Shown one piece after another: positions 1 to 64,000 of a stretch of DNA of 64,000 bases; the stretch's first letter is position 1; every line of letters begins with the position of its first letter. The position numbers and the translations under genes are program-made. The stretch is from the NCBI RefSeq assembly GCF_008629675.1, contig NZ_VWOX01000008.1:186001-250000 (forward strand), in the 5' to 3' direction. The notes under the pieces are model-generated. The model was not told the DNA's origin. It did not search any database and saw only the letters and a program-made list of their open reading frames with translations. Source of the DNA: Roseiconus nitratireducens. Lineage in GTDB: Bacteria; Planctomycetota; Planctomycetia; Pirellulales; Pirellulaceae.

Positions 1-83
1 TCACCCACGCGATGGAGGTGACCGAGCGCTTCGAGCGCGTCGAAGAATTGAACGCACTTAACCGCGCCCTGCAGCACGTTTGA
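1..83 (+). CDS. ABC transporter ATP-binding protein, C-terminal end (partial)
   Basis: A reading frame enters from the left edge (in frame from base 3) and stops at TGA 81-83. The last 26 residues begin THAMEVTERFERVEELNALN. The Thr-His followed by a charged helix resembles the switch-histidine region that ends MacB/LolD-type ABC ATPases. The next gene, 47 bases downstream on the same strand, is an FtsX/MacB-type permease, the usual partner. Only the tail is visible, so the call rests mainly on context. Confidence 0.55.
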   Translation, partial: THAMEVTERFERVEELNALNRALQHV

Positions 84-130
84 AGCGTCGCCGTCGCAAC
101 CCGCTCTCTCCCCGAATAGAACATCCCACC

Positions 131-1495
131 ATGTGGCTGCTCCGCATCGCCTGGCGAAACTTCTGCTACCGATCCCTGTCCAGCATCCTGACAACGGTCT
201 CCTTGGCCCTCGGTGTGGCGTTGGTGGTCATGGTCCTGGCCGTGTTCGGGATCGTCCAAGAAGCGTTCTCGCGCAACGCGCAGGTGGGATACAACCTGGT
301 CGTCGGTCCCAAGGGAAGCGCCCTGCAGCTGACACTCAACAGCGTTTACTACTTGAGCCAGCCGATCGAGAACTTGCCGTACACGGAGTACATGGAGTTC
401 TTCAACGCGTCCGAACGGGCGGCGATGGTTCGCAAGTACGGTGGCGACCCGAAGCTGGGTGAGCGCGACGGCAAGTACGCCGCGTATGTTTCCGGCGGCT
501 ATGCGATCCCATTGGCGCTGGGTGACTACCTGGGCGAATACCGCGTCGTCGGGACCACGCCGGAGTTCTTTGAAAAGTTGCGTCACGGGCCGACGCTGGA
601 GGAACCATTTGAATTCCGCAGCGGACGCGCCTTCCAAGCCCACTCGGAAGAGAACGGCTACTTCGAGGCCGTCTTGGGGTTCCGCGTGGCCCGGCGGATG
701 AACCTGCAAGTGGGCGAGACGTTCTCATCCACCCACGGCGATCCGGAGGGGAAGGGCCACGGGCAGGGCTTCACCGTGGTCGGGATTCTGGCTCCGACCG
801 GCACGCCCAACGACCGCGCCGCCTTCGTCAACCTGGAAGGGTTCTACTTGCTGGAGAATCATGCCAAGCCGTTGACGGGCGAGGAAGACATCGTGCCGCC
901 GACGGATGCTCCCGAAGACGCCAACGGTTGGACCCCCATCTCGATCCCGGAGCGGGAGGTGACATCGATCCTGGTCCGCAACGGCAATCCGATGTTCGGA
1001 CCCGGGATGCAGAACCAGATCAACGAAAGCGTGTTGGCTCAGGCGGCCGCACCGGTGGGTGAGATCAACAAATTGATGAACGCCATCATCGGTCCGATGC
1101 TGGCCGCGTTGTTGGTGATCACGCTGATCACCTGCATTGTCGCCGCCGTCGGCGTGCTGGTCGCGATTTACAACTCGATGAACGACCGCCGCCGAGACAT
1201 CGCCGTGATGCGGGCCCTGGGGGCTCGCCGTGAGACCGTCACTGGGGTTATTTTGCTGGAAAGTTTGTTGATCGCCGGAATTGGTGCGGTGGCCGGATGG
1301 TTTCTGGCCCACGCCGCGATCTGGTTCTTCAGCGAAGAAATTGAGAACCGCACCGGGGTTCAGGTCGGAATCCTGACCACCAGTTCCTACGAAGGCTACA
1401 TTTTCCCGTTGGTCTTGATCTTGGCCCTGGTCGCCGGTTTCCTGCCCGCGTGGAGCGCCTACCGAACCGACGTCGGTTCGAACCTTTCGGCGTAA
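131..1495 (+). CDS. ABC transporter permease, MacB/FtsX type
   Basis: 454 residues. It is the inner-membrane permease of a MacB/LolCE-like ABC system, which usually moves lipoproteins, peptides or drugs by mechanotransmission. The topology is visible: one membrane segment near residues 18-45, a long periplasmic part, then three C-terminal segments near 325-355, 375-400 and 425-445. Between the second and third lies the FtsX signature NSMNDRRRDIAVMRALGARR. ATG 131 is chosen because the in-frame TTG at 80 overlaps the preceding stop and would add an Arg-rich tail before the natural start MWLLRIAWRN. It probably forms an operon with the ATPase before it and the MFS gene 17 bases after it. The substrate is unknown. 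Confidence 0.88.
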   Translation: MWLLRIAWRNFCYRSLSSILTTVSLALGVALVVMVLAVFGIVQEAFSRNAQVGYNLVVGPKGSALQLTLNSVYYLSQPIENLPYTEYMEFFNASERAAMVRKYGGDPKLGERDGKYAAYVSGGYAIPLALGDYLGEYRVVGTTPEFFEKLRHGPTLEEPFEFRSGRAFQAHSEENGYFEAVLGFRVARRMNLQVGETFSSTHGDPEGKGHGQGFTVVGILAPTGTPNDRAAFVNLEGFYLLENHAKPLTGEEDIVPPTDAPEDANGWTPISIPEREVTSILVRNGNPMFGPGMQNQINESVLAQAAAPVGEINKLMNAIIGPMLAALLVITLITCIVAAVGVLVAIYNSMNDRRRDIAVMRALGARRETVTGVILLESLLIAGIGAVAGWFLAHAAIWFFSEEIENRTGVQVGILTTSSYEGYIFPLVLILALVAGFLPAWSAYRTDVGSNLSA

Positions 1496-1512
1496 CAAAG
1501 CAACGGAAACTC

Positions 1513-2883
1513 ATGAACGATCCAGAGCCGAGCGATTCGTCCGGCGAGCTTAACGATCCGGCAGCGGAAACGCCCGAAACCCCAGACGGCGAACCGAAAG
1601 GCAAGCAAGGTCGCAAGGCCGGCGTCTTGTTCATTTGGTTGACGTTGTTCATCGACATCCTGGGGATCGGAATCGTGATCCCGGTCTTGCCGGGTGTCGT
1701 TCAGGAAATTCTGGGAGCCAACGAATCCGTCGCGGCGCTGTACTACGGCGTCATCGTCGCCTCCTATGCCACGATGCAATTCCTGTTCGCGCCGATCATC
1801 GGCGCGCTCTCCGATCGATTCGGGCGACGACCGGTGTTGCTGGCCTCTCTGTTCGGCCTGGGCATTGACTTCATCATCCAGGGGCTCGCGCATACCATCG
1901 AACTGTTGTTTGTCGCTCGACTGCTTTCCGGGATCATGGGCGGCAGCATCACGACCGGCAACGCGTACATTGCGGACGTTTCCGATGACGACAACCGGGC
2001 CAGGAACTTTGGCCTGGTCGGCGCCGCATTCGGCTTGGGCTTCATCATCGGCCCGGCACTCGGGGGCCTGTTGAGCGGCGTGTGGTTGCGTCTGCCCTTT
2101 TTCGCCGCGGCGGCGTTGGCACTGGTGAATTGGCTGTATGGATACTTCGTGCTGCCCGAATCGTTGCCGCCGGAGAAACGAAAGCCGTTCTCACTGCGCA
2201 ACGCCAATCCGCTGGGTTCGGTGAAAGCTTTGCGACGGTACCCCTTCGTCGCCGGACTGGCGGTCGTGTTCCTGCTCAAGGCGTTCGCCCAGCGGGGCCT
2301 GGAGAACGTTTGGGTTCTGTACACCAAAGCAAAGTTCGATTGGAACGAGATGGCCAACGGTTACTTTCTGGCCTGGGTCGGTCTGACAGCGACGATCGTG
2401 TTGGGAGGCTTGGTGCGGCCGACCGTCAACCGGTTCGGTGAACGCCGCGTGCTGCTGGTTGCGACACTGATCTCCACCGTCTCGTTCCTCGGCTACGGCC
2501 TGGCCGATCAGGGCTGGATCCTGCCCGTGATCGCCACCTTCGGCGCTCTTGGCGGTCTAGCGAGTCCGGCGATCCAAAGCCTGGTCACCAGCACGGTCGA
2601 CGATTCCGAACAGGGAACGATCCAGGGGGCGCTGACCTCGTTGCAAGGATTGACCAGCATCGCAGCGCCGCTGGTATTTACGACCGGCTTATTCCGATAC
2701 TTCACCCGTGCGGAAGCGCCGGTTCGGTTCCCGGGCGCCCCATTCCTGCTGGGCGCTCTGCTGATCTTCGTCGCCTTCTTCGTGGCGCTGGCCGTGTTCA
2801 AACGCTATCCACCCGAAATCGAAGAGGACGCGCCCAAACGGCAACCGGAACAGGAACAAGACGTTCCGGCGGAGACCCATTAG
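1513..2883 (+). CDS. MFS transporter, TetA-like
   Basis: 456 residues with about 12 membrane segments. The hydrophilic N-terminal tail (residues 1-35) is rich in Glu, Pro and Asp. The first helix reads LTLFIDILGIGIVIPVLP, and the loop between helices 2 and 3 carries the MFS motif A-like GALSDRFGRRPVLL, both typical of the TetA/multidrug drug:H+ antiporter group. ATG 1513 lies 17 bases after the ABC permease stop, so the two are probably co-transcribed as an export cluster. It faces a convergent unknown gene. Family is secure; the substrate cannot be read from the sequence. Confidence 0.88.
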   Translation: MNDPEPSDSSGELNDPAAETPETPDGEPKGKQGRKAGVLFIWLTLFIDILGIGIVIPVLPGVVQEILGANESVAALYYGVIVASYATMQFLFAPIIGALSDRFGRRPVLLASLFGLGIDFIIQGLAHTIELLFVARLLSGIMGGSITTGNAYIADVSDDDNRARNFGLVGAAFGLGFIIGPALGGLLSGVWLRLPFFAAAALALVNWLYGYFVLPESLPPEKRKPFSLRNANPLGSVKALRRYPFVAGLAVVFLLKAFAQRGLENVWVLYTKAKFDWNEMANGYFLAWVGLTATIVLGGLVRPTVNRFGERRVLLVATLISTVSFLGYGLADQGWILPVIATFGALGGLASPAIQSLVTSTVDDSEQGTIQGALTSLQGLTSIAAPLVFTTGLFRYFTRAEAPVRFPGAPFLLGALLIFVAFFVALAVFKRYPPEIEEDAPKRQPEQEQDVPAETH

Positions 2884-2926
2884 CGCACTCTGACAAACAC
2901 CAGGGCCGACGACCGGCCATCCATTG

Positions 2927-4882
2927 TCAGTTGATGCGACAAGGGTCGGCCACCAGCGTCGTGCCGGCAATCGCGACCGGCGTTTGGGTTTGATCCACGC
3001 CCAGTGTCAGCCAACCTTCCTGGGTTTCGAACAACCGCGGCACAAATTCTCGCCCACGCAATGCCGGCATCGAAACCGTTTGCGGCACGACCCATGCTTT
3101 GTTCATCAGGACATCGGGAAATGCCTTGGCAAATCCTTTTTGGATCGATCCCCGCAGTCCCGCCTGAGCCACGCTCAGACGTTTGGTTCCGGGAAAGTTG
3201 ATCTCGGCTTCGCCGACGCGTTCCAGTTGCACCCGCCCGGTGTCATCACGGATCGGACGATACGTTGCGACGACTTCCAGCGGCCGCTGCAAGCTGCGAC
3301 GTCCTTGGGCGAATCGGGTGCCGCGGATTCCGATCCGCAACGTGCCCTCACGCGCCTCGAACACGACCGGGCGGCTGCGGTCAAAATCGATCTCAAACTC
3401 TTCTTCGTCCTCGGCGTCCTCCTCCGTCGACGCTTCAGAATCGTCCCCGGACCCCGCGCCATCGTCTCCGCGTGCGCGTCGCATCATCGCTGCTAACTGG
3501 GAACGGGTCATCGTGCGTCCGGCCAGGATGGTCCCCAGCGTGTTGTTGATCACCGATTCGTGGATCTGCAGCGTGAGGTCGTGCTGTTTGGTGATCGGCG
3601 GGGCGGCGAGCGGCGCGGCCAGTTGATCCGAGTCACCGATGGTCGTATTGAAAAAGACGGTGTGGCTGGTCGATCCAATGGTCCGTGGCGGTTCCTGAAT
3701 GTCCAACCGCCGCAACAGTGGCGTCACACCCGACAGGAAATCAGGCGCCGGGCGGGCCGCGGTCGACGCCGTCTGTTGGGCAAACGATTTGGCAACACGA
3801 TCCGCCATATGGCGTTGGGCAATCGCGTCGGCTTGTGGCTTCTGCTGGGCGGCACGTTTCCAGGCAATCTTTCGCACCAGCCGCAGCGGATGCTCGATCG
3901 CGTGGATGCGGGTCGCCAGGGCGGCCGATGACTGAACCGGCTCCAGCGCAATGCCGGCTTCATCGACGGAAAGCACGCGACTGGCCTGCACCTGACCGAC
4001 GCCGGTCGTCCTCAATCGGACCGGCCCGTTGTAGCCGATGTTGTTCGTATTGACGGTCCCGTCGAGGTTCAGTTGCAGACGCACGCTGCCGATCGATGGG
4101 AGCAACGTCGCGGTCACGTTTCCAGTCAACAACGCGTCGCCCACGATCGTCGTCCCGAGGATGCAATCGCGCACCGGGGAGGGCTGATGGACGGGCCGAT
4201 TGATCAACCGCTGCACCATCGACCCGTCGACGGTCAGCTGCATGTTTGATTTGCCGAATAACTGCCGGGCTTCGTCGCGAAGCGCCACGTCCTGGTTCAT
4301 TCGCTCCAACAGATCCAACAGCAATCGCAGGGTTGTCAGATCGTCCGGATCGGGGACCGCGTCGGTCGCCTGCCATTTGTCGGCAAACGCATCCAGCTGC
4401 TTGGAAAGAGCCTCGATGGTGCGATCCTTGCGGCGGAAGCGGAGCGAGTTTCCGTACCGCTGCGCGGCGGAACGCAGGCGCCGCACGGCATCCAATTCCA
4501 ATCCGGGGTGCAACGCAGTGGCTTTCTGCTCCACTTCGATCACATCGCCGACCAGCGACGACTCATCAGCATCCGAATCAATCGCTTCCAACACTGGCGG
4601 AATCTTCAAGTACTGCAACCAGGCCTCGGCATTTTCCGGATCGGTTGAACGCCCCAGGTAGTCGCGCAAGTTTTCGACCGCCTGCAGGAAAGCCTGCTTG
4701 CTGGCGTCGACATCATCGATCCGATCCGCCTGCAGTTGGTCGGCTGAACGGCGGGCCGCCTCGGAAAGCGATTCTCGTTCGGCCGGAGTGAATTGGGCAG
4801 TCGCACGGGCACCAGGCACCAGCATCAGTCCGCCGATCAACAGGGCGGACAACAGGTGCCAACGATTCTGATTGAAGGCCAT
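2927..4882 (-). CDS. Secreted protein of unknown function
   Basis: 651 residues starting at ATG 4882 (MAFNQNRWHLL...), where a signal peptide follows (residues 1-29, ending near ARATAQ). An in-frame start 45 bases upstream would bury it. The mature part has a helical, charged N-terminal third, then two beta-rich stretches (about 215-300 and 460-640) separated by an Ala/Gln-rich segment. A very acidic run (EEDAEDEEEFEIDFD) lies near residue 505. Two segments of the form 'hydrophobic strand + ESVINNTLG' loosely recall lipid-binding YceB/TULIP-like domains, which is weak inference. I recognise no enzyme motif. It is convergent with the MFS gene and has its own 5' region with a direct repeat. Confidence 0.8.
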   Translation of the reverse strand: MAFNQNRWHLLSALLIGGLMLVPGARATAQFTPAERESLSEAARRSADQLQADRIDDVDASKQAFLQAVENLRDYLGRSTDPENAEAWLQYLKIPPVLEAIDSDADESSLVGDVIEVEQKATALHPGLELDAVRRLRSAAQRYGNSLRFRRKDRTIEALSKQLDAFADKWQATDAVPDPDDLTTLRLLLDLLERMNQDVALRDEARQLFGKSNMQLTVDGSMVQRLINRPVHQPSPVRDCILGTTIVGDALLTGNVTATLLPSIGSVRLQLNLDGTVNTNNIGYNGPVRLRTTGVGQVQASRVLSVDEAGIALEPVQSSAALATRIHAIEHPLRLVRKIAWKRAAQQKPQADAIAQRHMADRVAKSFAQQTASTAARPAPDFLSGVTPLLRRLDIQEPPRTIGSTSHTVFFNTTIGDSDQLAAPLAAPPITKQHDLTLQIHESVINNTLGTILAGRTMTRSQLAAMMRRARGDDGAGSGDDSEASTEEDAEDEEEFEIDFDRSRPVVFEAREGTLRIGIRGTRFAQGRRSLQRPLEVVATYRPIRDDTGRVQLERVGEAEINFPGTKRLSVAQAGLRGSIQKGFAKAFPDVLMNKAWVVPQTVSMPALRGREFVPRLFETQEGWLTLGVDQTQTPVAIAGTTLVADPCRIN

Positions 4883-4886
4883 ATCT

Positions 4887-4944
4887 ATCCGAAAGGGCTT
4901 GATCGATCCTCGGGGAACGCGGATCAATCCGAAGGGGCTGGATC
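4887..4944. repeat. Imperfect 18-bp direct repeat upstream of the 651-aa secreted protein
   Basis: Two copies of atccgaaagggcttgatc (4887-4904) and atccgaaggggctggatc (4927-4944) lie 40 bp apart, differing at two positions, directly ahead of the start at 4882. This could be a pair of regulator sites, but no regulator is known. The rest of the 4883-5218 gap holds no supported gene. Confidence 0.4.
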
Positions 4945-5218
4945 AATGATCCGGAAAAAACCGGCAGCTCGGAAAATAGCGAAAATGCGTCAAGAATGCA
5001 GGCGGTCGTACTGGAAACCGACAGCCAATTTCCAAATCGAGGCGGCGGCGCCAGCAAAACACCTGGGAGAATCCGTCCGGCCGATCCTGTCGTTGCAAGC
5101 CACGAAAGTTCGGCCACGCGGGGTTCGTAGTCCGTTGTTTCAACGTGGCTCAGCCTGAACGAACGGCCAGTGGAATCCGGTTTTTTTCAGAGCTTCGCCG
5201 CATCCGCGGCAAGATTGT

Positions 5219-5881
5219 TCACTGCGGACGCAATGCATTGCCCAGGGTCGCAATCGGACCCTCGTCGTAAACCGGGACGGGGGTGCCAGAGTTGACCTCA
5301 TACAGGGTGATCCTGAGCAGTTGGTCGGCCAGCTCGCAGCGGCCGATGTGCACCCGCAGCGGCCAAGCCATACTTTTTTTGGGCGAAGCCCAGGTCACAA
5401 CCGCGTCGTCGTAAAGGATCGTTTGCACCTGGATGCGGCTGTCACTCCGCATCAGGAACCCGTTGTCCGCGTCCGGTTCACTTTCACTGGCCAACTGCAG
5501 GCTTTGACCAAATTCGTCCGGCCGCGGCGGCCACGCGTCCCGCTCGGGATCAAATCGCCGGATCTCACCAAGCAACTGCTCGCCGCGATTGACGAACCCA
5601 AGCGTCACGTTGCCGGGGTCGGGTCCGGAAGGCGACTTGAAGAATTGAAACCCTTCGATGGGCAGGACCTTCAACCCCATTTTCACGGACTCGACCGAAT
5701 CACGCGTTAGCGGTTGGATTGGCGGCCGACCCCAGGTCCCGAATGCGTAGCCCTCCATCTGTCGACTGGAGGGTCGATTCGAATGCGATCCGATCCAGCT
5801 GATCACCAACACGATCGCGCACACGATCAGCGCGATGCGGGAGACGACCAGGGGCTGTTGAGATGGAGTATCCGAAGTCAT
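5219..5881 (-). CDS. Membrane-anchored protein of unknown function
   Basis: 220 residues from ATG 5881 (MTSDTPSQQPLVVSR...). One hydrophobic segment, residues about 13-31 (IALIVCAIVLVISWIG), anchors a soluble domain of about 185 residues with no recognised motif. An upstream in-frame extension to 6043 would overlap dprA and adds Arg/Ser-rich sequence, so the shorter start is preferred. It follows dprA on the same strand with a 136-base gap and may be read from the same transcript. It looks like a lineage-specific envelope protein; no function is proposed. Confidence 0.72.
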   Translation of the reverse strand: MTSDTPSQQPLVVSRIALIVCAIVLVISWIGSHSNRPSSRQMEGYAFGTWGRPPIQPLTRDSVESVKMGLKVLPIEGFQFFKSPSGPDPGNVTLGFVNRGEQLLGEIRRFDPERDAWPPRPDEFGQSLQLASESEPDADNGFLMRSDSRIQVQTILYDDAVVTWASPKKSMAWPLRVHIGRCELADQLLRITLYEVNSGTPVPVYDEGPIATLGNALRPQ

Positions 5882-6017
5882 GGGTCGGCACAGGCCGGCA
5901 AGGAACTGAAAGGGCGTGGATGCGGATCTGCGACGAGGCGTTTCCGGGTCCGTTTGGACAAATCCACTGCCTGACTCCATTGTATGGATCCAATGGTGGT
6001 ACCGGCAGATCCGCAGG

Positions 6018-7226
6018 TCAGATCCGGGAAACGTATTGCCCACTGAGCCGACGGATCAGCCGTCGCATTTCCAGCACACTGATCGTGGCCATCACTTGGT
6101 GGGCGGGCAGCTTGCTGTCGCCGATCACCCGATCGATCGCAGTGCTGTCCGGTTGGATGCATTCCAGAACCGATCGCTCGATGTCGTTCAAGGATAGCTC
6201 GGCCGGATTGCGGATCTCGTGACCGTCGGACGTTTTTACCGCTCGAGTCATCGGGCCCAAGGTTTCCAGAACGTCGTCAACCGATTGCACCAGCGTCGCG
6301 CCGTCACGAATCAGCTGATTGGTACCGCGGGAAGCACGGCTTGAAATCGGACCGGGAATCGCCAGGCAATCTCGATTCAGTTCGCCGGCCAGACGGGCCG
6401 TGATCAAGGCGCCGCTTCGGTCCGGTGCCTCCACGACCAGCGTTGCCAATGAGAGCGCCGCGATCAACCGATTGCGTTGCGGGAACATGCCACCACGCGG
6501 TTTGGCTTGTGGGGCGAACTCACTGACCACCGCGCCCTGGTCCGCTATCGAGTCGGCCAGCGGTGCGTGTTCGGCCGGGTAGATTTGGCCGAGTCCGCCG
6601 CCGAGTACCGCAACGGTTCGACCGCCCGCCGACAAAGCACCCTGATGTGCGGCCGCGTCGATGCCGCGTGCCAACCCGCTGACCACCGTCACGCCGGCCG
6701 ACGCCAAGGCGAACGCCATCCGCTCCGCCTGGCGGGTTCCATAGGCGGTGGCGTGTCGCGTGCCGACGATCGCCACGGCAATCTCATCGCACGGCAGCAT
6801 CGTCCCGCGACAGAACAGGACGGAAGGTGCGTCATCCAAATCGTTCAGCAAGTTCGGATAGGCATCGCTTCCGCGGAGCAGGACCTGGCAATCGTTCTGG
6901 CGACACCAATCCAGCACCCCTTGAGGATCCACGTGATGAGCGGCGGTCCGGATCGTGTGCACCAGCTTCGGTCCGACGCCGGGGACGGACATCAATGACG
7001 ATTCGTCAGCCTGCAACACGTTCCCCGGATCCCCGAACACCTCCAGCAGCGACGCCTGGGTGCGGGGCCCCAAGCCGGGCAACAACGACAGGGTCAGTGC
7101 ATCACGCAAGCGTTCGGCTTTGTCGATCGAGGCCCGCGTTTGCGATCCGCGCAATTCCGCCGCCGGTTGGAGTGGTGGCGGGGACGAATTCCCGGCCCCA
7201 CCACTGGTTCGATCTGCCCCTTTCAC
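6018..7226 (-). CDS. dprA: DNA processing protein DprA
   Basis: 402 residues. DprA loads RecA on incoming single-stranded DNA in natural transformation. A helix-hairpin-helix-like N-terminus (SLLPGLGPRTQ, VPGVGPKL) precedes the Rossmann-like core with VAIVGTRHATAYG, VVSGLARGIDAAAHQGAL, AVLGGGLGQIYPAEH and a conserved FPQRNRLIAALS. The C-terminus (about 335-400) is a winged-helix-like domain ending RRLIRRLSGQYV, as in many full-length DprA proteins. The start is GTG 7226; no in-frame Met precedes the HhH region. No other competence genes are in the window, so its role here in transformation is inferred from the family alone. Confidence 0.95.
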   Translation of the reverse strand: MKGADRTSGGAGNSSPPPLQPAAELRGSQTRASIDKAERLRDALTLSLLPGLGPRTQASLLEVFGDPGNVLQADESSLMSVPGVGPKLVHTIRTAAHHVDPQGVLDWCRQNDCQVLLRGSDAYPNLLNDLDDAPSVLFCRGTMLPCDEIAVAIVGTRHATAYGTRQAERMAFALASAGVTVVSGLARGIDAAAHQGALSAGGRTVAVLGGGLGQIYPAEHAPLADSIADQGAVVSEFAPQAKPRGGMFPQRNRLIAALSLATLVVEAPDRSGALITARLAGELNRDCLAIPGPISSRASRGTNQLIRDGATLVQSVDDVLETLGPMTRAVKTSDGHEIRNPAELSLNDIERSVLECIQPDSTAIDRVIGDSKLPAHQVMATISVLEMRRLIRRLSGQYVSRI

Positions 7227-7419
7227 GACGCGCTCCTGCCCCGAGGGTCGATACCCAAAGACGAAAACCCCAAGACGACGTCGAAGGATGACGGCGTCGA
7301 CGCCCCCCAGAGAACATGAATTTCAGCCGAAGCGGACACTTGGATTCTCACCACCGCGGCCGCCTGAATTCTGCCCCGGTCGGACGGAGATGGAGATTAT
7401 CCGATCGGGTGGTGGCAGA

Positions 7420-8040
7420 TCAAGTTTCCGGTGGGGAAACCGCGCCGATCGGTTCGTCGATCTTGGGAAAGAACCCGGGCTCTTTTTCAGCGGCTTCCAG
7501 CGCCGCCTGGTACTCGATGACGACCGGTCGGGTTGCCAGGCGGGGATTGATGTGCGGCCGCGAGGCCAGCAAGTGCTGCTGTGCCTGCTCCGGTGTCATC
7601 TCGCGATACTTCATCAACCAGCACAGCGCCACGGTCGCACTACGAGCCCGTCCGGCCTTGCAATGGATGTAGACGCAATCGTTTTGCAGCTTGTACTTCT
7701 GAATGAACTCAACGGCCGCCTCGATGTCCTCCAGACGCGGGTGCGTGAAGTCGGTGGTGGGAATGTGCAGCTGTTCGATCCCGTGCTGGTCATACATCCG
7801 GAACGGCCCCAGGTATTCCTCGCACGTGTTGACCACCGCCCGCACCCCCTCGCCTCGCAGTGCCGCGACGTCCCTGGCGAATGGATAGGCCCCCACGATC
7901 ACATGGCTGTCGATCCGATCCCACCATCGACGGCGTCGGAGCACGCGTCCAAGGAGGAAATTCCAGGCGAGCGTGGGCCAGAAAACCAAACGGGCATAAA
8001 GTCGAGCTAACAAGGTTGGCTGATTCAGACGAAGAATCAT
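7420..8040 (-). CDS. Dual-specificity phosphatase, PTPMT1-like
   Basis: 206 residues from ATG 8040 (a TTG lies one codon earlier). The active-site loop HCKAGRARSAT gives the CX5R motif (Cys127, Arg133), and Asp97 in TTDFTHP is the likely general acid. The N-terminal pattern 'FWPTLAWN... RRWWDRIDSHVIVGAYPF' closely follows mitochondrial PTPMT1, which dephosphorylates phosphatidylglycerol phosphate on the way to cardiolipin. A bacterial role as a PGP phosphatase is therefore plausible, but protein tyrosine phosphatase activity is not excluded. The gene stands alone between dprA and the PQQ-like gene on the same strand. Family assignment is strong; the substrate is inference. Confidence 0.88.
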   Translation of the reverse strand: MILRLNQPTLLARLYARLVFWPTLAWNFLLGRVLRRRRWWDRIDSHVIVGAYPFARDVAALRGEGVRAVVNTCEEYLGPFRMYDQHGIEQLHIPTTDFTHPRLEDIEAAVEFIQKYKLQNDCVYIHCKAGRARSATVALCWLMKYREMTPEQAQQHLLASRPHINPRLATRPVVIEYQAALEAAEKEPGFFPKIDEPIGAVSPPET

Positions 8041-8145
8041 CAAGTGATGGTCAAATTCTGGAACGGCCCCTGACGCGGCGCCGACGACGGCGTCTCTCGG
8101 ACTCCAGGGGAGTATCGTATTCAGGACGCGTGGTTTCCATTCAAG

Positions 8146-9663
8146 TTATTCCCCTGAATCGGCAACGCAGTAAAGAGTTTTTCCACTTCTGAGGTAAAGA
8201 CGCCCCTGGCTGACCGCCGGGGAGGCGGAAAAACCGGTGGGATCGGTCAGGTGATTGGTCGCCAAGAGTTCCATCTCGGGTGTCGCTCGGACGACAAAGA
8301 AATCGCCACCGGGATGCACCACGTACAGGTTGCCCCCGGCAAGCACCGGCGTGGCGTATTCCATCGATCGTCGGTCGCCGAATCCGCCCCCGCCGCCGCG
8401 GCCACCGCGTCGTCCCCGATCTTCACCCGGCGGTGATCCGCCATCGGCTTGGGCCCCGCCGTCGGCCCGTGATGCGTCCAGCCGTTTTTGTCCGACCCGA
8501 TCACCGGATTGGGCATCGTAGCAGGACAGCACGCCGCCGGAGAAAACGTACAGGTGACCCTGGTGCACGATGGGCGAGGCGAATCGTCCGGGGATCTTGG
8601 CGTCCCAGACGACTTGGGAATCATTCACATCACCCTTGCCGCCGGCGCGAACGGCCACCGCATCGCCGCTGCGTCCGCCGACCGCATACACCACCCCGTC
8701 GACGCCCACGGCACTGGCCGACGCCGTGCTGTCGGTCACTCCCCGCGAGTACCACCGCAGCTTGCCAGATTCCGGATTGAGCCCCCAAACTTCACCGGGA
8801 ACGGAAATCACCAGATCGGTTCGGCCGTCCGCTTTGACCAGCGTCGGCGTGCTCCACGTGCCCTGGAAATCGCCGGCTTCGGTTTTCCAAGCCTGCTTTC
8901 CGGTGGCGGCATCAAACGCGAACATCGACTCGCTCTCTTCCGACGCGGTCACGATGACCATGGTCTGATCACCGCTTTGGTAAACGATCGGACTGGCGGC
9001 CGACCCCCAACGCTCGGGACCGCTGCCGGTTCCCACCGACTGTCGCCACAACTCGTTGCCTTGAAGGTCGAATGCGATGATGCCCGTCTTGCCGAAGAAC
9101 GCGAACACGCGTTGGCCGTCGCTGGCCGGCGTGTGACTGGCGTACCCGTGAGCGGTGACTCCCGGCGGACGATACGGATCTTCCGGCAACACCGCATCGA
9201 CCGTTTTGCTCCACAGCTGTTCGCCGCTGGCGGCGTCGTAGCAGGTCAGGTGACGCTTCAAGTCTTCCATTTCCTCGTTTTCGCCGCCGGTTCCGTACCC
9301 GGAGTAGGACGTCACGAACACCTTGTCATCCACGACGATCGGGCTGGAAACTCCGTCGCCGGGCAGCTCCGCTTTCCATCGCACGTTGGTTTGGTCGTCC
9401 CAGCGAATCGGCGGCGCCTCCTGCTCGGTGCTGGTGGAATTCCCCTCGGAGCCGAGAAACCGCTTCCAGTCCTCGGCATGAGAGAGCGAAGCGCCGGCGC
9501 CACAGAACGCGGCCACGGCCGCCGCTTGAACGACCGCGCGATGGACTCGCGGCACGATTCGCTTCAAAGTCAGCGAGCGTTGCCGTCGGGTTGCCGAACA
9601 AAATCGCTGGGGGCGGAAGCGGTCTGAGGAGCAGAGGCCGTCTGGGTGGATCGCAGGTTTCAT
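8146..9663 (-). CDS. Secreted PQQ-binding-like beta-propeller protein
   Basis: 505 residues. Repeated blades contain the pattern 'VYAVGG', 'SPIVHQGHLYVFSGG.LSCYDAQSG' and 'ESMFAFDAATGKQAWKTEAG', typical of PQQ_2/quinoprotein propellers common in planctomycetes. No dehydrogenase catalytic motif is seen, so it is probably a binding or scaffold protein in the periplasm. ATG 9663 gives a long 32-residue lead before the hydrophobic signal region. A TTG at 9567 would start directly at MKRIVPRVHRAVVQ and give a standard 30-residue signal peptide ending ASLSHA, and may be the real start. A Gly/Arg-rich linker (RGRRGGRGGGGGFGDRR) interrupts the propeller near residue 420. No PQQ biosynthesis gene is nearby. 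Confidence 0.88.
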   Translation of the reverse strand: MKPAIHPDGLCSSDRFRPQRFCSATRRQRSLTLKRIVPRVHRAVVQAAAVAAFCGAGASLSHAEDWKRFLGSEGNSTSTEQEAPPIRWDDQTNVRWKAELPGDGVSSPIVVDDKVFVTSYSGYGTGGENEEMEDLKRHLTCYDAASGEQLWSKTVDAVLPEDPYRPPGVTAHGYASHTPASDGQRVFAFFGKTGIIAFDLQGNELWRQSVGTGSGPERWGSAASPIVYQSGDQTMVIVTASEESESMFAFDAATGKQAWKTEAGDFQGTWSTPTLVKADGRTDLVISVPGEVWGLNPESGKLRWYSRGVTDSTASASAVGVDGVVYAVGGRSGDAVAVRAGGKGDVNDSQVVWDAKIPGRFASPIVHQGHLYVFSGGVLSCYDAQSGDRVGQKRLDASRADGGAQADGGSPPGEDRGRRGGRGGGGGFGDRRSMEYATPVLAGGNLYVVHPGGDFFVVRATPEMELLATNHLTDPTGFSASPAVSQGRLYLRSGKTLYCVADSGE

Positions 9664-10587
9664 CGGTGTCTCCCGGGGCGTGCGAGATGCCTCCAGCCCG
9701 CCTTGGTCAGCACACTGTGGTCAGCACGCTGCGGTCGGGGTCTGGAGCCGTCATCCGATCAGCAACATCGATGTTGCTGCCGTGCCGACGGAATAAGGAC
9801 GAGCAATTGTCCTTGATAACCCATTTGAAACGGTCGAGTATCGATTATTCGGCCGGATGGGCCACAAAACGGGAAGCAGGCCTGACGAGACCCGCCGGGA
9901 CACGGGACCGCCGTGGCGGAAGTGGGCGGTGGAGTCAGACGAATCGACCGCAAAGGTTGACGCGTCGGCCACGATTTCCTGCAAAAGGTTGTTTCTGGCA
10001 AGAGAATTGCACAGCGCTAAGGTCGCTGATCCGGCGAATGGACCACGCGGTTCACGCGACAGTGGGTCCGCCGCGCGGTCGGACCGCCAGTCCGCGTCGG
10101 GAGAGGATGCCGGAAGGACATTTCAAGGGCGCCAGGGTCGCTGTGCGGCTTCTGACCCCGACTGCTTGACCCGCACCGGAACGACCGGGACTGGTCTGCA
10201 CCGGGACTGGGCTGCAACGTGCCCGGGCGCCTACAATGGTCGCTCCCCGCAGGTCGGGCCCATACCGCTCGGATCGATCGATTCGGGCAGCCCCGGCTGG
10301 ATCGGATGCGCGAATTGTCCCCCGAACGCGCGTGTTCCGATATCGCCCACCCGGCCATTCCCCGCCCCAACCACCCGCCCAAACCACCCAACGCCAACGC
10401 GATTTGCAAACCTGGTCGCTGTCGGCGTCCGTCACGACGGATCGTCGACAACAAGGCCCCTCAACACGAAGACCTTCGACCAGTTCGTTGACCGCCTGTG
10501 GCCTTTTGCCATCTTCGACGGCTCCCCCATCGCGACGTGACGCAGTTGGGTGCCGGCACTGTACCTTTCAACCGTAAGAGATTTTTC
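9664..10587. other. 924-base intergenic region between divergent genes
   Basis: No frame here looks like a gene: the open frames are antisense to one another and have compositions unlike real proteins. The region presumably carries the promoters of the PQQ-like gene (leftward) and the thioredoxin-prenyltransferase pair (rightward). It holds a perfect 20-bp palindrome (9760-9779) and a short imperfect tandem repeat, ggtcagcacactgt/ggtcagcacgctgc, near 9705. I see no tRNA or obvious structured RNA. Confidence 0.6.
9760..9779. promoter_or_regulatory. Perfect 20-bp palindrome, operator-like
   Basis: CAGCAACATCGATGTTGCTG is its own reverse complement and lies 97-116 bases upstream of the PQQ-like start. 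It has the size and symmetry of a site for a dimeric helix-turn-helix regulator. With no loop it is a poor transcript hairpin, and no T-run follows. Function is inferred from symmetry only. Confidence 0.4.
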
Positions 10588-11724
10588 ATGAAACGCCTGG
10601 CAATCATCCTGCTGACTTGTGCCGCCGTTGCGGCCGCGACGCTGCAGCCGGCCGAAGCGGAACCTTCGCTGACGATCGGATCCAAGGCTCCGGCGCTGGA
10701 CATCGAACATTGGGTCCAGGACGGCAACGGCAAGTTCCAGCCGGTGACCGATTTCGATTCCGGAACCGTGTACGTGGTCGAGTTCTGGGCAACGTGGTGC
10801 GGACCGTGCATCTCCTCAATGCCTCACTTGGCCCAACTGCAAAACGAGTATCGCGACCGCGGCGTCCGTATCGTCAGCGTGTCGGACGAATCGCTTGACG
10901 AAGTTGAAGCGTTGCTGAAGAAGCCGTACCCGCAAAAGGAAGAGTCGTTTGCCGACGTGACGTCCGCCTATTCTCTGACGACGGATCCGGACGGGTCGAC
11001 GCATCGCGATTACATGCAAGCGGCCGAGCAGCGTGGCATCCCCACGTCCTTCGTTGTCGGCAAGACCGGATTGGTCGAGTGGATCGGTCACCCGATGAAA
11101 TTGGACGAACCGTTGGCAGCCGTCGTCGACGGAACCTGGGACCGCGAAGCGTTCAAGCAGGAAATGGAGCGCGAACGTCAATTCGAAGAAGCCGTGCAAC
11201 AGTTCGGTCGCTTGGCCAACCAGGGCATGTTCGAGGAAGCCGCCAAGTTGTTGAACGATCAAATCGAATCGACCGAATCGGAAGAATACAAGGAGCAGTG
11301 GATGATGCTTCGGCACCGTTTCCGTTTGATGACCGGACAGGCCGACCAAGAAACCTTCGATTACTACCTGGAAGACCTGAAGAAGCGTCAGGGGACTCCT
11401 TACGCCGTCGGACAGTTCGGCATGATGCTGTTCGCCGCTTCTCAGAATGGTGGCGAGGTCGGCCCGTTGGCGAAGGAAACGATCACCGCCTTGGAAAGCG
11501 AGGTCGAGGGAGCGGAGAAGGAATTGCAACCGCTGCTGTACAACGCGTTGGCCCAGTTGCACGTGATTGAAGATCAGTTGGACCAAGCCATCGCCGCCCA
11601 AGAGAAGGCGATCGAAGTCGCCGACGACCGGCAAAAGAAACGACTGATGCCATTCTTGGAGGAGTTGAAAGCGGCCGCGGAAGAGCAGTCCGCGGGAACC
11701 GAGTCTCCGGCCGGCAAAGAGTGA
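10588..11724 (+). CDS. Secreted TlpA/ResA-like thioredoxin-fold protein with helical C-terminus
   Basis: 378 residues. A signal peptide spans 1-24 (MKRLAIILLTCAAVAAATLQ...). The thioredoxin domain, about 28-200, holds the redox pair in EFWATWCGPCISSMPHL (Cys71, Cys74) and a cis-Pro region at RGIPTSFVVGKTG, as in TlpA/ResA thiol oxidoreductases. The C-terminal 180 residues are helical and Glu/Gln-rich with TPR-like spacing ('LLYNALAQLHVIEDQLDQAI'), probably a protein-interaction part. The UbiA-type gene starts 4 bases after its stop, so the two form an operon. Partners are unknown. It acts in the periplasm or is membrane associated. Confidence 0.88.
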   Translation: MKRLAIILLTCAAVAAATLQPAEAEPSLTIGSKAPALDIEHWVQDGNGKFQPVTDFDSGTVYVVEFWATWCGPCISSMPHLAQLQNEYRDRGVRIVSVSDESLDEVEALLKKPYPQKEESFADVTSAYSLTTDPDGSTHRDYMQAAEQRGIPTSFVVGKTGLVEWIGHPMKLDEPLAAVVDGTWDREAFKQEMERERQFEEAVQQFGRLANQGMFEEAAKLLNDQIESTESEEYKEQWMMLRHRFRLMTGQADQETFDYYLEDLKKRQGTPYAVGQFGMMLFAASQNGGEVGPLAKETITALESEVEGAEKELQPLLYNALAQLHVIEDQLDQAIAAQEKAIEVADDRQKKRLMPFLEELKAAAEEQSAGTESPAGKE

Positions 11725-11728
11725 TCCG

Positions 11729-12709
11729 TTGCCGGAAGACTTGAATGATCCCGGTTCCCATGGAACGTGGACCGATTGGATGCAGTTGGTCCGCCTGCCC
11801 ACGGTGTTCACGGTGCTGGCCGATGTCGGCGCCGCGTTCCTGTTGGTTGCCGGTGGACCGGTCCCACCGGCCCGTTTCGTCTTGATCGTGTTGGCCGGCG
11901 TGTCGCTGTACTGGGCGGGCATGATCCTGAACGACGTGTTCGACCTGGAGCAGGACAAAGCCGAGCGGTCCACGCGGCCGCTCGCCGCCGGACGCATCTC
12001 CCCGGCCACCGCCGCCCGGGCCGGTTGGGGCTTGTTGGTACTGGGCGTCGTGCTGGCGGCAGTCTCCGGCTACGTGCCGGCCGTGGGTGCGCCATCGACG
12101 TGGCTACCCGGCGGCATCGCGGCTTCGTTGGCGGCGTTGATCGTCGCTTATGACGGTCCGCTGAAACCCACCCCGATCGCTCCGTTGGCGATGGGCGGCT
12201 GTCGCATGTTGAGTTTCTTGCTGGGGGCCGCCCCGATGCTCGGCCTGGTGGACGGTGTTCCGGTGATCCCGCGCTACTTGCTGGGAATTGCCATCGGGTT
12301 TGGCGTGTACGTCATGGGGATCACGACGCTGGCGCGCGACGAAGCGACCGGTGGGCACCTGATCAATTTACGAACCGGGTTTGTGGTGATGATCATTGGT
12401 GTCGTCCTGCTAGCGTTCGCTCCGGGGTTGTCAACATTTGACGAACGAGCCGGCTGGGCATTCACCGTTGGAGAGCGATTCGTGCTGCTGATCGGGCTGA
12501 TCGCGATGCCCGTGATGGTGCGAGCCCTGCGGGTGCAGCTGAACCCGGACCCGGCCGCGATCGGGAACACGATCCGCGCCGCGTTGATGACCATCATCCC
12601 GCTGGCCGCCGCGTTCGCGATGTTGGGCGCCGGGCCGTTTTGGGCGATGGTCGTGTTCGCCTTGGTGATCCCGGCCCTGGGGCTGTCGGCGCGACTGCGC
12701 GTGACGTAG
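11729..12709 (+). CDS. UbiA-family prenyltransferase (EboC-like)
   Basis: 326 residues with about eight to nine membrane segments. The first Asp-rich motif is clear: NDVFDLEQDKAERSTRPLAA (Asn68-Asp76), the NDxxDxxxD that binds prenyl diphosphate through Mg2+. The second region reads YDGPLKPTPIAPLAMGGCRM, as in the EboC-like branch of UbiA proteins, where the second Asp motif is reduced. The start is TTG 11729, 4 bases after the thioredoxin stop, and no ATG precedes the first helix. EboC proteins usually sit with other ebo genes, which are not visible here. The aromatic acceptor is unknown. Family strong, subgroup moderate. Confidence 0.85.
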   Translation: MPEDLNDPGSHGTWTDWMQLVRLPTVFTVLADVGAAFLLVAGGPVPPARFVLIVLAGVSLYWAGMILNDVFDLEQDKAERSTRPLAAGRISPATAARAGWGLLVLGVVLAAVSGYVPAVGAPSTWLPGGIAASLAALIVAYDGPLKPTPIAPLAMGGCRMLSFLLGAAPMLGLVDGVPVIPRYLLGIAIGFGVYVMGITTLARDEATGGHLINLRTGFVVMIIGVVLLAFAPGLSTFDERAGWAFTVGERFVLLIGLIAMPVMVRALRVQLNPDPAAIGNTIRAALMTIIPLAAAFAMLGAGPFWAMVVFALVIPALGLSARLRVT

Positions 12710-13018
12710 CTCGTGACACGGGATTCCGGGCTGCTGCCATGTAGCGGCCGCCGGCTGGTTAGAATTGATGAGCCGAAGCCTCGGGTCCCGACAGGACGCT
12801 TTGCCGATGCGTTGACCCGACGCGAGCGCGTACGGCTTGAGGATTTCAGCCAGAGCCTATCTGGACAGCACCACTTTCAATCAATCACACCGTGATTTGC
12901 GGTGCAATGAGCGGCGAGGCGCTCGCCGCCGGTTGATGCAAGAAGACCGCGGCTAGCGCCACGCGGCTGACGCACCGTGGCACTGTCCAGCTAGGGGTTC
13001 CACGCCAGCGGGACAGCG
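12710..13018. other. 309-base intergenic gap with a strong hairpin
   Basis: No supported gene. A perfect 8-bp stem GCGGCGAG-GCG-CTCGCCGC lies at 12911-12929 without a following T-run, so it is not a standard terminator. A promoter for the gene at 13019 must lie here but I cannot point to it. Confidence 0.5.
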
Positions 13019-13915
13019 ATGACACCGGGATTCCATTGCAGCAGCTTACTTTTCCACGATCCGCCAACGCTGATCGAAAAGCTTTCCCAGCTGGGGTTTG
13101 GGGCGGTCGCCATCCGGCCGCAGCGGGCGGTTTGGGATCTGCGGGCACCCTGGTTCGAAGGCGTCTGCGACGAGATCGCCGCAGCGGCCCAGCAGCACCA
13201 GGTCGCGATCGTGATCGATCTGGATGCGCCGTACTACGATGATCCCGAACGGTCCGATCCTTTTTCGCTGGCCAGCGAGGACCCGGAGGAATCGGAACGG
13301 GCGCGGGCCCAGCTTGCCGATTGGATCGGGCGATCGGCCGACTTGTCACCGCGGGCGATCACCTTTTCCACCGGACGGGTGACTCGGGGTGACCGTTCGG
13401 CCGGGATGAAATCAAGTTTGACGCGGGACCACGCGGCGTTGGACCACGGCGGCGAACGGACGCTGGAGCAACTGGCCGAGGCCATCGGCAATCTGTCACG
13501 GCTTGCCGAATCCACGGGGACCCGGCTGGCACTCCGTCCGGTCGCCGAACATGCGATCGCGACGGTCGCACATTTCGAACGCTTCGAGCAGTGGCTGGGA
13601 ACCTCGCCGCCGCTGGGGCTGGCGGCCGACGTCGGCGAAATGCTGCTCGGCGGGGAATTCCCGATCGGCGGGCGGTTGGCGCGGCTGCCCCACCGGCTGA
13701 CCTGCGTCTACCTGTGCGAACCGGATCCGGACCACGGCTGCGACCAACGCTTCGGTTGCGGAGACATGGATTTAGGCCGGGTGTGGGACGTGATGACACA
13801 GAGCGGGTTTGAGGGCCCCGGGATTTTCCGGGCTTGCGGCCATTCCTGGGTCGGACTGGAACTGGCCCGGCAGGCGATCGGTCTGGTCAGGACGCACGGC
13901 GGCCGCGGCGGATAG
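13019..13915 (+). CDS. Sugar phosphate isomerase/epimerase-like TIM-barrel protein
   Basis: 298 residues. The arrangement of strands fits the xylose isomerase-like TIM-barrel family: 'GFHCSSLLFHDPPTLIEKLSQLGFGAVAIRP' at the start, 'GTRLALRPVAEHAIATVAHFERF' and 'GLAADVGEMLLGGEFP' in the middle, and 'GIFRACGHSWVGLELARQA' at the end. The usual metal ligands are only partly recognisable: the Glu after strand 4-5 is replaced by RPVAEH, and HxR-type residues are not obvious. Catalysis is therefore uncertain. ATG 13019 opens directly on the first strand. It stands alone, 309 bases after the UbiA gene. The substrate is unknown. Confidence 0.75.
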   Translation: MTPGFHCSSLLFHDPPTLIEKLSQLGFGAVAIRPQRAVWDLRAPWFEGVCDEIAAAAQQHQVAIVIDLDAPYYDDPERSDPFSLASEDPEESERARAQLADWIGRSADLSPRAITFSTGRVTRGDRSAGMKSSLTRDHAALDHGGERTLEQLAEAIGNLSRLAESTGTRLALRPVAEHAIATVAHFERFEQWLGTSPPLGLAADVGEMLLGGEFPIGGRLARLPHRLTCVYLCEPDPDHGCDQRFGCGDMDLGRVWDVMTQSGFEGPGIFRACGHSWVGLELARQAIGLVRTHGGRGG

Positions 13916-14082
13916 GACGGGGGGATCGGGGTGCGACTCAGACGCGGCGGCGGGCCTCCCGGAAGCCGCCCAAATCGCGTGAAACACGAAAAAAACGTTT
14001 CACGAATGCAATTCTTCTGGACCACCCGGGTAGGACACTCCTATCATTCAATTGTCGCATGTCGGGCTGAGAAAAGACGAAG

Positions 14083-14370
14083 ATGATGGACTTGCTGAGT
14101 GATCCGACCGTAAAGGCTGGTCTTGCACTGCTGATTGTAATCGTCCTGGCTGCAGCGGCATTTTTTCTCGTGGCAAGGTTGCGCGACTACACCGCCCAAG
14201 ACTGGGATACCTCCGACGACCGCCTCTCAAACTTCGAAGAAATGCGTTTGAAAGGTGACATCAGCGAGGAGGAATTCCGAACAATACAGGCAGCAACCCG
14301 AGCGAGCGACCCGAAGGAAGCAACGCAACCGGGGACGGATTCCGACACCGAATCTGACTCCCATCGCTGA
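14083..14370 (+). CDS. Small membrane protein with SHOCT-like tail
   Basis: 95 residues. One membrane segment, residues about 12-31 (GLALLIVIVLAAAAFFLVAR), is followed by a short cytoplasmic helix pair, LSNFEEMRLKGDISEEEFRT, that matches the SHOCT pattern 'L..F..l...G.IteeEF'. SHOCT modules are thought to mediate oligomerisation. The tail is acidic and Ser/Thr-rich. Two ATG codons in tandem begin the frame (14083 and 14086). Codon use fits a real gene. It precedes clpX by 408 bases, probably as a separate unit. Confidence 0.75.
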   Translation: MMDLLSDPTVKAGLALLIVIVLAAAAFFLVARLRDYTAQDWDTSDDRLSNFEEMRLKGDISEEEFRTIQAATRASDPKEATQPGTDSDTESDSHR

Positions 14371-14778
14371 GCACCCCATTCCTTCAGACCACCTCCATTG
14401 ATTCACTGACGAATCAATTGATCGACCGCCCGGATGCGAAACCTTCCGCAGTTGGCCCTCCCAATATCTACTGGGCAATCGGCTTCGGAATTCCCATCAC
14501 CCACTAGTTTTACCGACCAGGGCCCAGGCATCCGTTAAGGACGACTCTTTCAAATCACCTCCCGCTCGGAAGCTGATCCCGGACTTCGTGTCCCGTATCT
14601 TCTTCCCAGCACTGACGCGAAAGAGATGCTTGAGCTGTGGGCCGAACCGTTTGAAGCATTCAACGGCCCGTCCCAATCGATGGCTGGATGCGTTTGCGGC
14701 GTGAACAGACCTCCCGTCTGTCCGACGCGACGTGGTCATTCGATTTGACGAGTCACGATTGCCCATAAGGAGTCGTAT
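14371..14778. other. 408-base leader region of clpX
   Basis: No gene. It holds a TTGATTC/GAATCAA hairpin at 14398-14417, an ACAGAC-CTCCC-GTCTGT hairpin at 14705-14721 close to clpX, and a good Shine-Dalgarno AAGGAG at 14767-14772, six bases before the clpX ATG. That ribosome site is unusually strong for this genome and supports the start at 14779. Confidence 0.5.
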
Positions 14779-16059
14779 ATGCCCGTCAAGGATAACAACA
14801 GCACCACTCGCGGTAGCTCGTCGAACAAGAAGAACGCGTTTTGTTCGTTCTGTCGAAAGAGCTATCGTGACGTCGGTCCGTTGGTCGAAGGCCCCGGCGA
14901 TGTCTACATCTGCGCCGAGTGCATCGACCTGTGCCAATCCATCCTGGAACAGGAGGAACGGCGCCGGGGACCGACCAAGCAGTTGTTCAGTGAAATCCCG
15001 GCACCACGCAAGATTGTCGAGCACCTGGACCAGTACGTGATCGGTCAGAACGCGGCCAAACGCGTGTTGGCCGTGGCCGTTCACAACCACTACAAGCGAT
15101 TGACCAGTGAATGGCAGGGTGGCTGCGATGTTGAGATCGAAAAGAGCAACATCCTGTTGGTCGGCCCGACCGGAAGCGGGAAAACGTTGCTGGCCCGTTC
15201 GCTCGCCCGCATGTTGGACGTGCCCTTCGCCATCGGTGACGCAACCACGTTGACCGAAGCCGGCTACGTCGGCGAAGACGTCGAGAACCTGCTTTTGAAA
15301 CTGCTTCACGCCGCCGACTTTGACGTCGAAGCGGCGCAACGCGGGATTCTGTACATCGACGAAGTGGACAAGATCGGCAAGACCGGCGGCAACGTCTCGA
15401 TCACCCGCGACGTCTCCGGCGAAGGCGTTCAGCAAAGCCTGTTGAAGATGCTTGAAGGCACCGTCGCGAACGTGCCGCCGCAGGGAGGGCGGAAGCATCC
15501 CGAACAGCAGTACATCCAGTTGGATACCAGTAACATCCTGTTCATCGTGGGCGGAACGTTTGTCGGCATCGAAGACATCATCCGCAAACGACTGGGCCAC
15601 AAGACGCTGGGCTTCGGCAACGGCACCAGCCAGCTGAACGAACAGACCCGCGCCGAACTGGTCTCGGAAATCCAGGTCGAAGATGTGATGCAGTTCGGCC
15701 TGATCCCGGAGCTGGTCGGACGCTTGCCGGTGGTCAGCTACCTGCAGGAACTGGACGAAGAAGGTCTGGTTCGTGTTTTGAAGGAACCCAAGAACGCCTT
15801 GACCCGACAATTCCAAGCGCTGTTCCAAATGGAGAACTGCGAACTGGAATTTACCGATCAGGCGTTGCACCAGATCGCCCGCCGTGCCCTCGAAAAAGGC
15901 GTCGGAGCCCGTGGGTTGCGGGGCATTCTGGAAGAGGTGATGTTGGACATCATGTACGAGCTGCCCGAACAAGAAGAGGGCAAGGTCTACACGATTGACG
16001 AGAACGTGGTCGCGGGAACCCAAAAGCTGTTTCAGATGCCCACCACGAAGAGCGCTTGA
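14779..16059 (+). CDS. clpX: ATP-dependent Clp protease ATP-binding subunit ClpX
   Basis: 426 residues, the normal length. ClpX unfolds tagged proteins and feeds them to ClpP. The N-terminal zinc-binding domain has Cys22, Cys25, Cys45 and Cys48. The AAA+ core shows Walker A GPTGSGKT (129-136), Walker B with Asp194-Glu195 in [10 protein letters not shown], the pore-loop motif GYVGEDVEN, and sensor 2 in [21 protein letters not shown]. The start ATG 14779 has a strong AAGGAG six bases upstream. clpP is not adjacent, unlike in many bacteria. A rho-independent terminator follows at 16092. Confidence 0.97.
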
Positions 16060-16091
16060 CGGTTACCACGCTTCTCAATCCGACTCACTCC

Positions 16092-16128
16092 AAAACGCCG
16101 ATGGTCCCCCCGACTTCGGCGTTTTTTA
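16092..16128 (+). terminator. Rho-independent terminator after clpX
   Basis: A perfect 10-bp stem AAAACGCCGA (16092-16101) / TCGGCGTTTT (16116-16125) with a 14-base loop runs into TTATT, 33 bases after the clpX stop. It is a clear intrinsic terminator. Confidence 0.8.
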
Positions 16129-16343
16129 TTGCGCCGGGACCGCCTTCGGTCCTCGCAGCTCCAGCGGGAAACGTGCCGTCAGGACGCGGCAGGTACTTGG
16201 TGAAGAATGGGTGTTCGCCCAAGAATTCCCCATCGCGGGCACAACGATTGCTTCCCAATCCGAAAGCTCCGAGAGCGCCCGTTGCCGCTCTCCTCCGCGA
16301 TTTGTCCTTCCCCGTTCCAGGAGATTCCCCCGTGTCTTCCACC

Positions 16344-17123
16344 ATGATTCCCCGCAGATTCATTTCCTTCGGTCTAGCGTTTCTGCTCGCTCTTGCCTCA
16401 CCGGGACTGCTATCGGCTCAGGACGATCAGCCAAAAGCGAATCAGAAAGACCAAGACCAGAAGTCGCAAGAAAACCAACCGACTGATCGATCTCCGACCA
16501 ACGAGGAGGGGTCAGCCGACAAAGACGAAGGGAAGCAGAAAGAAGAGGTTCGCGAGCTGGAGATTTTTGAACTTCAACATCGCACGCCCCGTGAAATCCA
16601 ACAGCTGATCACGATCTTCAGCACCCCCACGACGAACCCGGGACTGGGTGGGGTGTCCGCGATCCGGGATCGCCGTCGTGAACAACCCACCATCTCCGTC
16701 GACAACCAGAACGGTCTGTTGTTTGTTCGCGGATTGGAACCGGATCTGAAGCGGATTCGGAACATCATCGACGCCGTCGACGTGGATTCGGAGAAAATGG
16801 AACGTCAGAAGATTGAGGACCTCCGGGTCATCCCGCTGAGCGGGCAACAATCCAGAGAGATCCACCGGGTCCTCAGCGAGCTCCAATTGCAACACCAAAT
16901 GCTGACCTGGGAAGGCGGACAAACGTTGCTCGTGTTCCATCAGCAATCCGACCGCGCGCAAGCGATGTTCCAGCAAGCCGAAAAGGTGATCGACAAGATG
17001 CTGGAAAAAGGCGAGGAACAACAGCAAGCGACGCAAAGCGGGGCAGAGAACCAGAACGGTTCACAGGACAATTCTTCCGGTGGCAACCCGTCCGCCGGAA
17101 GTAACGAGCAGGCGTCCAACTAA
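16344..17123 (+). CDS. Secreted protein with secretin N-domain-like repeats
   Basis: 259 residues from ATG 16344. A GTG at 16332 and a much longer open frame back to 16056 exist, but the signal peptide MIPRRFISFGLAFLLALASP begins here. After cleavage near LLSA-Q there is a Lys/Gln/Glu-rich stretch (25-70). Two alpha/beta units follow, about 73-150 and 155-225. The first reads 'ELEIFELQHRTPREIQQLI ... ISVDNQNGLLFVRG', the pattern of the short secretin N1/NolW-like domain. There is no secretin barrel, so this is a stand-alone N-domain protein. The tail is Gln/Asn/Ser-rich. Function unknown; a periplasmic interaction role is inferred. Confidence 0.75.
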   Translation: MIPRRFISFGLAFLLALASPGLLSAQDDQPKANQKDQDQKSQENQPTDRSPTNEEGSADKDEGKQKEEVRELEIFELQHRTPREIQQLITIFSTPTTNPGLGGVSAIRDRRREQPTISVDNQNGLLFVRGLEPDLKRIRNIIDAVDVDSEKMERQKIEDLRVIPLSGQQSREIHRVLSELQLQHQMLTWEGGQTLLVFHQQSDRAQAMFQQAEKVIDKMLEKGEEQQQATQSGAENQNGSQDNSSGGNPSAGSNEQASN

Positions 17124-17151
17124 GCGACATTCTGCAACGCGTCGCGGAAAC

Positions 17152-17219
17152 GGGGACGGGGGTCAATAGCCGGAACGGCCCTGCGCTGCGGGTGCTTGGC
17201 ACTATTCACCCCCGTCCCC
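17152..17219. repeat. REP-like 18-bp inverted repeat between convergent genes
   Basis: GGGGACGGGGGTCAATAG (17152-17169) pairs with CTATTCACCCCCGTCCCC (17202-17219) at 17 of 18 positions, and an inner GCCGGAACGGCC forms part of a second stem. It sits between the convergent secretin-N-like gene and asnB. The size, G-rich arms and position fit REP/BIME-type elements. It may also act as a bidirectional terminator, since TTTTCC follows on the plus strand. No transposase is in the window. Confidence 0.7.
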
Positions 17220-17242
17220 TTTTCCTTCCTCCGGAAGCAACG

Positions 17243-19153
17243 TCACCCAATCCAGCGGCGCAACCATTTCTCAAGGATCAACAGATTCCACAACCGATAC
17301 CCGTGGTTGTGGCGGCTCTGCTCGTGCTGACCGACCAGACGTTCCACCATCTCGCGACGGAAGTAGGGTGCGATGCGGGCGTTGTCGCTCAGCAGCGTGT
17401 CATGCACCATGGGTTTCAGCTCCGTCCGGAACCAAGTCCCAATCGGGATCCCGAATCCCATTTTCTTTCGCGTGAAGATTGAACGTGGGATCAGGTCCCC
17501 GAACGTGTCCTCGAGCAACAGCTTGCCACGACGGCCGCGAAACTTCAGCGAGACGGGCAGCGAAGCGGCGAATTCCACGACGCGATGGTCCAGCATCGGC
17601 TGTCGAACCTCCAGCGAATGCGCCATCGAGGCGATGTCGACTTTGGTGCACAGATCACAAGGCAAGTAGGACAGCAAATCGGCGATCGACGCGCGGGTGA
17701 CCACGTCCCGCCCCTTACTTCGCCGCCAGGCGGCATCCAGGAAATCGAACGGATCGTCTCCCGGCAGACTTTCGACGAACTCATCGGTGTACAAGTCGGC
17801 CCGCATCGACTCCGGGAAGATCTGCAGCCAATTCAGGTACCGGCGTGCGGTGGGCTGGCCGATCGCTTCCAAAAACCGTTTGCCACGCCGCATCAGCGAA
17901 TTGCGTTTGTCGCTGTCAGGCAATCGTTGCACCAGGCCGATGCCGGGTAGCTGATGAACCGGAAACATCTTCTGCAATCGCCGGCTGAGCCACAGGGCGC
18001 GGTATCGGTCGTACCCGGCGAACAGCTCATCCCCGCCGTCACCCGAGAGCGCGACGGTGACTTCCCGTCGCGTCAGCTCCGAAAGGTACCAGGTTGGCAC
18101 GGCGGAAGAATCACCGAACGGCTCGTCGTAATGCCAGACAAGCTTGTCGATGACGTCGACCCCGCTGGGTCGCACCTCGAAGCGTTGGTGATCGGTCCCC
18201 AGAAATTCCGCAACTTCGGCGGCGTAGCCGGTTTCATCAAAATCGGCGACCGGGAAACCGATGCTGAACGTCCGCACGGGACTGTCGCGTTGGCCTTGGG
18301 CGATGGCCGTGATCAGCGAAGAATCGATTCCGCCGGAAAGAAACGAACCCAGCGGCACGTCGCTTTGCAATCGCAGCCGCACCGAATCGGTCAGCAGTTC
18401 GCGCAGCCGTTCGGTGGCCTGAGCACGCGTTGCCGCGACTTCCACCGTGGGGTCAAAGTCCCAGTACCGCTGAACTTGCAACCGTCCTTTCTCGAACACC
18501 GCGAAGTGACCGGGCGGCAACTTTCGGACGCCCTTCCAGATCGTGCCGGGATGCGGGATGTATTGGTAGGTTAGGAATTCGTCGATTGCGCCGGGGTCAA
18601 TCTCATTGCACACGCCGGGGACCGCCGCGATGGCCTTGAGTTCACTGCCGAACACCAACCGGTCACCGACCACGGCGTAGTACAGCGGTTTCTGCCCGAT
18701 TCGGTCACGAGCCAATACCAATCGATTGCGGCGTGCGTCCCAGACCGCAATCGCGAACATCCCATTGAGTTCGCGGAAGCAATCGGTTCCCAGGTCTTCG
18801 TAAAGGTGCACGATGGTTTCGCCATCGCCCTCGGAGGCGAACGTGTGCCCGCTGCCCTGAAGCCGTCGTCGCAACGTGCGGTAATTGTAGATCTCGCCGT
18901 TGAAGACCATCCGGACCGAACCGTCCTCGCTGGACATCGGCTGGGCGGCGCCTTCCAAGTCGATGATCGACAGGCGGCGAAACCCCAACGCCACGCCGTA
19001 ACGGCGACCTTGCCCGTCGACGTGATCCAATTTGATCCAGTGGCCTTGATCATCGGGTCCGCGATGCAGGAGCGCATCGGTCATCTTTCCCAAGGTTTCC
19101 CGGTCGACGGCCTGCGTCTCCGATTGCCAAACGGCTCCCGTGATTCCACACAT
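17243..19153 (-). CDS. asnB: Asparagine synthetase (glutamine-hydrolysing)
   Basis: 636 residues. It makes asparagine from aspartate, ATP and glutamine. The N-terminal glutaminase begins with the catalytic Cys2 (MCGITGAV), followed by RRLSIIDLEGAAQPM and FNGEIYNYRTLRRRL. The synthetase half has the PP-loop LSGGIDSS (273-279), the pattern EPFGDSSAVPTWYLSELTR and the conserved ALSGDGGDELFAGYDRY. Length matches the longer AsnB group also found in cell-surface polysaccharide clusters. It begins 9 bases after a Ser/Thr kinase gene stop, so the two are one operon. It could instead amidate another acid, but the standard reaction is the best reading. Confidence 0.93.
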   Translation of the reverse strand: MCGITGAVWQSETQAVDRETLGKMTDALLHRGPDDQGHWIKLDHVDGQGRRYGVALGFRRLSIIDLEGAAQPMSSEDGSVRMVFNGEIYNYRTLRRRLQGSGHTFASEGDGETIVHLYEDLGTDCFRELNGMFAIAVWDARRNRLVLARDRIGQKPLYYAVVGDRLVFGSELKAIAAVPGVCNEIDPGAIDEFLTYQYIPHPGTIWKGVRKLPPGHFAVFEKGRLQVQRYWDFDPTVEVAATRAQATERLRELLTDSVRLRLQSDVPLGSFLSGGIDSSLITAIAQGQRDSPVRTFSIGFPVADFDETGYAAEVAEFLGTDHQRFEVRPSGVDVIDKLVWHYDEPFGDSSAVPTWYLSELTRREVTVALSGDGGDELFAGYDRYRALWLSRRLQKMFPVHQLPGIGLVQRLPDSDKRNSLMRRGKRFLEAIGQPTARRYLNWLQIFPESMRADLYTDEFVESLPGDDPFDFLDAAWRRSKGRDVVTRASIADLLSYLPCDLCTKVDIASMAHSLEVRQPMLDHRVVEFAASLPVSLKFRGRRGKLLLEDTFGDLIPRSIFTRKKMGFGIPIGTWFRTELKPMVHDTLLSDNARIAPYFRREMVERLVGQHEQSRHNHGYRLWNLLILEKWLRRWIG

Positions 19154-19162
19154 CTGGCCGGC

Positions 19163-20146
19163 TCAGCCCTGATCCAGCTGCGGCACAAAACTGGTGATCG
19201 CATCGATCAGTTCGCGCATCGTCTGGTATCGCTTGGAAGGATCTTTTTGGATCGCCCGCATGACGACCTTGTCGGCTGCCGGTGGGATGCCGCGGTCCGG
19301 TGATTTCTCACTCGGCGGCGGGACATCCGCATGAATGATGTTGCGGAACGTTTCATCGATGTTAGCGCCCCGAAACGGTTCGCGAATCGCCAATAATTCG
19401 TACAGACAAACGCCGGCGCTAAAGATGTCGCTCCGCTCGTCGATGCTGCGCACCCCCTGGATTTGTTCGGGAGACATGTACAGCGGTGTGCCGGGACGCT
19501 GGCCGCCCCCGGTCAACGTCTGCAACTGTTCTTCCTCGGCCTTTCTCAAGCGAGTGGCATCGTATCGGGTGATGGTTTGATCATCCATCGAACCCCAGAC
19601 CTTCGCCGTTCCCCAATCGAGCAAGTACACTTCGCCGAAATTGCCCAGCCAAATGTTCTCCGGCTTGACGTCGCGGTGGATCACCCCGCGGGCGTGCGCG
19701 TAGGCGAGCGCTTTGCAGGCGTCGGCCAGCGCGTCGACCCGCCGCGCCGCTGGAAACGCCTGGGCAATGTCTCGATTGCCCCGCGCAATCTGCTTGAGAA
19801 CTTCAAACAGGTTCTCCCCGGAAATCCGTTTCATCACAAAGTAGACACCGTGCACCAGGTCGTTGCCGATGTCGTAGACCGGCACGGTATTGGGATGCTG
19901 CAACTGCGCCGTCACCCGAGCCTCCCGCAACAGTCGGCGGCGGTCATTGGGCACGCCGCGGTTTTCCACGTGCAGCATCTTGATCGCCACCGTCCGGCCG
20001 GTGACGGGATCAAATCCGGCTTTCAAGACGCCGTTTCCGCCCCGCGCGATCTCACGGAGTCCGCTGTAACGTCCAATTCCCGGGGCAACCTTGCGGGGCA
20101 GATCCGGGTCCGTGCCGGACAGGATGATGGTCGGTTCTTGTTGCAT
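19163..20146 (-). CDS. Soluble serine/threonine protein kinase
   Basis: 327 residues, kinase domain only, with no membrane segment. Key residues are present: glycine loop IARGGNGVLKAG, Lys56 in VAIKML, Glu75 in helix C, HRDVKPEN with Asp159, Lys161 and Asn164, and Asp177 in LLDWG in place of DFG. APE reads as SPEQ in GTPLYMSPEQIQG. The DWG variant is common in planctomycete kinases. An insert between DWG and the activation segment (about 183-212) is charged. It is the first gene of a pair with asnB (9-base gap), so it may control nitrogen or amidation metabolism; that link is inference from position. Confidence 0.9.
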   Translation of the reverse strand: MQQEPTIILSGTDPDLPRKVAPGIGRYSGLREIARGGNGVLKAGFDPVTGRTVAIKMLHVENRGVPNDRRRLLREARVTAQLQHPNTVPVYDIGNDLVHGVYFVMKRISGENLFEVLKQIARGNRDIAQAFPAARRVDALADACKALAYAHARGVIHRDVKPENIWLGNFGEVYLLDWGTAKVWGSMDDQTITRYDATRLRKAEEEQLQTLTGGGQRPGTPLYMSPEQIQGVRSIDERSDIFSAGVCLYELLAIREPFRGANIDETFRNIIHADVPPPSEKSPDRGIPPAADKVVMRAIQKDPSKRYQTMRELIDAITSFVPQLDQG

Positions 20147-20203
20147 CTCAAAGGCCGTTGGGGGCAGAGGTCTCGCCCATTGTAGCGCTGATTGACACGT
20201 CGG

Positions 20204-20896
20204 TCAGCCGTGCTGGAATTCCAAAAGCTGCTGCTGCGCCACCACCCAAACTCGCTCCCGGGGGCGAGGACGGATCACGTGGGTGCCGGTAAACGCTCCC
20301 ATGGCCGGGAGCGTCAAACAGCCCCCGGAGTACCAGAAACAGGGCATTCGCCCCAGCGAGTCGTTGCCGCTTTGCAGGCGCACCGACGGATGGACGTGTC
20401 CGGCCAGCGCCAAACGCGCCGGCGGCGGAGGCTCTCCGGGATGGTGCTGCAGCCGCAAGGGACCCCTGCGGAATCCCTCCTCGACCACCCGCATCCGCCA
20501 ACTTTGCGGCCAGGACCGGATCGACGCATCATGATTGCCCCGCACCAGGATCAATTCGATGTCGGCGTGGGCGGCCCGAAAGCCGGTCATCGCCTCGTGC
20601 AGGGCCGCGTCAACGGAACAACGGGCATGGACCATATCACCCAGCACGACCAACGTTTCGGCGGCCGTCTGCTCGATCAGGGTGGTGATCCGTCCCAGGG
20701 TCGATTCGGTCGGCCCCCGCGGAACGGCGAACCCACGTTTGCGAAACGTCGCGTCCTTCCCCAAATGCAAATCGGCAACGAACAGCGTCCGGCGTGCTTT
20801 CCAAAACACGCCGCCGCCGGCAAGCAGTTGCAACGCCACCCCCCGCAACGTGACATCGCGGGCGGAATCCATCGGAGCGATCGAAGCATCATCCAT
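20204..20896 (-). CDS. pdeM: PdeM-like metallophosphoesterase (ligase-associated DNA repair)
   Basis: 230 residues. The calcineurin-like metal ligands appear in order: DLHLGK (Asp42, His44), GDMVH (Asp87), GNHD (120-123) and GHVHP (166-170). The sequence 'FVADLHLGKDATFRKRGFAVPRG' is the hallmark of the PdeM group, which in other bacteria sits with a DEXH helicase, an ATP-dependent ligase and an exonuclease in a DNA-damage operon. None of those partners is adjacent here. The start is ATG 20896; an alternative Met lies at residue 9. It is 57 bases upstream of the kinase gene on the same strand. Confidence 0.88.
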   Translation of the reverse strand: MDDASIAPMDSARDVTLRGVALQLLAGGGVFWKARRTLFVADLHLGKDATFRKRGFAVPRGPTESTLGRITTLIEQTAAETLVVLGDMVHARCSVDAALHEAMTGFRAAHADIELILVRGNHDASIRSWPQSWRMRVVEEGFRRGPLRLQHHPGEPPPPARLALAGHVHPSVRLQSGNDSLGRMPCFWYSGGCLTLPAMGAFTGTHVIRPRPRERVWVVAQQQLLEFQHG

Positions 20897-21023
20897 GGCG
20901 TCGAGTATACGCTTGGCCGATCGGATCCCAAACCCTTGCAGGGAACAGCGTGACAGCCGATTCCGACCGCTTTAGCCACTGGCAGGTGACCGTCGCTGAA
21001 TCCACCGCCTGGCGGCCGGGTGG

Positions 21024-23573
21024 CTACAGCACCGCCAACGGATCGCGTTTCGATTCCAACGTGCCACGCGTCACGCCGACACGGTTTGTCGCACGCAACC
21101 GTTTCCAAACCGTTTCCGGACTGACGGTCCCACACAGCAACTGGCGATACAGCGCGATCGTGGTAGCAACCTGGGCCGGCGACTCTTCCAGCATTTCCAA
21201 ACGGAACCAGCGCACCCCGGCGCGCAACAGGCTTTCCGCCGTTTCCGCACCGCTTTGCGGCGTCGCGTTGTAGAGGGTGTTGCGACAGGCGACATCGGCT
21301 TGCAGCGGATGCTCGGCGCCGACACGGTCGCGCAACTGCACCACATGATCATCGCAGGGACGCCCGCAGTTGGTTTTGTTGGTGCCGGGCGACAGCACTG
21401 CGCAAAAGACGCAGTGCTCCATGTGGAACATCGGGATGTGCTGATGCAGCACCACCTCCAGCCATTCGGTCGGTAGTGATCCGACCAGATCGGCCAATTG
21501 GTCGCGGTTCAAGTCGTAGGAGGCGGTCAGCCGACGGACGCCCAGCGAACGGATCCACTGAGCGGAACGATGGTTGGCAACGTTCAATGAAAAATCGGCG
21601 ATGACCTCCACGCCGGATTCCCGAAAGAACTCGATCGCGGCCAGGTTGCGGGCCAGGATGAAGTCGGGCCGGTGGCGTTTGAGCACGCGCAGCAAGCCCA
21701 TCTCGCCGGGCTTTTGCATCCGCACCGTTGCGATGCCGAAGGCGCTGGAGGAAGGACGGACAAGTTCCGCGGCCTGGGCATACTGGCGGATGTCATGAAA
21801 GTCCGCGTAGATCAACTCGACACCGGCGTCGATCGCCGCGGCAACCTGATCCATCGTCCGACACAGCACGGACAACTGGGGTGGCTCGGAGCCGAGGTCC
21901 CGATCGGCCGGGCTTGCGATGGGTGCCAACAAGTGTTCCCCGGCGACGCGATCGACGCCCCTGGGCGGCGGCGACTGGATCTGCTGCATCAGTCCGTCAA
22001 TCGCCTGGCGACGCAACGAGTTGATCAGGCTGGCCGGCACCATCGGTTCGTCTTCCAAGGTCAGCTGCAGGTGCCGCATCGCCAGCGACGTCGCCCCCAG
22101 CCGCGAGAGTTTCTCCGCCAACATGGCTTCCGTGGCCGGGTGCTGCCGCGCCCTTTCCAGCGGCCGGTCGGATTGGACCGAATAGCTGGGGCCGTTGACC
22201 AAGGCCGCGGTTAGCTGCAGGGGCTGATTCGTCACCGCCGTGACGGAGAAGTCCACTTCACGACGGGTCACCGCATCCGGACCGCTGAATGATTGTCGCA
22301 AACGTCGATTCAATCTGGGATCATCGTTCTTGAAAATCGACGCATCGGCGGTGATCACCTGCCAATCGATCTCACCGCGTCCGAAGCCGATCCAGACCGG
22401 CTGTCCGGCGGCGACATGACGCAGTTTCTGACCGTCGACGCGGTGCAACGAATACACGCGCCCTCCCTGCATCGCCTGTTCGCTGCTGGCCGTCTCGGTC
22501 GATTCGATCGCCAGCCCATCGCCCAAAGCAAGCTCGACCTCCGTCCGCGTCAAGATTCGATCGCCATCGATTCGCTGCACTTGTCCCAAGTGGACGCCGC
22601 GTTTGGCGCTGTGCTTTCCCGGGACCAGCCGCTTGTGATCGTTTCCCTGCAACCAGCCCGGCGCGAACCCCCGCGAGAAAGACAACTCCATCTCCTGCTT
22701 GGCGGCGGCGTCGATTTCGACCACGCCCTGACGGACCGCCTGGTCGATGGCCCGCCGATAGTGCCCGGTCAGATTGGCCACGTACTCGGGTGTCTTCAGA
22801 CGTCCTTCGATTTTTAACGACGCCACACCGGCGCGGGCCAATGCGACGATCGCACCATAGCCGGCCAGGTCTTGCGGGCTGAGCAGGTACCGCACGTCAC
22901 CCAGATCTCGATCCTGGCCGTCGCAAACCAGTTCGTAGGGCAAGCGACAAGCCTGGGCACACTGACCCCGATTCGCACTGCGACCGCCCAACGACTCGCT
23001 GGTCAGGCACTGACCGGAGTAAGCGACGCACAGCGCCCCGTGAATGAACACCTCCAGCGGCATCTCCGTCGCCGCGGCGATCGATTCGATTTCGGCGACC
23101 GACAGTTCACGAGCGAGGACGACGCGTGAGAGCCCCAGGGCTGCCGCCACGGAGATCGTTTCGGCGCTCGTCAGACTCATCTGTGTGCTGGCGTGGATCT
23201 CGAGATCCGGACAGATCGCCCGGACCATTCGGGCGACGCCGAAATCTTGCACCAACACCGCGTCGACGCCGGCCTGGGCGATTCGCTCGATGACCGGAAC
23301 CAGCCGCGGCATCTCCGAAGGGAACACCAGGGTGTTCATCGTCACGTATCCGCGGACGCCGCGCTCGCGCAGCAAACGCGTCAGGGCCTCCAGGTCGTCC
23401 AGGTGGAAATTCTTGGCCCGGTGGCGTGCGTTGAATCCACAATCGAGTCCAAAATAGATCGCGTCGGCACCGTTCTCGATCGCCGCCCGCGCGCATTCCC
23501 AGTCACCCGCGGGAGCGAGCAATTCGGGCGGGCGTGTCGTCAGAGGCGTCGTCTGGGGCGTCGGCGTGTCCAT
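21024..23573 (-). CDS. Peptidase U32 family protein (RlhA/TrhP-like), long form
   Basis: 849 residues from ATG 23573; the longer open frame upstream runs into repeat DNA. The N-terminal TIM-barrel U32 domain contains PELLAPAGDWECARAAIENGADAIYFGL and the Cys cluster HGALCVAYSGQC ... NRGQCAQACRLPYEL (Cys182, 189, 205, 209), which binds a cluster in relatives. Two E. coli members, RlhA and TrhP, hydroxylate 23S rRNA and tRNA, so RNA modification is likelier than proteolysis. The middle has a DUF3656-like domain. The C-terminal 250 residues form a second barrel-like unit with HMEHCVFCAV and NCGRPCDDH, giving further Cys residues. The exact RNA target cannot be read. Confidence 0.87.
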   Translation of the reverse strand: MDTPTPQTTPLTTRPPELLAPAGDWECARAAIENGADAIYFGLDCGFNARHRAKNFHLDDLEALTRLLRERGVRGYVTMNTLVFPSEMPRLVPVIERIAQAGVDAVLVQDFGVARMVRAICPDLEIHASTQMSLTSAETISVAAALGLSRVVLARELSVAEIESIAAATEMPLEVFIHGALCVAYSGQCLTSESLGGRSANRGQCAQACRLPYELVCDGQDRDLGDVRYLLSPQDLAGYGAIVALARAGVASLKIEGRLKTPEYVANLTGHYRRAIDQAVRQGVVEIDAAAKQEMELSFSRGFAPGWLQGNDHKRLVPGKHSAKRGVHLGQVQRIDGDRILTRTEVELALGDGLAIESTETASSEQAMQGGRVYSLHRVDGQKLRHVAAGQPVWIGFGRGEIDWQVITADASIFKNDDPRLNRRLRQSFSGPDAVTRREVDFSVTAVTNQPLQLTAALVNGPSYSVQSDRPLERARQHPATEAMLAEKLSRLGATSLAMRHLQLTLEDEPMVPASLINSLRRQAIDGLMQQIQSPPPRGVDRVAGEHLLAPIASPADRDLGSEPPQLSVLCRTMDQVAAAIDAGVELIYADFHDIRQYAQAAELVRPSSSAFGIATVRMQKPGEMGLLRVLKRHRPDFILARNLAAIEFFRESGVEVIADFSLNVANHRSAQWIRSLGVRRLTASYDLNRDQLADLVGSLPTEWLEVVLHQHIPMFHMEHCVFCAVLSPGTNKTNCGRPCDDHVVQLRDRVGAEHPLQADVACRNTLYNATPQSGAETAESLLRAGVRWFRLEMLEESPAQVATTIALYRQLLCGTVSPETVWKRLRATNRVGVTRGTLESKRDPLAVL

Positions 23574-23991
23574 CGGAGCAAGTATGACGGTCGATGTCCG
23601 GCCTGCGTAGTGCTTGTTTGGCCCGGCGGATTGGAATCCTCGTTCCCGGGCTCCCGCCCGGGAACGCACTGGCGGCTGGCTCCGCCAGCTCCCGGTGGTG
23701 GCAGCACCATGACACCGACGTGGCGGGGCTCCCTGCGCGCGTTGTCGGCCCGCCGGCAGAGCCGGAAAAAGACAGCCGGTTCCAAGGCGGGAGCCTTGGA
23801 ACCAGAGTGGCGATGCTCACCACGCGTTCCCGGGCTCCCGCCCGGGGACGCACTGGCCGCTGGCTCCGCCAGCGACCGCTCGGCAGCTCGTGCGGCTGGC
23901 TAAACGCGTCTATCGTATTCACTCCCACCGGTGATCCGGTTCCCGCCCATCCACGGCACCGCCTGCCCCGTTCACTGCGAATCCGGTTCCT
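23574..23991. other. 418-base repeat-rich intergenic region
   Basis: No gene is supported: the open frames here run through palindromic repeats. The region contains two near-identical 49-bp units (23641-23689 and 23825-23873) and a GGTTCCAAGGC hairpin between them, described separately. The promoters of the U32 gene and the divergent small membrane protein must lie at its ends. Confidence 0.6.
23641..23873. repeat. Two 49-bp palindromic direct repeats flanking a hairpin
   Basis: Copy A (23641-23689) and copy B (23825-23873) match at 47 of 49 bases. Each contains CGTTCCCGGGCTCCCGCCCG followed by a self-complementary CTGGCTCCGCCAG block. Between them lies a perfect 11-bp hairpin GGTTCCAAGGC-GGGA-GCCTTGGAACC (23778-23803). 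A longer version of that hairpin recurs at 35222-35250, so it is a dispersed family. Confidence 0.75.
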
Positions 23992-24399
23992 ATGAGCAAA
24001 CAAATCTCCGATCAGTGGCTCGCGTGGCTGCTGCGACTGGTCGGATTCTCAGCCCTGTTCGCGTTCGTCGCCGCGCTGATGCCGGCTTGGTGCATTGTCG
24101 CAATCACCGACGAGCTTGATCTGGAGCCGTTTCCGGAGACCCCGTTGGCGTTTTATCTGGCACGTCATCTTTCGTTGTTGTACGGCTTTGTCGGCATCGC
24201 CTTGCTGTACCTGGCGTCCGATCTGCCACGCTATCGCCACTTGGTCGGATTCATCGCGATCGGGACGGTCGCGTTTGGCGTTCTGCAAGGTGTGATCGAT
24301 TTCCAATCCGCCATGCCCACTTGGTGGACCGTCGGCGAATCGGTCAGCACAGTGGCCGGAGGATTGTTGATCGGGTGGCTGCACCGTACCTGTGAATAG
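23992..24399 (+). CDS. Small four-helix membrane protein of unknown function
   Basis: 135 residues with four hydrophobic segments at about 12-34, 57-74, 83-102 and 115-130. There is no signature motif; it resembles the many unannotated small integral membrane proteins of planctomycetes. ATG 23992 precedes MSKQISDQWLAWLLRLVGFS with no other start nearby. It is isolated between repeat DNA and a minus-strand gene. A short imperfect tandem repeat (gactgggaactgtcgatg, 24399-24435) begins at its stop codon. Confidence 0.7.
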   Translation: MSKQISDQWLAWLLRLVGFSALFAFVAALMPAWCIVAITDELDLEPFPETPLAFYLARHLSLLYGFVGIALLYLASDLPRYRHLVGFIAIGTVAFGVLQGVIDFQSAMPTWWTVGESVSTVAGGLLIGWLHRTCE

Positions 24400-24486
24400 A
24401 CTGGGAACTGTCGATGGACTGGGGACCTGTCGATGGACCGGATCGCCGTCGGAGTCCCCGGCGGAAAGGTTCGGAGACGGGATCAA

Positions 24487-25113
24487 TCAGCGAAACACGT
24501 ACGACTGAATTCGATCGATCGCTTGCTGGATCTCATTCGTTGCCAGCAGCGGCGGGATGCGTGAAAGATAATCGGCGGGCAATCCGCGATCACGAAGAAA
24601 GACCACGACGCGTTCGTAGTCGCCGTCACGAAAGGCTTCCGCCCGTCGATAAAGCCGAACGCCCAGAATCCGATCGGCGATGGCGGTCACTTGCCGTTGC
24701 CAGACCGCGGGATCCGTTTCATCGTGGGGGATCGGTGTGCCGACGCCGCCGAAAACGTTGGTGGCCTCCAGCACCGACTGGCGCCAGGATCGACGCGTCG
24801 GTTCGGGCTGGTCGATTTCCATCAGCACCAGGTCCAAGATCTCATGAAAAACGGCGTCCACGGTGGCGTCAAACATCGCCGCCGGTGAATCGATTGTTTC
24901 GCGTCCGAACAGGGTGACGGTGACTTTGTCCAACAACCACAGTCGCTGCCCGACATCCCACTGATCAAACCAGGGCACTCCGTAGCGCCATGGTGCCGAC
25001 GACTCACGCAATTGGCCGACGTGCGTGTCGACCATCATCCCGATCGCCCCGCGGACCAGATCGGCCTCGGCACCTTGCAAATTCCGCATCCCGTCGGTGG
25101 TCGGCCATGGCAT
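24487..25113 (-). CDS. Protein of unknown function, downstream of a glycosyltransferase
   Basis: 208 residues, no signal peptide or membrane segment. It is helical and rich in Trp, Arg and Asp ('WRYGVPWFDQWDVGQRLWLLDKVTVTLFG', 'GDYERVVVFLRDRGLPADYL'). I recognise no domain. The start is ATG 25113; MRNLQGAEADLV eight codons later is an alternative. It begins 34 bases after the stop of the GT39-like gene on the same strand and is probably in the same operon, which may point to a cell-surface role, but nothing in the sequence shows one. Confidence 0.65.
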   Translation of the reverse strand: MPWPTTDGMRNLQGAEADLVRGAIGMMVDTHVGQLRESSAPWRYGVPWFDQWDVGQRLWLLDKVTVTLFGRETIDSPAAMFDATVDAVFHEILDLVLMEIDQPEPTRRSWRQSVLEATNVFGGVGTPIPHDETDPAVWQRQVTAIADRILGVRLYRRAEAFRDGDYERVVVFLRDRGLPADYLSRIPPLLATNEIQQAIDRIQSYVFR

Positions 25114-25147
25114 CGGTTGGTACTCCGCAGCGACACAGTTTGCGGCG

Positions 25148-26518
25148 TCAACGGGCGTCCGCGTCCGCGATGACTGTCCCCGAGCTTCCGTGACGGTGAC
25201 GTGACGGCAACAGGGATAGCGACGCCAGGATCACCAATGCGGGCATCGCCGGGGCACGCATCCGCAGGTTGCTCCAGTAAACCGCATGCACCGCCGTCAA
25301 TGCGAGCACCAACGCCCACACGGCCCACCAGCGTGGCTGCAGCAGTGACCAGCGATGCCGCCAGGCCGCCCACAACATCAGCGCGTAAACGACCACGTAG
25401 AACCCGCCCACAGCCCAAACCGCGACTCTGGATCGGGACGCCACCCCGTGCGGAAAGGGGCTCCAAAGCCTCCCGACTCGGACCACCATGGACCAGCAAA
25501 ACAAACCGGGGTGCCGCCGGATCGTCGCCACTGCCGCCTCGTACGCCAAGCGGTCGTCCTGGTGTTCGGTAATCGCCGGATCGATGATCGGCTTCCCCTT
25601 CCAGTTGCGTTGCCAAAAGGATTCCGTTCGAGGATCGCCTTCGTATCGATGGTCGTAGGCACGCAAGAAGGACGTAGCGTCCCAGGCGGTTCCGAATCGC
25701 CCCTGCTGTAGGTACTGATAAAACGATTCATTGTTGGCCAGCAACAAGGTGTAGCCGCCATGCGTGGTGGCCCAAACGGGATGCCCAACCGCACGCCAAT
25801 TCCGAAACGTCCAGCCGCCCACCACAATCGCGACGATCGCTGCGGCGACCATGGCCGAGGTCAGGTCGCGGCGTCGGGCCCCGATCCACAGCATTGCCGC
25901 GCACACCAGCGCGGCCCAGACCAAGAAAGTGGGTCGACACAGGTAGGCCAACGCCATCAGCCCCCCCAGCGCTCCGGCCAACACCAGCCGCCGCGCGGGC
26001 CGCTCCGCGTCGATCCAACCTCCCCACGCCCACAAGACCGCAATCGAAAGTGTCGCCGCCAACGTTTCGGTCATGATCTCCGTCGACTGACGCACCAGAA
26101 TGGGATCGAGAGCGATCAGGACCGCCGCCAAACCACCCGCCGCCGAGGCGTTGAAACGACTGGCCGGAGCCTGGATCGGCGATGCCATCCGGCGACCGGT
26201 CAAGAACACCAGGATTGATGTCAAAACAGCCAGCAACAGATGCAGGACCGTGATCGCCGTCCGGGCCGACCAGGGCACCGCCAGGCAAAACGCCAGCACG
26301 GCGGGATACAACGGCGGCCGGAACGCGGTCGGCTGCGGACGTCCCTCCGCGGACAACAGCCCGAAAACACCGTGGTCTGCAAGCGTTTGGGCAAGTCCAA
26401 GGTAGGCGTCTGGATCGGCGGTGAACCGATCCGCCGTGACCCACATGATGGAGACGCGTACCACCACCGTCACCGCCACGGCGAACAACAACCAACGGGA
26501 GGGCGATCGATCTGGCAA
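25148..26518 (-). CDS. GT39/ArnT-like membrane glycosyltransferase
   Basis: 456 residues with about ten membrane segments. The first periplasmic loop carries RFTADPDAYLGLAQTLADHG, the acidic motif found in GT-C enzymes of the GT39/GT83 (PMT/ArnT) families, which transfer sugars from a polyprenyl phosphate carrier to protein or lipid on the outer face of the membrane. A second loop, FRPPLYPAVLAF, also fits that fold. The start is TTG 26518; the next Met, residue 25, would cut into the first helix. It is divergent from the RND gene. Donor and acceptor are unknown. Confidence 0.83.
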   Translation of the reverse strand: MPDRSPSRWLLFAVAVTVVVRVSIMWVTADRFTADPDAYLGLAQTLADHGVFGLLSAEGRPQPTAFRPPLYPAVLAFCLAVPWSARTAITVLHLLLAVLTSILVFLTGRRMASPIQAPASRFNASAAGGLAAVLIALDPILVRQSTEIMTETLAATLSIAVLWAWGGWIDAERPARRLVLAGALGGLMALAYLCRPTFLVWAALVCAAMLWIGARRRDLTSAMVAAAIVAIVVGGWTFRNWRAVGHPVWATTHGGYTLLLANNESFYQYLQQGRFGTAWDATSFLRAYDHRYEGDPRTESFWQRNWKGKPIIDPAITEHQDDRLAYEAAVATIRRHPGLFCWSMVVRVGRLWSPFPHGVASRSRVAVWAVGGFYVVVYALMLWAAWRHRWSLLQPRWWAVWALVLALTAVHAVYWSNLRMRAPAMPALVILASLSLLPSRHRHGSSGTVIADADAR

Positions 26519-26654
26519 CGAGTTTCCCTACAATTCGGCTTCGACAACTCCAACGCCTATCGTAGCCTGAGCGCCGCGACGTTGATATCCGGACGCCGTC
26601 GACGGCCTCCCGTTTCGCGACCGCCCCGATCCAACGACACCGATACCGACCTTC

Positions 26655-28970
26655 ATGCAACATCTGGCCGAACTCGCGATCCGTTGGCGATGGTTGCTTG
26701 GCGTGGGTGGCATCCTGGCGCTGCTGGCGGCCTATCCCGCGGCGACCCGACTGCAAACCGACGAGAGCGTGGAGTCGTTGTTTGGCGACGACGACCCGAC
26801 GCTGCAGCAGTACCGCCAAATGAAACAGTGGTTCGGAAAGGACCAGGTTCTGGTGTTGATGTACCGGGACGCCAATCTGGCCAGCGAAGAGGGGATGTCC
26901 CGCAGTCGCCGCCTGACCGAACGCGTCAAATCCCTCCGCGGGGTCAACGCCACGTTGTCGCCTTGGGTGCTCAACGAAGCCGCCGAAGGAATGAGCGCTT
27001 CCAAATTGCTTCCGTTCTCCCTGGGCGGCAAAGGCGACAAAAGCGACCTGCCAAAGTTGATGCGGCCGGAGGATCCGGTCGGCAGCGGGCTCAGCGAGAT
27101 CTTTGCGGGCTACACGCATTCGCGCGACTACTCCCGTGGGGCCGTCGTGGCGATGGTCAGCGATCGCGCGGCCGCCGATGCGGTGGTGGAATTGAAAGAG
27201 GTGGCCCGTTGGTGGTCCGGCCAACCGGACGTCAGCGAGGTTTCGTTGGTCGGTGAACCGGTCTTGGTCGAACAAGCGTTCGCCCTGGTGCGGCGCGACG
27301 GCGCGCGGTTGGCCATCATCACGATCAGCCTGCTCTCGGTCGTCGTCCTGTTGTCGCTGTTCGACTATCGACTGGTGTTGATGATGGCCCTGCTGATCGG
27401 TTGGTCGGTCATCGTCACCAAAGCCACGATGTTCGCATTGGGAATCCCGCTGTCACTGATCGCCTCGATTCTGACGGCAATTGTCACCGTGGTCGCGGTC
27501 ACGGCGGTGCTGCACTTGGGAGTCCGGTACCATCGCCGACGCGAACGGGGATTCACGCCGCGCGAGTCAACGTCCGAAGTGCTGCAGACGATGGCGGGGC
27601 CGATTTTTTGGACCTGCGCGACCGATGCCGCTGGTTTTGCGGCTCTTTGGTTCTCCGAAATTTTGCCGGTTCGGCAGTTCGGTTTGATGATCGCGTTGAG
27701 CGCCCTGTGCGTTTTCCTTTCGGTGCTGATGTTCACCCCGATGTGTTTGATGTTGCCCGAATGGCGGTGGTTCGACGGCGCAGCGAAAGTGCGACGCTGG
27801 CTGACCGGGCGTCTGCGCCGCGCCTGTCTGCTGATCGCGATGAAGTTCGTCCGTTACAAAGGCATCACGGTCGCCGTGTCGCTGCTGCTGGCGGCGGGCG
27901 CCGTCTTCGTGGTCAGCCGCAGCGAAACCGAAACCAGCTTCCTGAAAAACTTTCGCAAGGACAGCGACATCGTCATCGACTACGGCAATGTGGAAGAGAA
28001 TCTGGGCGGGGCGGGTGTCTGGGATCTGGTTTTGGATGTTCCGGCAACGTTCTCCAACTCGTTCCTGACCGACGTGCGAACGCTGGAAGCGGACCTGATC
28101 GATCAGTTGGGCGGCCAGCGGGGATTGGCCAAGGCGATCAGCATCGCCGATGCCACCGCGGTCGTCGGCAAGTCCGGCCCGGGGAAATGGATGTCGGCAC
28201 CGATCCGCATCGCCGCGATGCGGACGCGGCTGCCGACGTTCATCGACGCCTTGATTTCGAAACCGCTGCCCGAGGATCCCGAACATCGCAAACTGCGAAT
28301 CATGTTGCGGAGCGCGGAGGGCCTGTCGGCGGACACCAAACGCAATTTGATTCAGGGCGTGGAACGGATCGCCGCCGAGCATGTCGCGAGGTGGCAGAAC
28401 GAACTGGACGCGGTGACGCTGGCGCCGCCGATGGCAACCGGCTATTACGTGCTGATGACCCGCCTGGTCGACCAGTTGGTCGCCGACCAATGGCGTTGCT
28501 TCGCAGCGGCGGGGATCCTGATCTGGCTGCTGATGACGGCGGCCACCCGCAGCATGAGGTTGGCGACCGCGGCGTTGCTACCCAACTTGCTGCCGGCGTT
28601 TCTGGTTTTGGCAGCGGTTTCGCTTGGCGGAGCACGGATCAACATGGGGGCGGCGATGATCGCCGCCGTTTCGGTTGGACTGTCGATCGACGGTTCGGTG
28701 CACTTGCTTGCGACCTACCGCCGCCGACGGGCGCTGCGTCGCGGTAGCGGCCAGGCCGCGATCTCAGCGGCCGGCAACATCGGCGCCCCGGTGATGCTTG
28801 CCACCGTCGCCCTGGTGGCCGGATTCAGTGCGCTGTCGACCAGCGAGTTCATCCCAACGGCCACGTTCGGCACCCTGGTCGCCTGGACGCTGATCATCGG
28901 GACGGCGATCAACCTGAGCGTGCTGCCGGCGCTCGTCCGCTGGATCGACGATTCCACCCCGCCATCGTGA
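26655..28970 (+). CDS. RND/MMPL family transporter
   Basis: 771 residues with the classic duplicated plan: one helix (12-30), a periplasmic domain, a block of five helices (about 215-360), another single helix (about 395-415), a second periplasmic domain, and a last block of five helices (about 610-765). Motifs include GDDDPTLQQYRQMKQWFG and, in the second block, 'NMGAAMIAAVSVGLSIDGSVHLLATYRRRR', whose Asp is the likely proton-relay residue of MMPL/HpnN-like exporters. Hopanoid, lipid or sterol export is possible; the substrate is not shown. It is divergent from the GT39-like gene and convergent with the POT gene. Confidence 0.88.
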   Translation: MQHLAELAIRWRWLLGVGGILALLAAYPAATRLQTDESVESLFGDDDPTLQQYRQMKQWFGKDQVLVLMYRDANLASEEGMSRSRRLTERVKSLRGVNATLSPWVLNEAAEGMSASKLLPFSLGGKGDKSDLPKLMRPEDPVGSGLSEIFAGYTHSRDYSRGAVVAMVSDRAAADAVVELKEVARWWSGQPDVSEVSLVGEPVLVEQAFALVRRDGARLAIITISLLSVVVLLSLFDYRLVLMMALLIGWSVIVTKATMFALGIPLSLIASILTAIVTVVAVTAVLHLGVRYHRRRERGFTPRESTSEVLQTMAGPIFWTCATDAAGFAALWFSEILPVRQFGLMIALSALCVFLSVLMFTPMCLMLPEWRWFDGAAKVRRWLTGRLRRACLLIAMKFVRYKGITVAVSLLLAAGAVFVVSRSETETSFLKNFRKDSDIVIDYGNVEENLGGAGVWDLVLDVPATFSNSFLTDVRTLEADLIDQLGGQRGLAKAISIADATAVVGKSGPGKWMSAPIRIAAMRTRLPTFIDALISKPLPEDPEHRKLRIMLRSAEGLSADTKRNLIQGVERIAAEHVARWQNELDAVTLAPPMATGYYVLMTRLVDQLVADQWRCFAAAGILIWLLMTAATRSMRLATAALLPNLLPAFLVLAAVSLGGARINMGAAMIAAVSVGLSIDGSVHLLATYRRRRALRRGSGQAAISAAGNIGAPVMLATVALVAGFSALSTSEFIPTATFGTLVAWTLIIGTAINLSVLPALVRWIDDSTPPS

Positions 28971-29069
28971 CGGCCACCGGCGAGGGCTTGGTGGCGGCCA
29001 GGAACGTATCCCGCCGAGTCCTCCGACGATTCCGGCAACCATCGCTACCACGGCGGAGCGTCCCGCGTC

Positions 29070-30506
29070 CTACTGGGTCGCTTCGACATCCACCTCGTTT
29101 TCCAGGTCCTCGGCGAATTCCTGAATGTATTCCTTACCGGAGTACACCAGTGAGAACAGGACATAGACGACGGCGGCAACTGCCATCAGTCCCGTGAAGA
29201 ACCAGTAGTAAGATGCCCCGGGCAGTTTGGACGTCCCGTCGGGATTGCTGATGATGGCGTTCACGCCGGCGGTGATGAAGTTGCCGAACGAGACCGACAA
29301 CAGGTAGGCGCTCATCACAATGCTTTTGATCGAATTGGGCGCCTGCGTGTAGCTGAATTCCAGACAGGTGATCGACACCATCACCTCGGCGGCGGTCAAC
29401 AAAACGTAAGCCAGGATTTGCCAGGAAATACTCGGGCGGCCGCCGTTCTGAATCGCCGTCTCGATCAGAGCGCTCACGGAAAAGGCCGCGACCGTGATGA
29501 ACATCCCGATGCCGATCTTGCGCAGCGGAGTCAGCGGGAACACCTTGCTGATCGCCGGGTAAGCCACGTAACTGAACAGCGGCACCAATACCAGGATCAA
29601 GAACGGGTTGGCCGCCTGGATCTGACTGGACAGCAGTTCGACTCCCATCACCGTTCGATCCATGTTCTCGGCCTGCAAAACCCAGGCGCTGGCGGATTGA
29701 TCGAACAGGCTCCAAAACACCGCGACGAGCAGATACAGGGGCGCCAAACGGAGCAGGGCGTTCAAACCTTCGCCGGTGAAGGCATCTCGGAACACCCCGG
29801 GGCCGCGCGGCGGAATGTGCACGAAAACGTTTCGCCCCGACCAGAACAAGAACGTGGCGATCGCCATCAAGATCCCGGGGACGCCGAAGGCGATGTGGGG
29901 CCCGAAACGATCCAGCAACCAGGGCGTCAGCAGCGTTGACGCGAACGCGCCCAGGTTGATGGCCACGTAAAACCATCCGAACACTTTGCCCAGCAGGTGG
30001 GAGTTGCGTTTGCCGAACTGGTCGCCGACGTGAGCCGAGACGCAGGGTTTGATGGCACCGGTTCCGAACGCGATCAGGCTCAATCCGATCGCCAGCCCCA
30101 GCCGAGATTCATCCAACGCCAGTGCCAAGTGGCCGAAACAGTACAGCACCGACAGCCACAGAATGGTCCTGTATTTCCCCAGCAGCCAGTCCGCCAGGAA
30201 GGCCCCAAGGATGGGCGTGAAGTACGCGACCATCACAAAGGTGTGCATCCAGAATTTCGCATCGCTTTCGCTCATCGTCGACAACTCGCCGTCGCTGCCC
30301 AGCAAGTACTGGGTCATGAAGACGATCAGGATCGCCCTCATCCCGTAGAAGCTGAATCGCTCGGCCGCCTCGTTGCCGACGATGTAGGGAATCCCCGGCG
30401 GCATCGTTTCGATCGGATACGGGGTCGTCTGCCAGCTCGGGCCGCCTTCCCCCGGGGTGGAACCGGAGGACATCTCGGACGTATCGTTGGGCGGGGTGTA
30501 GGGCAC
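29070..30506 (-). CDS. Proton-dependent oligopeptide (POT) family transporter
   Basis: 478 residues, about 12-14 helices. The POT signature [20 protein letters not shown] in helix 1 contains the ExxERFxYY-like motif that couples proton movement, although the second Tyr position is occupied by Phe (FSFYG). '[20 protein letters not shown]'-type sequence marks the PTR2 second signature. It takes up di- and tripeptides in characterised members. GTG 30506 is annotated; ATG 30473 ([14 protein letters not shown]) is an equally possible start, as the N-terminal 30 residues are disordered. The gene stands alone on the minus strand. Confidence 0.9.
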
Positions 30507-30720
30507 GGGATCTCGCCAGCGTCAAAAGGGATCGGACGGATTCGGACCAGGTCGTGGTGAAGGGCAGCACGCACCGGGCGGTGTTGGAAACGGAGGACAG
30601 CGTGCAGAAGAGGTGGTCCGGGACGGACCGCCTGCCCCCCCGACCTCCCGCGGGCCCTTCCGATTCGTTCTCCGGCACATCATTGCCGCAATGGCAAATC
30701 ACGACAACGTTGATTCGGCA

Positions 30721-31653
30721 TCAAGCCGCGGCCCCGACCAGTTTGACGTCCCGCCCGTCGTGGTAACAGGTGCGGTTGCGGCCCAAATCCTTGGCCAGGT
30801 ACAGCGCCTCGTCGGCCCGACGGATCACCGGCCCGGAGGTCCGATCGTCCTCGGCTTCCCCCAGTCCGATACTGAATCGTACCTGCAGACGCTGACCGTG
30901 CGATTCGATCGGCATTCCCGAAACGTGTTCGCGGACGTCATCAAGATGCCGGGCGGCAAGCATCAGCGGCTGGTCCAGCAGCACCGCAAACTCTTCGCCG
31001 CCGTAGCGCGCAACGATCACGTCATCGCCCAGACGTTCCTCCAAGGCACGCGCCACGGTGGCCAACACGTCGTCGCCGATCGGATGACCAAACGAATCGT
31101 TGACCGACTTGAAATGATCGATGTCGATCAGCGCCACCGTCAGTGGCGAACCGCCGCGGGCGTGCGCCGCGAACCGACGCTCCAAGTGCTCGTCGAAGGC
31201 GCGGCGATTGAGCAGCCCCGTCAGCGGATCCGTTCGCGCCTCGGCCAGATACGATTCGATCTGCTGTCGCTGACGATTCAAATCCGTTTCGGCGGCAATC
31301 AATCCCAGCAGTTTCTCTTCGGTCAGCTGAAACTTCTCTTTGACTTGCTGCACCATCTCGGAGGTGGCAGCCGAGTCCGCGCCGGCGAACCGTTCGGTCA
31401 ATTCACCCAGGGACCGTGACAGCGCGGTCGCCTGCTGACAGAACCCCTGGGACTGTTCGCCCCAAGATCGCAACAGTTCGGCAATGTGCTGTTCCCTAGC
31501 ACTCTGAACCGGGTCAGGTTGCGGAGATCGGCGGCGGACCTGATCTTGCCAAAGCTGTTTGACGAACAGCCATTTCAAAGAGACGGCGATCGCGCTGAGG
31601 GAAACCAACGCAACGACAAACCACTGCGTCGAAGAAAGAGCCAAACACAGCAT
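30721..31653 (-). CDS. Diguanylate cyclase (GGDEF), membrane-anchored
   Basis: 310 residues. One N-terminal membrane helix (about 10-31) leads to a coiled-coil linker rich in Gln, Glu and Leu (50-135), then a GGDEF domain, about 140-305, with the intact active loop RYGGEEF (218-222) and the entry motif DPLTGLLNRRAF. The RxxD inhibitory site expected nine residues before GGEEF is absent, so product feedback is probably missing. It begins 6 bases after the glgC stop and must be co-transcribed with it. This is the only c-di-GMP gene in the window. Confidence 0.93.
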   Translation of the reverse strand: MLCLALSSTQWFVVALVSLSAIAVSLKWLFVKQLWQDQVRRRSPQPDPVQSAREQHIAELLRSWGEQSQGFCQQATALSRSLGELTERFAGADSAATSEMVQQVKEKFQLTEEKLLGLIAAETDLNRQRQQIESYLAEARTDPLTGLLNRRAFDEHLERRFAAHARGGSPLTVALIDIDHFKSVNDSFGHPIGDDVLATVARALEERLGDDVIVARYGGEEFAVLLDQPLMLAARHLDDVREHVSGMPIESHGQRLQVRFSIGLGEAEDDRTSGPVIRRADEALYLAKDLGRNRTCYHDGRDVKLVGAAA

Positions 31654-31659
31654 GCCGGG

Positions 31660-32937
31660 TCACCCGCCCGCAATCCGTAGCCCCGGGTGCCCGCTCAAGG
31701 CGTCGCTACCGGGGTGGATTTCTTCGTCCCGTCCGATCACCACCAGACCGCTCTCGGTCACCGTGAATCCGCGAGCCGCGTCGGCCACCGGGTCGAAACC
31801 GATTTCCGTCTCTGGAGGAATCTTGACTCCCTTGTCGACGATCACGCGCCGCAGCCGACTCCGACGCCCCACGTCGACGCGATCAAACAGGATGCTGTCT
31901 TCGACCGACGAATAGCTGTGGACGCGGACCCCGGGGCCAATGACGCTGCGGGAGACACTGCCGCCGCTGAGGATGGCGCCCTGGCAAACGATCGAATCGA
32001 AGGCCACGCCACGCCGCGACGAAACACCTTCGCTACCGAACACAAACTTGGGTGGCGGCAACATCGGTTGGTACGCCCGCACGGGCCACTGGTCGTCGTA
32101 CAGATTCAATTGGGGATCGACACCGATCAGGTCCATGGTGGCTTCGTAGTAGGCATCGATCGTTCCCACATCGCGCCAGTAGGCATCCGTTTTGCGGTTC
32201 TCATCCAAGAACGGGTACGCGCACACGGTGTGCGTGTCGATGGCCCGGGGGATCACGTTCTTGCCAAAATCGTGGTCGCTGTGAACATCGGTCGCGTCGC
32301 TGCAAAGCTGTTCGTACAGAAACTTGGCGTTGAACACATAGATCCCCATCGAAGCCAGGCACACCTCGGGGTCGTCCGGCGTCGGAATCGGATCGGCCGG
32401 CTTCTCCTGAAACCCGATCACGCGATGGTCCAAATCGGTCTGCATGACGCCGAACTGACGGGCCTGGTCGACGCCCACGCGGAGCGCCCCGATCGTGATG
32501 TCGGCGCCGCGACGGCGATGAAACTCCACCATCGGGCCGTAGTTCATCTTGTAGATGTGGTCGCCGGCGAGCACGACAATGTTCTCAGGCTGCTCACGTT
32601 CGATCGCGTAGATGTTTTGGTACACGGCATCGGCCGTTCCGGTGTACCAGTTTCCCGCGATCCGCTGCTGCGGCGGGACGACATCGATGAACTCGCCCAG
32701 CTCGCGGCAAAAGTAATTGCGCCACGCCAGGTTGATGTGGCGGTCCAGCGACTGCGCCTTGTACTGGGTCAACAACAGCAATCGCTTCATGCCGCTGTTG
32801 AGACAGTTGCTGAGCACGAAGTCCACGATCCGGAACAAGCCACCAAAGGGAACCGCCGGCTTGGCCCGATCCCGCGTCAGTGGTTCCAATCGCGAACCCC
32901 GCCCCCCCGCCAAGATTACCGTCAACGTGTCACGCAT
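31660..32937 (-). CDS. glgC: Glucose-1-phosphate adenylyltransferase
   Basis: 425 residues. It makes ADP-glucose for glycogen. The nucleotidyltransferase domain shows LAGGRGSRLEPLTRDRAKPA, VDFVLSNCLNSGMKRL, and the catalytic GDHIYKMNY. The C-terminal left-handed beta-helix begins near residue 300 (DSIVCQGAILSGGSVSRSVI). ATG 32937 is preferred over the GTG one codon upstream. The gene leads a two-gene operon with a diguanylate cyclase. No glgA, glgB or glgP gene is within the window. Confidence 0.94.
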   Translation of the reverse strand: MRDTLTVILAGGRGSRLEPLTRDRAKPAVPFGGLFRIVDFVLSNCLNSGMKRLLLLTQYKAQSLDRHINLAWRNYFCRELGEFIDVVPPQQRIAGNWYTGTADAVYQNIYAIEREQPENIVVLAGDHIYKMNYGPMVEFHRRRGADITIGALRVGVDQARQFGVMQTDLDHRVIGFQEKPADPIPTPDDPEVCLASMGIYVFNAKFLYEQLCSDATDVHSDHDFGKNVIPRAIDTHTVCAYPFLDENRKTDAYWRDVGTIDAYYEATMDLIGVDPQLNLYDDQWPVRAYQPMLPPPKFVFGSEGVSSRRGVAFDSIVCQGAILSGGSVSRSVIGPGVRVHSYSSVEDSILFDRVDVGRRSRLRRVIVDKGVKIPPETEIGFDPVADAARGFTVTESGLVVIGRDEEIHPGSDALSGHPGLRIAGG

Positions 32938-33706
32938 CACTCATTCCATTCGGTTCTGCCTGCGTGCTATCGACCAACGCCTGGGCGGCCGGACGCGAGG
33001 ATCGCGGTCGCGACGATAGCTGTCGGTTCAGCTTAACAAACTTGTCACTCGTTTTCGTCATCACGACGGATCCCGGGACAGCGCTTCCGGGTTTTTGATC
33101 AAATTGGCGTGTCGTTTGCTCGTGTACCGAGAGCCGGCGGTGATCGGATCACTTTTGGCTGACGACGCGAAAGACGCCACTGGCCGAGCGGCCAGCGAAG
33201 CCCAACCCGCTGCAAACGGACTGCAGAACTCTGCAGACCGGGACGAAGATTTCGAGAGCGAGGACTCCTAGAGCTGGACTTCGACGCAATACTTGGACCT
33301 GAAGGCATTGTGCTATGTCACTGTGGACGAGTCCTTGCGACAAGCCAGCGGGCGATCCGTGCCCGAGCTCCCTCGGCGTCAAGGCTGCGGGTCAGTGTTC
33401 CTGGGCCTCAGCACCCCGACGAACCCCTCGTCGGCTGCCCGAATTCTGCCTGGTCGTGCGTCAAACCGTAAAATCTTGATTGGCCGTGAAACTCGTTTGC
33501 CGGGAACTCCGGCGGGCAGGATTGCGGCTTCCCAGAGAAAAACCATGTTGTCCGGGGGCGGGGCTTTTGGCGATGATCGCCCGCCGCCGGACGCGCTGCC
33601 GGACGGTCCGCCACGTGGCTGAGACACCCCGGAAAGCATCAAGCAAGGCGGTGTCACTCCATGTGGCCGCTTTCCATTTCCAATTCCATCACGGAGCAGT
33701 ACTGCG
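32938..33706. other. 769-base divergent intergenic region with structured htrA leader
   Basis: No supported gene. Near the right end, ahead of the protease gene, the transcript could fold into a stem GTCCGGGGGCGGGGC (33550-33564) / GCCCGCCGCCGGAC (33579-33592), and a smaller GCCGG-GAACT-CCGGC hairpin lies at 33499-33513. Further left are palindromes CTGGCCGAGCGGCCAG (33180-33195) and CTGCAGAactCTGCAG near 33231. No T-runs follow, so these are not terminators. Both glgC and the protease gene must have their promoters here. Confidence 0.55.
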
Positions 33707-35185
33707 ATGTCAAAGACCTGGAAACATATCAGCGGGGCCTTGGGAGCGATGATCCTGGGGTCGCTCGTCACCGGCGTGGTCCTGACGACCCCCGACTTCC
33801 TGCGTGACGACCCCAGCGCTCAAGAATCGGTCGGCAATGCTCCCGGGGCGGCCAACGCGCCGCTCCGCGGCCAGAACCTGACGGCCGCCAAGGACCTGTC
33901 GACGGCATTCCGCAACGTGGCGGAGTTGATGCGTCCCAGCGTGGTCAGCATCAACACGGTGCAGACGATCCAGGGTCGCCGCCTGCCCCAGGGCTTCGAA
34001 GAGCTGTTCGGGATGCCGCGAGGCATGCCGCAGCAACGCGAAGCGGCCGGGATGGGAAGCGGAGTGATCGTCCGCGAAGACGGCTACATCCTGACCAACA
34101 ACCACGTCGTGGAAGCAGCCGACGAATTGGAGGTCGAATTCAGTGACGGCACCAAAGCCGAAGGCAAGATTATCGGGACCGATCCGCAAACCGACCTGGC
34201 CGTGATCAAGGTCGACCGCCAGAACCTGGCAGCGGTTCACCTGGGTAATTCCGACGCGATCCGAGTCGGCGACTGGGTCGTCGCCATCGGCAGCCCGTTC
34301 GGGTTGGACCAGACCGTGACGGCCGGGATTATCAGCGGAAAGAACCGCGTCCGCGGGATTGTCGGTGACGGGGCCGGGTTCGAAGACTTCTTGCAAACCG
34401 ATGCGGCCATCAACCCGGGCAACTCCGGCGGCCCGTTGGTCGACCTGAACGGAGACCTGGTCGGCATCAACACGGCGATCATGTCGCGCAGCGGTTCAAG
34501 CGCCGGCATCGGTTTCGCCATCCCCGTCTCGCTGGCCGGACCCGTGCTGAAGTCCATCATCGAAAACGGAACCGTGCGACGCGGTTTCCTGGGCGCCAGC
34601 CTGGCACCGGTCAACCAAAAAACGATCGAAGCGTACGGACTGAAAGTCAACTCGGGCGTGATGATCGAGTCCGTCTTGGATGGCATGCCCGCCGCTCAAG
34701 CCGGCATCAAGGTCGGCGACGTGGTGACGTCGATTGACGGTCGGGCGGTCAAGACCAGCGCCCAAATGCGAAACTACGTCGCCAGCCGTCCGCCGGGCGC
34801 CACGCTGGTGATGGAAATCAATCGTGACGGTTCCGACGTCAGCCTGCGGGTCGACCTGAAAGAGCGAACGGAGGAGGTGATGGCCCAGTTCGGATCGGGA
34901 GAAATCCTGGGCGCCGAACTCGTCCCGGTCACGCCCACATCGGCCCAAAAGTACGGCTACCAAAACCTGGAAAGCGGGCTGATCGTCACCGGGATCAAGG
35001 ACGACAGCGACGCCGAGCAAGCGGGGCTGATGGTCGGCGATGTGATCGAAGCCGCCGGCGGATTGGAACTCACCTCCGCCCGCCAGCTGGAAGCCGTGTT
35101 GGCGGAAGCCGAGCGGCAGAAACTGCCGGTGCGCGTCAGCATCCGCCGCGGAAACCAGCGAATGCTGATGGTCGTCCGCCAGTGA
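33707..35185 (+). CDS. HtrA/DegP-type serine protease with two PDZ domains
   Basis: 492 residues. A hydrophobic N-terminal segment (about 9-28) exports or anchors the protein. The trypsin-like domain has the full triad: His133 in ILTNNHVV, Asp163 in TDLAVIKV and Ser240 in INPGNSGGPLV. Two PDZ domains follow, about 295-385 (RRGFLGASLAPV..., carboxylate loop changed) and 400-485. It degrades or refolds misfolded envelope proteins. ATG 33707 is chosen because of the signal segment. The long structured leader upstream suggests stress regulation but no sigma site is identified. It is divergent from glgC. Confidence 0.94.
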   Translation: MSKTWKHISGALGAMILGSLVTGVVLTTPDFLRDDPSAQESVGNAPGAANAPLRGQNLTAAKDLSTAFRNVAELMRPSVVSINTVQTIQGRRLPQGFEELFGMPRGMPQQREAAGMGSGVIVREDGYILTNNHVVEAADELEVEFSDGTKAEGKIIGTDPQTDLAVIKVDRQNLAAVHLGNSDAIRVGDWVVAIGSPFGLDQTVTAGIISGKNRVRGIVGDGAGFEDFLQTDAAINPGNSGGPLVDLNGDLVGINTAIMSRSGSSAGIGFAIPVSLAGPVLKSIIENGTVRRGFLGASLAPVNQKTIEAYGLKVNSGVMIESVLDGMPAAQAGIKVGDVVTSIDGRAVKTSAQMRNYVASRPPGATLVMEINRDGSDVSLRVDLKERTEEVMAQFGSGEILGAELVPVTPTSAQKYGYQNLESGLIVTGIKDDSDAEQAGLMVGDVIEAAGGLELTSARQLEAVLAEAERQKLPVRVSIRRGNQRMLMVVRQ

Positions 35186-35556
35186 GCCGGCCGGCAGCGT
35201 GTGGAGGTGTCGCCCCCCCTCCTGGTTCCAAGGCTCCGCCTTGGAACCAGCTGCCCTGCCGGCTCCGCCGGCTGAATCCGCGGGCTTCCCGTCCCGTTGG
35301 ACTTGAAATTTCGGTAGCCAACGGCCACACTCTCGCCCCTGCTAGAAATCCGATACGTGACCACCCGGGGAAAGCGTCTTTCCCGGGCGACGGATCACGT
35401 CGGCGGTGAAACCGGCATTCACGTCCTGTTGATGGACTTCGCCCCGGTTCACGGCCCAACCCCCTTTCAATCACGGCGATCTGTCTTCGCGCACGCGTCC
35501 TCCGCTATTGGCGGTGGCGGTCCGGGAATTCAGCGTCGGGACGGAGACTTTTATCG
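35186..35556. other. 371-base intergenic region before rpsD
   Basis: No gene. It contains the dispersed hairpin at 35222-35250 (own entry), a small CCGGCTCCGCCGG palindrome just after it, and a GGGGAAAG-CGT-CTTTCCC hairpin near 35367-35385. A TTGAAA hexamer at 35303-35308 could be a -35 element of rpsD, but no convincing -10 follows. Confidence 0.5.
35222..35250. repeat. Dispersed 29-bp palindromic hairpin
   Basis: A perfect 13-bp stem CTGGTTCCAAGGC (35222-35234) / GCCTTGGAACCAG (35238-35250) with a TCC loop. Its core is the same as the hairpin at 23778-23803. It lies 37 bases after the protease stop with no T-run. Confidence 0.75.
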
Positions 35557-36165
35557 ATGGCACGCTATACCGGTCCCAAAGCACGTGTGAACCGCCGCCT
35601 GGGCACCCTGATTTACGAAACCGCCGGTGCCGCTCGCGCCCTGGATCGCCGCAACACGCCGCCGGGCATGCACGTCCGCGGACGCCGCCCGAGCAACTAC
35701 GGCCTGGCGTTGATGGAAAAGCAAAAAATCAAGCACTACTACGGGTTGGGTGAACGACAACTGCGTCGCTACTTCGACGCGGTTTCCCGCAAGGCCGGCA
35801 ACACCGGGGAACTGTTGCTGCTGGCGTGCGAACGTCGTCTGGACAACGTGGTCCGCCGAACCGGATTCACCAAAACGCGGCCTCAGGCCCGCCAGGGAAT
35901 CGCCCACGGCCACTTCATGGTCAACGGTGTGAAGGTCGACAAACCGAGCTACATGCTGCGACCGGGCGACATCGTCGAAGTTCGCAACCGCGAAAACCTG
36001 AAGAACCTGTACCGGGGTGTGATCGCCAACGCCGCGCCGGACGCATTGGATTGGGTGTCGTTCGACAGCGAAAACCTGAAGGCGACCATCTTGGGCTTGC
36101 CGGGACCCAGCGACATCAGCCTGCCGGTCGACGCCAACAGCGTGGTCGAATTCTTGTCGCGATAA
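35557..36165 (+). CDS. rpsD: Small ribosomal subunit protein uS4
   Basis: 202 residues. S4 is a primary binder of 16S rRNA and nucleates the small subunit. 'MARYTGPKARVNRRLGTLIY' begins a zinc-free type (no Cys cluster), and the S4 RNA-binding domain reads LLACERRLDNVVRRTGFTKTRPQARQGIAHGHFMVNGVKV. The gene stands alone; in most bacteria rpsD follows rpsM-rpsK with rpoA, so it has been separated here. A UUCG-loop terminator lies 156 bases downstream. Confidence 0.97.
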   Translation: MARYTGPKARVNRRLGTLIYETAGAARALDRRNTPPGMHVRGRRPSNYGLALMEKQKIKHYYGLGERQLRRYFDAVSRKAGNTGELLLLACERRLDNVVRRTGFTKTRPQARQGIAHGHFMVNGVKVDKPSYMLRPGDIVEVRNRENLKNLYRGVIANAAPDALDWVSFDSENLKATILGLPGPSDISLPVDANSVVEFLSR

Positions 36166-36321
36166 CGCGACAAGCCTGCCCCTTCCGGGGCTGCCTGGCT
36201 GCCGAACGCGGGGCCCACTGGCGGCCCGCGGGGACGCCGGTGGCGGACGCGGGGAAATCCCCTGCCGGATCCATTTGGCGTTTTGCCCCACGGGTTTGCG
36301 AATACAATCTGGCTTCCGCCG

Positions 36322-36348
36322 CGGACGCTTCGGCGTCCGTTGTTTTTT
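36322..36348 (+). terminator. UUCG-tetraloop terminator between rpsD and lpdA
   Basis: CGGACGC-TTCG-GCGTCCG (36322-36339), a 7-bp stem closed by a stable UUCG loop, runs into TTGTTTTTT. It is a clear intrinsic terminator on the plus strand, 72 bases before lpdA. Confidence 0.75.
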
Positions 36349-36420
36349 GGCATGTCGGGTGAGCCAGCGTGTTGAGCAGCCTGCGAGTTTCCTTTCTCCT
36401 GCCCACAGAACCTTTGATCC

Positions 36421-37863
36421 ATGCATTGCCCTGTTGTTGTCTTGGGGGGTGGTCCGGGTGGCTACGCCGCCGCCTTCCTGGCCGCCGATGAAGGACTGGA
36501 CGTCACGATCGTCGAAGCCGAGCCCCGCCTCGGTGGCACCTGCCTGCTGCGCGGCTGCATCCCCAGCAAAGCCCTGTTGCATGTCGCCAAGGTGATGCAT
36601 GAGGTCGATGACCTGCGTTCCAACTGGGGCGTCGATTACCCGGGCCAGCCGAAGATTGACGTCGACAAAGTGCGGGCGCGAAAGGATCAGGTGATTGCCA
36701 ACCTGACCGGCGGCTTGGGAAACCTGGCCAAACGACGCAATGTGACCGTGATCCAGGCGCGGGGCACGTTCGTCAATTCCACCACGCTACAGCTGGAAGG
36801 GGACGACCAGTCGATTCCCGAGGGCGGTCAGATCACGTTCGATCATTGCATCCTGGCCACCGGCAGCGTGCCGGCGATGCCGCCGGCCTTTGACATCCGT
36901 TCCGATCGAGTGATGGACAGCACCGGAGCGTTGGCACTGCAGGACATCCCCGAATCGATGCTGGTGGTCGGTGGCGGTTACATCGGTCTGGAGATGGGCA
37001 GCGTTTACGCCCAGCTGGGTTCCAAAGTTACGGTGGTCGAGTTGGCCGAAGGTCTGCTGCCCGGGGCCGACCGCGACCTGGTCAAACCGCTCGCCAAGCG
37101 GATCGACAAGCTGTGCGAAGGCCGGGTGATGACCAACACCAAGGTCGGCTCGCTGACGGAAGTCGGTGACAAGATCGAAGTCACTTTCGAGGGCCCGGGA
37201 CACTTCGGTCACGAGCAATTCGATCGCGTCTTGATCAGCATCGGTCGACGCCCCGTCACCCGAAACCTGGGCTTGGAAAACACGGCCGTCGTGGTCAACG
37301 AACGGGGCTTCGTCCAGTGCGACGCGCAACAGCGAACAGCCGATCCCCACATCCTGGCGATCGGCGACGTCGCCGGGGACCCGATGCTGGCGCACAAGGC
37401 CACGCACGAAGGTCGCGTGGCGGCGGAAGTCCTGGCCGGCAAACCCGCCAGCTTTGACAAGGTGGCGATCCCCGCGGTGGTGTTCACCGACCCGGAAATC
37501 GCCTGGGCCGGTTTGACCGAAACCGAGGCCAAGCGGGACGGCCGCAAGGTCGACGTGGAAGTCTACCCGTGGGCCGCCAGCGGGCGTGCCCAGGCACTTG
37601 GGATCACCGAAGGTTTGACCAAGTGGCTGGTCGATCCCGAATCGGGACGCGTCGTCGGCTGCGGCATCGTCGGTTCGGGTGCCGGAGAATTGATTGCCGA
37701 AGCGGTCCTGGCGATCGAAATGGGCTGCGAAGTTCATGACGTGACCGAGAGCGTCCACCCGCACCCGACGCTCAGCGAAACGCTGATGAACGCCGGTGAA
37801 GTTCACTTCGGAACTGCGACCGAAATCTACAAACCCAAACGCAAGCCGGCACCGGTGGGCTGA
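36421..37863 (+). CDS. lpdA: Dihydrolipoyl dehydrogenase
   Basis: 480 residues. It is the E3 flavoenzyme that reoxidises dihydrolipoamide in 2-oxoacid dehydrogenase complexes. FAD-binding GGGPGGYAAAFLAADEG opens the protein, and the redox disulfide is in GGTCLLRGCIPSKALLH. The NAD-binding motif is VVGGGYIGLEMGSVYAQLG, and the dimer-interface His-Pro pair is in SVHPHPTLSE. Length is normal. No E1 or E2 gene is adjacent, so it may serve several complexes. miaB follows 18 bases after its stop, giving a likely two-gene operon. Confidence 0.94.
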   Translation: MHCPVVVLGGGPGGYAAAFLAADEGLDVTIVEAEPRLGGTCLLRGCIPSKALLHVAKVMHEVDDLRSNWGVDYPGQPKIDVDKVRARKDQVIANLTGGLGNLAKRRNVTVIQARGTFVNSTTLQLEGDDQSIPEGGQITFDHCILATGSVPAMPPAFDIRSDRVMDSTGALALQDIPESMLVVGGGYIGLEMGSVYAQLGSKVTVVELAEGLLPGADRDLVKPLAKRIDKLCEGRVMTNTKVGSLTEVGDKIEVTFEGPGHFGHEQFDRVLISIGRRPVTRNLGLENTAVVVNERGFVQCDAQQRTADPHILAIGDVAGDPMLAHKATHEGRVAAEVLAGKPASFDKVAIPAVVFTDPEIAWAGLTETEAKRDGRKVDVEVYPWAASGRAQALGITEGLTKWLVDPESGRVVGCGIVGSGAGELIAEAVLAIEMGCEVHDVTESVHPHPTLSETLMNAGEVHFGTATEIYKPKRKPAPVG

Positions 37864-37881
37864 ACCATCGGTGGGCACCCC

Positions 37882-39291
37882 ATGAGCAAACGCGTCTACA
37901 TCAAAACGGTCGGCTGCCAGATGAACGTTCTGGACAGCGAGATGGTGATCGCGGACCTGAAGCGACACGGGTACACCGTTGTCGCATCCGCCAAAGACGC
38001 CGACTGCGTTTTGTACAACACCTGCAGCATTCGCGAGAACGCCGAGGAGAAGGTCTACAGCGCGCTGGGCAAACTGCGTGAAGCCAAACAACGGGATCCG
38101 GAGAAGCTGATCGGTGTGATGGGTTGCATGGCCCAAAAGGACCAAGAGATCATTTTTAAACGGGCACCCTACGTGGACATGGTCGTGGGCCCCGGACAGC
38201 TGCACACGATTCCTGAATTGCTCAGCCGCGTTCGCGACGGGCAGGGACGTCAGATGGCCGTGTCGCTGGGCCGCAAGGATGACAAACAGGCCGTGGTGGC
38301 TCGCAGCCACGAAACCTTCGACCCGCTCCGTGACCCCTCGATGCGGCCCACGCCGTTTCAGGCTTACCTGCGAATCCAAATCGGTTGCGACAAGTTCTGC
38401 ACCTACTGTGTCGTCCCCAACACCCGCGGACCGGAACAGGGGCGTCCACCGGCGCAGATCCTCTCAGAAGCCCGCGTGTTGGCCGAGCAGGGTTGTCGTG
38501 AGATCACGTTGCTGGGCCAGACGGTCAACAGCTATCGATACGCCACCGACGGCGAAGACACCGACCTGGCGGGCCTGCTGGAATCGCTGCACGAGGTCGA
38601 CGGGATCGAACGCATCAAGTTCGTGACCAACTATCCCAAGGACATGACGGAGCGTTTACTTGTCACGGTGCGGGACCTTCCCAAGGTGTCGCCGTACCTG
38701 CACGTGCCGGCCCAAAGCGGAAGTGACGAGGTCCTCAAGCGGATGAAGCGCGGCTACACCGTGTCGGACTACCTGGCCATGATCGAACGGATCGAACGGA
38801 TCCTGCCGGAAGCGGCGATCAGCAGTGACTTCATCGTCGGATTTTGCGGCGAGACAGAACAGGACTTCCAACAATCCATTGATCTGGTGCGTCGCTGTCG
38901 GTTCAAAAACAGCTTCATCTTTCAATACAGCGTCCGACCTGGAACCAAGGCGTCCGAACGACTGGTCGACGATGTCCCCAGGGAAGTCAAGGCGGATCGC
39001 AATCACCGGCTGCTGGAAGTGCAGAACGAAATCGCGAAAGAGGAAAACGCGAAGTTGCTTGGCCGAGAAGTCGAGGTGCTGGTCGAAGGCCCCAGCAAGA
39101 AGGCCCAAGATGCCGACTCGGATCAGGCCGTTGTGCAGATGACCGGCCGGACCCATTGCGACCGGATCGTGGTGTTCGATGGCAACCGACGCCAAGCCGG
39201 CCAGTTCTTGCAAGTGCACGTCGACGACGTCAGCAGCCACACGCTGATCGGGCGGGTGAAGACCGTGGAGGTGGTGTCCATCGGCTTATGA
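37882..39291 (+). CDS. miaB: tRNA-2-methylthio-N6-dimethylallyladenosine synthase MiaB
   Basis: 469 residues. This radical SAM enzyme adds the methylthio group at tRNA position 37. The N-terminal cluster-binding Cys residues lie in KTVGCQMN, YNTCSIRENA and GVMGCMAQ. The radical SAM triad is QIGCDKFCTYCVVPNTRGPE. A TRAM domain ends the protein ('DRIVVFDGNRRQAGQFLQVHV'). Order and length match MiaB rather than RimO. Start ATG 37882, 18 bases after lpdA. Confidence 0.95.
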   Translation: MSKRVYIKTVGCQMNVLDSEMVIADLKRHGYTVVASAKDADCVLYNTCSIRENAEEKVYSALGKLREAKQRDPEKLIGVMGCMAQKDQEIIFKRAPYVDMVVGPGQLHTIPELLSRVRDGQGRQMAVSLGRKDDKQAVVARSHETFDPLRDPSMRPTPFQAYLRIQIGCDKFCTYCVVPNTRGPEQGRPPAQILSEARVLAEQGCREITLLGQTVNSYRYATDGEDTDLAGLLESLHEVDGIERIKFVTNYPKDMTERLLVTVRDLPKVSPYLHVPAQSGSDEVLKRMKRGYTVSDYLAMIERIERILPEAAISSDFIVGFCGETEQDFQQSIDLVRRCRFKNSFIFQYSVRPGTKASERLVDDVPREVKADRNHRLLEVQNEIAKEENAKLLGREVEVLVEGPSKKAQDADSDQAVVQMTGRTHCDRIVVFDGNRRQAGQFLQVHVDDVSSHTLIGRVKTVEVVSIGL

Positions 39292-39488
39292 CTTCCACGT
39301 CGCGGTGCCGACAACGGGCATCGCCCCTTTGACGGCCCGCTTCCCGGCCCGCCGCGCTGGCGGCGCCGGCAACGCCGCTTCGCCCCCGCGAGATCTGCTT
39401 CTCACGGTTGCGACAACTGCCCGGATTCGGATCGGCGGCGTCTTCCAGCGATCCTACGCTCACTCTTTTCCGCTTCTACGGATTCCCT

Positions 39489-40766
39489 GTGACTTCTTTC
39501 ACCGAATCGGCTTCCGGACGCATCACCACCCAGATCCTCGACAACGGCATGGCCGTCCTGGTGCAGCCGATGCCCTGGCTACGCACCGCCGCCTTCACGC
39601 TGTCACTGCGCGCGGGCGTGGAAGACGAACCGTTGGAAAAGTCCGGCTTGGCTTCGATGGTTTGCGAGATGGTGCAGCGTGGCGCCGGCCACCATTCCAG
39701 CCGCGACCTGGTTGCCGCGCAAGACAACTTGGGCATGGACCGAAATTCCGGTGCCTCAACCGCCACGGTTTCGTTCGGCGCCGCGATGCCGGCCGAATCA
39801 TTCGACCAGGCGTTGCGGCTGTATGCTGACATCGTCCGGCGACCGCACCTGCCAGCCGACCAACTCGGGGACGCGCGGTTGATGATGATGCAGGAACTGC
39901 GCGCGATCGAAGATGAACCGACGCAGCGGGTGATGCGACGCGTCAGGGAATTGCACTACGGCCCGCGACTGGGACGCGGCAATCAGGGCACAATGGACTC
40001 GCTGGCCGCGTTGTCCTCGCTGGACGTGCAGGAGTTCTACCGGGACCATTACCACGCCGGCGGATCGATCCTGACGGTGGCCGGACGCGTCGACGCGAAG
40101 GCCGTCATCGAGCAGATCGGAGAAGCGTTTGGCGATTGGAAATCAAACGCGGTTGAAGCACCACCAGAACCAGAGGGTGTGGCCACCTACGAACACCTGC
40201 CCGCCGACAGCAGCCAGACTCATATCGCGTTCGCGTTCCCCAACATCCCCTACGGTCACCCCGACTACTTCGCCATGCGAGCCGGAATCGGAATCCTGAG
40301 TGACGGAATGAGCAGTCGTCTGTTCGACCGGGTTCGGGAAAAGCGCGGCTTGTGCTACACGGTTTCGGCAAGTTGCCACTCGCTGAAAAACGCCGGCGGC
40401 GTCTTCGGCTACGCCGGGACCACACCGCAGCGAGCCCAAGAAACTCTGGACGTGACTCTTCAGGAGATCCAGAACCTGGCCGACGACTTGGAACAGAGCG
40501 AATTGGATCGCTGGAAAGTGCGGATCGAAAGCAGCCTGATCATGGAACAGGAATCCAGTTCCTCTCGCGCCGGTTCATTGGCCAGCGACTACTTCCAACT
40601 CGGACGCGCGATGCCGACCGAGGAGCTGAGCCGCATCATCGAGTCGCTGACGTTGGAACAGGTTCGTGACTACTGGCGAACGCATCGACCCGGCCAATAC
40701 CGAATCGTGACACTCGGCCCCCAGCCACTGACCGTCCCGATGGAAACATCCGCCACGTCCCGGTAA
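39489..40766 (+). CDS. M16 peptidase-like protein lacking the zinc motif
   Basis: 425 residues from GTG 39489; an upstream TTG (39408) would add 27 unlikely residues. It has the M16 fold throughout, with LDNGMAVLVQPMPWLRTAAF at the start and 'FPNIPYGHPDYFAMRAGIGILSDGMSSRLFDRVREKRGLCYTV' in the second half. The inverted zinc motif HxxEH is missing: the equivalent position reads EKSGLASMVCEM (about 50-61). The protein must be catalytically inactive alone. It sits 183 bases before an active M16 gene, as in the paired alpha/beta subunits of processing peptidases, so it probably forms a heterodimer with that product. Confidence 0.88.
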   Translation: MTSFTESASGRITTQILDNGMAVLVQPMPWLRTAAFTLSLRAGVEDEPLEKSGLASMVCEMVQRGAGHHSSRDLVAAQDNLGMDRNSGASTATVSFGAAMPAESFDQALRLYADIVRRPHLPADQLGDARLMMMQELRAIEDEPTQRVMRRVRELHYGPRLGRGNQGTMDSLAALSSLDVQEFYRDHYHAGGSILTVAGRVDAKAVIEQIGEAFGDWKSNAVEAPPEPEGVATYEHLPADSSQTHIAFAFPNIPYGHPDYFAMRAGIGILSDGMSSRLFDRVREKRGLCYTVSASCHSLKNAGGVFGYAGTTPQRAQETLDVTLQEIQNLADDLEQSELDRWKVRIESSLIMEQESSSSRAGSLASDYFQLGRAMPTEELSRIIESLTLEQVRDYWRTHRPGQYRIVTLGPQPLTVPMETSATSR

Positions 40767-40949
40767 GAGTTGGCCTCAACCAGGCCGATCACCTGGTTGC
40801 ACTGCCTGCTGCCGACGCCACTCAAGTCATTCGCCGAAGCCCCCGAAGACAGTCCCGATATCCCACCCAAGGCCCACTGACGGCGCGGGACCGGCTGACG
40901 CCCCATCCTTTCAACCATCCCCCGTGGCGATCAATCCGCCACCGCCAAC

Positions 40950-42194
40950 ATGCCCGAATTCAAACACGCCACGCTGCCCAGCGGACTGCGGATCGTCGCC
41001 GAAACCGATCCGCGAAGCTATTCGATGTCGCTGGGGTACTTTGTCCGCGCCGGATCACGCAACGAGTTGGATCCCCAATCGGGGCTCAGCCATTTCCTGG
41101 AACACATGATGTTCAAGGGCACCGCGCGGCGATCGGCTGAGGACGTCAATCGGGAATTGGATGAGTTGGGCGGACAATCCAACGCTTACACCACTGAGGA
41201 ACAGACGGTGTACTACGCCACCGTGCTGCCCAAGTTCCAGGACCGGATTGTCGATCTGCTGACCGACATGATGACGCCCACACTGGATGAACAGGAATTC
41301 GAGACCGAACGTCAGGTGATCCTGGAAGAGATCGCCAAATATGAAGACCAGCCGCCCTTCGGCGCTTTCGAACGCGCCATGGAGATTCATTTCTCCCCAC
41401 GCGGCCTGGGACGGCGCGTGCTGGGAACCAGCGAATCGATCGAAGCGATGACGGCCGATCGGATGCGGGACTATTTCCACACGCGCTACCGTCCCGAAAA
41501 CATCGTGTTGGCCGCCTCGGGCAACGTGGACTTTGATGGCTTGGTGGCGATGGTGCAAACCGCGACCGAAGGCTGGTCGGGACGCCGCGCCGCTGAGTCC
41601 TTGGTGCCAGACGATCCCGATCAGCTGCCCGCGGGCATCGAGCTTGGGAATCGGCTGGCGATCGCGGATGCGATGCAGGCGTATTCGATCGAAATCGGAA
41701 ACGGCCCGTCCTCTGAGGGCGATGAACGATACGCCGGCCGGCTACTGGCAACGATTCTGGGCGATGAGGGTGGCAGCCGATTCTTTTGGGACCTGATCGA
41801 TACCGGACGGGCCGAGGTCGCCACTTGTTGGCCGCAGGAATTCAGCGATTGCGGTGCCTGGTTCACCTACCTGGTGTGTTCGCCCGGCGACCTGGAAAGC
41901 AACCGACGCTTTCTTCACGATTTGGTCGCCAACGTGGTCCGGAATGGTGTGACCGAAGAGGAGCTGCAACAAACGATCAACAAGATGACGGCTGGCTACA
42001 TCATGCAAAGCGAACGCCCCAGCAGTCGGCTGTTCGGACTGGGGAATCGATACCTGATGTACGGTCAGTACTTGAGTCTGGACCAGACCCTGGAGAAGAT
42101 CCGGGCAGTGGATCAAGCGGCGATTTCCGCCGTCGCAAAACGCTACCTGGCCGCCGAGCCGACAGAGATTCGCGCGCAGATGACTTCGCCGTGA
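40950..42194 (+). CDS. M16 family zinc peptidase (active subunit)
   Basis: 414 residues. The zinc motif HFLEH (His48, Glu51, His52) is intact in SGLSHFLEHMMFKGTARRS, and the distal Glu ligand lies in ERQVILEEIAKYED (Glu126/127). The substrate-binding C-terminal half has the conserved Arg-Tyr region SSRLFGLGNRYLMYG. No signal peptide is visible, so it is probably cytoplasmic or exported by other means. It pairs with the inactive M16 gene just upstream. Peptide degradation or processing is the family role; the target is unknown. Confidence 0.92.
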   Translation: MPEFKHATLPSGLRIVAETDPRSYSMSLGYFVRAGSRNELDPQSGLSHFLEHMMFKGTARRSAEDVNRELDELGGQSNAYTTEEQTVYYATVLPKFQDRIVDLLTDMMTPTLDEQEFETERQVILEEIAKYEDQPPFGAFERAMEIHFSPRGLGRRVLGTSESIEAMTADRMRDYFHTRYRPENIVLAASGNVDFDGLVAMVQTATEGWSGRRAAESLVPDDPDQLPAGIELGNRLAIADAMQAYSIEIGNGPSSEGDERYAGRLLATILGDEGGSRFFWDLIDTGRAEVATCWPQEFSDCGAWFTYLVCSPGDLESNRRFLHDLVANVVRNGVTEEELQQTINKMTAGYIMQSERPSSRLFGLGNRYLMYGQYLSLDQTLEKIRAVDQAAISAVAKRYLAAEPTEIRAQMTSP

Positions 42195-42782
42195 ATGAGT
42201 CTGTCAGAGACCGACGGCCCGACAGCGACGGGATCGTGAGAACCGGTAACGGAGCATCCATAGCTAAATGTCATGTGGATCGTTCAGTCTCTCTCCGGGC
42301 AATGGAATCTGCAGAACTGCAGACACTCGCAAATACCCTTCACCCTCCCGTCTTGGAGGTCGTGCAGTTTTCCGATCGAGGGAAAAGCGTGCTTTTCTGA
42401 AATTCACCCTCCCTCCGGGAGGGTCAAAGGCGAGGCACGAGCCTTTGGGGAGGGTGTGTTCGTGAACCCACTGAAATCAATCGGGCCGGACAACCCTCCC
42501 CGCGTCGTCGCAAGCTCCTCCGCGACCCTCCCGGAGGGAGGGTGATTCAAAGCTGCAGGACCTCCTTGCGGGGTCGGAGACGAGGAACGAGGCTCCGGGG
42601 AGGGCAGAATCGGAAGCGAATCCCAAGATCTCTCGACTCAGTGACCACCCTCCCCGCGTCGTCGCAAGCTCCTCCGCGACCCTCCCGGAGGGAGGGTAAA
42701 GCAGAGAACGCATGACGTCGATCGCTAGATGGGCTCCATGGAGCGGTCGGTCAGGCTGCACTTGATGGCCTGGACCGGCCTG
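42195..42782. other. 588-base intergenic repeat cassette
   Basis: No gene. The stretch from about 42340 to 42700 is built of CCCTCC/GGAGGG palindromic units in both orientations, including a perfect 51-bp direct repeat. The frames open here only because of the repeats. Confidence 0.65.
42493..42697. repeat. Perfect 51-bp direct repeat with inverted partial copy
   Basis: 42493-42543 and 42647-42697 are identical over 51 bases; both begin ACCCTCCCCGCGTCGTCGCA and end in GACCCTCCCGGAGGGAGGGT. The reverse complement of the last 20 bases occurs at about 42405-42424 (ACCCTCCCTCCGGGAGGGTC). The units are separated by 'tcggagacgaggaacgaggc'-type filler, so the array is a compound of one element in both orientations. 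Confidence 0.85.
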
Positions 42783-43448
42783 CTACAGGTCCGCTGTCAA
42801 CGTGCTCAACGCATCGGCTTGATCACGGACCAGATGGCGGGCGTGCCAGCCCGATTCTCGAGCCACAACGACGTCACCGTGGTGGGTGTCGCCGATCATC
42901 AGCACACGCGACCGGTCGGCGGCCGCCAGTCGTTCGGTTGCGGCGCCGTAGAACCGCGGATTGGGCTTGGACCATCCCAGATCGCTGCTGATCAGGATTT
43001 CGTCGACCTGGTCCGTCAATTGCATCCCCTCCAGGATTCGCCGTAGGCGGGCATCAAAGTTCGATGCGACGGCCAGCCGGTAGCCTTGCCGACGCAGCCG
43101 CTGCAATGTCGGAGCCACATCTGCAAAAACCTGCCAATGGTCCGGAACGGCGAAATACTCCCACAATTGATCAAACACATCCTCCAGCCGATGCTCCGGC
43201 AAGCCGAGCAACGCGTCACGGACGATTTGCTTCCACCGCTGACGTTCGTAGGCCGCATCGGTGGGGAGGTCGGCGCAAGCCCCCAGAAAGTGCTTCCCCA
43301 TGGCCGACTTCAGATTCCGGCGGACCGCTTCCAACGGCACGTCCAGCCCCAGCCGACGGCCAGCGGCCTGGTACGCCACTGCGGGCTCGGGGTCCGGCGT
43401 CATCAAGGTGCCGGTGGAATCAAAAACAATCCAATCGTAAGGGCGCAT
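42783..43448 (-). CDS. HAD-superfamily hydrolase with DxT nucleophile motif
   Basis: 221 residues from ATG 43448. The HAD core is visible: motif I WIVFDSTGTLM, motif II VASNFD, motif III SDLGWSKPNP and motif IV MIGDTHHGD. In motif I the second Asp (DxD) is replaced by Thr (DSTGT), a pattern seen in HDHD3-like and some non-phosphatase HAD groups, so activity may differ from a standard phosphatase. A start 21 codons upstream exists but would overlap the divergent MFS promoter. The substrate is unknown. It is divergent from the MFS gene, 61 bases apart. Confidence 0.85.
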   Translation of the reverse strand: MRPYDWIVFDSTGTLMTPDPEPAVAYQAAGRRLGLDVPLEAVRRNLKSAMGKHFLGACADLPTDAAYERQRWKQIVRDALLGLPEHRLEDVFDQLWEYFAVPDHWQVFADVAPTLQRLRRQGYRLAVASNFDARLRRILEGMQLTDQVDEILISSDLGWSKPNPRFYGAATERLAAADRSRVLMIGDTHHGDVVVARESGWHARHLVRDQADALSTLTADL

Positions 43449-43509
43449 CGAAGTACCATTAGCGACAGGACCCCTGGCCGAGCCCTGGACGCCTTGGGAT
43501 GGTGTAGGC

Positions 43510-44850
43510 ATGGATGATCAGACAACCGACACGAAACTGCCCGAGCGGATGACCGGCAGCGTGTCCCCCTACCGACCGCCGGTCGAGGTGTCCGAACCGC
43601 CGCCGGCGGCTGCGCCGGTGGAGGACGATTCTTCGGCCTGGGCGCCTCTCCGCAACCCCGTCTACCGGTCTTTTTGGATCGCGTCGCTGGTCTCCAATCT
43701 GGGGACGTGGATGCATGAGATCGGTGCGGGCTGGTTGATGACCGACTTGGACGCGTCGCCGCAGATGGTCTCCGCCGTCCGCACCGCCATGGCAACGCCG
43801 ATCGTGTTGCTGGCAATCCCGGCCGGCGTGCTTGCCGACCGGGTCGATCGGCGACATCTGCTGTTGGGGACCCAGGCGATCTTGCTGTGCACCACGGCGA
43901 CCCTGGCCGCATTGACGGCGGCCGGTTGGGTGACCAGCTGGCTGCTCCTGGCGCTGACCTTCTTGATCGGCCTGGGGCTGACCTTGCACGTCCCGACCTG
44001 GCAGGCTTCGATTCCGGAACTGGTCCCCAGGCGCCAACTGTCCCGCGCGATCGCCTTGGGCAGTGTCAGTTTCAACCTGGCCCGCGCGGTCGGACCGGCG
44101 GTGGCCGGGGCGCTGGTGGCCATCACCGGTTCCTGGATCGCATTCTCTTTCAACGCGGTTTCATTTGCCGGCGTGATCCTGGTCCTGCTGGGCTGGCGTC
44201 GCGACCGCAGCGAATCCACGCGGGGCTTGTCGTTTCATCGATCGATGTACCAGGGGCTACGATACGTGTACCGCACGCCGACGATGCGCAACACGCTGCT
44301 TCGCGTCGGACTGTTCGTGCTGCCGGCGAGTGCTCTGTGGGGGCTGCTGCCGCTGGTCGCCAAGGTTCGACTGCAATGGGGCGCTGACGGATTCGGAATC
44401 CTGGTCACGTGCGTGGGTGCCGGCGCGGTGTTGGCGGCACGTTTCTTGCCGGCCGTGCAGTCGCGGTTGGGCAGTGACCGCACCGTCTCCACCGCCATGC
44501 TCGTGTTTGCCACCGGACTGTACCTGATGGCTTCCTCGTCGCAGCGGCTGGTGGTGGCTGCGGCGGCGGTCGTCATGGGATGTGGCTGGATGATGACGCT
44601 GACGACGTTGAACACGTCGGCGCAGATCACCCTGCCAAGCCGGATGCGGGCCCGCGGGATGAGCTGCTACCTGACGGCGATGGCGCTTTCGATGTCGACC
44701 GGTTCGTTCTTGTGGGGATCGGTGGCCGAAGCGCTGAGTATCGGCCGGGCGCAAAAAATCGCGGCAATCACTTTGATGGTGACCGCCGCGATCGGATTGT
44801 GCTTTCGCATCAGCAACGGGACGCGGCAGGAATCACGCTCGCGTCCGTAA
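43510..44850 (+). CDS. MFS transporter, EntS-like exporter group
   Basis: 446 residues with about 12 membrane segments. The hydrophilic Pro/Glu-rich lead (1-45) ends at APLRNPVYRSFWIASLVSNLGTWMHEIGAGWLM, the first-helix pattern of the EntS/MFS_3 group of exporters. The loop between helices 2 and 3 reads PAGVLADRVDRRHLLLG, as in that group. Substrates of relatives include siderophores and drugs; none is indicated here. No iron-uptake gene is nearby. It shares a short intergenic region with the divergent HAD gene. Confidence 0.87.
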   Translation: MDDQTTDTKLPERMTGSVSPYRPPVEVSEPPPAAAPVEDDSSAWAPLRNPVYRSFWIASLVSNLGTWMHEIGAGWLMTDLDASPQMVSAVRTAMATPIVLLAIPAGVLADRVDRRHLLLGTQAILLCTTATLAALTAAGWVTSWLLLALTFLIGLGLTLHVPTWQASIPELVPRRQLSRAIALGSVSFNLARAVGPAVAGALVAITGSWIAFSFNAVSFAGVILVLLGWRRDRSESTRGLSFHRSMYQGLRYVYRTPTMRNTLLRVGLFVLPASALWGLLPLVAKVRLQWGADGFGILVTCVGAGAVLAARFLPAVQSRLGSDRTVSTAMLVFATGLYLMASSSQRLVVAAAAVVMGCGWMMTLTTLNTSAQITLPSRMRARGMSCYLTAMALSMSTGSFLWGSVAEALSIGRAQKIAAITLMVTAAIGLCFRISNGTRQESRSRP

Positions 44851-44892
44851 TCCCGTTCGCGGCCACGCGGCTGAACACGGTCATGCCGGCGG

Positions 44893-46365
44893 CTACGCCA
44901 ACATGTACCCCTCTTCGCCGTGGTCGGTGATGTCCAACCCGCGCTGTTCGTTCTCCGCGGGGACGCGCAGCCCGATCATCACATCGATGATCTTCAGCAG
45001 CACAAAGCTGCCCAGGCCGGCGAACAAGAACGTGACCAGCACCGCAACGATCTGCTTGATCAACAGTTCGGGGCTGCCCGATTCCACCAGCCCCAACTTC
45101 TGACCTTCGGCCACATCCCAGCAGGCACGCGTGGCAAAGACGCCGGTCAGAATCGCACCCAAGGTGCCCCCGACGCCGTGGACCCCGAAAGCGTCCAATG
45201 CGTCGTCGTAACGCAGCGAATGCTTCAGCTTGCTGCAGGCCCAATAGCAAACGACTCCGGCCAAGGCCCCCATCAACAGCGCAGGCATCGGTTGGACGAA
45301 GCCGGCCGCCGGTGTGATGCAAACGAGCCCGGCGACCGCGCCGCTGCTGGCGCCCAGAACGGTCGGCTTGCCCAACACGATCCATTCCGTCATCGCCCAG
45401 GCTACAGCCCCGGCGGCCGCCGAAAAGTGCGTGGTGGCGAACGCGCTGGCGGTCAAACCGTCAATCGCCAGCTCGCTGCCGGCGTTGAAGCCGAACCATC
45501 CGACCCACAGCATCGCCGCGCCCAGTGCGGTGTAGGTCAGGTTGTGCGGTTGCATCGGTTCACTGGGATACCCCATCCGCGGGCCGATCAGAATCGCCGC
45601 GATCAGTGCAGAGACACCGCTGCTGATGTGAACGACGGTGCCGCCGGCAAAGTCCAAGGCACCGGCCATCCCGCCGAACAACGCCTCCTCGCCGGCGAAG
45701 TACGACAACGGTCCCTCGGCCCACACCCAGTGACACAGCGGGCAGTAAATCAGCGTGCCCCACAGGATCGAATAGATCACCATCGCACTGAACTTCATCC
45801 GTTCGGCGAAGGCGCCGCAAATCAGTGCCGGCGTGATGATGAAGAACATGCCTTGGAACAGCATGTGGGTCAGCCGGGGCATGCTGCCCGCCATCGGTGT
45901 CACGGCCGTGTTGCGGGCGTCGTCCCATTCTCGGGCGACGCCGTTCATGAACGCGTAGTCCAGGTTGCCGATCCATCCGCCGGTGGAACCGAACGCTAAT
46001 GAGTAGCCGTACAGGGACCACAGGACCGTCATCAGCCCCATCAGGAAGATGCACTGCATCATCACGCTGAGCACGTTTTTGCGTCGCACCAACCCGCCGT
46101 AAAACATCGCCAGTCCGGGCGCGGTCATGAACAGCACCAACGCACAACAAACCAACATCCAAGCGTTGTGGGCTCCCAGGGAGGTGTCGGCGATCTCGGC
46201 ATCGGTCAGGCCCTCCACCGCCGCGACCGAAGCCGGGGGCGTCGCGTCGGCGGCCCCCGGTTCAGGTTCAGCCTGGGCCCAGGCGGCCGACGCCGAAAGC
46301 AGAACGATCCATGGCACAAGCGCCACGATCGCGCAAAAACGTTTTCCCTGTCTCACAACAAACAC
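44893..46365 (-). CDS. amt: Ammonium transporter
   Basis: 490 residues. A signal peptide (1-29, ending SAAWAQA) and a Pro/Ala/Glu-rich stretch precede eleven helices. Amt signatures are DFAGGTVVHISSG and the twin pore histidines in LCHWVWAEG and DAFGVHGVGGTLGAILTG. The GTG start at 46365 leads straight into the signal peptide. The C-terminal cytoplasmic tail (GLRVPAENEQRGLDITDHGEEGYML) has the conserved form that contacts PII protein. No glnK/glnB gene is adjacent, which is unusual for bacterial amt. Confidence 0.94.
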   Translation of the reverse strand: MFVVRQGKRFCAIVALVPWIVLLSASAAWAQAEPEPGAADATPPASVAAVEGLTDAEIADTSLGAHNAWMLVCCALVLFMTAPGLAMFYGGLVRRKNVLSVMMQCIFLMGLMTVLWSLYGYSLAFGSTGGWIGNLDYAFMNGVAREWDDARNTAVTPMAGSMPRLTHMLFQGMFFIITPALICGAFAERMKFSAMVIYSILWGTLIYCPLCHWVWAEGPLSYFAGEEALFGGMAGALDFAGGTVVHISSGVSALIAAILIGPRMGYPSEPMQPHNLTYTALGAAMLWVGWFGFNAGSELAIDGLTASAFATTHFSAAAGAVAWAMTEWIVLGKPTVLGASSGAVAGLVCITPAAGFVQPMPALLMGALAGVVCYWACSKLKHSLRYDDALDAFGVHGVGGTLGAILTGVFATRACWDVAEGQKLGLVESGSPELLIKQIVAVLVTFLFAGLGSFVLLKIIDVMIGLRVPAENEQRGLDITDHGEEGYMLA

Positions 46366-47045
46366 CTCGGTTAGTAAGGAGAATGATGCGTGATCCGTGG
46401 GACGTTCCGCTGCGCACCGTGAGACGCCGCCGCCTATCGGGTCTCCTCGCGCGCCAACGGGACTTCCCGCCCAAGCGGCTCAACGAAAGCAGGAACCTCT
46501 GCTTCCGATGGGGAACAAGCCAATCACGCGGGCCATAGGATACGACGAAGCGGACCCGCTCGCCATCACGGCCAGCAGTTTGACCTTGGCGGGATTTGCG
46601 CTGAGAGCCAGACTTGGAGAATCCTGCCGCTGTTCACTCTCCCGCTTGGACGGCGTGCCGTTTGGCTTCACCCTCCTTTTCAAGGAGGGTCGTGTTGCTG
46701 TCGCCGCTTCGCGGCCGGCGGTGTCTGGGCAGCCGTTTCCGTCGGCTTGCACCGACGTCAGGGAGCTGTTGTCGCTTCGCGACGGGCGGCTAAGGAAGGT
46801 TGAGAACCGCTTCCGGCCCGGCCGGAACGGCGGCCGCCGCGGCCTGGAGAAGCGCATAAAGAAACGCAGGTGGAAATGAGCACCTGCGTTTCAAAAATAA
46901 CAGTAGCGTTGGTCAGCAATCGCGACCCTCAATGAACCGTGCGTTGCCAAGCGTCACGAATCCGTTCCGCAGTCATAGCAATAATGATTTCGACACGGTA
47001 AAAGGAACTTATCCTGGACGAGCCGACTCCGCAAGACCAGATTCA
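46366..47045. other. 680-base intergenic region between divergent genes
   Basis: No convincing gene. It holds the hairpin ACCCTCCTT-TTC-AAGGAGGGT (46670-46690), a relative of the CCCTCC elements at 42.4 kb, and a strong 12-bp hairpin at 46861-46892 listed separately. The promoter of amt (leftward) and of the 666-residue protein (rightward) must lie here. I see no sigma-54 -24/-12 site. Confidence 0.55.
46861..46892. terminator. 12-bp hairpin, possible bidirectional terminator
   Basis: GAAACGCAGGTG (46861-46872) and CACCTGCGTTTC (46881-46892) pair perfectly around an 8-base loop. An A-rich flank lies on both sides (ataaa before, aaaataa after), so a U-rich tail appears only weakly in either transcript. 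It separates the two divergent genes and could act as a terminator or a leader structure. Confidence 0.4.
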
Positions 47046-49046
47046 ATGAACTTGAAAAACGACTCCCGCTTCGCCCCCCCGGAACTGCTCCGGCTGGGCG
47101 AGCGCATCGCCGTCCTGCCGGTGATCCACGGCAGTGGCCAGTTCGCATTGACCGTGCGGAGGTGGATGCTTGAACACGACTTCGACTGCATCGCGGTGCC
47201 GTTGCCGGAATCGTTTCGCGACCCGACCGAAGCGGCCATTCTGGATCTTCCCCGGCCATCAATCGTCATCCAGCCGGCGGCCCCCAAGTTCACTCCGCCC
47301 ACCTTCCAAAACGACTACCAGCCCTACGGCGGCGAAGCGGGCGAGGACGCGATGGAGGAAGACGACGCCGACAGCGATCCGGCCAGCTACGTGCCGATCG
47401 ACCCCTGCCAGCCGGTGATCATGGCCATCCGCGCCGCGATGGGGGAACACATCCCGCGGGCGTACATCGACCTGGAAACCAACCCCTTCCTGCCGTTCTC
47501 CACGGTCATGCCGGACCCGTTCGCCGTCCGCCACGTTTCCGCGGAGCGTTTCGCGGCGGCGGTGCTGCCCAGTTTACCCCGGCCGCCGGACCGCCAAACG
47601 CGGGCGCGGATCCTGCACATGGCCGCTCGCCTGGCGGAATTGGAGCAACACCATCAACGCATCTTGTACGTCACCAGCGTGCTGCAGTGGCCCTGGGTGC
47701 GCGAGGCGTACACCGATTGGTTCTCCCGTGACGCGGCGACCAAAAGCGAAACGTCCAACGCGCTGCAGCTGCCCGAACCGGACGACGTGCTGCCGGCCGA
47801 ACGCTTCAACTTGGATCCCCGCACGTTGATGTTCCTATTCGGCGAACTGCCCTACATCACCGGACTGTACGAACGTGCCCGCCGCGAGTTGGATGATGAC
47901 GAGGATTTGCAAATCGACGGCGTCAAGGAACTGCTGATCGCCGCGCGATCGAGCTACCGCAGCGAACTGAAACAGTTCGCCCGACGCATCACGCCGCTGC
48001 ACCTTTCCAAGTGCCTGCAATACATCCGCAACCTGTCCTTGATCTCGCGGCGGATGACTCCGGACTTGATCACGATCGTGACCGCCGCGCAGCAGATCAT
48101 GGGCGACCAGTACGCGCTCCACGTCGCCCAACTGGCCAACCAGTATCCGTACGCCCATGCGCCCGAAACCGGCTCCGATGCGGACCCTGCCGGCGAGGTC
48201 AAAATGGGCATCGATCAGGCGCAATTGCCCGACGGCCAAGTGGTTTCGATGGTCAACCGATTGCCGGGTCCGCCCATCACCTGGCGGACGCTGCACTTGA
48301 AACGCAAACCGTCGTCCCCCGAAAAGAACCGCTGGAAGTATCAGTGGAATCCGTACACCCAATGCAGCTACCCGCCGGAAGACGAACGCATCGAGAACTT
48401 CCGAACCCGCGTGTTTGATCGCGCCAAAGCCATCATCGGCAACGACTTGGCGCGCACCGAGAAGTTCACCACCAGCGTGAAAGACGGCATCGATATCCGC
48501 GATACGCTCCGTCACTGGTACGATCGACAGATCTACGTGAAGGTCATTCCGCCCAGCCGCGGCACACTGGACGCCTGCGTGATGCTGTTCGATTCGCCTT
48601 CGGACCCCCGCGACTATTCGTGGCGGACGACCTGGTTTGCCGAGCACAAGGACGAATCGACGTTGGCGTTTTACGCCACGCACTTTGGCGAAGAGATGGT
48701 GGGTCCGGGAATCGGACTCAGCCGCTACGGGGGCGCGATGTTTCTGTACCCGCCGGTCGTGATCCCGGACATCTGGGGTGACCCGCGTCTGGATTACACC
48801 GAAACGCTGGAAGAACGGCTGATCGCTGCTGCCTGCATGCACAGCGCCGGACGCCAAGTCGCCCTGCTGAGCGCCCTGCCACCCGGCGGGGGTTGGCGGC
48901 GGCTGGCACGCCGGCACCGCAAGACACTGGTCCACGTCCCGCTCAGCAGTTTCAGTGACGAACAGGTGCAACAACTTCGCATGGTGCACGTGCTCAACGG
49001 CCGCGAAGTCCGTTCCTATGCCGAAGAGTTCATCCGGCGGGTGTGA
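47046..49046 (+). CDS. Large protein of unknown function with faint TraB/ChaN-like motifs
   Basis: 666 residues from ATG 47046; an ATG at 46932 would add 38 Ser/Asn-rich residues. No signal peptide or membrane helix. Three spaced segments recall the TraB/ChaN/DUF5682 superfamily: GERIAVLPVIHGSGQFALTV (18-37), where family members have a 'G..H' motif; IRAAMGEHIPRAYIDLETN (128-146); and RARILHMAARLAELEQHHQRILYVTSVLQWPWV (186-218), like the TraB 'R...Ma..l.....vl.vvG..H' pattern. This is weak inference. The C-terminal half ('TLRHWYDRQIYVKVIPP', 'FATHFGEEMVGPGIGLSRYGGAMFLYP'-like) is not recognised. It is convergent with a sigma-54 activator gene. Confidence 0.7.
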   Translation: MNLKNDSRFAPPELLRLGERIAVLPVIHGSGQFALTVRRWMLEHDFDCIAVPLPESFRDPTEAAILDLPRPSIVIQPAAPKFTPPTFQNDYQPYGGEAGEDAMEEDDADSDPASYVPIDPCQPVIMAIRAAMGEHIPRAYIDLETNPFLPFSTVMPDPFAVRHVSAERFAAAVLPSLPRPPDRQTRARILHMAARLAELEQHHQRILYVTSVLQWPWVREAYTDWFSRDAATKSETSNALQLPEPDDVLPAERFNLDPRTLMFLFGELPYITGLYERARRELDDDEDLQIDGVKELLIAARSSYRSELKQFARRITPLHLSKCLQYIRNLSLISRRMTPDLITIVTAAQQIMGDQYALHVAQLANQYPYAHAPETGSDADPAGEVKMGIDQAQLPDGQVVSMVNRLPGPPITWRTLHLKRKPSSPEKNRWKYQWNPYTQCSYPPEDERIENFRTRVFDRAKAIIGNDLARTEKFTTSVKDGIDIRDTLRHWYDRQIYVKVIPPSRGTLDACVMLFDSPSDPRDYSWRTTWFAEHKDESTLAFYATHFGEEMVGPGIGLSRYGGAMFLYPPVVIPDIWGDPRLDYTETLEERLIAAACMHSAGRQVALLSALPPGGGWRRLARRHRKTLVHVPLSSFSDEQVQQLRMVHVLNGREVRSYAEEFIRRV

Positions 49047-49143
49047 TGCCGATGTTGCCATCGTCGCCAGACGGTGGCGAGGCGGCGGCGTCCAGATCCT
49101 GCAGCTTCCAGATTCTGCAGCTTTCACGCTCTGGCGAGCGTGG

Positions 49144-51162
49144 CTACAGATCGTCGCCGACTTGCATGCCCAACTGTTTCATCTTGCGGTACAGGTTGGA
49201 ACGATGCAGGTCCAACCGCGCGGCGGCTTCGGTCATGTTGCCGCCGCTCTTGTCGATCGCCTGCTTGATGTGTTCGATCTGGAACAGTCGCGTCGACTCG
49301 GACAGTGACTCCGGCGTGTCCGGACGCGACGACAACGGTTCGACGCGGCTTTTGGAAGCACCGCCGGCGGGCCGAAGTTCCAGATCTCGGGCCGACAGCT
49401 CGTTGCCGGTGCTCAGGTAACACACACGTTCGATCGTGTTGCGCAACTCCCGGACGTTGCCCGGCCAGGGATGCGACAACAACGCCGTCTGGGCGGAATG
49501 GTTCAGCACGGGGACCCGCCGCCCGATCTGGTAACAGAAGTGCTGCAGAAAATGATCGGCCAACAGCAGCACGTCCCGACCGCGCTGGGCCAGGTCGGGC
49601 AGCGACAACGAGACCACGTTCAAGCGGAAGAACAGATCCTCCCGGAACCTCCGCTCGTCGATCAACCGATCCAGCGGCTGGTTGGTGGCGGCAATCACAC
49701 GGACATCGACCGAGATCGGCAGGCTGCCGCCGACCCGTACGACTTCCTTTTGCTCCAGCACCCGCAACAATTTCGCCTGGCCACCGGCGCTCATGTCGCC
49801 GACTTCATCAAGAAACAGCGTTCCGCCGCTGGCCAATTCGAACTTGCCGATCCGCGTGGTGTTGGCATCGGTGAAGGAACCTTTTTCGTGCCCGAACAAC
49901 TCGCTTTCCAACAGCGATTCAACCAACGCGGCGCAATTGACCGCGATGAAGGGCCCGTTGCGGCGTTCGCTCTGGTAGTGGATGTGCCGGGCCAGCACTT
50001 CCTTACCGGTGCCGTTGCTTCCCAACACCAACACCGTCAAATCGGTCCCGGCGACACGCGTCGCATTTTCGCGAACGGCAACGATGTCCGGATGCTCCCC
50101 GATCAGCGGCGTGCTGCGTGCCGCGTCACGGACCAGGCGGTCGCGTGATTCGGTCAACGACTTCTTGGCCCGCTGGGCTTCGATGGCCACCGCGGCGTGG
50201 TTCGACAGATCCGAAAGCAGCAGCACGTGGGATTCGTCGAACTGGTTGGCGCGGTGATTGATCGCTTCGAACACGCCGATCGTTTCACCGCGTTGCCCGA
50301 CCAGCGGGACCGCGACCAGCGACCGCGTGTCGAAAGCCAACGACCGATCGACGTCGCGATTGACCCGGGATTCGTCATCGCTGTCGCCGTTCCAGATTTG
50401 CGGCTCGGACGTCGACAGGACTTCGCCAACCACGCCCGCATCGTCGGGAACTTCTAGCGGACGATCGTCGATTCCGAGCGCCGGTCGCCCGATCAACTTG
50501 CTGCGCCGACGATCCCACAGAAAGATGCTGGCGCGTTCACAGTCCAACAACTCCGTGGCCGTGTCGGCGATCCGGCGCAGCAACGTTTCGTCGTCGCTGG
50601 AGGCTTGAAGCTGGGTGCGTTGCCAGCGTGCCGCTGCCTCCAGCACACTGGACAACTGATCGATCCGGTGCCGTTGCCGCGACAGGATCTCCGCCCGACT
50701 GAGCGCCGCGATCAACAGGTCGCACATTTGCTGGTCCCGCGCGGCGGGGCCGGCGGAGCCTTCCGGCAGACGGAGGACCAGACAGCCGACCAGCGGAGAC
50801 GCCACGATGCCGCTGCCGGCGGCGTTTCCAAGATCCACCTGGCAGGGCACCAACCACCATGGCAGGCTGGTTTGGGGCCGGCCCCGATCCACGGCGTCGG
50901 CGATCTTGTTTTCCGGCAAAGGAACGCCCCGGTCGGCCGCCCCGGCGGGCGAATCCGACGCGGGCTTGACGTACCAGTGATCGGTCGACCAGTGACCACG
51001 CCGCTGGGAAACCATGCCTGCCGAGCGGAGATCCAAAGCATCGGCCAGGGCCGGCAGCAGGGCCGCCAACAAGCCGTCGCGGCCGGGTTCACGCAGGACC
51101 GCTTCGGCCACAGCCGCGGCGAACGCGTGCTGATCTTCGGTGGAGGAGGAATCGGGCTTCAT
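49144..51162 (-). CDS. GAF-domain sigma-54-dependent transcriptional activator
   Basis: 672 residues. The first 165 residues are an unassigned sensory region; a GAF domain spans about 190-345; the AAA+ domain about 352-590 has Walker A GSNGTGKE (381-388), Walker B in TLFLDEVGDMS (Asp452, Glu453) and the arginine-finger region REDLFFRLNVVSLSLP. A Fis-type helix-turn-helix closes the protein (NMTEAAARLDLHRSNLYRKM). The sigma-54 contact loop reads GSFTDA (428-433) instead of GAFTGA. No receiver domain is present, so a small ligand through GAF is the likely signal. Target genes are not evident nearby. Confidence 0.92.
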   Translation of the reverse strand: MKPDSSSTEDQHAFAAAVAEAVLREPGRDGLLAALLPALADALDLRSAGMVSQRRGHWSTDHWYVKPASDSPAGAADRGVPLPENKIADAVDRGRPQTSLPWWLVPCQVDLGNAAGSGIVASPLVGCLVLRLPEGSAGPAARDQQMCDLLIAALSRAEILSRQRHRIDQLSSVLEAAARWQRTQLQASSDDETLLRRIADTATELLDCERASIFLWDRRRSKLIGRPALGIDDRPLEVPDDAGVVGEVLSTSEPQIWNGDSDDESRVNRDVDRSLAFDTRSLVAVPLVGQRGETIGVFEAINHRANQFDESHVLLLSDLSNHAAVAIEAQRAKKSLTESRDRLVRDAARSTPLIGEHPDIVAVRENATRVAGTDLTVLVLGSNGTGKEVLARHIHYQSERRNGPFIAVNCAALVESLLESELFGHEKGSFTDANTTRIGKFELASGGTLFLDEVGDMSAGGQAKLLRVLEQKEVVRVGGSLPISVDVRVIAATNQPLDRLIDERRFREDLFFRLNVVSLSLPDLAQRGRDVLLLADHFLQHFCYQIGRRVPVLNHSAQTALLSHPWPGNVRELRNTIERVCYLSTGNELSARDLELRPAGGASKSRVEPLSSRPDTPESLSESTRLFQIEHIKQAIDKSGGNMTEAAARLDLHRSNLYRKMKQLGMQVGDDL

Positions 51163-51647
51163 CGCGTGCCTTTCAACGCTGGGGCGCCGGCGTCAGTGGG
51201 GAGGGAAGGGTGGGGAACCGGGAAGGCGATCACCAGCGGGCGAGGCGTTTTCGCAAACCAGGCGCGGGATTCGTCCGACTTGCGACGGCGGCAATCAAGC
51301 TTGACGCAAAACGGAATCCTGGCGGATTCCGACACGCCAATGCGTTGTCAAATGCGGTCTTCAGACACAGCCTAACACCCACGGAAGGGATTGCGGGAAC
51401 CGGATCTGCGGCAAGGGCAGTTTCCATGCCAATCGTCCTGCGACTTACTCGCTCCTTGACCGCCCGCCGGCCGAACGCTCGCAGAGCCCGCCGGCCGAAC
51501 ACTCACGGGGCCGCCGGCCACGCGGAATCGATCCGGCTTTCCGAGGGAAATGGACGAACCGGGGCAGTTCACGCTATGTTGTCGCCGCGAAAACACGCCG
51601 CAGCACCGTCCGTGGTTGTTCACTCTTGCGCAGGAAAATGATACGAG
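51163..51647. other. 485-base divergent region with 24-bp tandem repeats
   Basis: No gene. Two 24-bp tandem units begin with identical 15 bases GCCCGCCGGCCGAAC (51462-51476 and 51486-51500), and a truncated third begins at 51510. They lie between the sigma-54 activator and fabI. No clear promoter is seen. Confidence 0.55.
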
Positions 51648-52460
51648 ATGCTATTTCAGGGTAAAAAGGGTTTGATTCTGGGGGTCGCCAACGACCATTC
51701 GATCGCGTGGGCGATTGCCCAGGAGATCATGAACGCGGGCGGAGTTTGCGGATTCACTCACCTGCCGGATCGCCCCGATGATGAACGGCAGCGCAACCGT
51801 CGGCGGGTGTCGCAATTGACGGACAAGTTCGAAAACGCGGCGTTCCTGTTGCCCATGGATGCTCAAAAGGATGAAGACATCCGCAGCGTGTTCGACCACA
51901 CCGCGAAGGAATTCGGGAAAATTGATTTTCTGTTGCACTCGATGGCGTTTGCCGATCGAGACGATTTGGGCCGCGACACGATCGACACCAGTCGCGAAGG
52001 CTTCAAATTGGCCATGGATGTCAGTGTTTATACCCTACTAGCGTGTGCCTCGGCTGCCAAACCGATCATGAACCCCGGCGGATCGATCGCCGCAATGACC
52101 TACTTTGGCGGCGAGAAGTGCGTCCCCGGCTACAACGTGATGGGGATCTGCAAAGCGGCCCTGGAGGCCGCCGTGCGGTACGCCGCCTACGACCTGGGTC
52201 CCCACCAGATCCGCGTCAACGCCCTCTCGGCCGGCCCCATCCGAACGCTGGCCGGACGTGCCGCGGGCGTCGAAGAAATGCTCAAACTGTACGAGTACAT
52301 GGCACCGCTGGGACGAAACATCAGCCACGAAGAGGTCGGTCGCACCGGGGCGTTTCTGTTGAGCGACGCCAGCAACGGCGTGACCGGTGAGATCTTGCAC
52401 GTCGACGGCGGCTACCACGCGATGGGCAGCCCGGGACGGTTGCTGGACAAAGTCCAATAG
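51648..52460 (+). CDS. fabI: Enoyl-[acyl-carrier-protein] reductase (NADH)
   Basis: 270 residues. It performs the last reduction in each cycle of fatty acid elongation. The FabI cofactor pattern LILGVANDHSIAWAIAQ, catalytic Tyr152, Tyr162 and Lys169 (TYFGGEKCVPGYNVMGICKA, Y-x6-K) and the closing ITGEILHVDGGYH-like end (VTGEILHVDGGYHAMG) are all present. This is the triclosan-type SDR enzyme. ATG 51648. The thioredoxin-like gene follows 106 bases later; no other fab gene is adjacent. Confidence 0.96.
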   Translation: MLFQGKKGLILGVANDHSIAWAIAQEIMNAGGVCGFTHLPDRPDDERQRNRRRVSQLTDKFENAAFLLPMDAQKDEDIRSVFDHTAKEFGKIDFLLHSMAFADRDDLGRDTIDTSREGFKLAMDVSVYTLLACASAAKPIMNPGGSIAAMTYFGGEKCVPGYNVMGICKAALEAAVRYAAYDLGPHQIRVNALSAGPIRTLAGRAAGVEEMLKLYEYMAPLGRNISHEEVGRTGAFLLSDASNGVTGEILHVDGGYHAMGSPGRLLDKVQ

Positions 52461-52566
52461 TCCGCCAGCTCCCGTCGGCCAGCTCCCGTCGGCCCCCTTC
52501 GACCGGTTCCCCGCCGACAACACTTTCACCGTCTGAATTTCCTACTCTCCAAGCGACAACTCCATC

Positions 52567-53160
52567 ATGGTTCGTACCGCAAGCACGATGTTGCCCTTGG
52601 GCACCAAAGCTCCCGATTTCTCCCTGACCGACACCGACGGCAACACGGTGACGCTGGCGGATTTTGCCGGCAAGAAAGCGTTGCTGGTGATGTTCATTTG
52701 CAACCACTGCCCCTACGTCAAACACGTCGCCGATCAGCTAAAATCATTGACCGATGATTATCTGGCCAAGGGGGTGGCCGTCGTGGCGATCAGCAGCAAC
52801 GACGCCGACGAATACCCCGACGATTCGCCGGCGGCGATGGCCGACGAGAAGGCCGCCCGCGGCTATGCCTTCCCCTACCTGTACGACGCCGACCAGTCGG
52901 TGGCCAAAGCCTACGCCGCCGCCTGCACCCCGGATTTCTACGTGTTCGACAGCGACCAGACGCTGGTGTACCGGGGGCAACTGGATTCGTCGCGACCCAA
53001 GACCGACATTCCGGTGACCGGCGAAGACTTGCGCGGCGCCCTGGACGCCGTGTTGGCCGGCAAGCCGCCCGTCGAGAACCAACGGGCGTCGCTGGGCTGC
53101 AACATCAAATGGAAATCCGGTCAGGAGCCGGCGTATTTCAATTCTGGCGGTGCAAGCTGA
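52567..53160 (+). CDS. Thioredoxin-like (AhpC/TSA fold) protein with CNHC motif
   Basis: 197 residues, no signal peptide. The peroxiredoxin-like fold starts LPLGTKAPDFSLTDTDGNTVTLADFAGKKALL and carries Cys45/Cys48 in ICNHCPYVKHVADQLKSL. This CNHCPYV group is a widespread uncharacterised redoxin family. A third Cys lies in SLGCNIKW near the end. Its stop (TGA, 53158-53160) is immediately followed by the GTG start of the prenyltransferase-like gene, so the two are translationally linked. Confidence 0.88.
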   Translation: MVRTASTMLPLGTKAPDFSLTDTDGNTVTLADFAGKKALLVMFICNHCPYVKHVADQLKSLTDDYLAKGVAVVAISSNDADEYPDDSPAAMADEKAARGYAFPYLYDADQSVAKAYAAACTPDFYVFDSDQTLVYRGQLDSSRPKTDIPVTGEDLRGALDAVLAGKPPVENQRASLGCNIKWKSGQEPAYFNSGGAS

Positions 53161-54084
53161 GTGCTTCCCTATCTGCACGACCTGACACTGCGGCTGGCCG
53201 CCGGCGCGACGCGTTTGGATCCGGCCCTGCGAGAGCGGCACGCGAGTTGGCTGGCCGCTCAGCAGCGTGATGACGGCGGGTTCGCCGGCCGCGAAGGCGA
53301 CAGTGATCCTTACTACACCGCGTTTGCGCTACGCGGCCTGTGGATCCTGGATGCCTTGACGCCGCAAATCGGCGGTGCCGCGGCAACCTTCCTGAAGACG
53401 CGGCTGCAGCGGCGTGAAGGAATCGTCGATTTGATTTCGCTGATTTTCGCCGCGGCGATTTGCGAGATGTCGGTCGGAGCCGTCGTGATCCCCGACGACG
53501 ACACCGCCTGGGCCGACAACGTCCAGGCGTTGTTGGAATCGCTCCGCACCGACGACGGAGGTTTCGCCAAAAGCCCGGAAGGTCGCGCCGGCAGCACCTA
53601 CCAGACGTTTCTTTCGGTGCTGTGCCTGGAACTGATGGGCCGTGCACCCGAACAACCGGAAAGGGTCCTGCAGTTCCTGGCCTCCCAGGCACACCCCGAC
53701 GGTGGCTACCTGGAAATCCGGGCCGCCAAGCGGGCCGGCGTCAATCCGACGGCCGCCGCGATCGGCACGCTCAAGGCGCTCGGCCACCTGAACCCGTCCG
53801 AACACGGCACCACCATCGACTTCCTGGCCGGCATGCAGTCGGATGAAGGAGGGTTGTCAGCCAACACCCGGATCCCGTTCGCGGACCTACTCAGCAGTTG
53901 CACCGGCTTGATCACCCTGACCGACCTGAACGCCCGCGAGGCCATCGATGTCGGGGCGGTGGCCCGCTATGCCGAATCGATGCAAGCGGCCAATGGAGGC
54001 TTCACCGGATTCTCGCTGGACCAGATCGCCGATGTCGAATACACGTTCTACGGGCTGGCCACGCTGGCCCTGGCGACCGATTGA
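53161..54084 (+). CDS. Protein prenyltransferase beta-subunit-like (alpha-alpha barrel) protein
   Basis: 307 residues from GTG 53161. Five to six repeats of the form 'QRDDGGFAGREGDSDPYYTAFALRGL' make the alpha6-alpha6 barrel of farnesyl/geranylgeranyl transferase beta subunits and squalene cyclases. The zinc ligands of the eukaryotic enzymes are not kept: the D-x-C site reads FADLLSSCTG and the His position in the 'DFYHTCYGLSGL' pattern reads DVEYTFYGLATL. It is therefore likely non-catalytic or does a different reaction. There is no alpha subunit nearby. It is fused in translation to the thioredoxin-like gene upstream, whose stop codon abuts this start. Confidence 0.82.
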   Translation: MLPYLHDLTLRLAAGATRLDPALRERHASWLAAQQRDDGGFAGREGDSDPYYTAFALRGLWILDALTPQIGGAAATFLKTRLQRREGIVDLISLIFAAAICEMSVGAVVIPDDDTAWADNVQALLESLRTDDGGFAKSPEGRAGSTYQTFLSVLCLELMGRAPEQPERVLQFLASQAHPDGGYLEIRAAKRAGVNPTAAAIGTLKALGHLNPSEHGTTIDFLAGMQSDEGGLSANTRIPFADLLSSCTGLITLTDLNAREAIDVGAVARYAESMQAANGGFTGFSLDQIADVEYTFYGLATLALATD

Positions 54085-54110
54085 ACGGCGTTCAGACGGC
54101 AACTCTGTAG

Positions 54111-54190
54111 GTCAGGCTATGCCTGACGAAACCACTAGCTGAGCAAGCCATTCAACTTCGCCGACACGTTCAGCGGCCACGTTCAGCGGC
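54111..54190. repeat. Small hairpin and 13-bp tandem repeat upstream of lolD
   Basis: GTCAGGC-TAT-GCCTGAC (54111-54127) is a 7-bp hairpin of a type frequent between planctomycete genes. CACGTTCAGCGGC is then repeated twice in tandem at 54165-54177 and 54178-54190. Confidence 0.55.
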
Positions 54191-54242
54191 CTGAGTTACG
54201 AAGCCCCCTCCAGGAAGAAACAAAGTTGTTAGACTGCACGTC

Positions 54243-54926
54243 ATGACCACGTTGACCGTCGAACACCTCTCCAAATCATTTCCCACCGCCGGCGAACCGC
54301 TGGTGGTGCTTCGCGACGTCTCGTTGCAGCTATCCGGAGGCGAATCGCTGGCCATCGTCGGTCCCAGCGGGAGCGGCAAGAGCACGCTGCTGCAGATCCT
54401 GGGAACCCTGGATCGCCCGGACGACGGAACCGTGCGGGTCGACGGGGAGGATCCGTTTGAGCTGTCCGAGCAAGAACTGGCGCACTGGCGAAATCGGCAG
54501 GTCGGATTCATCTTCCAAGACCACCACCTGCTGCCCCAGCTGTCGGTGATCGAAAACGTTTTGGTGCCGGCACTGGCGACGGGCAATGCGACGGACGCGC
54601 AGATCGATCGTGCAACCGAACTGCTTTCCGACGTCGGGCTCTCCGACCGGACGTCTCATTTACCCAGCGAACTCTCCGGCGGTGAACGCGAACGCGTGGC
54701 CATCGCCCGAGCGTTGCTGATGCGGCCGGCGATGATTCTGGCCGATGAACCCACCGGCAATCTGGACCGCCGAACGGCCGAATCGGTGACCGAGCTGTTG
54801 CTGCGGCTGCAGCGGGAAACCGAAGTGATTTTGATTTGCGTCACGCACAGCGACGCGCTGGCCGACGCGATGCAGAAGCGCGCCGAGCTGATGGATGGAA
54901 AGCTGGTCGACGGGGCGACGGTTTGA
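54243..54926 (+). CDS. ABC transporter ATP-binding protein, LolD-type
   Basis: 227 residues. All ATPase motifs are present: Walker [15 protein letters not shown]-loop [13 protein letters not shown], signature [17 protein letters not shown], Walker [14 protein letters not shown] and switch His in VTHSDAL. The sequence '[20 protein letters not shown]' and the short length fit LolD/MacB-N ATPases that drive lipoprotein release or FtsX-like permeases. No permease gene is adjacent in the window, so its partner lies elsewhere. It is convergent with rplL. Confidence 0.88.
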
Positions 54927-55097
54927 CGACGCACCCGGGACGCGGGAAGAACGATTCGGGAACGACGAGGCGGGTTGCTCCCGCCCGGCTCGCTGAGCAC
55001 TCGGCAACTTGCGAGCAACCGCCGTCTGGCGACGACAGCTACGTGGATTCCCGATCTGCCGTCTACCTTTGATCAGGCATCGCTGACCGCGCACGCG

Positions 55098-55139
55098 AAA
55101 AGCTCTGCACGTGCGGTGGGAACCGCTTCGGCAGAGCTT
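55098..55139 (-). terminator. Probable terminator of the rplA-rplJ-rplL operon
   Basis: Read on the minus strand, AAGCTCTGC and GCAGAGCTT (55131-55139 and 55100-55108 on the plus strand) form a 9-bp stem enclosing a smaller GCGGT/ACCGC stem, followed by TTTTCG. It lies about 60 bases after the rplL stop. Confidence 0.5.
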
Positions 55140-55201
55140 GACGTGCGCAGTGATGGAGAAACCTGCGCGGCCGGCGAGGCGACCGCTTGCGTGAGGCCGA
55201 A

Positions 55202-55618
55202 CTATTTCAGTTCGACGCTTCCGCCGGCTTCTTCGACCTCGGCCTTGATCTTTTCGGCGTCTTCCTTGGAAACCGCTTCTTTCAAGGTTGCCGGAACGCC
55301 TTCGACCATCTTCTTGGCTTCCATCAGCGAAGCGCCGGTCAGGTTCTTGACGACCTTGACGACGTTCAGCTTCTTGTCGCCGAAGCCGGTCAGGACGACG
55401 TCGAATTCGGTTTGCTCTGCAGCAGCAGCACCTTCTTCACCGCCTCCGCCGGGAGCCATCATGACGGCTCCGCCACCGGCGGCGGGCTCGATGCCATGGA
55501 CTTCCTTCAGGTAGTCGCTGAGCTCTTTGGCTTGCTTCAGGGTCAGTTCGGCGATCTTGTCGCCCATTTCTTTTGCTTCGGCGCTGAACTCAGCAACCGC
55601 AGTGGCTTCATCAGACAT
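55202..55618 (-). CDS. rplL: Large ribosomal subunit protein bL12 (L7/L12)
   Basis: 138 residues. The stalk protein recruits translation GTPases. The N-terminal dimer domain (ELTLKQAKELSDYLKEVHG), the Ala/Gly hinge (about 45-65) and the C-terminal domain with TEFDVVLTGFGDKKLNVVKVVK and GASLMEAKKMVEGVPATLKE are all clear. The hinge region is somewhat longer than in E. coli. It is the last gene of rplA-rplJ-rplL on the minus strand, 75 bases after rplJ. rpoB does not follow; a divergent-strand ABC ATPase does. Confidence 0.97.
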   Translation of the reverse strand: MSDEATAVAEFSAEAKEMGDKIAELTLKQAKELSDYLKEVHGIEPAAGGGAVMMAPGGGGEEGAAAAEQTEFDVVLTGFGDKKLNVVKVVKNLTGASLMEAKKMVEGVPATLKEAVSKEDAEKIKAEVEEAGGSVELK

Positions 55619-55693
55619 GACAGGTTTCCCTCAAAAAAACGAATGGTCGGTGGTGTGTAAAACGGTTGGGATTTCGATCGCTGTGACGGCAGA

Positions 55694-56218
55694 CTACTCG
55701 TCGCCCTCGCTGATCTTCTTCAGCTGGCTGTTCAGCGTCTTTCCGGGACCCAGCAGGGCGGCCGACAGGGTCGCACCGGGGCCCAAAATTTGTCCGACAA
55801 GCATCGAGACCTGCTCTTCGCGGGAGGGCCATTTGCTGACCGCACGCACGCCGTCGGCGTCCAGCCGTTCGCCGTCCATGACGCCGCCGCTGGTTTCGAA
55901 TTTCTCGTACTTCTCGTCATTCTTGTCCAAACGGACAACTTCCTTGACCAGTGAGACAAAATCCTCGCCGCCGTAGCACACGGCGACGGGGCCACTGGCA
56001 CCCTCGAAGGCTGGAGCCAACGAGGTTCCCTCGGTGGCGCGTCGGGCCAAAGAGTTCTTCACCACGAACATCGTGATGTTCTTCTCGGCCAACTCGCCAC
56101 GCAATTCGTTCGTCGTGTTCGCGTCCATCCCCACGCAGTTGACCAGGACGGCGTCTTGGACACCGTCAAGTCGCCGCTGGATGTCGCGGGTCACGAGATC
56201 TTTGACGTACTTACTCAT
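55694..56218 (-). CDS. rplJ: Large ribosomal subunit protein uL10
   Basis: 174 residues. It anchors the L12 dimers to 23S rRNA. 'MSKYVKDLVTRDIQRRLDGVQDAVLVNCVGMDANTTNELRGELAEK' begins it, NITMFVVKNSLARRATEGT is typical, and the acidic/charged C-terminal helix (SQLKKISEGDE) binds L12. ATG 56218. Its 5' region back to rplA is 183 bases and may hold the L10-leader control structure. Confidence 0.96.
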   Translation of the reverse strand: MSKYVKDLVTRDIQRRLDGVQDAVLVNCVGMDANTTNELRGELAEKNITMFVVKNSLARRATEGTSLAPAFEGASGPVAVCYGGEDFVSLVKEVVRLDKNDEKYEKFETSGGVMDGERLDADGVRAVSKWPSREEQVSMLVGQILGPGATLSAALLGPGKTLNSQLKKISEGDE

Positions 56219-56401
56219 CGGATAGGTTCACCGGGTTGGATCACTTGTCGGATCGCTGGTTCGATTGGATCGCTCACAAAAAATCACTGACGAATCAGAG
56301 ACGGGAAAGGGTTGCGGGTGCGGCGGGCCGGAGGTCGGGCAGCGTCGGTGGGCCGAAAACCGGCGGCCGCCGGATCGCCAAACCGGGCTCTGTCAGCCGT
56401 C
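56219..56401 (-). promoter_or_regulatory. rplJ leader with attenuator-like hairpin
   Basis: The 183-base spacer between rplA and rplJ is the usual place of the L10 autoregulatory leader. Near its end (plus-strand 56278-56301) the minus-strand transcript folds CTGA-UUCG-UCAG, extended past one mismatch, and runs into six U. The short stem makes a weak terminator, so partial read-through or attenuation is the likely effect. The canonical L10-leader kink-turn is not confirmed. Confidence 0.4.
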
Positions 56402-57079
56402 TTAGCAAACCACTCGCACGCTGGGACTCATCGTCGCACAGATCGCCACGCCTTTGACGTACGTGCCTTTGACCGCTTGCGGTTTCAATCCGTCCACAAA
56501 CTTGATGAATGCATCGATGTTGTCGACCAACTTCTCCGGATCGAAGCTCATCTTGCCGACCATCGCATGGACGTTTCCGCCTTTGTCGTTGCGGAACTCG
56601 ACCTTTCCGGCCTTGTACTCCGCAACCACTTTGCCGACATCCGGCGTGACGGTGCCCGCACGCGGGCTGGGCATCAAGCCGCGGGGACCGAGCACTCGAC
56701 CGAGTGGCCCGACCAAGCCCATCATGTCCGGTGCGGCGATGCAGACGTCGAATTCCGTCCAGCCGTCTTTGATTTTCTTGGCCAGGTCGTCCTGGCCGAC
56801 AACGTCTGCCCCGGCTTCTTCGGCGGCCTTGGCCGCGTCACCCTTGGCAAAGACGACGACGCGTTGTTGTTTGCCGATCCCGTGCGGCAACACCAGCGAT
56901 CCGCGAATGATCTGGTCGGCCTGGTTGGGGTCCACGCCCAAACGCATGTGGACTTCAACGGTTTGATCGAACTTCGTCGAGTCAAACTTCTTCAGCGCCT
57001 CGACAGCTTCCGAGAGCGGAAGGGGTTGCGCAGGTTGTTTTTCGAGCGCGGCGCGATACCGCTTTGATTTCTTGCCCAT
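56402..57079 (-). CDS. rplA: Large ribosomal subunit protein uL1
   Basis: 225 residues from ATG 57079; an earlier in-frame start at 57157 adds 26 unlikely residues. L1 forms the mobile stalk at the exit site and represses its own operon in other bacteria. Diagnostic segments are [53 protein letters not shown] and [20 protein letters not shown]. rplK, which normally precedes it, is absent; the neighbour upstream is pncC, so the operon starts here behind its own promoter. Confidence 0.97.
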
Positions 57080-57203
57080 AGGGTCACGACTCAGGTGGTG
57101 GTCGGGTGGTCTTAGCAAAATCACCTGGCCCGAGGCGAAAACGCACCTCGGCGGCAAATTCTCCCACTTCTCAGGAAACCTATCGGCTTCGCGAGGAGCG
57201 GAG

Positions 57204-57232
57204 AATATTCAGAAAGTGAATCGAATCGTCAA
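57204..57232 (-). promoter_or_regulatory. Sigma-70-type promoter of rplA-rplJ-rplL
   Basis: On the minus strand TTGACG (57232-57227) and AATATT (57209-57204) are separated by exactly 17 bases, matching -35 at 5/6 and -10 at 4/6 of consensus. It faces rplA, whose start lies 125 bases downstream, leaving a leader of roughly 115-120 bases. Confidence 0.6.
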
Positions 57233-57376
57233 CGCCAATTAGGCAAGTTGACCGGAAGTTTTTGCCCGGCCGTGATCACCCGGCCTTCGCCGCCCCTCCC
57301 ATCGTCCGGACGGGGGAGGTCGGTTGGCGAGCGGCCGATTCGGCGGGCGGATTGGCCGGCGGGCGCCGACCGAGCG

Positions 57377-57859
57377 TCACTGCGGCAGCAGATTCAGCAC
57401 CGCCTGGATCACCGCCAGCGCCGCTTCGCGTTGGCGTCCGACGCGTTTGCCGGCTTCCAACTGGAACCCCCAGGTCCGCGGCGTGCCTCCCCGCCGCAAC
57501 GCGGAAATGAACACGGTGCCGTCCTGCCCCTGCGGCGCGTTAGGACCCAGATGGCCGGTGACCGAAGCGGCCAGGTCCGCGTGGGGAGTCGCTTTCAGGA
57601 TCCCGCTGACCATCTGGTGGGCCACCGGAGCACTCACGGCGGTGTGCTTTTCCAACGTCTCCTGATCCACCCCCAGCCAACGCACCTTGGACGCCTCCTG
57701 GTAGACAACCATCGATCCGGCCAGGTAAGACGAGACGCCCGGAATGGTCGCCAAGGTGGCTGCCACCAGACCGCCGGTGCAGCTTTCGGCGAAGACGACG
57801 CGTTGATCGTGTTCGGCCAGTCGGTCCACAAGCTGTCGGGCGGCGGTATCAAGATCCAT
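57377..57859 (-). CDS. pncC: Nicotinamide-nucleotide amidohydrolase (CinA C-terminal domain type)
   Basis: 160 residues from ATG 57859. PncC deamidates NMN to NaMN. The protein is the stand-alone CinA_C domain: FAESCTGGLVAATLATIPGVS (nucleophile Ser region), GSMVVYQEASKVRWLGV and SVTGHLGPNAPQGQDGTVFI. In the second motif the usual 'GIAGPGG' is changed to VTGHLGPN, which may alter binding. The longer open frame upstream runs through three 20-bp tandem repeats, so the short start is right. It is divergent from the symporter fusion. Confidence 0.9.
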   Translation of the reverse strand: MDLDTAARQLVDRLAEHDQRVVFAESCTGGLVAATLATIPGVSSYLAGSMVVYQEASKVRWLGVDQETLEKHTAVSAPVAHQMVSGILKATPHADLAASVTGHLGPNAPQGQDGTVFISALRRGGTPRTWGFQLEAGKRVGRQREAALAVIQAVLNLLPQ

Positions 57860-58207
57860 GGAAGGGGGTTTCCGAAAACGGGGAAGCCCGGCCAGCACTC
57901 GGGCAAAGTGGCCAGCGCTTGGGCAAATCGGCCAGCACTTGGGCAAGGTGGGATGCGTGTACCAAGTAGAGTGTCGCAGGCGATCCGGTGGAAGCGGCAC
58001 GCGGTGGCAACGGCAGCTACATTGACATGCGTTTCGCCGACGGGCCACATTCAACAACGCCGCGCGGCAGTCCGTCCCGAAAGGACGTCAGGAAGGTTGC
58101 CCGACGTTTGACGGCCTGAATCAAACCGAATGCCAACCGGAATCCACGACCGTGCGTTTGACGCGATGGTTTGAAGGGTTCACTCGTACTGCGGATTTCT
58201 CTCTGCG
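57860..58207. other. 348-base divergent region of pncC and the symporter fusion
   Basis: No gene. Apart from the three 20-bp tandem repeats (57890-57949), nothing conserved is seen. A small palindrome-like GTCCGTCCCGAAAGGACG lies near 58070-58087. Promoters for both divergent genes must be here. Confidence 0.55.
57890..57949. repeat. Three tandem 20-bp repeats directly upstream of pncC
   Basis: Units ggccagcactcgggcaaagt, ggccagcgcttgggcaaatc and ggccagcacttgggcaaggt occupy 57890-57949 with no gaps. The middle block gccagc(a/g)ct(t/c)gggcaa is nearly constant. A 20-bp period is about two helical turns, so three proteins bound here would sit on one face of the DNA. They begin 31 bases from the pncC start. 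Confidence 0.6.
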
Positions 58208-60412
58208 ATGAATCGCCCCGACACGCCTCTCCGCTCGCCCTCCGACACGAGGCCGGTCGACCGCCGCCACGGAAAGTCGACCGGCGGTCGGATCGCCGTG
58301 GGGCTGCTGTTGGGCGTACTTTGCGGGTTGATGTTCGGCGACCGGTGCGCGGCGCTGCAACATTTCGGCCAAGCCTACGTGGGGCTGCTGCAGATGACCG
58401 TGCTCCCGTACCTGGTGCTCTCGTTGTGCGGGAAGATGGGCCGGCTGAGTGGCGGCGAGGCACGGCGGATGGGGCTCAACGCCCTGGTCGTGCTGCTGCT
58501 GATCTGGTGCATCGGCATCGTCCTGGTCGTGGCCACCGCGGGGATGCTGCCGGAAATCCGCGGGGCCTCGTTCTTCAGCGCCACCGCCGCGGATCAAGTC
58601 GCCGAACCGGATCTGGTCACCAGGTTCATTCCCTCAAACATTTTCCACGCGCTGGCCGAGGGGATCGTTCCGGCGGTCGTTGTGTTCTGCCTGTTTTTCG
58701 GATCGGCCTTGATCGTGGTGCCCGCCAAAGAACCCGTCTTGGATCTGTTGGACCTGGGCGCCGCCGCGTTGGGACAGGTGAATGTGTTCCTGATCCGGCT
58801 GGCGCCGATCGGGCTGTTCATGTTGACCGCCGCCGCAGCCGGGACGGTGCGGATCGAAGAGCTTTCGCGTCTGCAGGGTTACCTGATGATGTTGGGGATG
58901 ACTTGTGCCGTCGCGACGCTTGGCATCTTGCCGCTGCTGGTCAGCAGCGTGACCGCCATCCGCTTTCGCGACGTTCTCAAGGCGGCGTATGAACCGCTGT
59001 TGACCGCGATTGCCACGGGAAAGCTGCTGGTCGTCTTGCCGCAGATCGTGGAGAACTGCGAACGCTTGCTGGACGAGCAGGACGACCCGGTTGGGGTGGA
59101 CGACACGACGCCGGGTGTCCTGGTGCCACTGGCCTATTCGTTTCCGCACCTGGGGAAGCTCTTGGCGTATGTCTTCATTCCCTTCGCGGCCTGGTACGTC
59201 GGTCACCGGTTGAGCCTTTTGCAGACGTTTCACGTGGCCGCATCGGGAACGGTCTCCAGCTTCGCCGGCCCGTTGGTCAGCATGCCTTACCTGCTGGACC
59301 GATACCACCTTCCGCAAGACTTGATGACGCTGTTCATCCTGCCCGGCTTCGTGACCATGCGGATGGGCGACGTGGTCGGCGTGATGCACCTGATGGCGTT
59401 GACCTTGATCGTCAATCAATCGCTCAGCGGACGATTACAAATCCGTTGGCGTCGGTTGCTGGCAGGGGGGCTCGCGATCGCGATCTGCGTGGCGGGCTTG
59501 GCAGCGGCCGGACGTTACTACCTGGCGTCAACCAGTTTTCACTACGACCTGGACACCCGCTTTCTGGCCATGGAGGTCCGCTGGCCGCACCCCGATGCGA
59601 TCGTGTATCGAAGCCGAGAGGAGGTCCCCGCGCGAACGGTGCCCGCGGGAGAAACTTTCGAACATGTCAAAGATTCCAAATTGATGCGAGTCGGCTATCA
59701 CGCGGATCACCTGCCGTACTCGTTTCTGAATCATCGGCAACACCTGGTCGGCCTGGACATTGAACTGATTCACGGTTTGGCAAATCGGCTGGACGTGCAA
59801 TTGGAGTTCGTCCCGTACACCTACGAGACCATGGCCGAACAACTTCGAACCGGTGAAGTCGACTTGCTGGTGGGCGGCCTGCTGATGAATCCCGAACGGA
59901 TGTTGCAGCTCGAGTTCACTCAGCCCTACCAAACCGCAACGATGGCGATCGTGACCCCGGATCACTTGCGCGACCGCTTCGATCGCTGGGATGATCCCCT
60001 TCTGGCGACGTCGGTCCGGATGGCGGCCGTGGACGAAACGCTGGCCGCCGCGGCACGGCGGCAATGGCCGCTGGCTGACATCGTCGTGATCGAATCTTAC
60101 CGTCAATTCTTCCGTCAACCCGAACCGTCTTTGGACGGATTGATCATTGCCGCCGAAGAGGGTGCGGCCTGGAACGTTCTGTATCCGGACTACGCCGTCG
60201 TCGTTCCAGAGCCGATCCTCCAGCGCCCGGTCGGCTTCGCCGTGCGAAATGGTGAATTGAACTGGCTGCGGTTCCTGGATCGCTGGCTGGATTTTGAACG
60301 GCTGGACGGATCGCTGGCGGAACTGCGCTCTCACTGGACCGAGGGCGCCGGCGTCAAAGACGGCAAACCGCGTTGGTGCATCGCCCGCGATGTGCTGGGC
60401 TGGATTGAATGA
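58208..60412 (+). CDS. Dicarboxylate/amino-acid symporter-like protein fused to a family-3 solute-binding domain
   Basis: 734 residues. Residues 25-405 follow the DAACS (GltP) fold: helix pattern through 'YVGLLQMTVLPYLVLSLCGKMG', hairpin regions near 264-280 and 341-365, and a final helix 8 'GFVTMRMGDVVGVMHLMALTL'. The NMDGT motif and Ser-rich hairpin-1 motif of glutamate transporters are absent. An extra helix, 417-437 (LLAGGLAIAICVAGLAAAGR), after the positive RWRR, would place the rest outside. Residues 485-715 form a solute-binding domain (KLMRVGYHADHLPYSFLN, LVGLDIELIHGLA, VDLLVGGLLMNPER). It is one uninterrupted frame. Function: probable uptake of an organic acid or amino acid delivered by its own binding domain. 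Confidence 0.9.
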   Translation: MNRPDTPLRSPSDTRPVDRRHGKSTGGRIAVGLLLGVLCGLMFGDRCAALQHFGQAYVGLLQMTVLPYLVLSLCGKMGRLSGGEARRMGLNALVVLLLIWCIGIVLVVATAGMLPEIRGASFFSATAADQVAEPDLVTRFIPSNIFHALAEGIVPAVVVFCLFFGSALIVVPAKEPVLDLLDLGAAALGQVNVFLIRLAPIGLFMLTAAAAGTVRIEELSRLQGYLMMLGMTCAVATLGILPLLVSSVTAIRFRDVLKAAYEPLLTAIATGKLLVVLPQIVENCERLLDEQDDPVGVDDTTPGVLVPLAYSFPHLGKLLAYVFIPFAAWYVGHRLSLLQTFHVAASGTVSSFAGPLVSMPYLLDRYHLPQDLMTLFILPGFVTMRMGDVVGVMHLMALTLIVNQSLSGRLQIRWRRLLAGGLAIAICVAGLAAAGRYYLASTSFHYDLDTRFLAMEVRWPHPDAIVYRSREEVPARTVPAGETFEHVKDSKLMRVGYHADHLPYSFLNHRQHLVGLDIELIHGLANRLDVQLEFVPYTYETMAEQLRTGEVDLLVGGLLMNPERMLQLEFTQPYQTATMAIVTPDHLRDRFDRWDDPLLATSVRMAAVDETLAAAARRQWPLADIVVIESYRQFFRQPEPSLDGLIIAAEEGAAWNVLYPDYAVVVPEPILQRPVGFAVRNGELNWLRFLDRWLDFERLDGSLAELRSHWTEGAGVKDGKPRWCIARDVLGWIE

Positions 60413-60555
60413 ATCCCACCGGCGGCCGGCCCCAGGGGATCCCGGCCGGCAGAACGCAAGCGATCCCAATCGGCGGATCACTTTCGAGCGTTTCCGGAAA
60501 GTGAGCGGCTATCATGGATGACTGGTTCTGATCTCCATCGTCACCGGTCGGCAAC

Positions 60556-61386
60556 ATGCCTCAACACGCCTCCGCATCGCACCTCGCGTCGATCACGCCT
60601 CTGCCGCCCGACGAGGCCGGCCGAGTGCTGACGTTCGCGTGGAAGCTGACTTCGAACGTGCTGATTTGCCTGATCCCCCTGACAATCATCGCCGCATCGG
60701 TCCCGATCGCGCTGGTGTTGATGCGGCTACAACCGCTGGCCGCGACATTGGTCGCCGGTGTGCTTCTGCTGACATCGTTGGGGCTGCAGGTCGCTTGGGC
60801 CGGAACGTATCCGGAGTGGCCGATCAATCGAGTCCTGCGTTGGCGTCTGCGCCGCGCCGTCGCCCACCGGTCCGCCGCCGCGCTCGCCGGGCGTCGGGCA
60901 CACCGGCGGGAAGTTCGGCCATGGCCAAACTCGGCGGCCATGGTGGAATGGTTGCCGCGTGAGAAATGGTCCGTGACGCAACTGGATTCGGCCGAAGACG
61001 TGTTGCTGATCGAGGTGACGTCGCGGGGGATTCGAATGGAGGGCGACCGGGCGTATTACCAGGTGCCAGGCAGTTCGATCATCGACGTCCAATACGAATC
61101 GGTTCGGCCGGCGGGATGTTTGCACCGGCTGCACTTCGTGATTGTGGTATTTCGCACGGACACGGGCCCGTTGGAATTTCCGATCACGCACAGGGACCAC
61201 GGGTTGGGCGGCTTAAGGTCTGAAGCTCGCTACCAACGCGCGATGCAGCTTTACGGCGAAATCAGCGCCATCGCCCAGGGCGGTGACTGGTCGTACTGCG
61301 ATCCGTCACACAAGCACGGCGCACCTCGACGACCGACACGGCGGTCCCCGCAGCAGATCAATCCCTACGCGGCACCCGCGCATTGA
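60556..61386 (+). CDS. Two-helix membrane protein of unknown function
   Basis: 276 residues. Two membrane helices, about 32-56 and 62-83, are followed by a soluble cytoplasmic part beginning with an Arg-rich stretch (RVLRWRLRRAVAHRSAAAL, 95-113). The soluble part has strands 'DVLLIEVTSRGIRMEGDRAYYQV' and 'HRLHFVIVVFRTDTGPLEFPI', like a PH-like or bPH domain in layout, which is weak inference. The tail is rich in Arg and Pro. It lies 143 bases after the fusion gene on the same strand and ends 11 bases from the convergent PAS/GAF gene. Confidence 0.68.
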   Translation: MPQHASASHLASITPLPPDEAGRVLTFAWKLTSNVLICLIPLTIIAASVPIALVLMRLQPLAATLVAGVLLLTSLGLQVAWAGTYPEWPINRVLRWRLRRAVAHRSAAALAGRRAHRREVRPWPNSAAMVEWLPREKWSVTQLDSAEDVLLIEVTSRGIRMEGDRAYYQVPGSSIIDVQYESVRPAGCLHRLHFVIVVFRTDTGPLEFPITHRDHGLGGLRSEARYQRAMQLYGEISAIAQGGDWSYCDPSHKHGAPRRPTRRSPQQINPYAAPAH

Positions 61387-61397
61387 GGGGACGCAAG

Positions 61398-63212
61398 TCA
61401 GACGCGGTTGGCTTCCCGGTCCTGCGACTTGCGCGATTCATCACCCGATGCCTGGCCAGAATTCAGGTTGGCTTCCAACACCGTTTTGACGACGTCGATC
61501 AATTGGTCCAGACGGAACGGCTTGAACAACAGGGCTTTGGGGTGCAACCCGTTTTGCCGGGCGTTGACAATCGAGTGCCCGGGATCGTAGCCGAACCCGG
61601 TCATCAGAATCATCGGCACCGGGTCAATGATCTTCTTCAACCGCATCATCAGTTGAAACCCGCTGAACTCGGGCAGTTTGATGTCGCTGATGATCACGTC
61701 GTATTTGTCGTCCGAATCACCGTCCCGGACCATCAGCACCGCCTGGTCACCACGCTGGGCCGTTTCGACAATGCAACCGTAACGCTCCAACAGGCTGTGG
61801 GCATCCTCGCGAACGGTCCCGTCCTCATCGACCACCAAGACACGTTTGCCGCGCAAGATCGAGTGCTCTTCCGATGAGATCCCCGGGGGCACCGCTTCCA
61901 GGGGCGTCATCCGTTGACCGATCTGCTGAATCGTCTGTTTGATGTCGCGGGCATTCTTCAAGATGCGGCGAATCCGGTCGACCATCTCGGGCGCGTGCCC
62001 GATGTAGTCTTCCATCACGTTGACCGCATCGTTCAAGATCTCGTCCACCGGCATCGCCACGGCGCTGTGAATCGCATTGCAACTCTGCAGGGCCGTGTCG
62101 GCCTTCTGGGCCACCAACAGTTCCAGCGTGTTCAACGCGTAGCTGATGTCGCGGGCGAAGATCTCCAAGAATTGCAAATCGCTTTCGCTGAAGGCTGCCA
62201 CCTCGGGGCTTTCCACATTGATCGTCCCGAGCACCTGATCGTTCAGAATCAGCGGGACCGTCAAAGAACTTCGCGAATTCGCCACGCCGGGAATGAACAG
62301 CGGGTCATTGATCACGTCGTAGCACAGGTAGCTGGTGCCACTGGAAGCCGCGTACCCGGTGATCCCGTTGCCCTGGGGGTGGGCGAACAGCTGACGATCC
62401 GCTGCTTCCTGATCGATCCCCACACTCAGCAGCGGGACCAGGTTTCCGGTGGCTTGCTCCAACACGCGAATCTCGATGACTTCGAAATTCAACAGGTCGG
62501 TCAAATAGTGACGGATGTTGTCTTTGAGCAACTCGATGCGCTCATCGACACCCATCTGATAGATTTCCGTTGGCCGCAAATCGGCCAACTCGCGCCCGGC
62601 GCGGTGGATCGCGGCAAGCTTCTGCTGCTGCAGGATCTCGTCGGTGATGTCCCCCACGGTCACCACCAACTGCGTCGCCGGTGACTGGTCACCGACCGGT
62701 GCGGCACGGACCTGGAAATACCGATTGTCGTGGGTCTGAAACGTTCCGCTGCTCTCCTCGCCGGTCACAAAGGCGGAATGAAACGGACACAGATCCGACC
62801 CCAGGATGTCCGGATTGCCCATCAGTTCGTAGATCGATTCCCCGACCGGGTCATCCTCCAGCTTGCCGGCCCAACGTTTCAGCCGCCGGTTGGCCCACAG
62901 CACTCGGTTCTTCTGATCCAGCAGCGCCGCGCCCTCGGGCAGATCGCGCAGCATCAAACCGCTCTGACACAGACCTCGCAATTCTCCCAGTTCGGGCAGC
63001 AGTTCGCGGGCGATCCAGACCCCCTCGATCGCGGGCTCGGAGAGTTGGTCCAAAACGGTCTGGGAGGAGTCCAGAACGAGAACCTCCTCGGGCGAATAGT
63101 CGCTTGGAAGCGAATCCGCCGAGCCGACACAGATCAAGCGTTTCGGTTGCTGCATCGAACCAGCCTGGCCGTCGCCGTCGCCGGGACCGTTCGGATGAGT
63201 CGATTGCGTCAT
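61398..63212 (-). CDS. PAS-GAF-receiver signalling protein without kinase domain
   Basis: 604 residues from ATG 63212. Order: unassigned N-terminus (1-85), PAS about 85-190 (GAALLDQKNRVLWANRRLKRW ... ITDEILQQQKLAAI), GAF about 210-390 (LVPLLSVGIDQEA..., SRSSLTVPLILNDQVLGTINVESP), a helical linker with RIRRILKNARDIKQTIQQIGQ, and a C-terminal receiver about 465-585 (GKRVLVVDEDGTVRED, phosphoacceptor Asp in VIISDIKLPEFSG, Lys in LLFKPF). The linker looks like a degenerate histidine-kinase DHp helix, but no HATPase domain follows. It may be a sensor that is phosphorylated by another kinase. The output is unknown. Confidence 0.87.
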   Translation of the reverse strand: MTQSTHPNGPGDGDGQAGSMQQPKRLICVGSADSLPSDYSPEEVLVLDSSQTVLDQLSEPAIEGVWIARELLPELGELRGLCQSGLMLRDLPEGAALLDQKNRVLWANRRLKRWAGKLEDDPVGESIYELMGNPDILGSDLCPFHSAFVTGEESSGTFQTHDNRYFQVRAAPVGDQSPATQLVVTVGDITDEILQQQKLAAIHRAGRELADLRPTEIYQMGVDERIELLKDNIRHYLTDLLNFEVIEIRVLEQATGNLVPLLSVGIDQEAADRQLFAHPQGNGITGYAASSGTSYLCYDVINDPLFIPGVANSRSSLTVPLILNDQVLGTINVESPEVAAFSESDLQFLEIFARDISYALNTLELLVAQKADTALQSCNAIHSAVAMPVDEILNDAVNVMEDYIGHAPEMVDRIRRILKNARDIKQTIQQIGQRMTPLEAVPPGISSEEHSILRGKRVLVVDEDGTVREDAHSLLERYGCIVETAQRGDQAVLMVRDGDSDDKYDVIISDIKLPEFSGFQLMMRLKKIIDPVPMILMTGFGYDPGHSIVNARQNGLHPKALLFKPFRLDQLIDVVKTVLEANLNSGQASGDESRKSQDREANRV

Positions 63213-64000
63213 CACACGCCTCTGACCACAGGGGGGAATTCTGACTTTGGGAGGGGATCGGTGGAACTGGCAACCACCCGCGTCCGCAAATCGCCTGCCA
63301 AGCCGTTTGACACCCGCCCCGAAATGCATCATCGGCACTCGACTAGAGTGAATGATACGAGAAAACGGGCAAACAACTAGCTTCCGTACACCCCGAAACC
63401 GCCCATTCGTCCGACAAATCGCTTCAGCTGCCTGTGGGGTGCGATTGCGGTCGCCATTCCTGCCGTTGGAGCACCTCTTGCATTGAACTCGGCTTTTGTC
63501 GCCGGGTTCATGATGCCTGCCGCACTGAATTCGCGAATTCGGATCTGCAAACCCGCCATCGGAAGTCTCGCCATCCCCAGCCGTCGCCTTGCCGCGGCGT
63601 CGCGGCGTGTGCTGAAGCGTCGCCCGCTGTCCGTGCCGCACGATGTCAGTCCCGCCCGCTGTCAGTGCCGCACGGTGTCGTCGCTGCCAAGGTCGTCGCT
63701 GCCATCAACAAGCGGCGGCAAGTCACGCGTTCGAAAGTTCGTCCCAGGTCTTCAAACACCGCGCCTTCAAACACCGCTTCGTCAGACACAGTCCAGCTCC
63801 AGACCGAGCTTGCTCGGCATTTCGACCAAAGCATCCCGACGAGAGCCCCCCCGGATGCCAGTGTCGTCCAGGCGACGGTCAATCTGACGACACCCCGAAC
63901 CGTCCTTGAAGTCCCCAACATCGATGCCGGCCGAACCGCGGAATTGTGTTTTTTTCGTGGCGAATGCATGAATTCGGCTAGGTCGGTGCACCATTTGCAC
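63213..64000. other. 788-base right-edge region, no supported gene
   Basis: Several frames open here but none has a recognisable protein. One minus-strand frame, 63646-63969, encodes a short hydrophobic stretch (LTVAWTTLASGGALVGMLW) and could be a small membrane protein, at low confidence. Two 27-bp direct repeats (63621-63647 and 63653-63679, 25 of 27 identical) and smaller tandem repeats (gtcgtcgctgcca; cttcaaacaccgc) lie at 63620-63780. The promoter of the PAS/GAF gene should lie near 63220-63400. Confidence 0.5.

Follow-up and report, generated by a model that had tools for sequence, protein, structure and literature searches.

The reading frame at positions 58208-60412 (+ strand) of the window, that is, of the whole 64,000-nucleotide stretch of Roseiconus nitratireducens DNA analyzed here, probably encodes a secondary transporter made from a single gene, in which an SDF elevator importer is fused to its own solute-binding protein (SBP). 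We assign this reading a probability of about 0.6. The fused proteins form a discrete and widespread family, the design is apparently undescribed, and it hints at a system of a new type for the uptake of nutrients.

Gene and predicted architecture

The frame starts with ATG and continues uninterrupted for 734 aa, in the order SDF transporter, ninth transmembrane helix (TM9), linker, SBP_bac_3 domain and C-terminal tail. A sequence-only reading of this DNA had described one uninterrupted frame joining a transporter to a binding domain, and both points were borne out by the open reading frame list and by Pfam searches. The SDF profile (PF00375) matched aa 28-404 (58289..59419) with an E-value of 1.4e-46 and 159.7 bits against a cut-off of 27.9, covering positions 4-386 of the 387 in the profile, and the SBP_bac_3 profile (PF00497) matched aa 494-711 (59687..60340) with an E-value of 3.6e-24 and 85.4 bits against a cut-off of 26.4. 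No TRAP or TTT family was among the Pfam matches of the protein.

The AlphaFold2 model of the window protein, built with 75 family sequences (mean pLDDT 86.5, pTM 0.80), consists of the SDF fold, TM9 at aa 414-441 (59447..59530), which joins both domains, a short strand at aa 464-466, an alpha/beta domain from approximately aa 483, and a C-terminal helix at aa 725-730. The extra helix that had been proposed at residues 417-437 is therefore also predicted by the model. A homologous protein from Lutibacter (L055; 40 sequences) was modeled with a similar layout at lower confidence (pLDDT 79.7, pTM 0.64), and this lower pTM may count against the importer reading. Fold comparisons, which rest on Foldseek, placed the SDF half closest to the AncInt structures 9bgy, 9bgz, and 9bh0 (TMt 0.80-0.81 in the window model, with 0.80 for 9bgy, and 0.76-0.80 in the Lutibacter model); AncInt is also the closest solved SDF protein by sequence.

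The hydropathy of TM9 over 19 residues is at least 1.6 in 74 of the 75 aligned family proteins. The mean net charge around the helix is +2.96 before it and -0.11 after it across the 75 proteins, while lysine and arginine alone differ less (3.11 before vs 2.52 after) and are more numerous before the helix in 41 proteins, equal in 18, and fewer in 16. In the eight-TM SDF fold, the chain ends in the cytoplasm. Because the net charge drops across TM9 and the preceding SDF fold would end on the cytoplasmic side, the binding domain probably lies outside the membrane, a predicted topology that supports the earlier proposal. The stretch that separates TM9 from the binding domain (counted over 437-477; linker at aa 442-477, 59531..59638) is 40-44 aa in 73 of the 75 proteins. 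The family-specific C-terminal tail (aa 717-734, 60356..60409), which ends in RWCIARDVLGWIE, has a length of 18 aa in 68/75 and includes W723 in 75/75, and is absent from three divergent cyanobacterial members. Given the near-constant linker length and the conserved tail, the connection between the halves does not look loose.

A discrete and widespread family of fused proteins

A scan of genome contigs returned 332 relatives, and the figures given here are drawn from the best 80 of these 332, a choice that favors full-length fused proteins. By the taxa named on the records, the best 80 span at least 10 phyla or classes, many of them represented by metagenome-assembled genomes (MAGs): Planctomycetota (23), Gammaproteobacteria (16), Bacteroidota (12), Cyanobacteria (8), Deltaproteobacteria/Myxococcota (4), Acidobacteriota (4), Alphaproteobacteria (3), Betaproteobacteria (1), and one each from Gemmatimonadota, Nitrospirota, Verrucomicrobia (Opitutaceae), and Binatia, with five placed imprecisely. 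The fused gene is found in cultured strains of Lutibacter, Flammeovirga, Algibacter, Flavicella, Thalassoglobus, Rhodopirellula, and Aeoliella. It also occurs on plasmid records of two genera, Halioglobus and Pseudoalteromonas, and the Pseudoalteromonas copy is annotated only as ‘cation:dicarboxylase symporter family transporter’. The plasmid scan matched 425 records, only two of them over at least 80% of the query; 20 of the 425 were listed and looked at. The R. nitratireducens genome itself has a second full-length copy with 34% identity and the same architecture.

Seventy-five full-length proteins were aligned, consisting of the window protein and 74 of the best 80 relatives; the six left out were located at contig ends (L030 and L048), had stops in the matched frame (L068 and L091), or had overlong frames (L059 and L095). 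Subsets of this alignment comprised 44 of the 75 rows (A3 and A4) or 40 (A5). The domain layout is common to all 75 proteins, partly by selection since the set was chosen as full-length. Pfam found both domains in one chain in all 40 members scanned, including the window protein (SDF at E ≤ 0.001), and in these 40 the SBP is thus genetically tied to a secondary carrier. The 74 other aligned proteins, two of which are on complete-genome records (L078 and L089), have identities of 31-57%. With the fusion recurring in these proteins and in the paralog from the same genome, an assembly or frameshift artefact or a functionless chance fusion, in favor of which nothing was found, is refuted by conservation and has a negligible probability.

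In a phylum sample searched with the window protein (E ≤ 1e-30), 15 of 294 genomes were positive, and searches with an SDF profile (E ≤ 1e-35) found 24 of 196 genomes in an order sample, which overlaps the phylum sample, and 3 of 295, 9 of 321, and 4 of 242 genomes in class samples centered on a genome of Lutibacter, a methylococcal one, and a cyanobacterial one, respectively; each count includes the known positive genome at the center of the sample. Complete matches had open frames of approximately 695-901 aa, and the length of the open frame was the measure of fusion in the samples searched with the SDF profile, except for three cyanobacterial proteins that were read themselves. No complete unfused member was found in the five samples at these thresholds, at which more distant ones would escape. 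Nor was an unfused member found at E ≤ 1e-8 in six single genomes, where other SDF proteins scored 138 bits at most. Complete fused-length copies, in these genomes and in the samples searched with the SDF profile, scored approximately 365-595 bits with the profile of the SDF half. In eight genomes, no stand-alone SBP half was found at a similar score, as the nine fused matches reached 302-346 bits and the next match 107.

The shorter rows in these samples (L018, L019, L117, L121, and some of those from genomes G296 and G1298) are partial matches. L018, L117, and L121 are located at contig ends, and the matches of L019 and of a 620-aa frame on contig C33 of G296 begin inside the SDF half and reach its end or beyond. 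One row of the order sample (G1342) has an internal TGA. The genome G296, a Xenococcaceae MAG that also harbors L039, has several family matches on contigs C355, C33, and C208, including a longer frame accompanied by short ones (102 and 122 aa), which would look like the remains of a broken copy.

In a FastTree phylogeny, the SDF halves of the 75 proteins form one clade apart from seven canonical SDF proteins, with a support of 0.84 and few outgroups, and the stem of this clade has a length of 1.65 substitutions per site. The trees of the two halves agree (path-length r of 0.78, a value obtained with no species-tree control). Three divergent proteins from the cyanobacterial class sample (L126-L128, from genomes G1039, G1154, and G980 of 2.4-2.6 Mb) were considered as a bridge to the canonical SDF proteins and rejected, since they are of fused length (approximately 750 aa), carry the FP motif and the shortened HP2, and lack the RW tail. 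They represent a divergent fused branch, in which Gln replaces the glutamate found at position 650 of the window protein.

Transporter core and binding domain

Residues of the core were numbered by reference to GltPh through HMM and MAFFT alignments, of which the TM7-TM8 part is moderately reliable. The motifs that had been noted as missing are indeed replaced: the HP1 tip reads TGKLLV (aa 270-275, 59015..59032) in place of the serine-rich motif, and the TM7 break reads PHLGK (aa 313-317, 59144..59158) in place of NMDGT. According to PMC12668577, Na+-coupled DAACS transporters have a signature of [S/T]92-93, N310, [M/S]311, [D/E]312, and [D/E]405, and H+-coupled ones have a hydrophobic residue at 92, L311, and N405. 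Neither signature is complete in any of the 75 fused proteins. The position of GltPh T92 is hydrophobic, that of S93 is mostly Trp (58/75; Ser in one), that of N310 is Pro in 75/75, and that of D405 is Leu or another residue, acidic in 0/75. Moreover, the HP2-tip segment (aa 350-362, 59255..59293) has 13 residues in 75/75 fused proteins vs 19 in all seven canonical SDF proteins, six fewer. The missing tip matters mechanistically because HP2 closes after the binding of substrate and Na2 (PMC12668577). With both signatures and the HP2 tip lost, loading and energy coupling would differ from those of GltPh and DctA.

The earlier interpretation of motif loss is incomplete in one respect, as the pocket is not simply empty and has conserved residues of its own that vary by clade. 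HP1 reads mostly T-G-(K/N) and TM7 reads F-P-(N/H)-x-G-(K/T/R), and TM8 has R385 in 71/75 and H394 in 63/75 (window numbering). In 14 of the 75, which come from Bacteroidota, Gammaproteobacteria, and one Holophagae MAG, the residues corresponding to T314, D394, and R397 of the aspartate site of GltPh are retained. A basic residue occurs at position 317 in 52 of the 75 proteins and R387 in 15, with both in one protein and neither in nine. Fisher tests of this apparent charge swap gave 1.9e-8 for all proteins and 0.003, 0.005, and 0.13 for sets thinned to 46, 29, and 21. Relatedness inflates the statistic, and the value of 0.13 at the hardest thinning may count against the importer reading. The conservation by clade fits a working pocket, and the core reads as one with a moved charge and not as a decayed one.

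The binding domain has the bilobal family-3 fold in addition to its Pfam match, and its nearest solved sequences are AncCDT-1 (5t0w) and other family-3 binding proteins. The Arg that canonically binds the carboxylate is present as R564 in the window protein and as Arg in 50/75 (R75 of GlnBP). The canonical position of the Asp that binds the amino group, 648 (D157 of GlnBP), is Ala in the window protein and Asp in none of the 75, a loss that may count against the importer reading. Two residues further, E650 (60155..60157) is Glu in 74/75, and aromatic residues occur at 504 in 72/75 and at 506 in 74/75. From these residues, our guess is that the domain binds a small carboxylate, which may be something other than a simple L-amino acid.

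Could the C-terminal domain be an enzyme of the cyclohexadienyl dehydratase type tethered to a transporter? In sequence, its best relatives in the PDB belong to the AncCDT proteins, with 5t0w first, the top Foldseek hit by E-value for both models is AncCDT-3 (5jos), titled cyclohexadienyl dehydratase, and Glu 651 of the window protein aligns with the Glu of the VE pair of AncCDT-3, a position compared here with the catalytic Glu E173 of PaCDT. However, Glu occurs at 651 in only 14/75 proteins, and AncCDT-1, the best match by sequence, is titled an amino-acid-binding precursor and superposes better (5t0w_A, second by E-value, TMt 0.90 vs 0.60 for 5jos in the window model). Furthermore, ancestral, consensus-like sequences generally score well against any member of a family. 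We regard the tethered dehydratase as very improbable.

Only 5 of the 14 members with the GltPh-like T/D/R triad keep the canonical SBP Arg. The pockets of the binding domain and of the core thus do not visibly track each other, which may weigh against the importer reading and would suit a ligand-gated or regulated protein, in which no solute is handed over and closure of the binding domain opens or unlocks the core to anions or to some other solute. A family-3-type domain gates a channel in GluR0. The linker and tail conserved across the family would likewise suit mechanical coupling, and the loss of the HP2 gate tip leaves a gate to be supplied otherwise. On the other hand, there is no evidence of a pore, the core pocket keeps its clade-specific residues, and no sequence feature tells gating from delivery; we consider gating of this kind rather unlikely.

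Proposed mechanism, known systems, and gene neighborhood

If the protein is an importer, its SDF half would sit in the inner membrane as a carrier of the elevator type, TM9 would take the chain across to the periplasm, and the linker would hold the family-3 binding domain at a near-constant distance. The solute captured by the binding domain would be small, probably either amino-acid-like or an organic anion, and would be handed to the altered SDF transport domain, which would then carry it inward by an elevator movement, a hand-over likened to that of TRAP binding proteins and to the proposal for TAXI-GltS. The earlier suggestion that the fused domain may supply specificity fits this importer. 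A bolder version, which we hold only tentatively and consider doubtful, is that the binding domain has replaced the lost extracellular gate and ion coupling, so that the SDF core is an uncoupled elevator without the HP2 tip. Just as tentatively, access to the core may then be controlled by the tethered domain as it closes, docks, and opens. If so, affinity and direction would be set by the covalently attached receptor and not by Na+ or H+, and we know of no earlier design of this kind on the SLC1 fold.

The fused proteins share the elevator fold with HP1 and HP2 and the PF00375 match with the SDF/DAACS/SLC1 transporters (GltPh, DctA, and EAAT), and differ from them by the lack of either complete coupling signature, the replaced NMDGT, the HP2 tip shortened by six residues, TM9, and the binding domain. 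DAACS symporters are homotrimers; the fused proteins were modeled as single chains. Among elevator transporters, the SLC1/GltPh fold is the textbook case, and its characterized members are not known to need a binding protein. Covalent attachment of a family-3 SBP to a transporter is shared with GlnPQ-type ABC importers, which are ATP-driven and have the SBP N-terminal to the ABC permease; the GlnPQ-type chains 6h30 and 6fxg are among the sequence relatives of the window protein. Dependence of a secondary transporter on an SBP is known from TRAP and TTT systems, where, unlike in the SDF fusion, the SBP is normally a separate soluble protein and the families of both carrier and SBP are unrelated to those found here. 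AncInt, an ancestral uncoupled aspartate transporter, is an SDF protein working without Na+ or H+ coupling (PMC12668577); unlike the SDF fusion, it binds aspartate itself without an SBP.

The list of systems served by binding proteins in the sequence-only reading (ABC, TRAP, and TTT) is out of date, as TAXI-GltS adds a third secondary transporter linked to an SBP. An elevator mechanism has been proposed for it, and single-chain fusions exist, rare at 14 of approximately 10,000 InterPro entries, according to a 2025 report (PMC12344293). TAXI-GltS resembles the SDF fusion in linking an SBP to a glutamate-type secondary transporter and differs in having a GltS/ESS carrier and a TAXI SBP placed at the N-terminus. 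With TRAP, TTT, and TAXI-GltS known, the SDF fusion varies a known theme. No report of an SDF-SBP fusion was found in the open-licence literature searched, consistent with the first impression that no characterized member was known; TCDB and InterPro may well contain uncharacterized entries for this architecture. The 2025 report on TAXI-GltS asks why only some secondary transporters use SBPs, suggests that an elevator mechanism may be required, and calls for further classes to test this (PMC12344293). The SDF-SBP fusion is a candidate class that spans many phyla, includes cultured strains, and has everything in a single polypeptide, on the elevator fold that is understood best. In addition, the family offers natural SDF proteins that lack the HP2 tip and either published coupling signature (Na+ or H+), and these are useful for asking how coupling is lost or replaced.

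The neighborhood of the gene was compared over 76 loci, as the focal gene was found in 76 of the 80 loci given (L037, L050, L052, and L084 were dropped). Among the 624 flanking ORFs clustered, many of their flanks cut by short contigs, no neighbor recurs; the largest cluster occurs in 10/76 loci at mixed positions and strands, and an operon partner was accordingly rejected. These results bear on the alternative that the protein is a transport-dead receptor, a nutrient sensor in which the SDF half is only an anchor or conformational relay. The core could be transport-dead because the Na+- and substrate-binding residues of GltPh are mostly gone, with no complete coupling signature in the family, and three Flammeovirga loci (L075-L077) have a canonical-looking SDF gene of approximately 400 aa directly upstream on the same strand (e.g., L077:4667-5875), as a regulated partner might sit. 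However, Pfam found no cytoplasmic signaling domain in the window protein, no neighbor recurs, and the positions in HP1, TM7, and TM8 that face the site of GltPh are constrained by clade, with the T/D/R residues kept in 14/75. The sensor raised as an alternative at the outset thus has little support, and we judge it to be an unlikely explanation next to the importer.

Several loci have individual features in their flanks. In the window, translations read by eye only suggest that the fused gene has ribosomal protein and CinA-like genes on its upstream side and a gene for a short membrane protein on its downstream side, and a long ORF at 61398-63641 (- strand) resembles, also by eye only, a GAF-type sensor with a C-terminal response-regulator receiver domain. 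The TM7 of the upstream SDF gene in one Flammeovirga genome (L110, from the genome of L076) reads NMAGN, not NMDGT, and L051 has an upstream ORF of the same cluster as the Flammeovirga upstream SDF genes. In two Filomicrobium MAGs (L085:4820-5950 and L090:3748-4878) and a Chromatiaceae MAG (L067:4337-5569), a gene overlaps the fused gene by 4 bases, and the three overlapping genes encode one kind of protein (one BLAST cluster), which appears to resemble DUF1028 proteins. In a single case (L035:4981-5994), a gene for a TAXI-type-looking binding protein precedes the fused gene at a distance of 30 bases.
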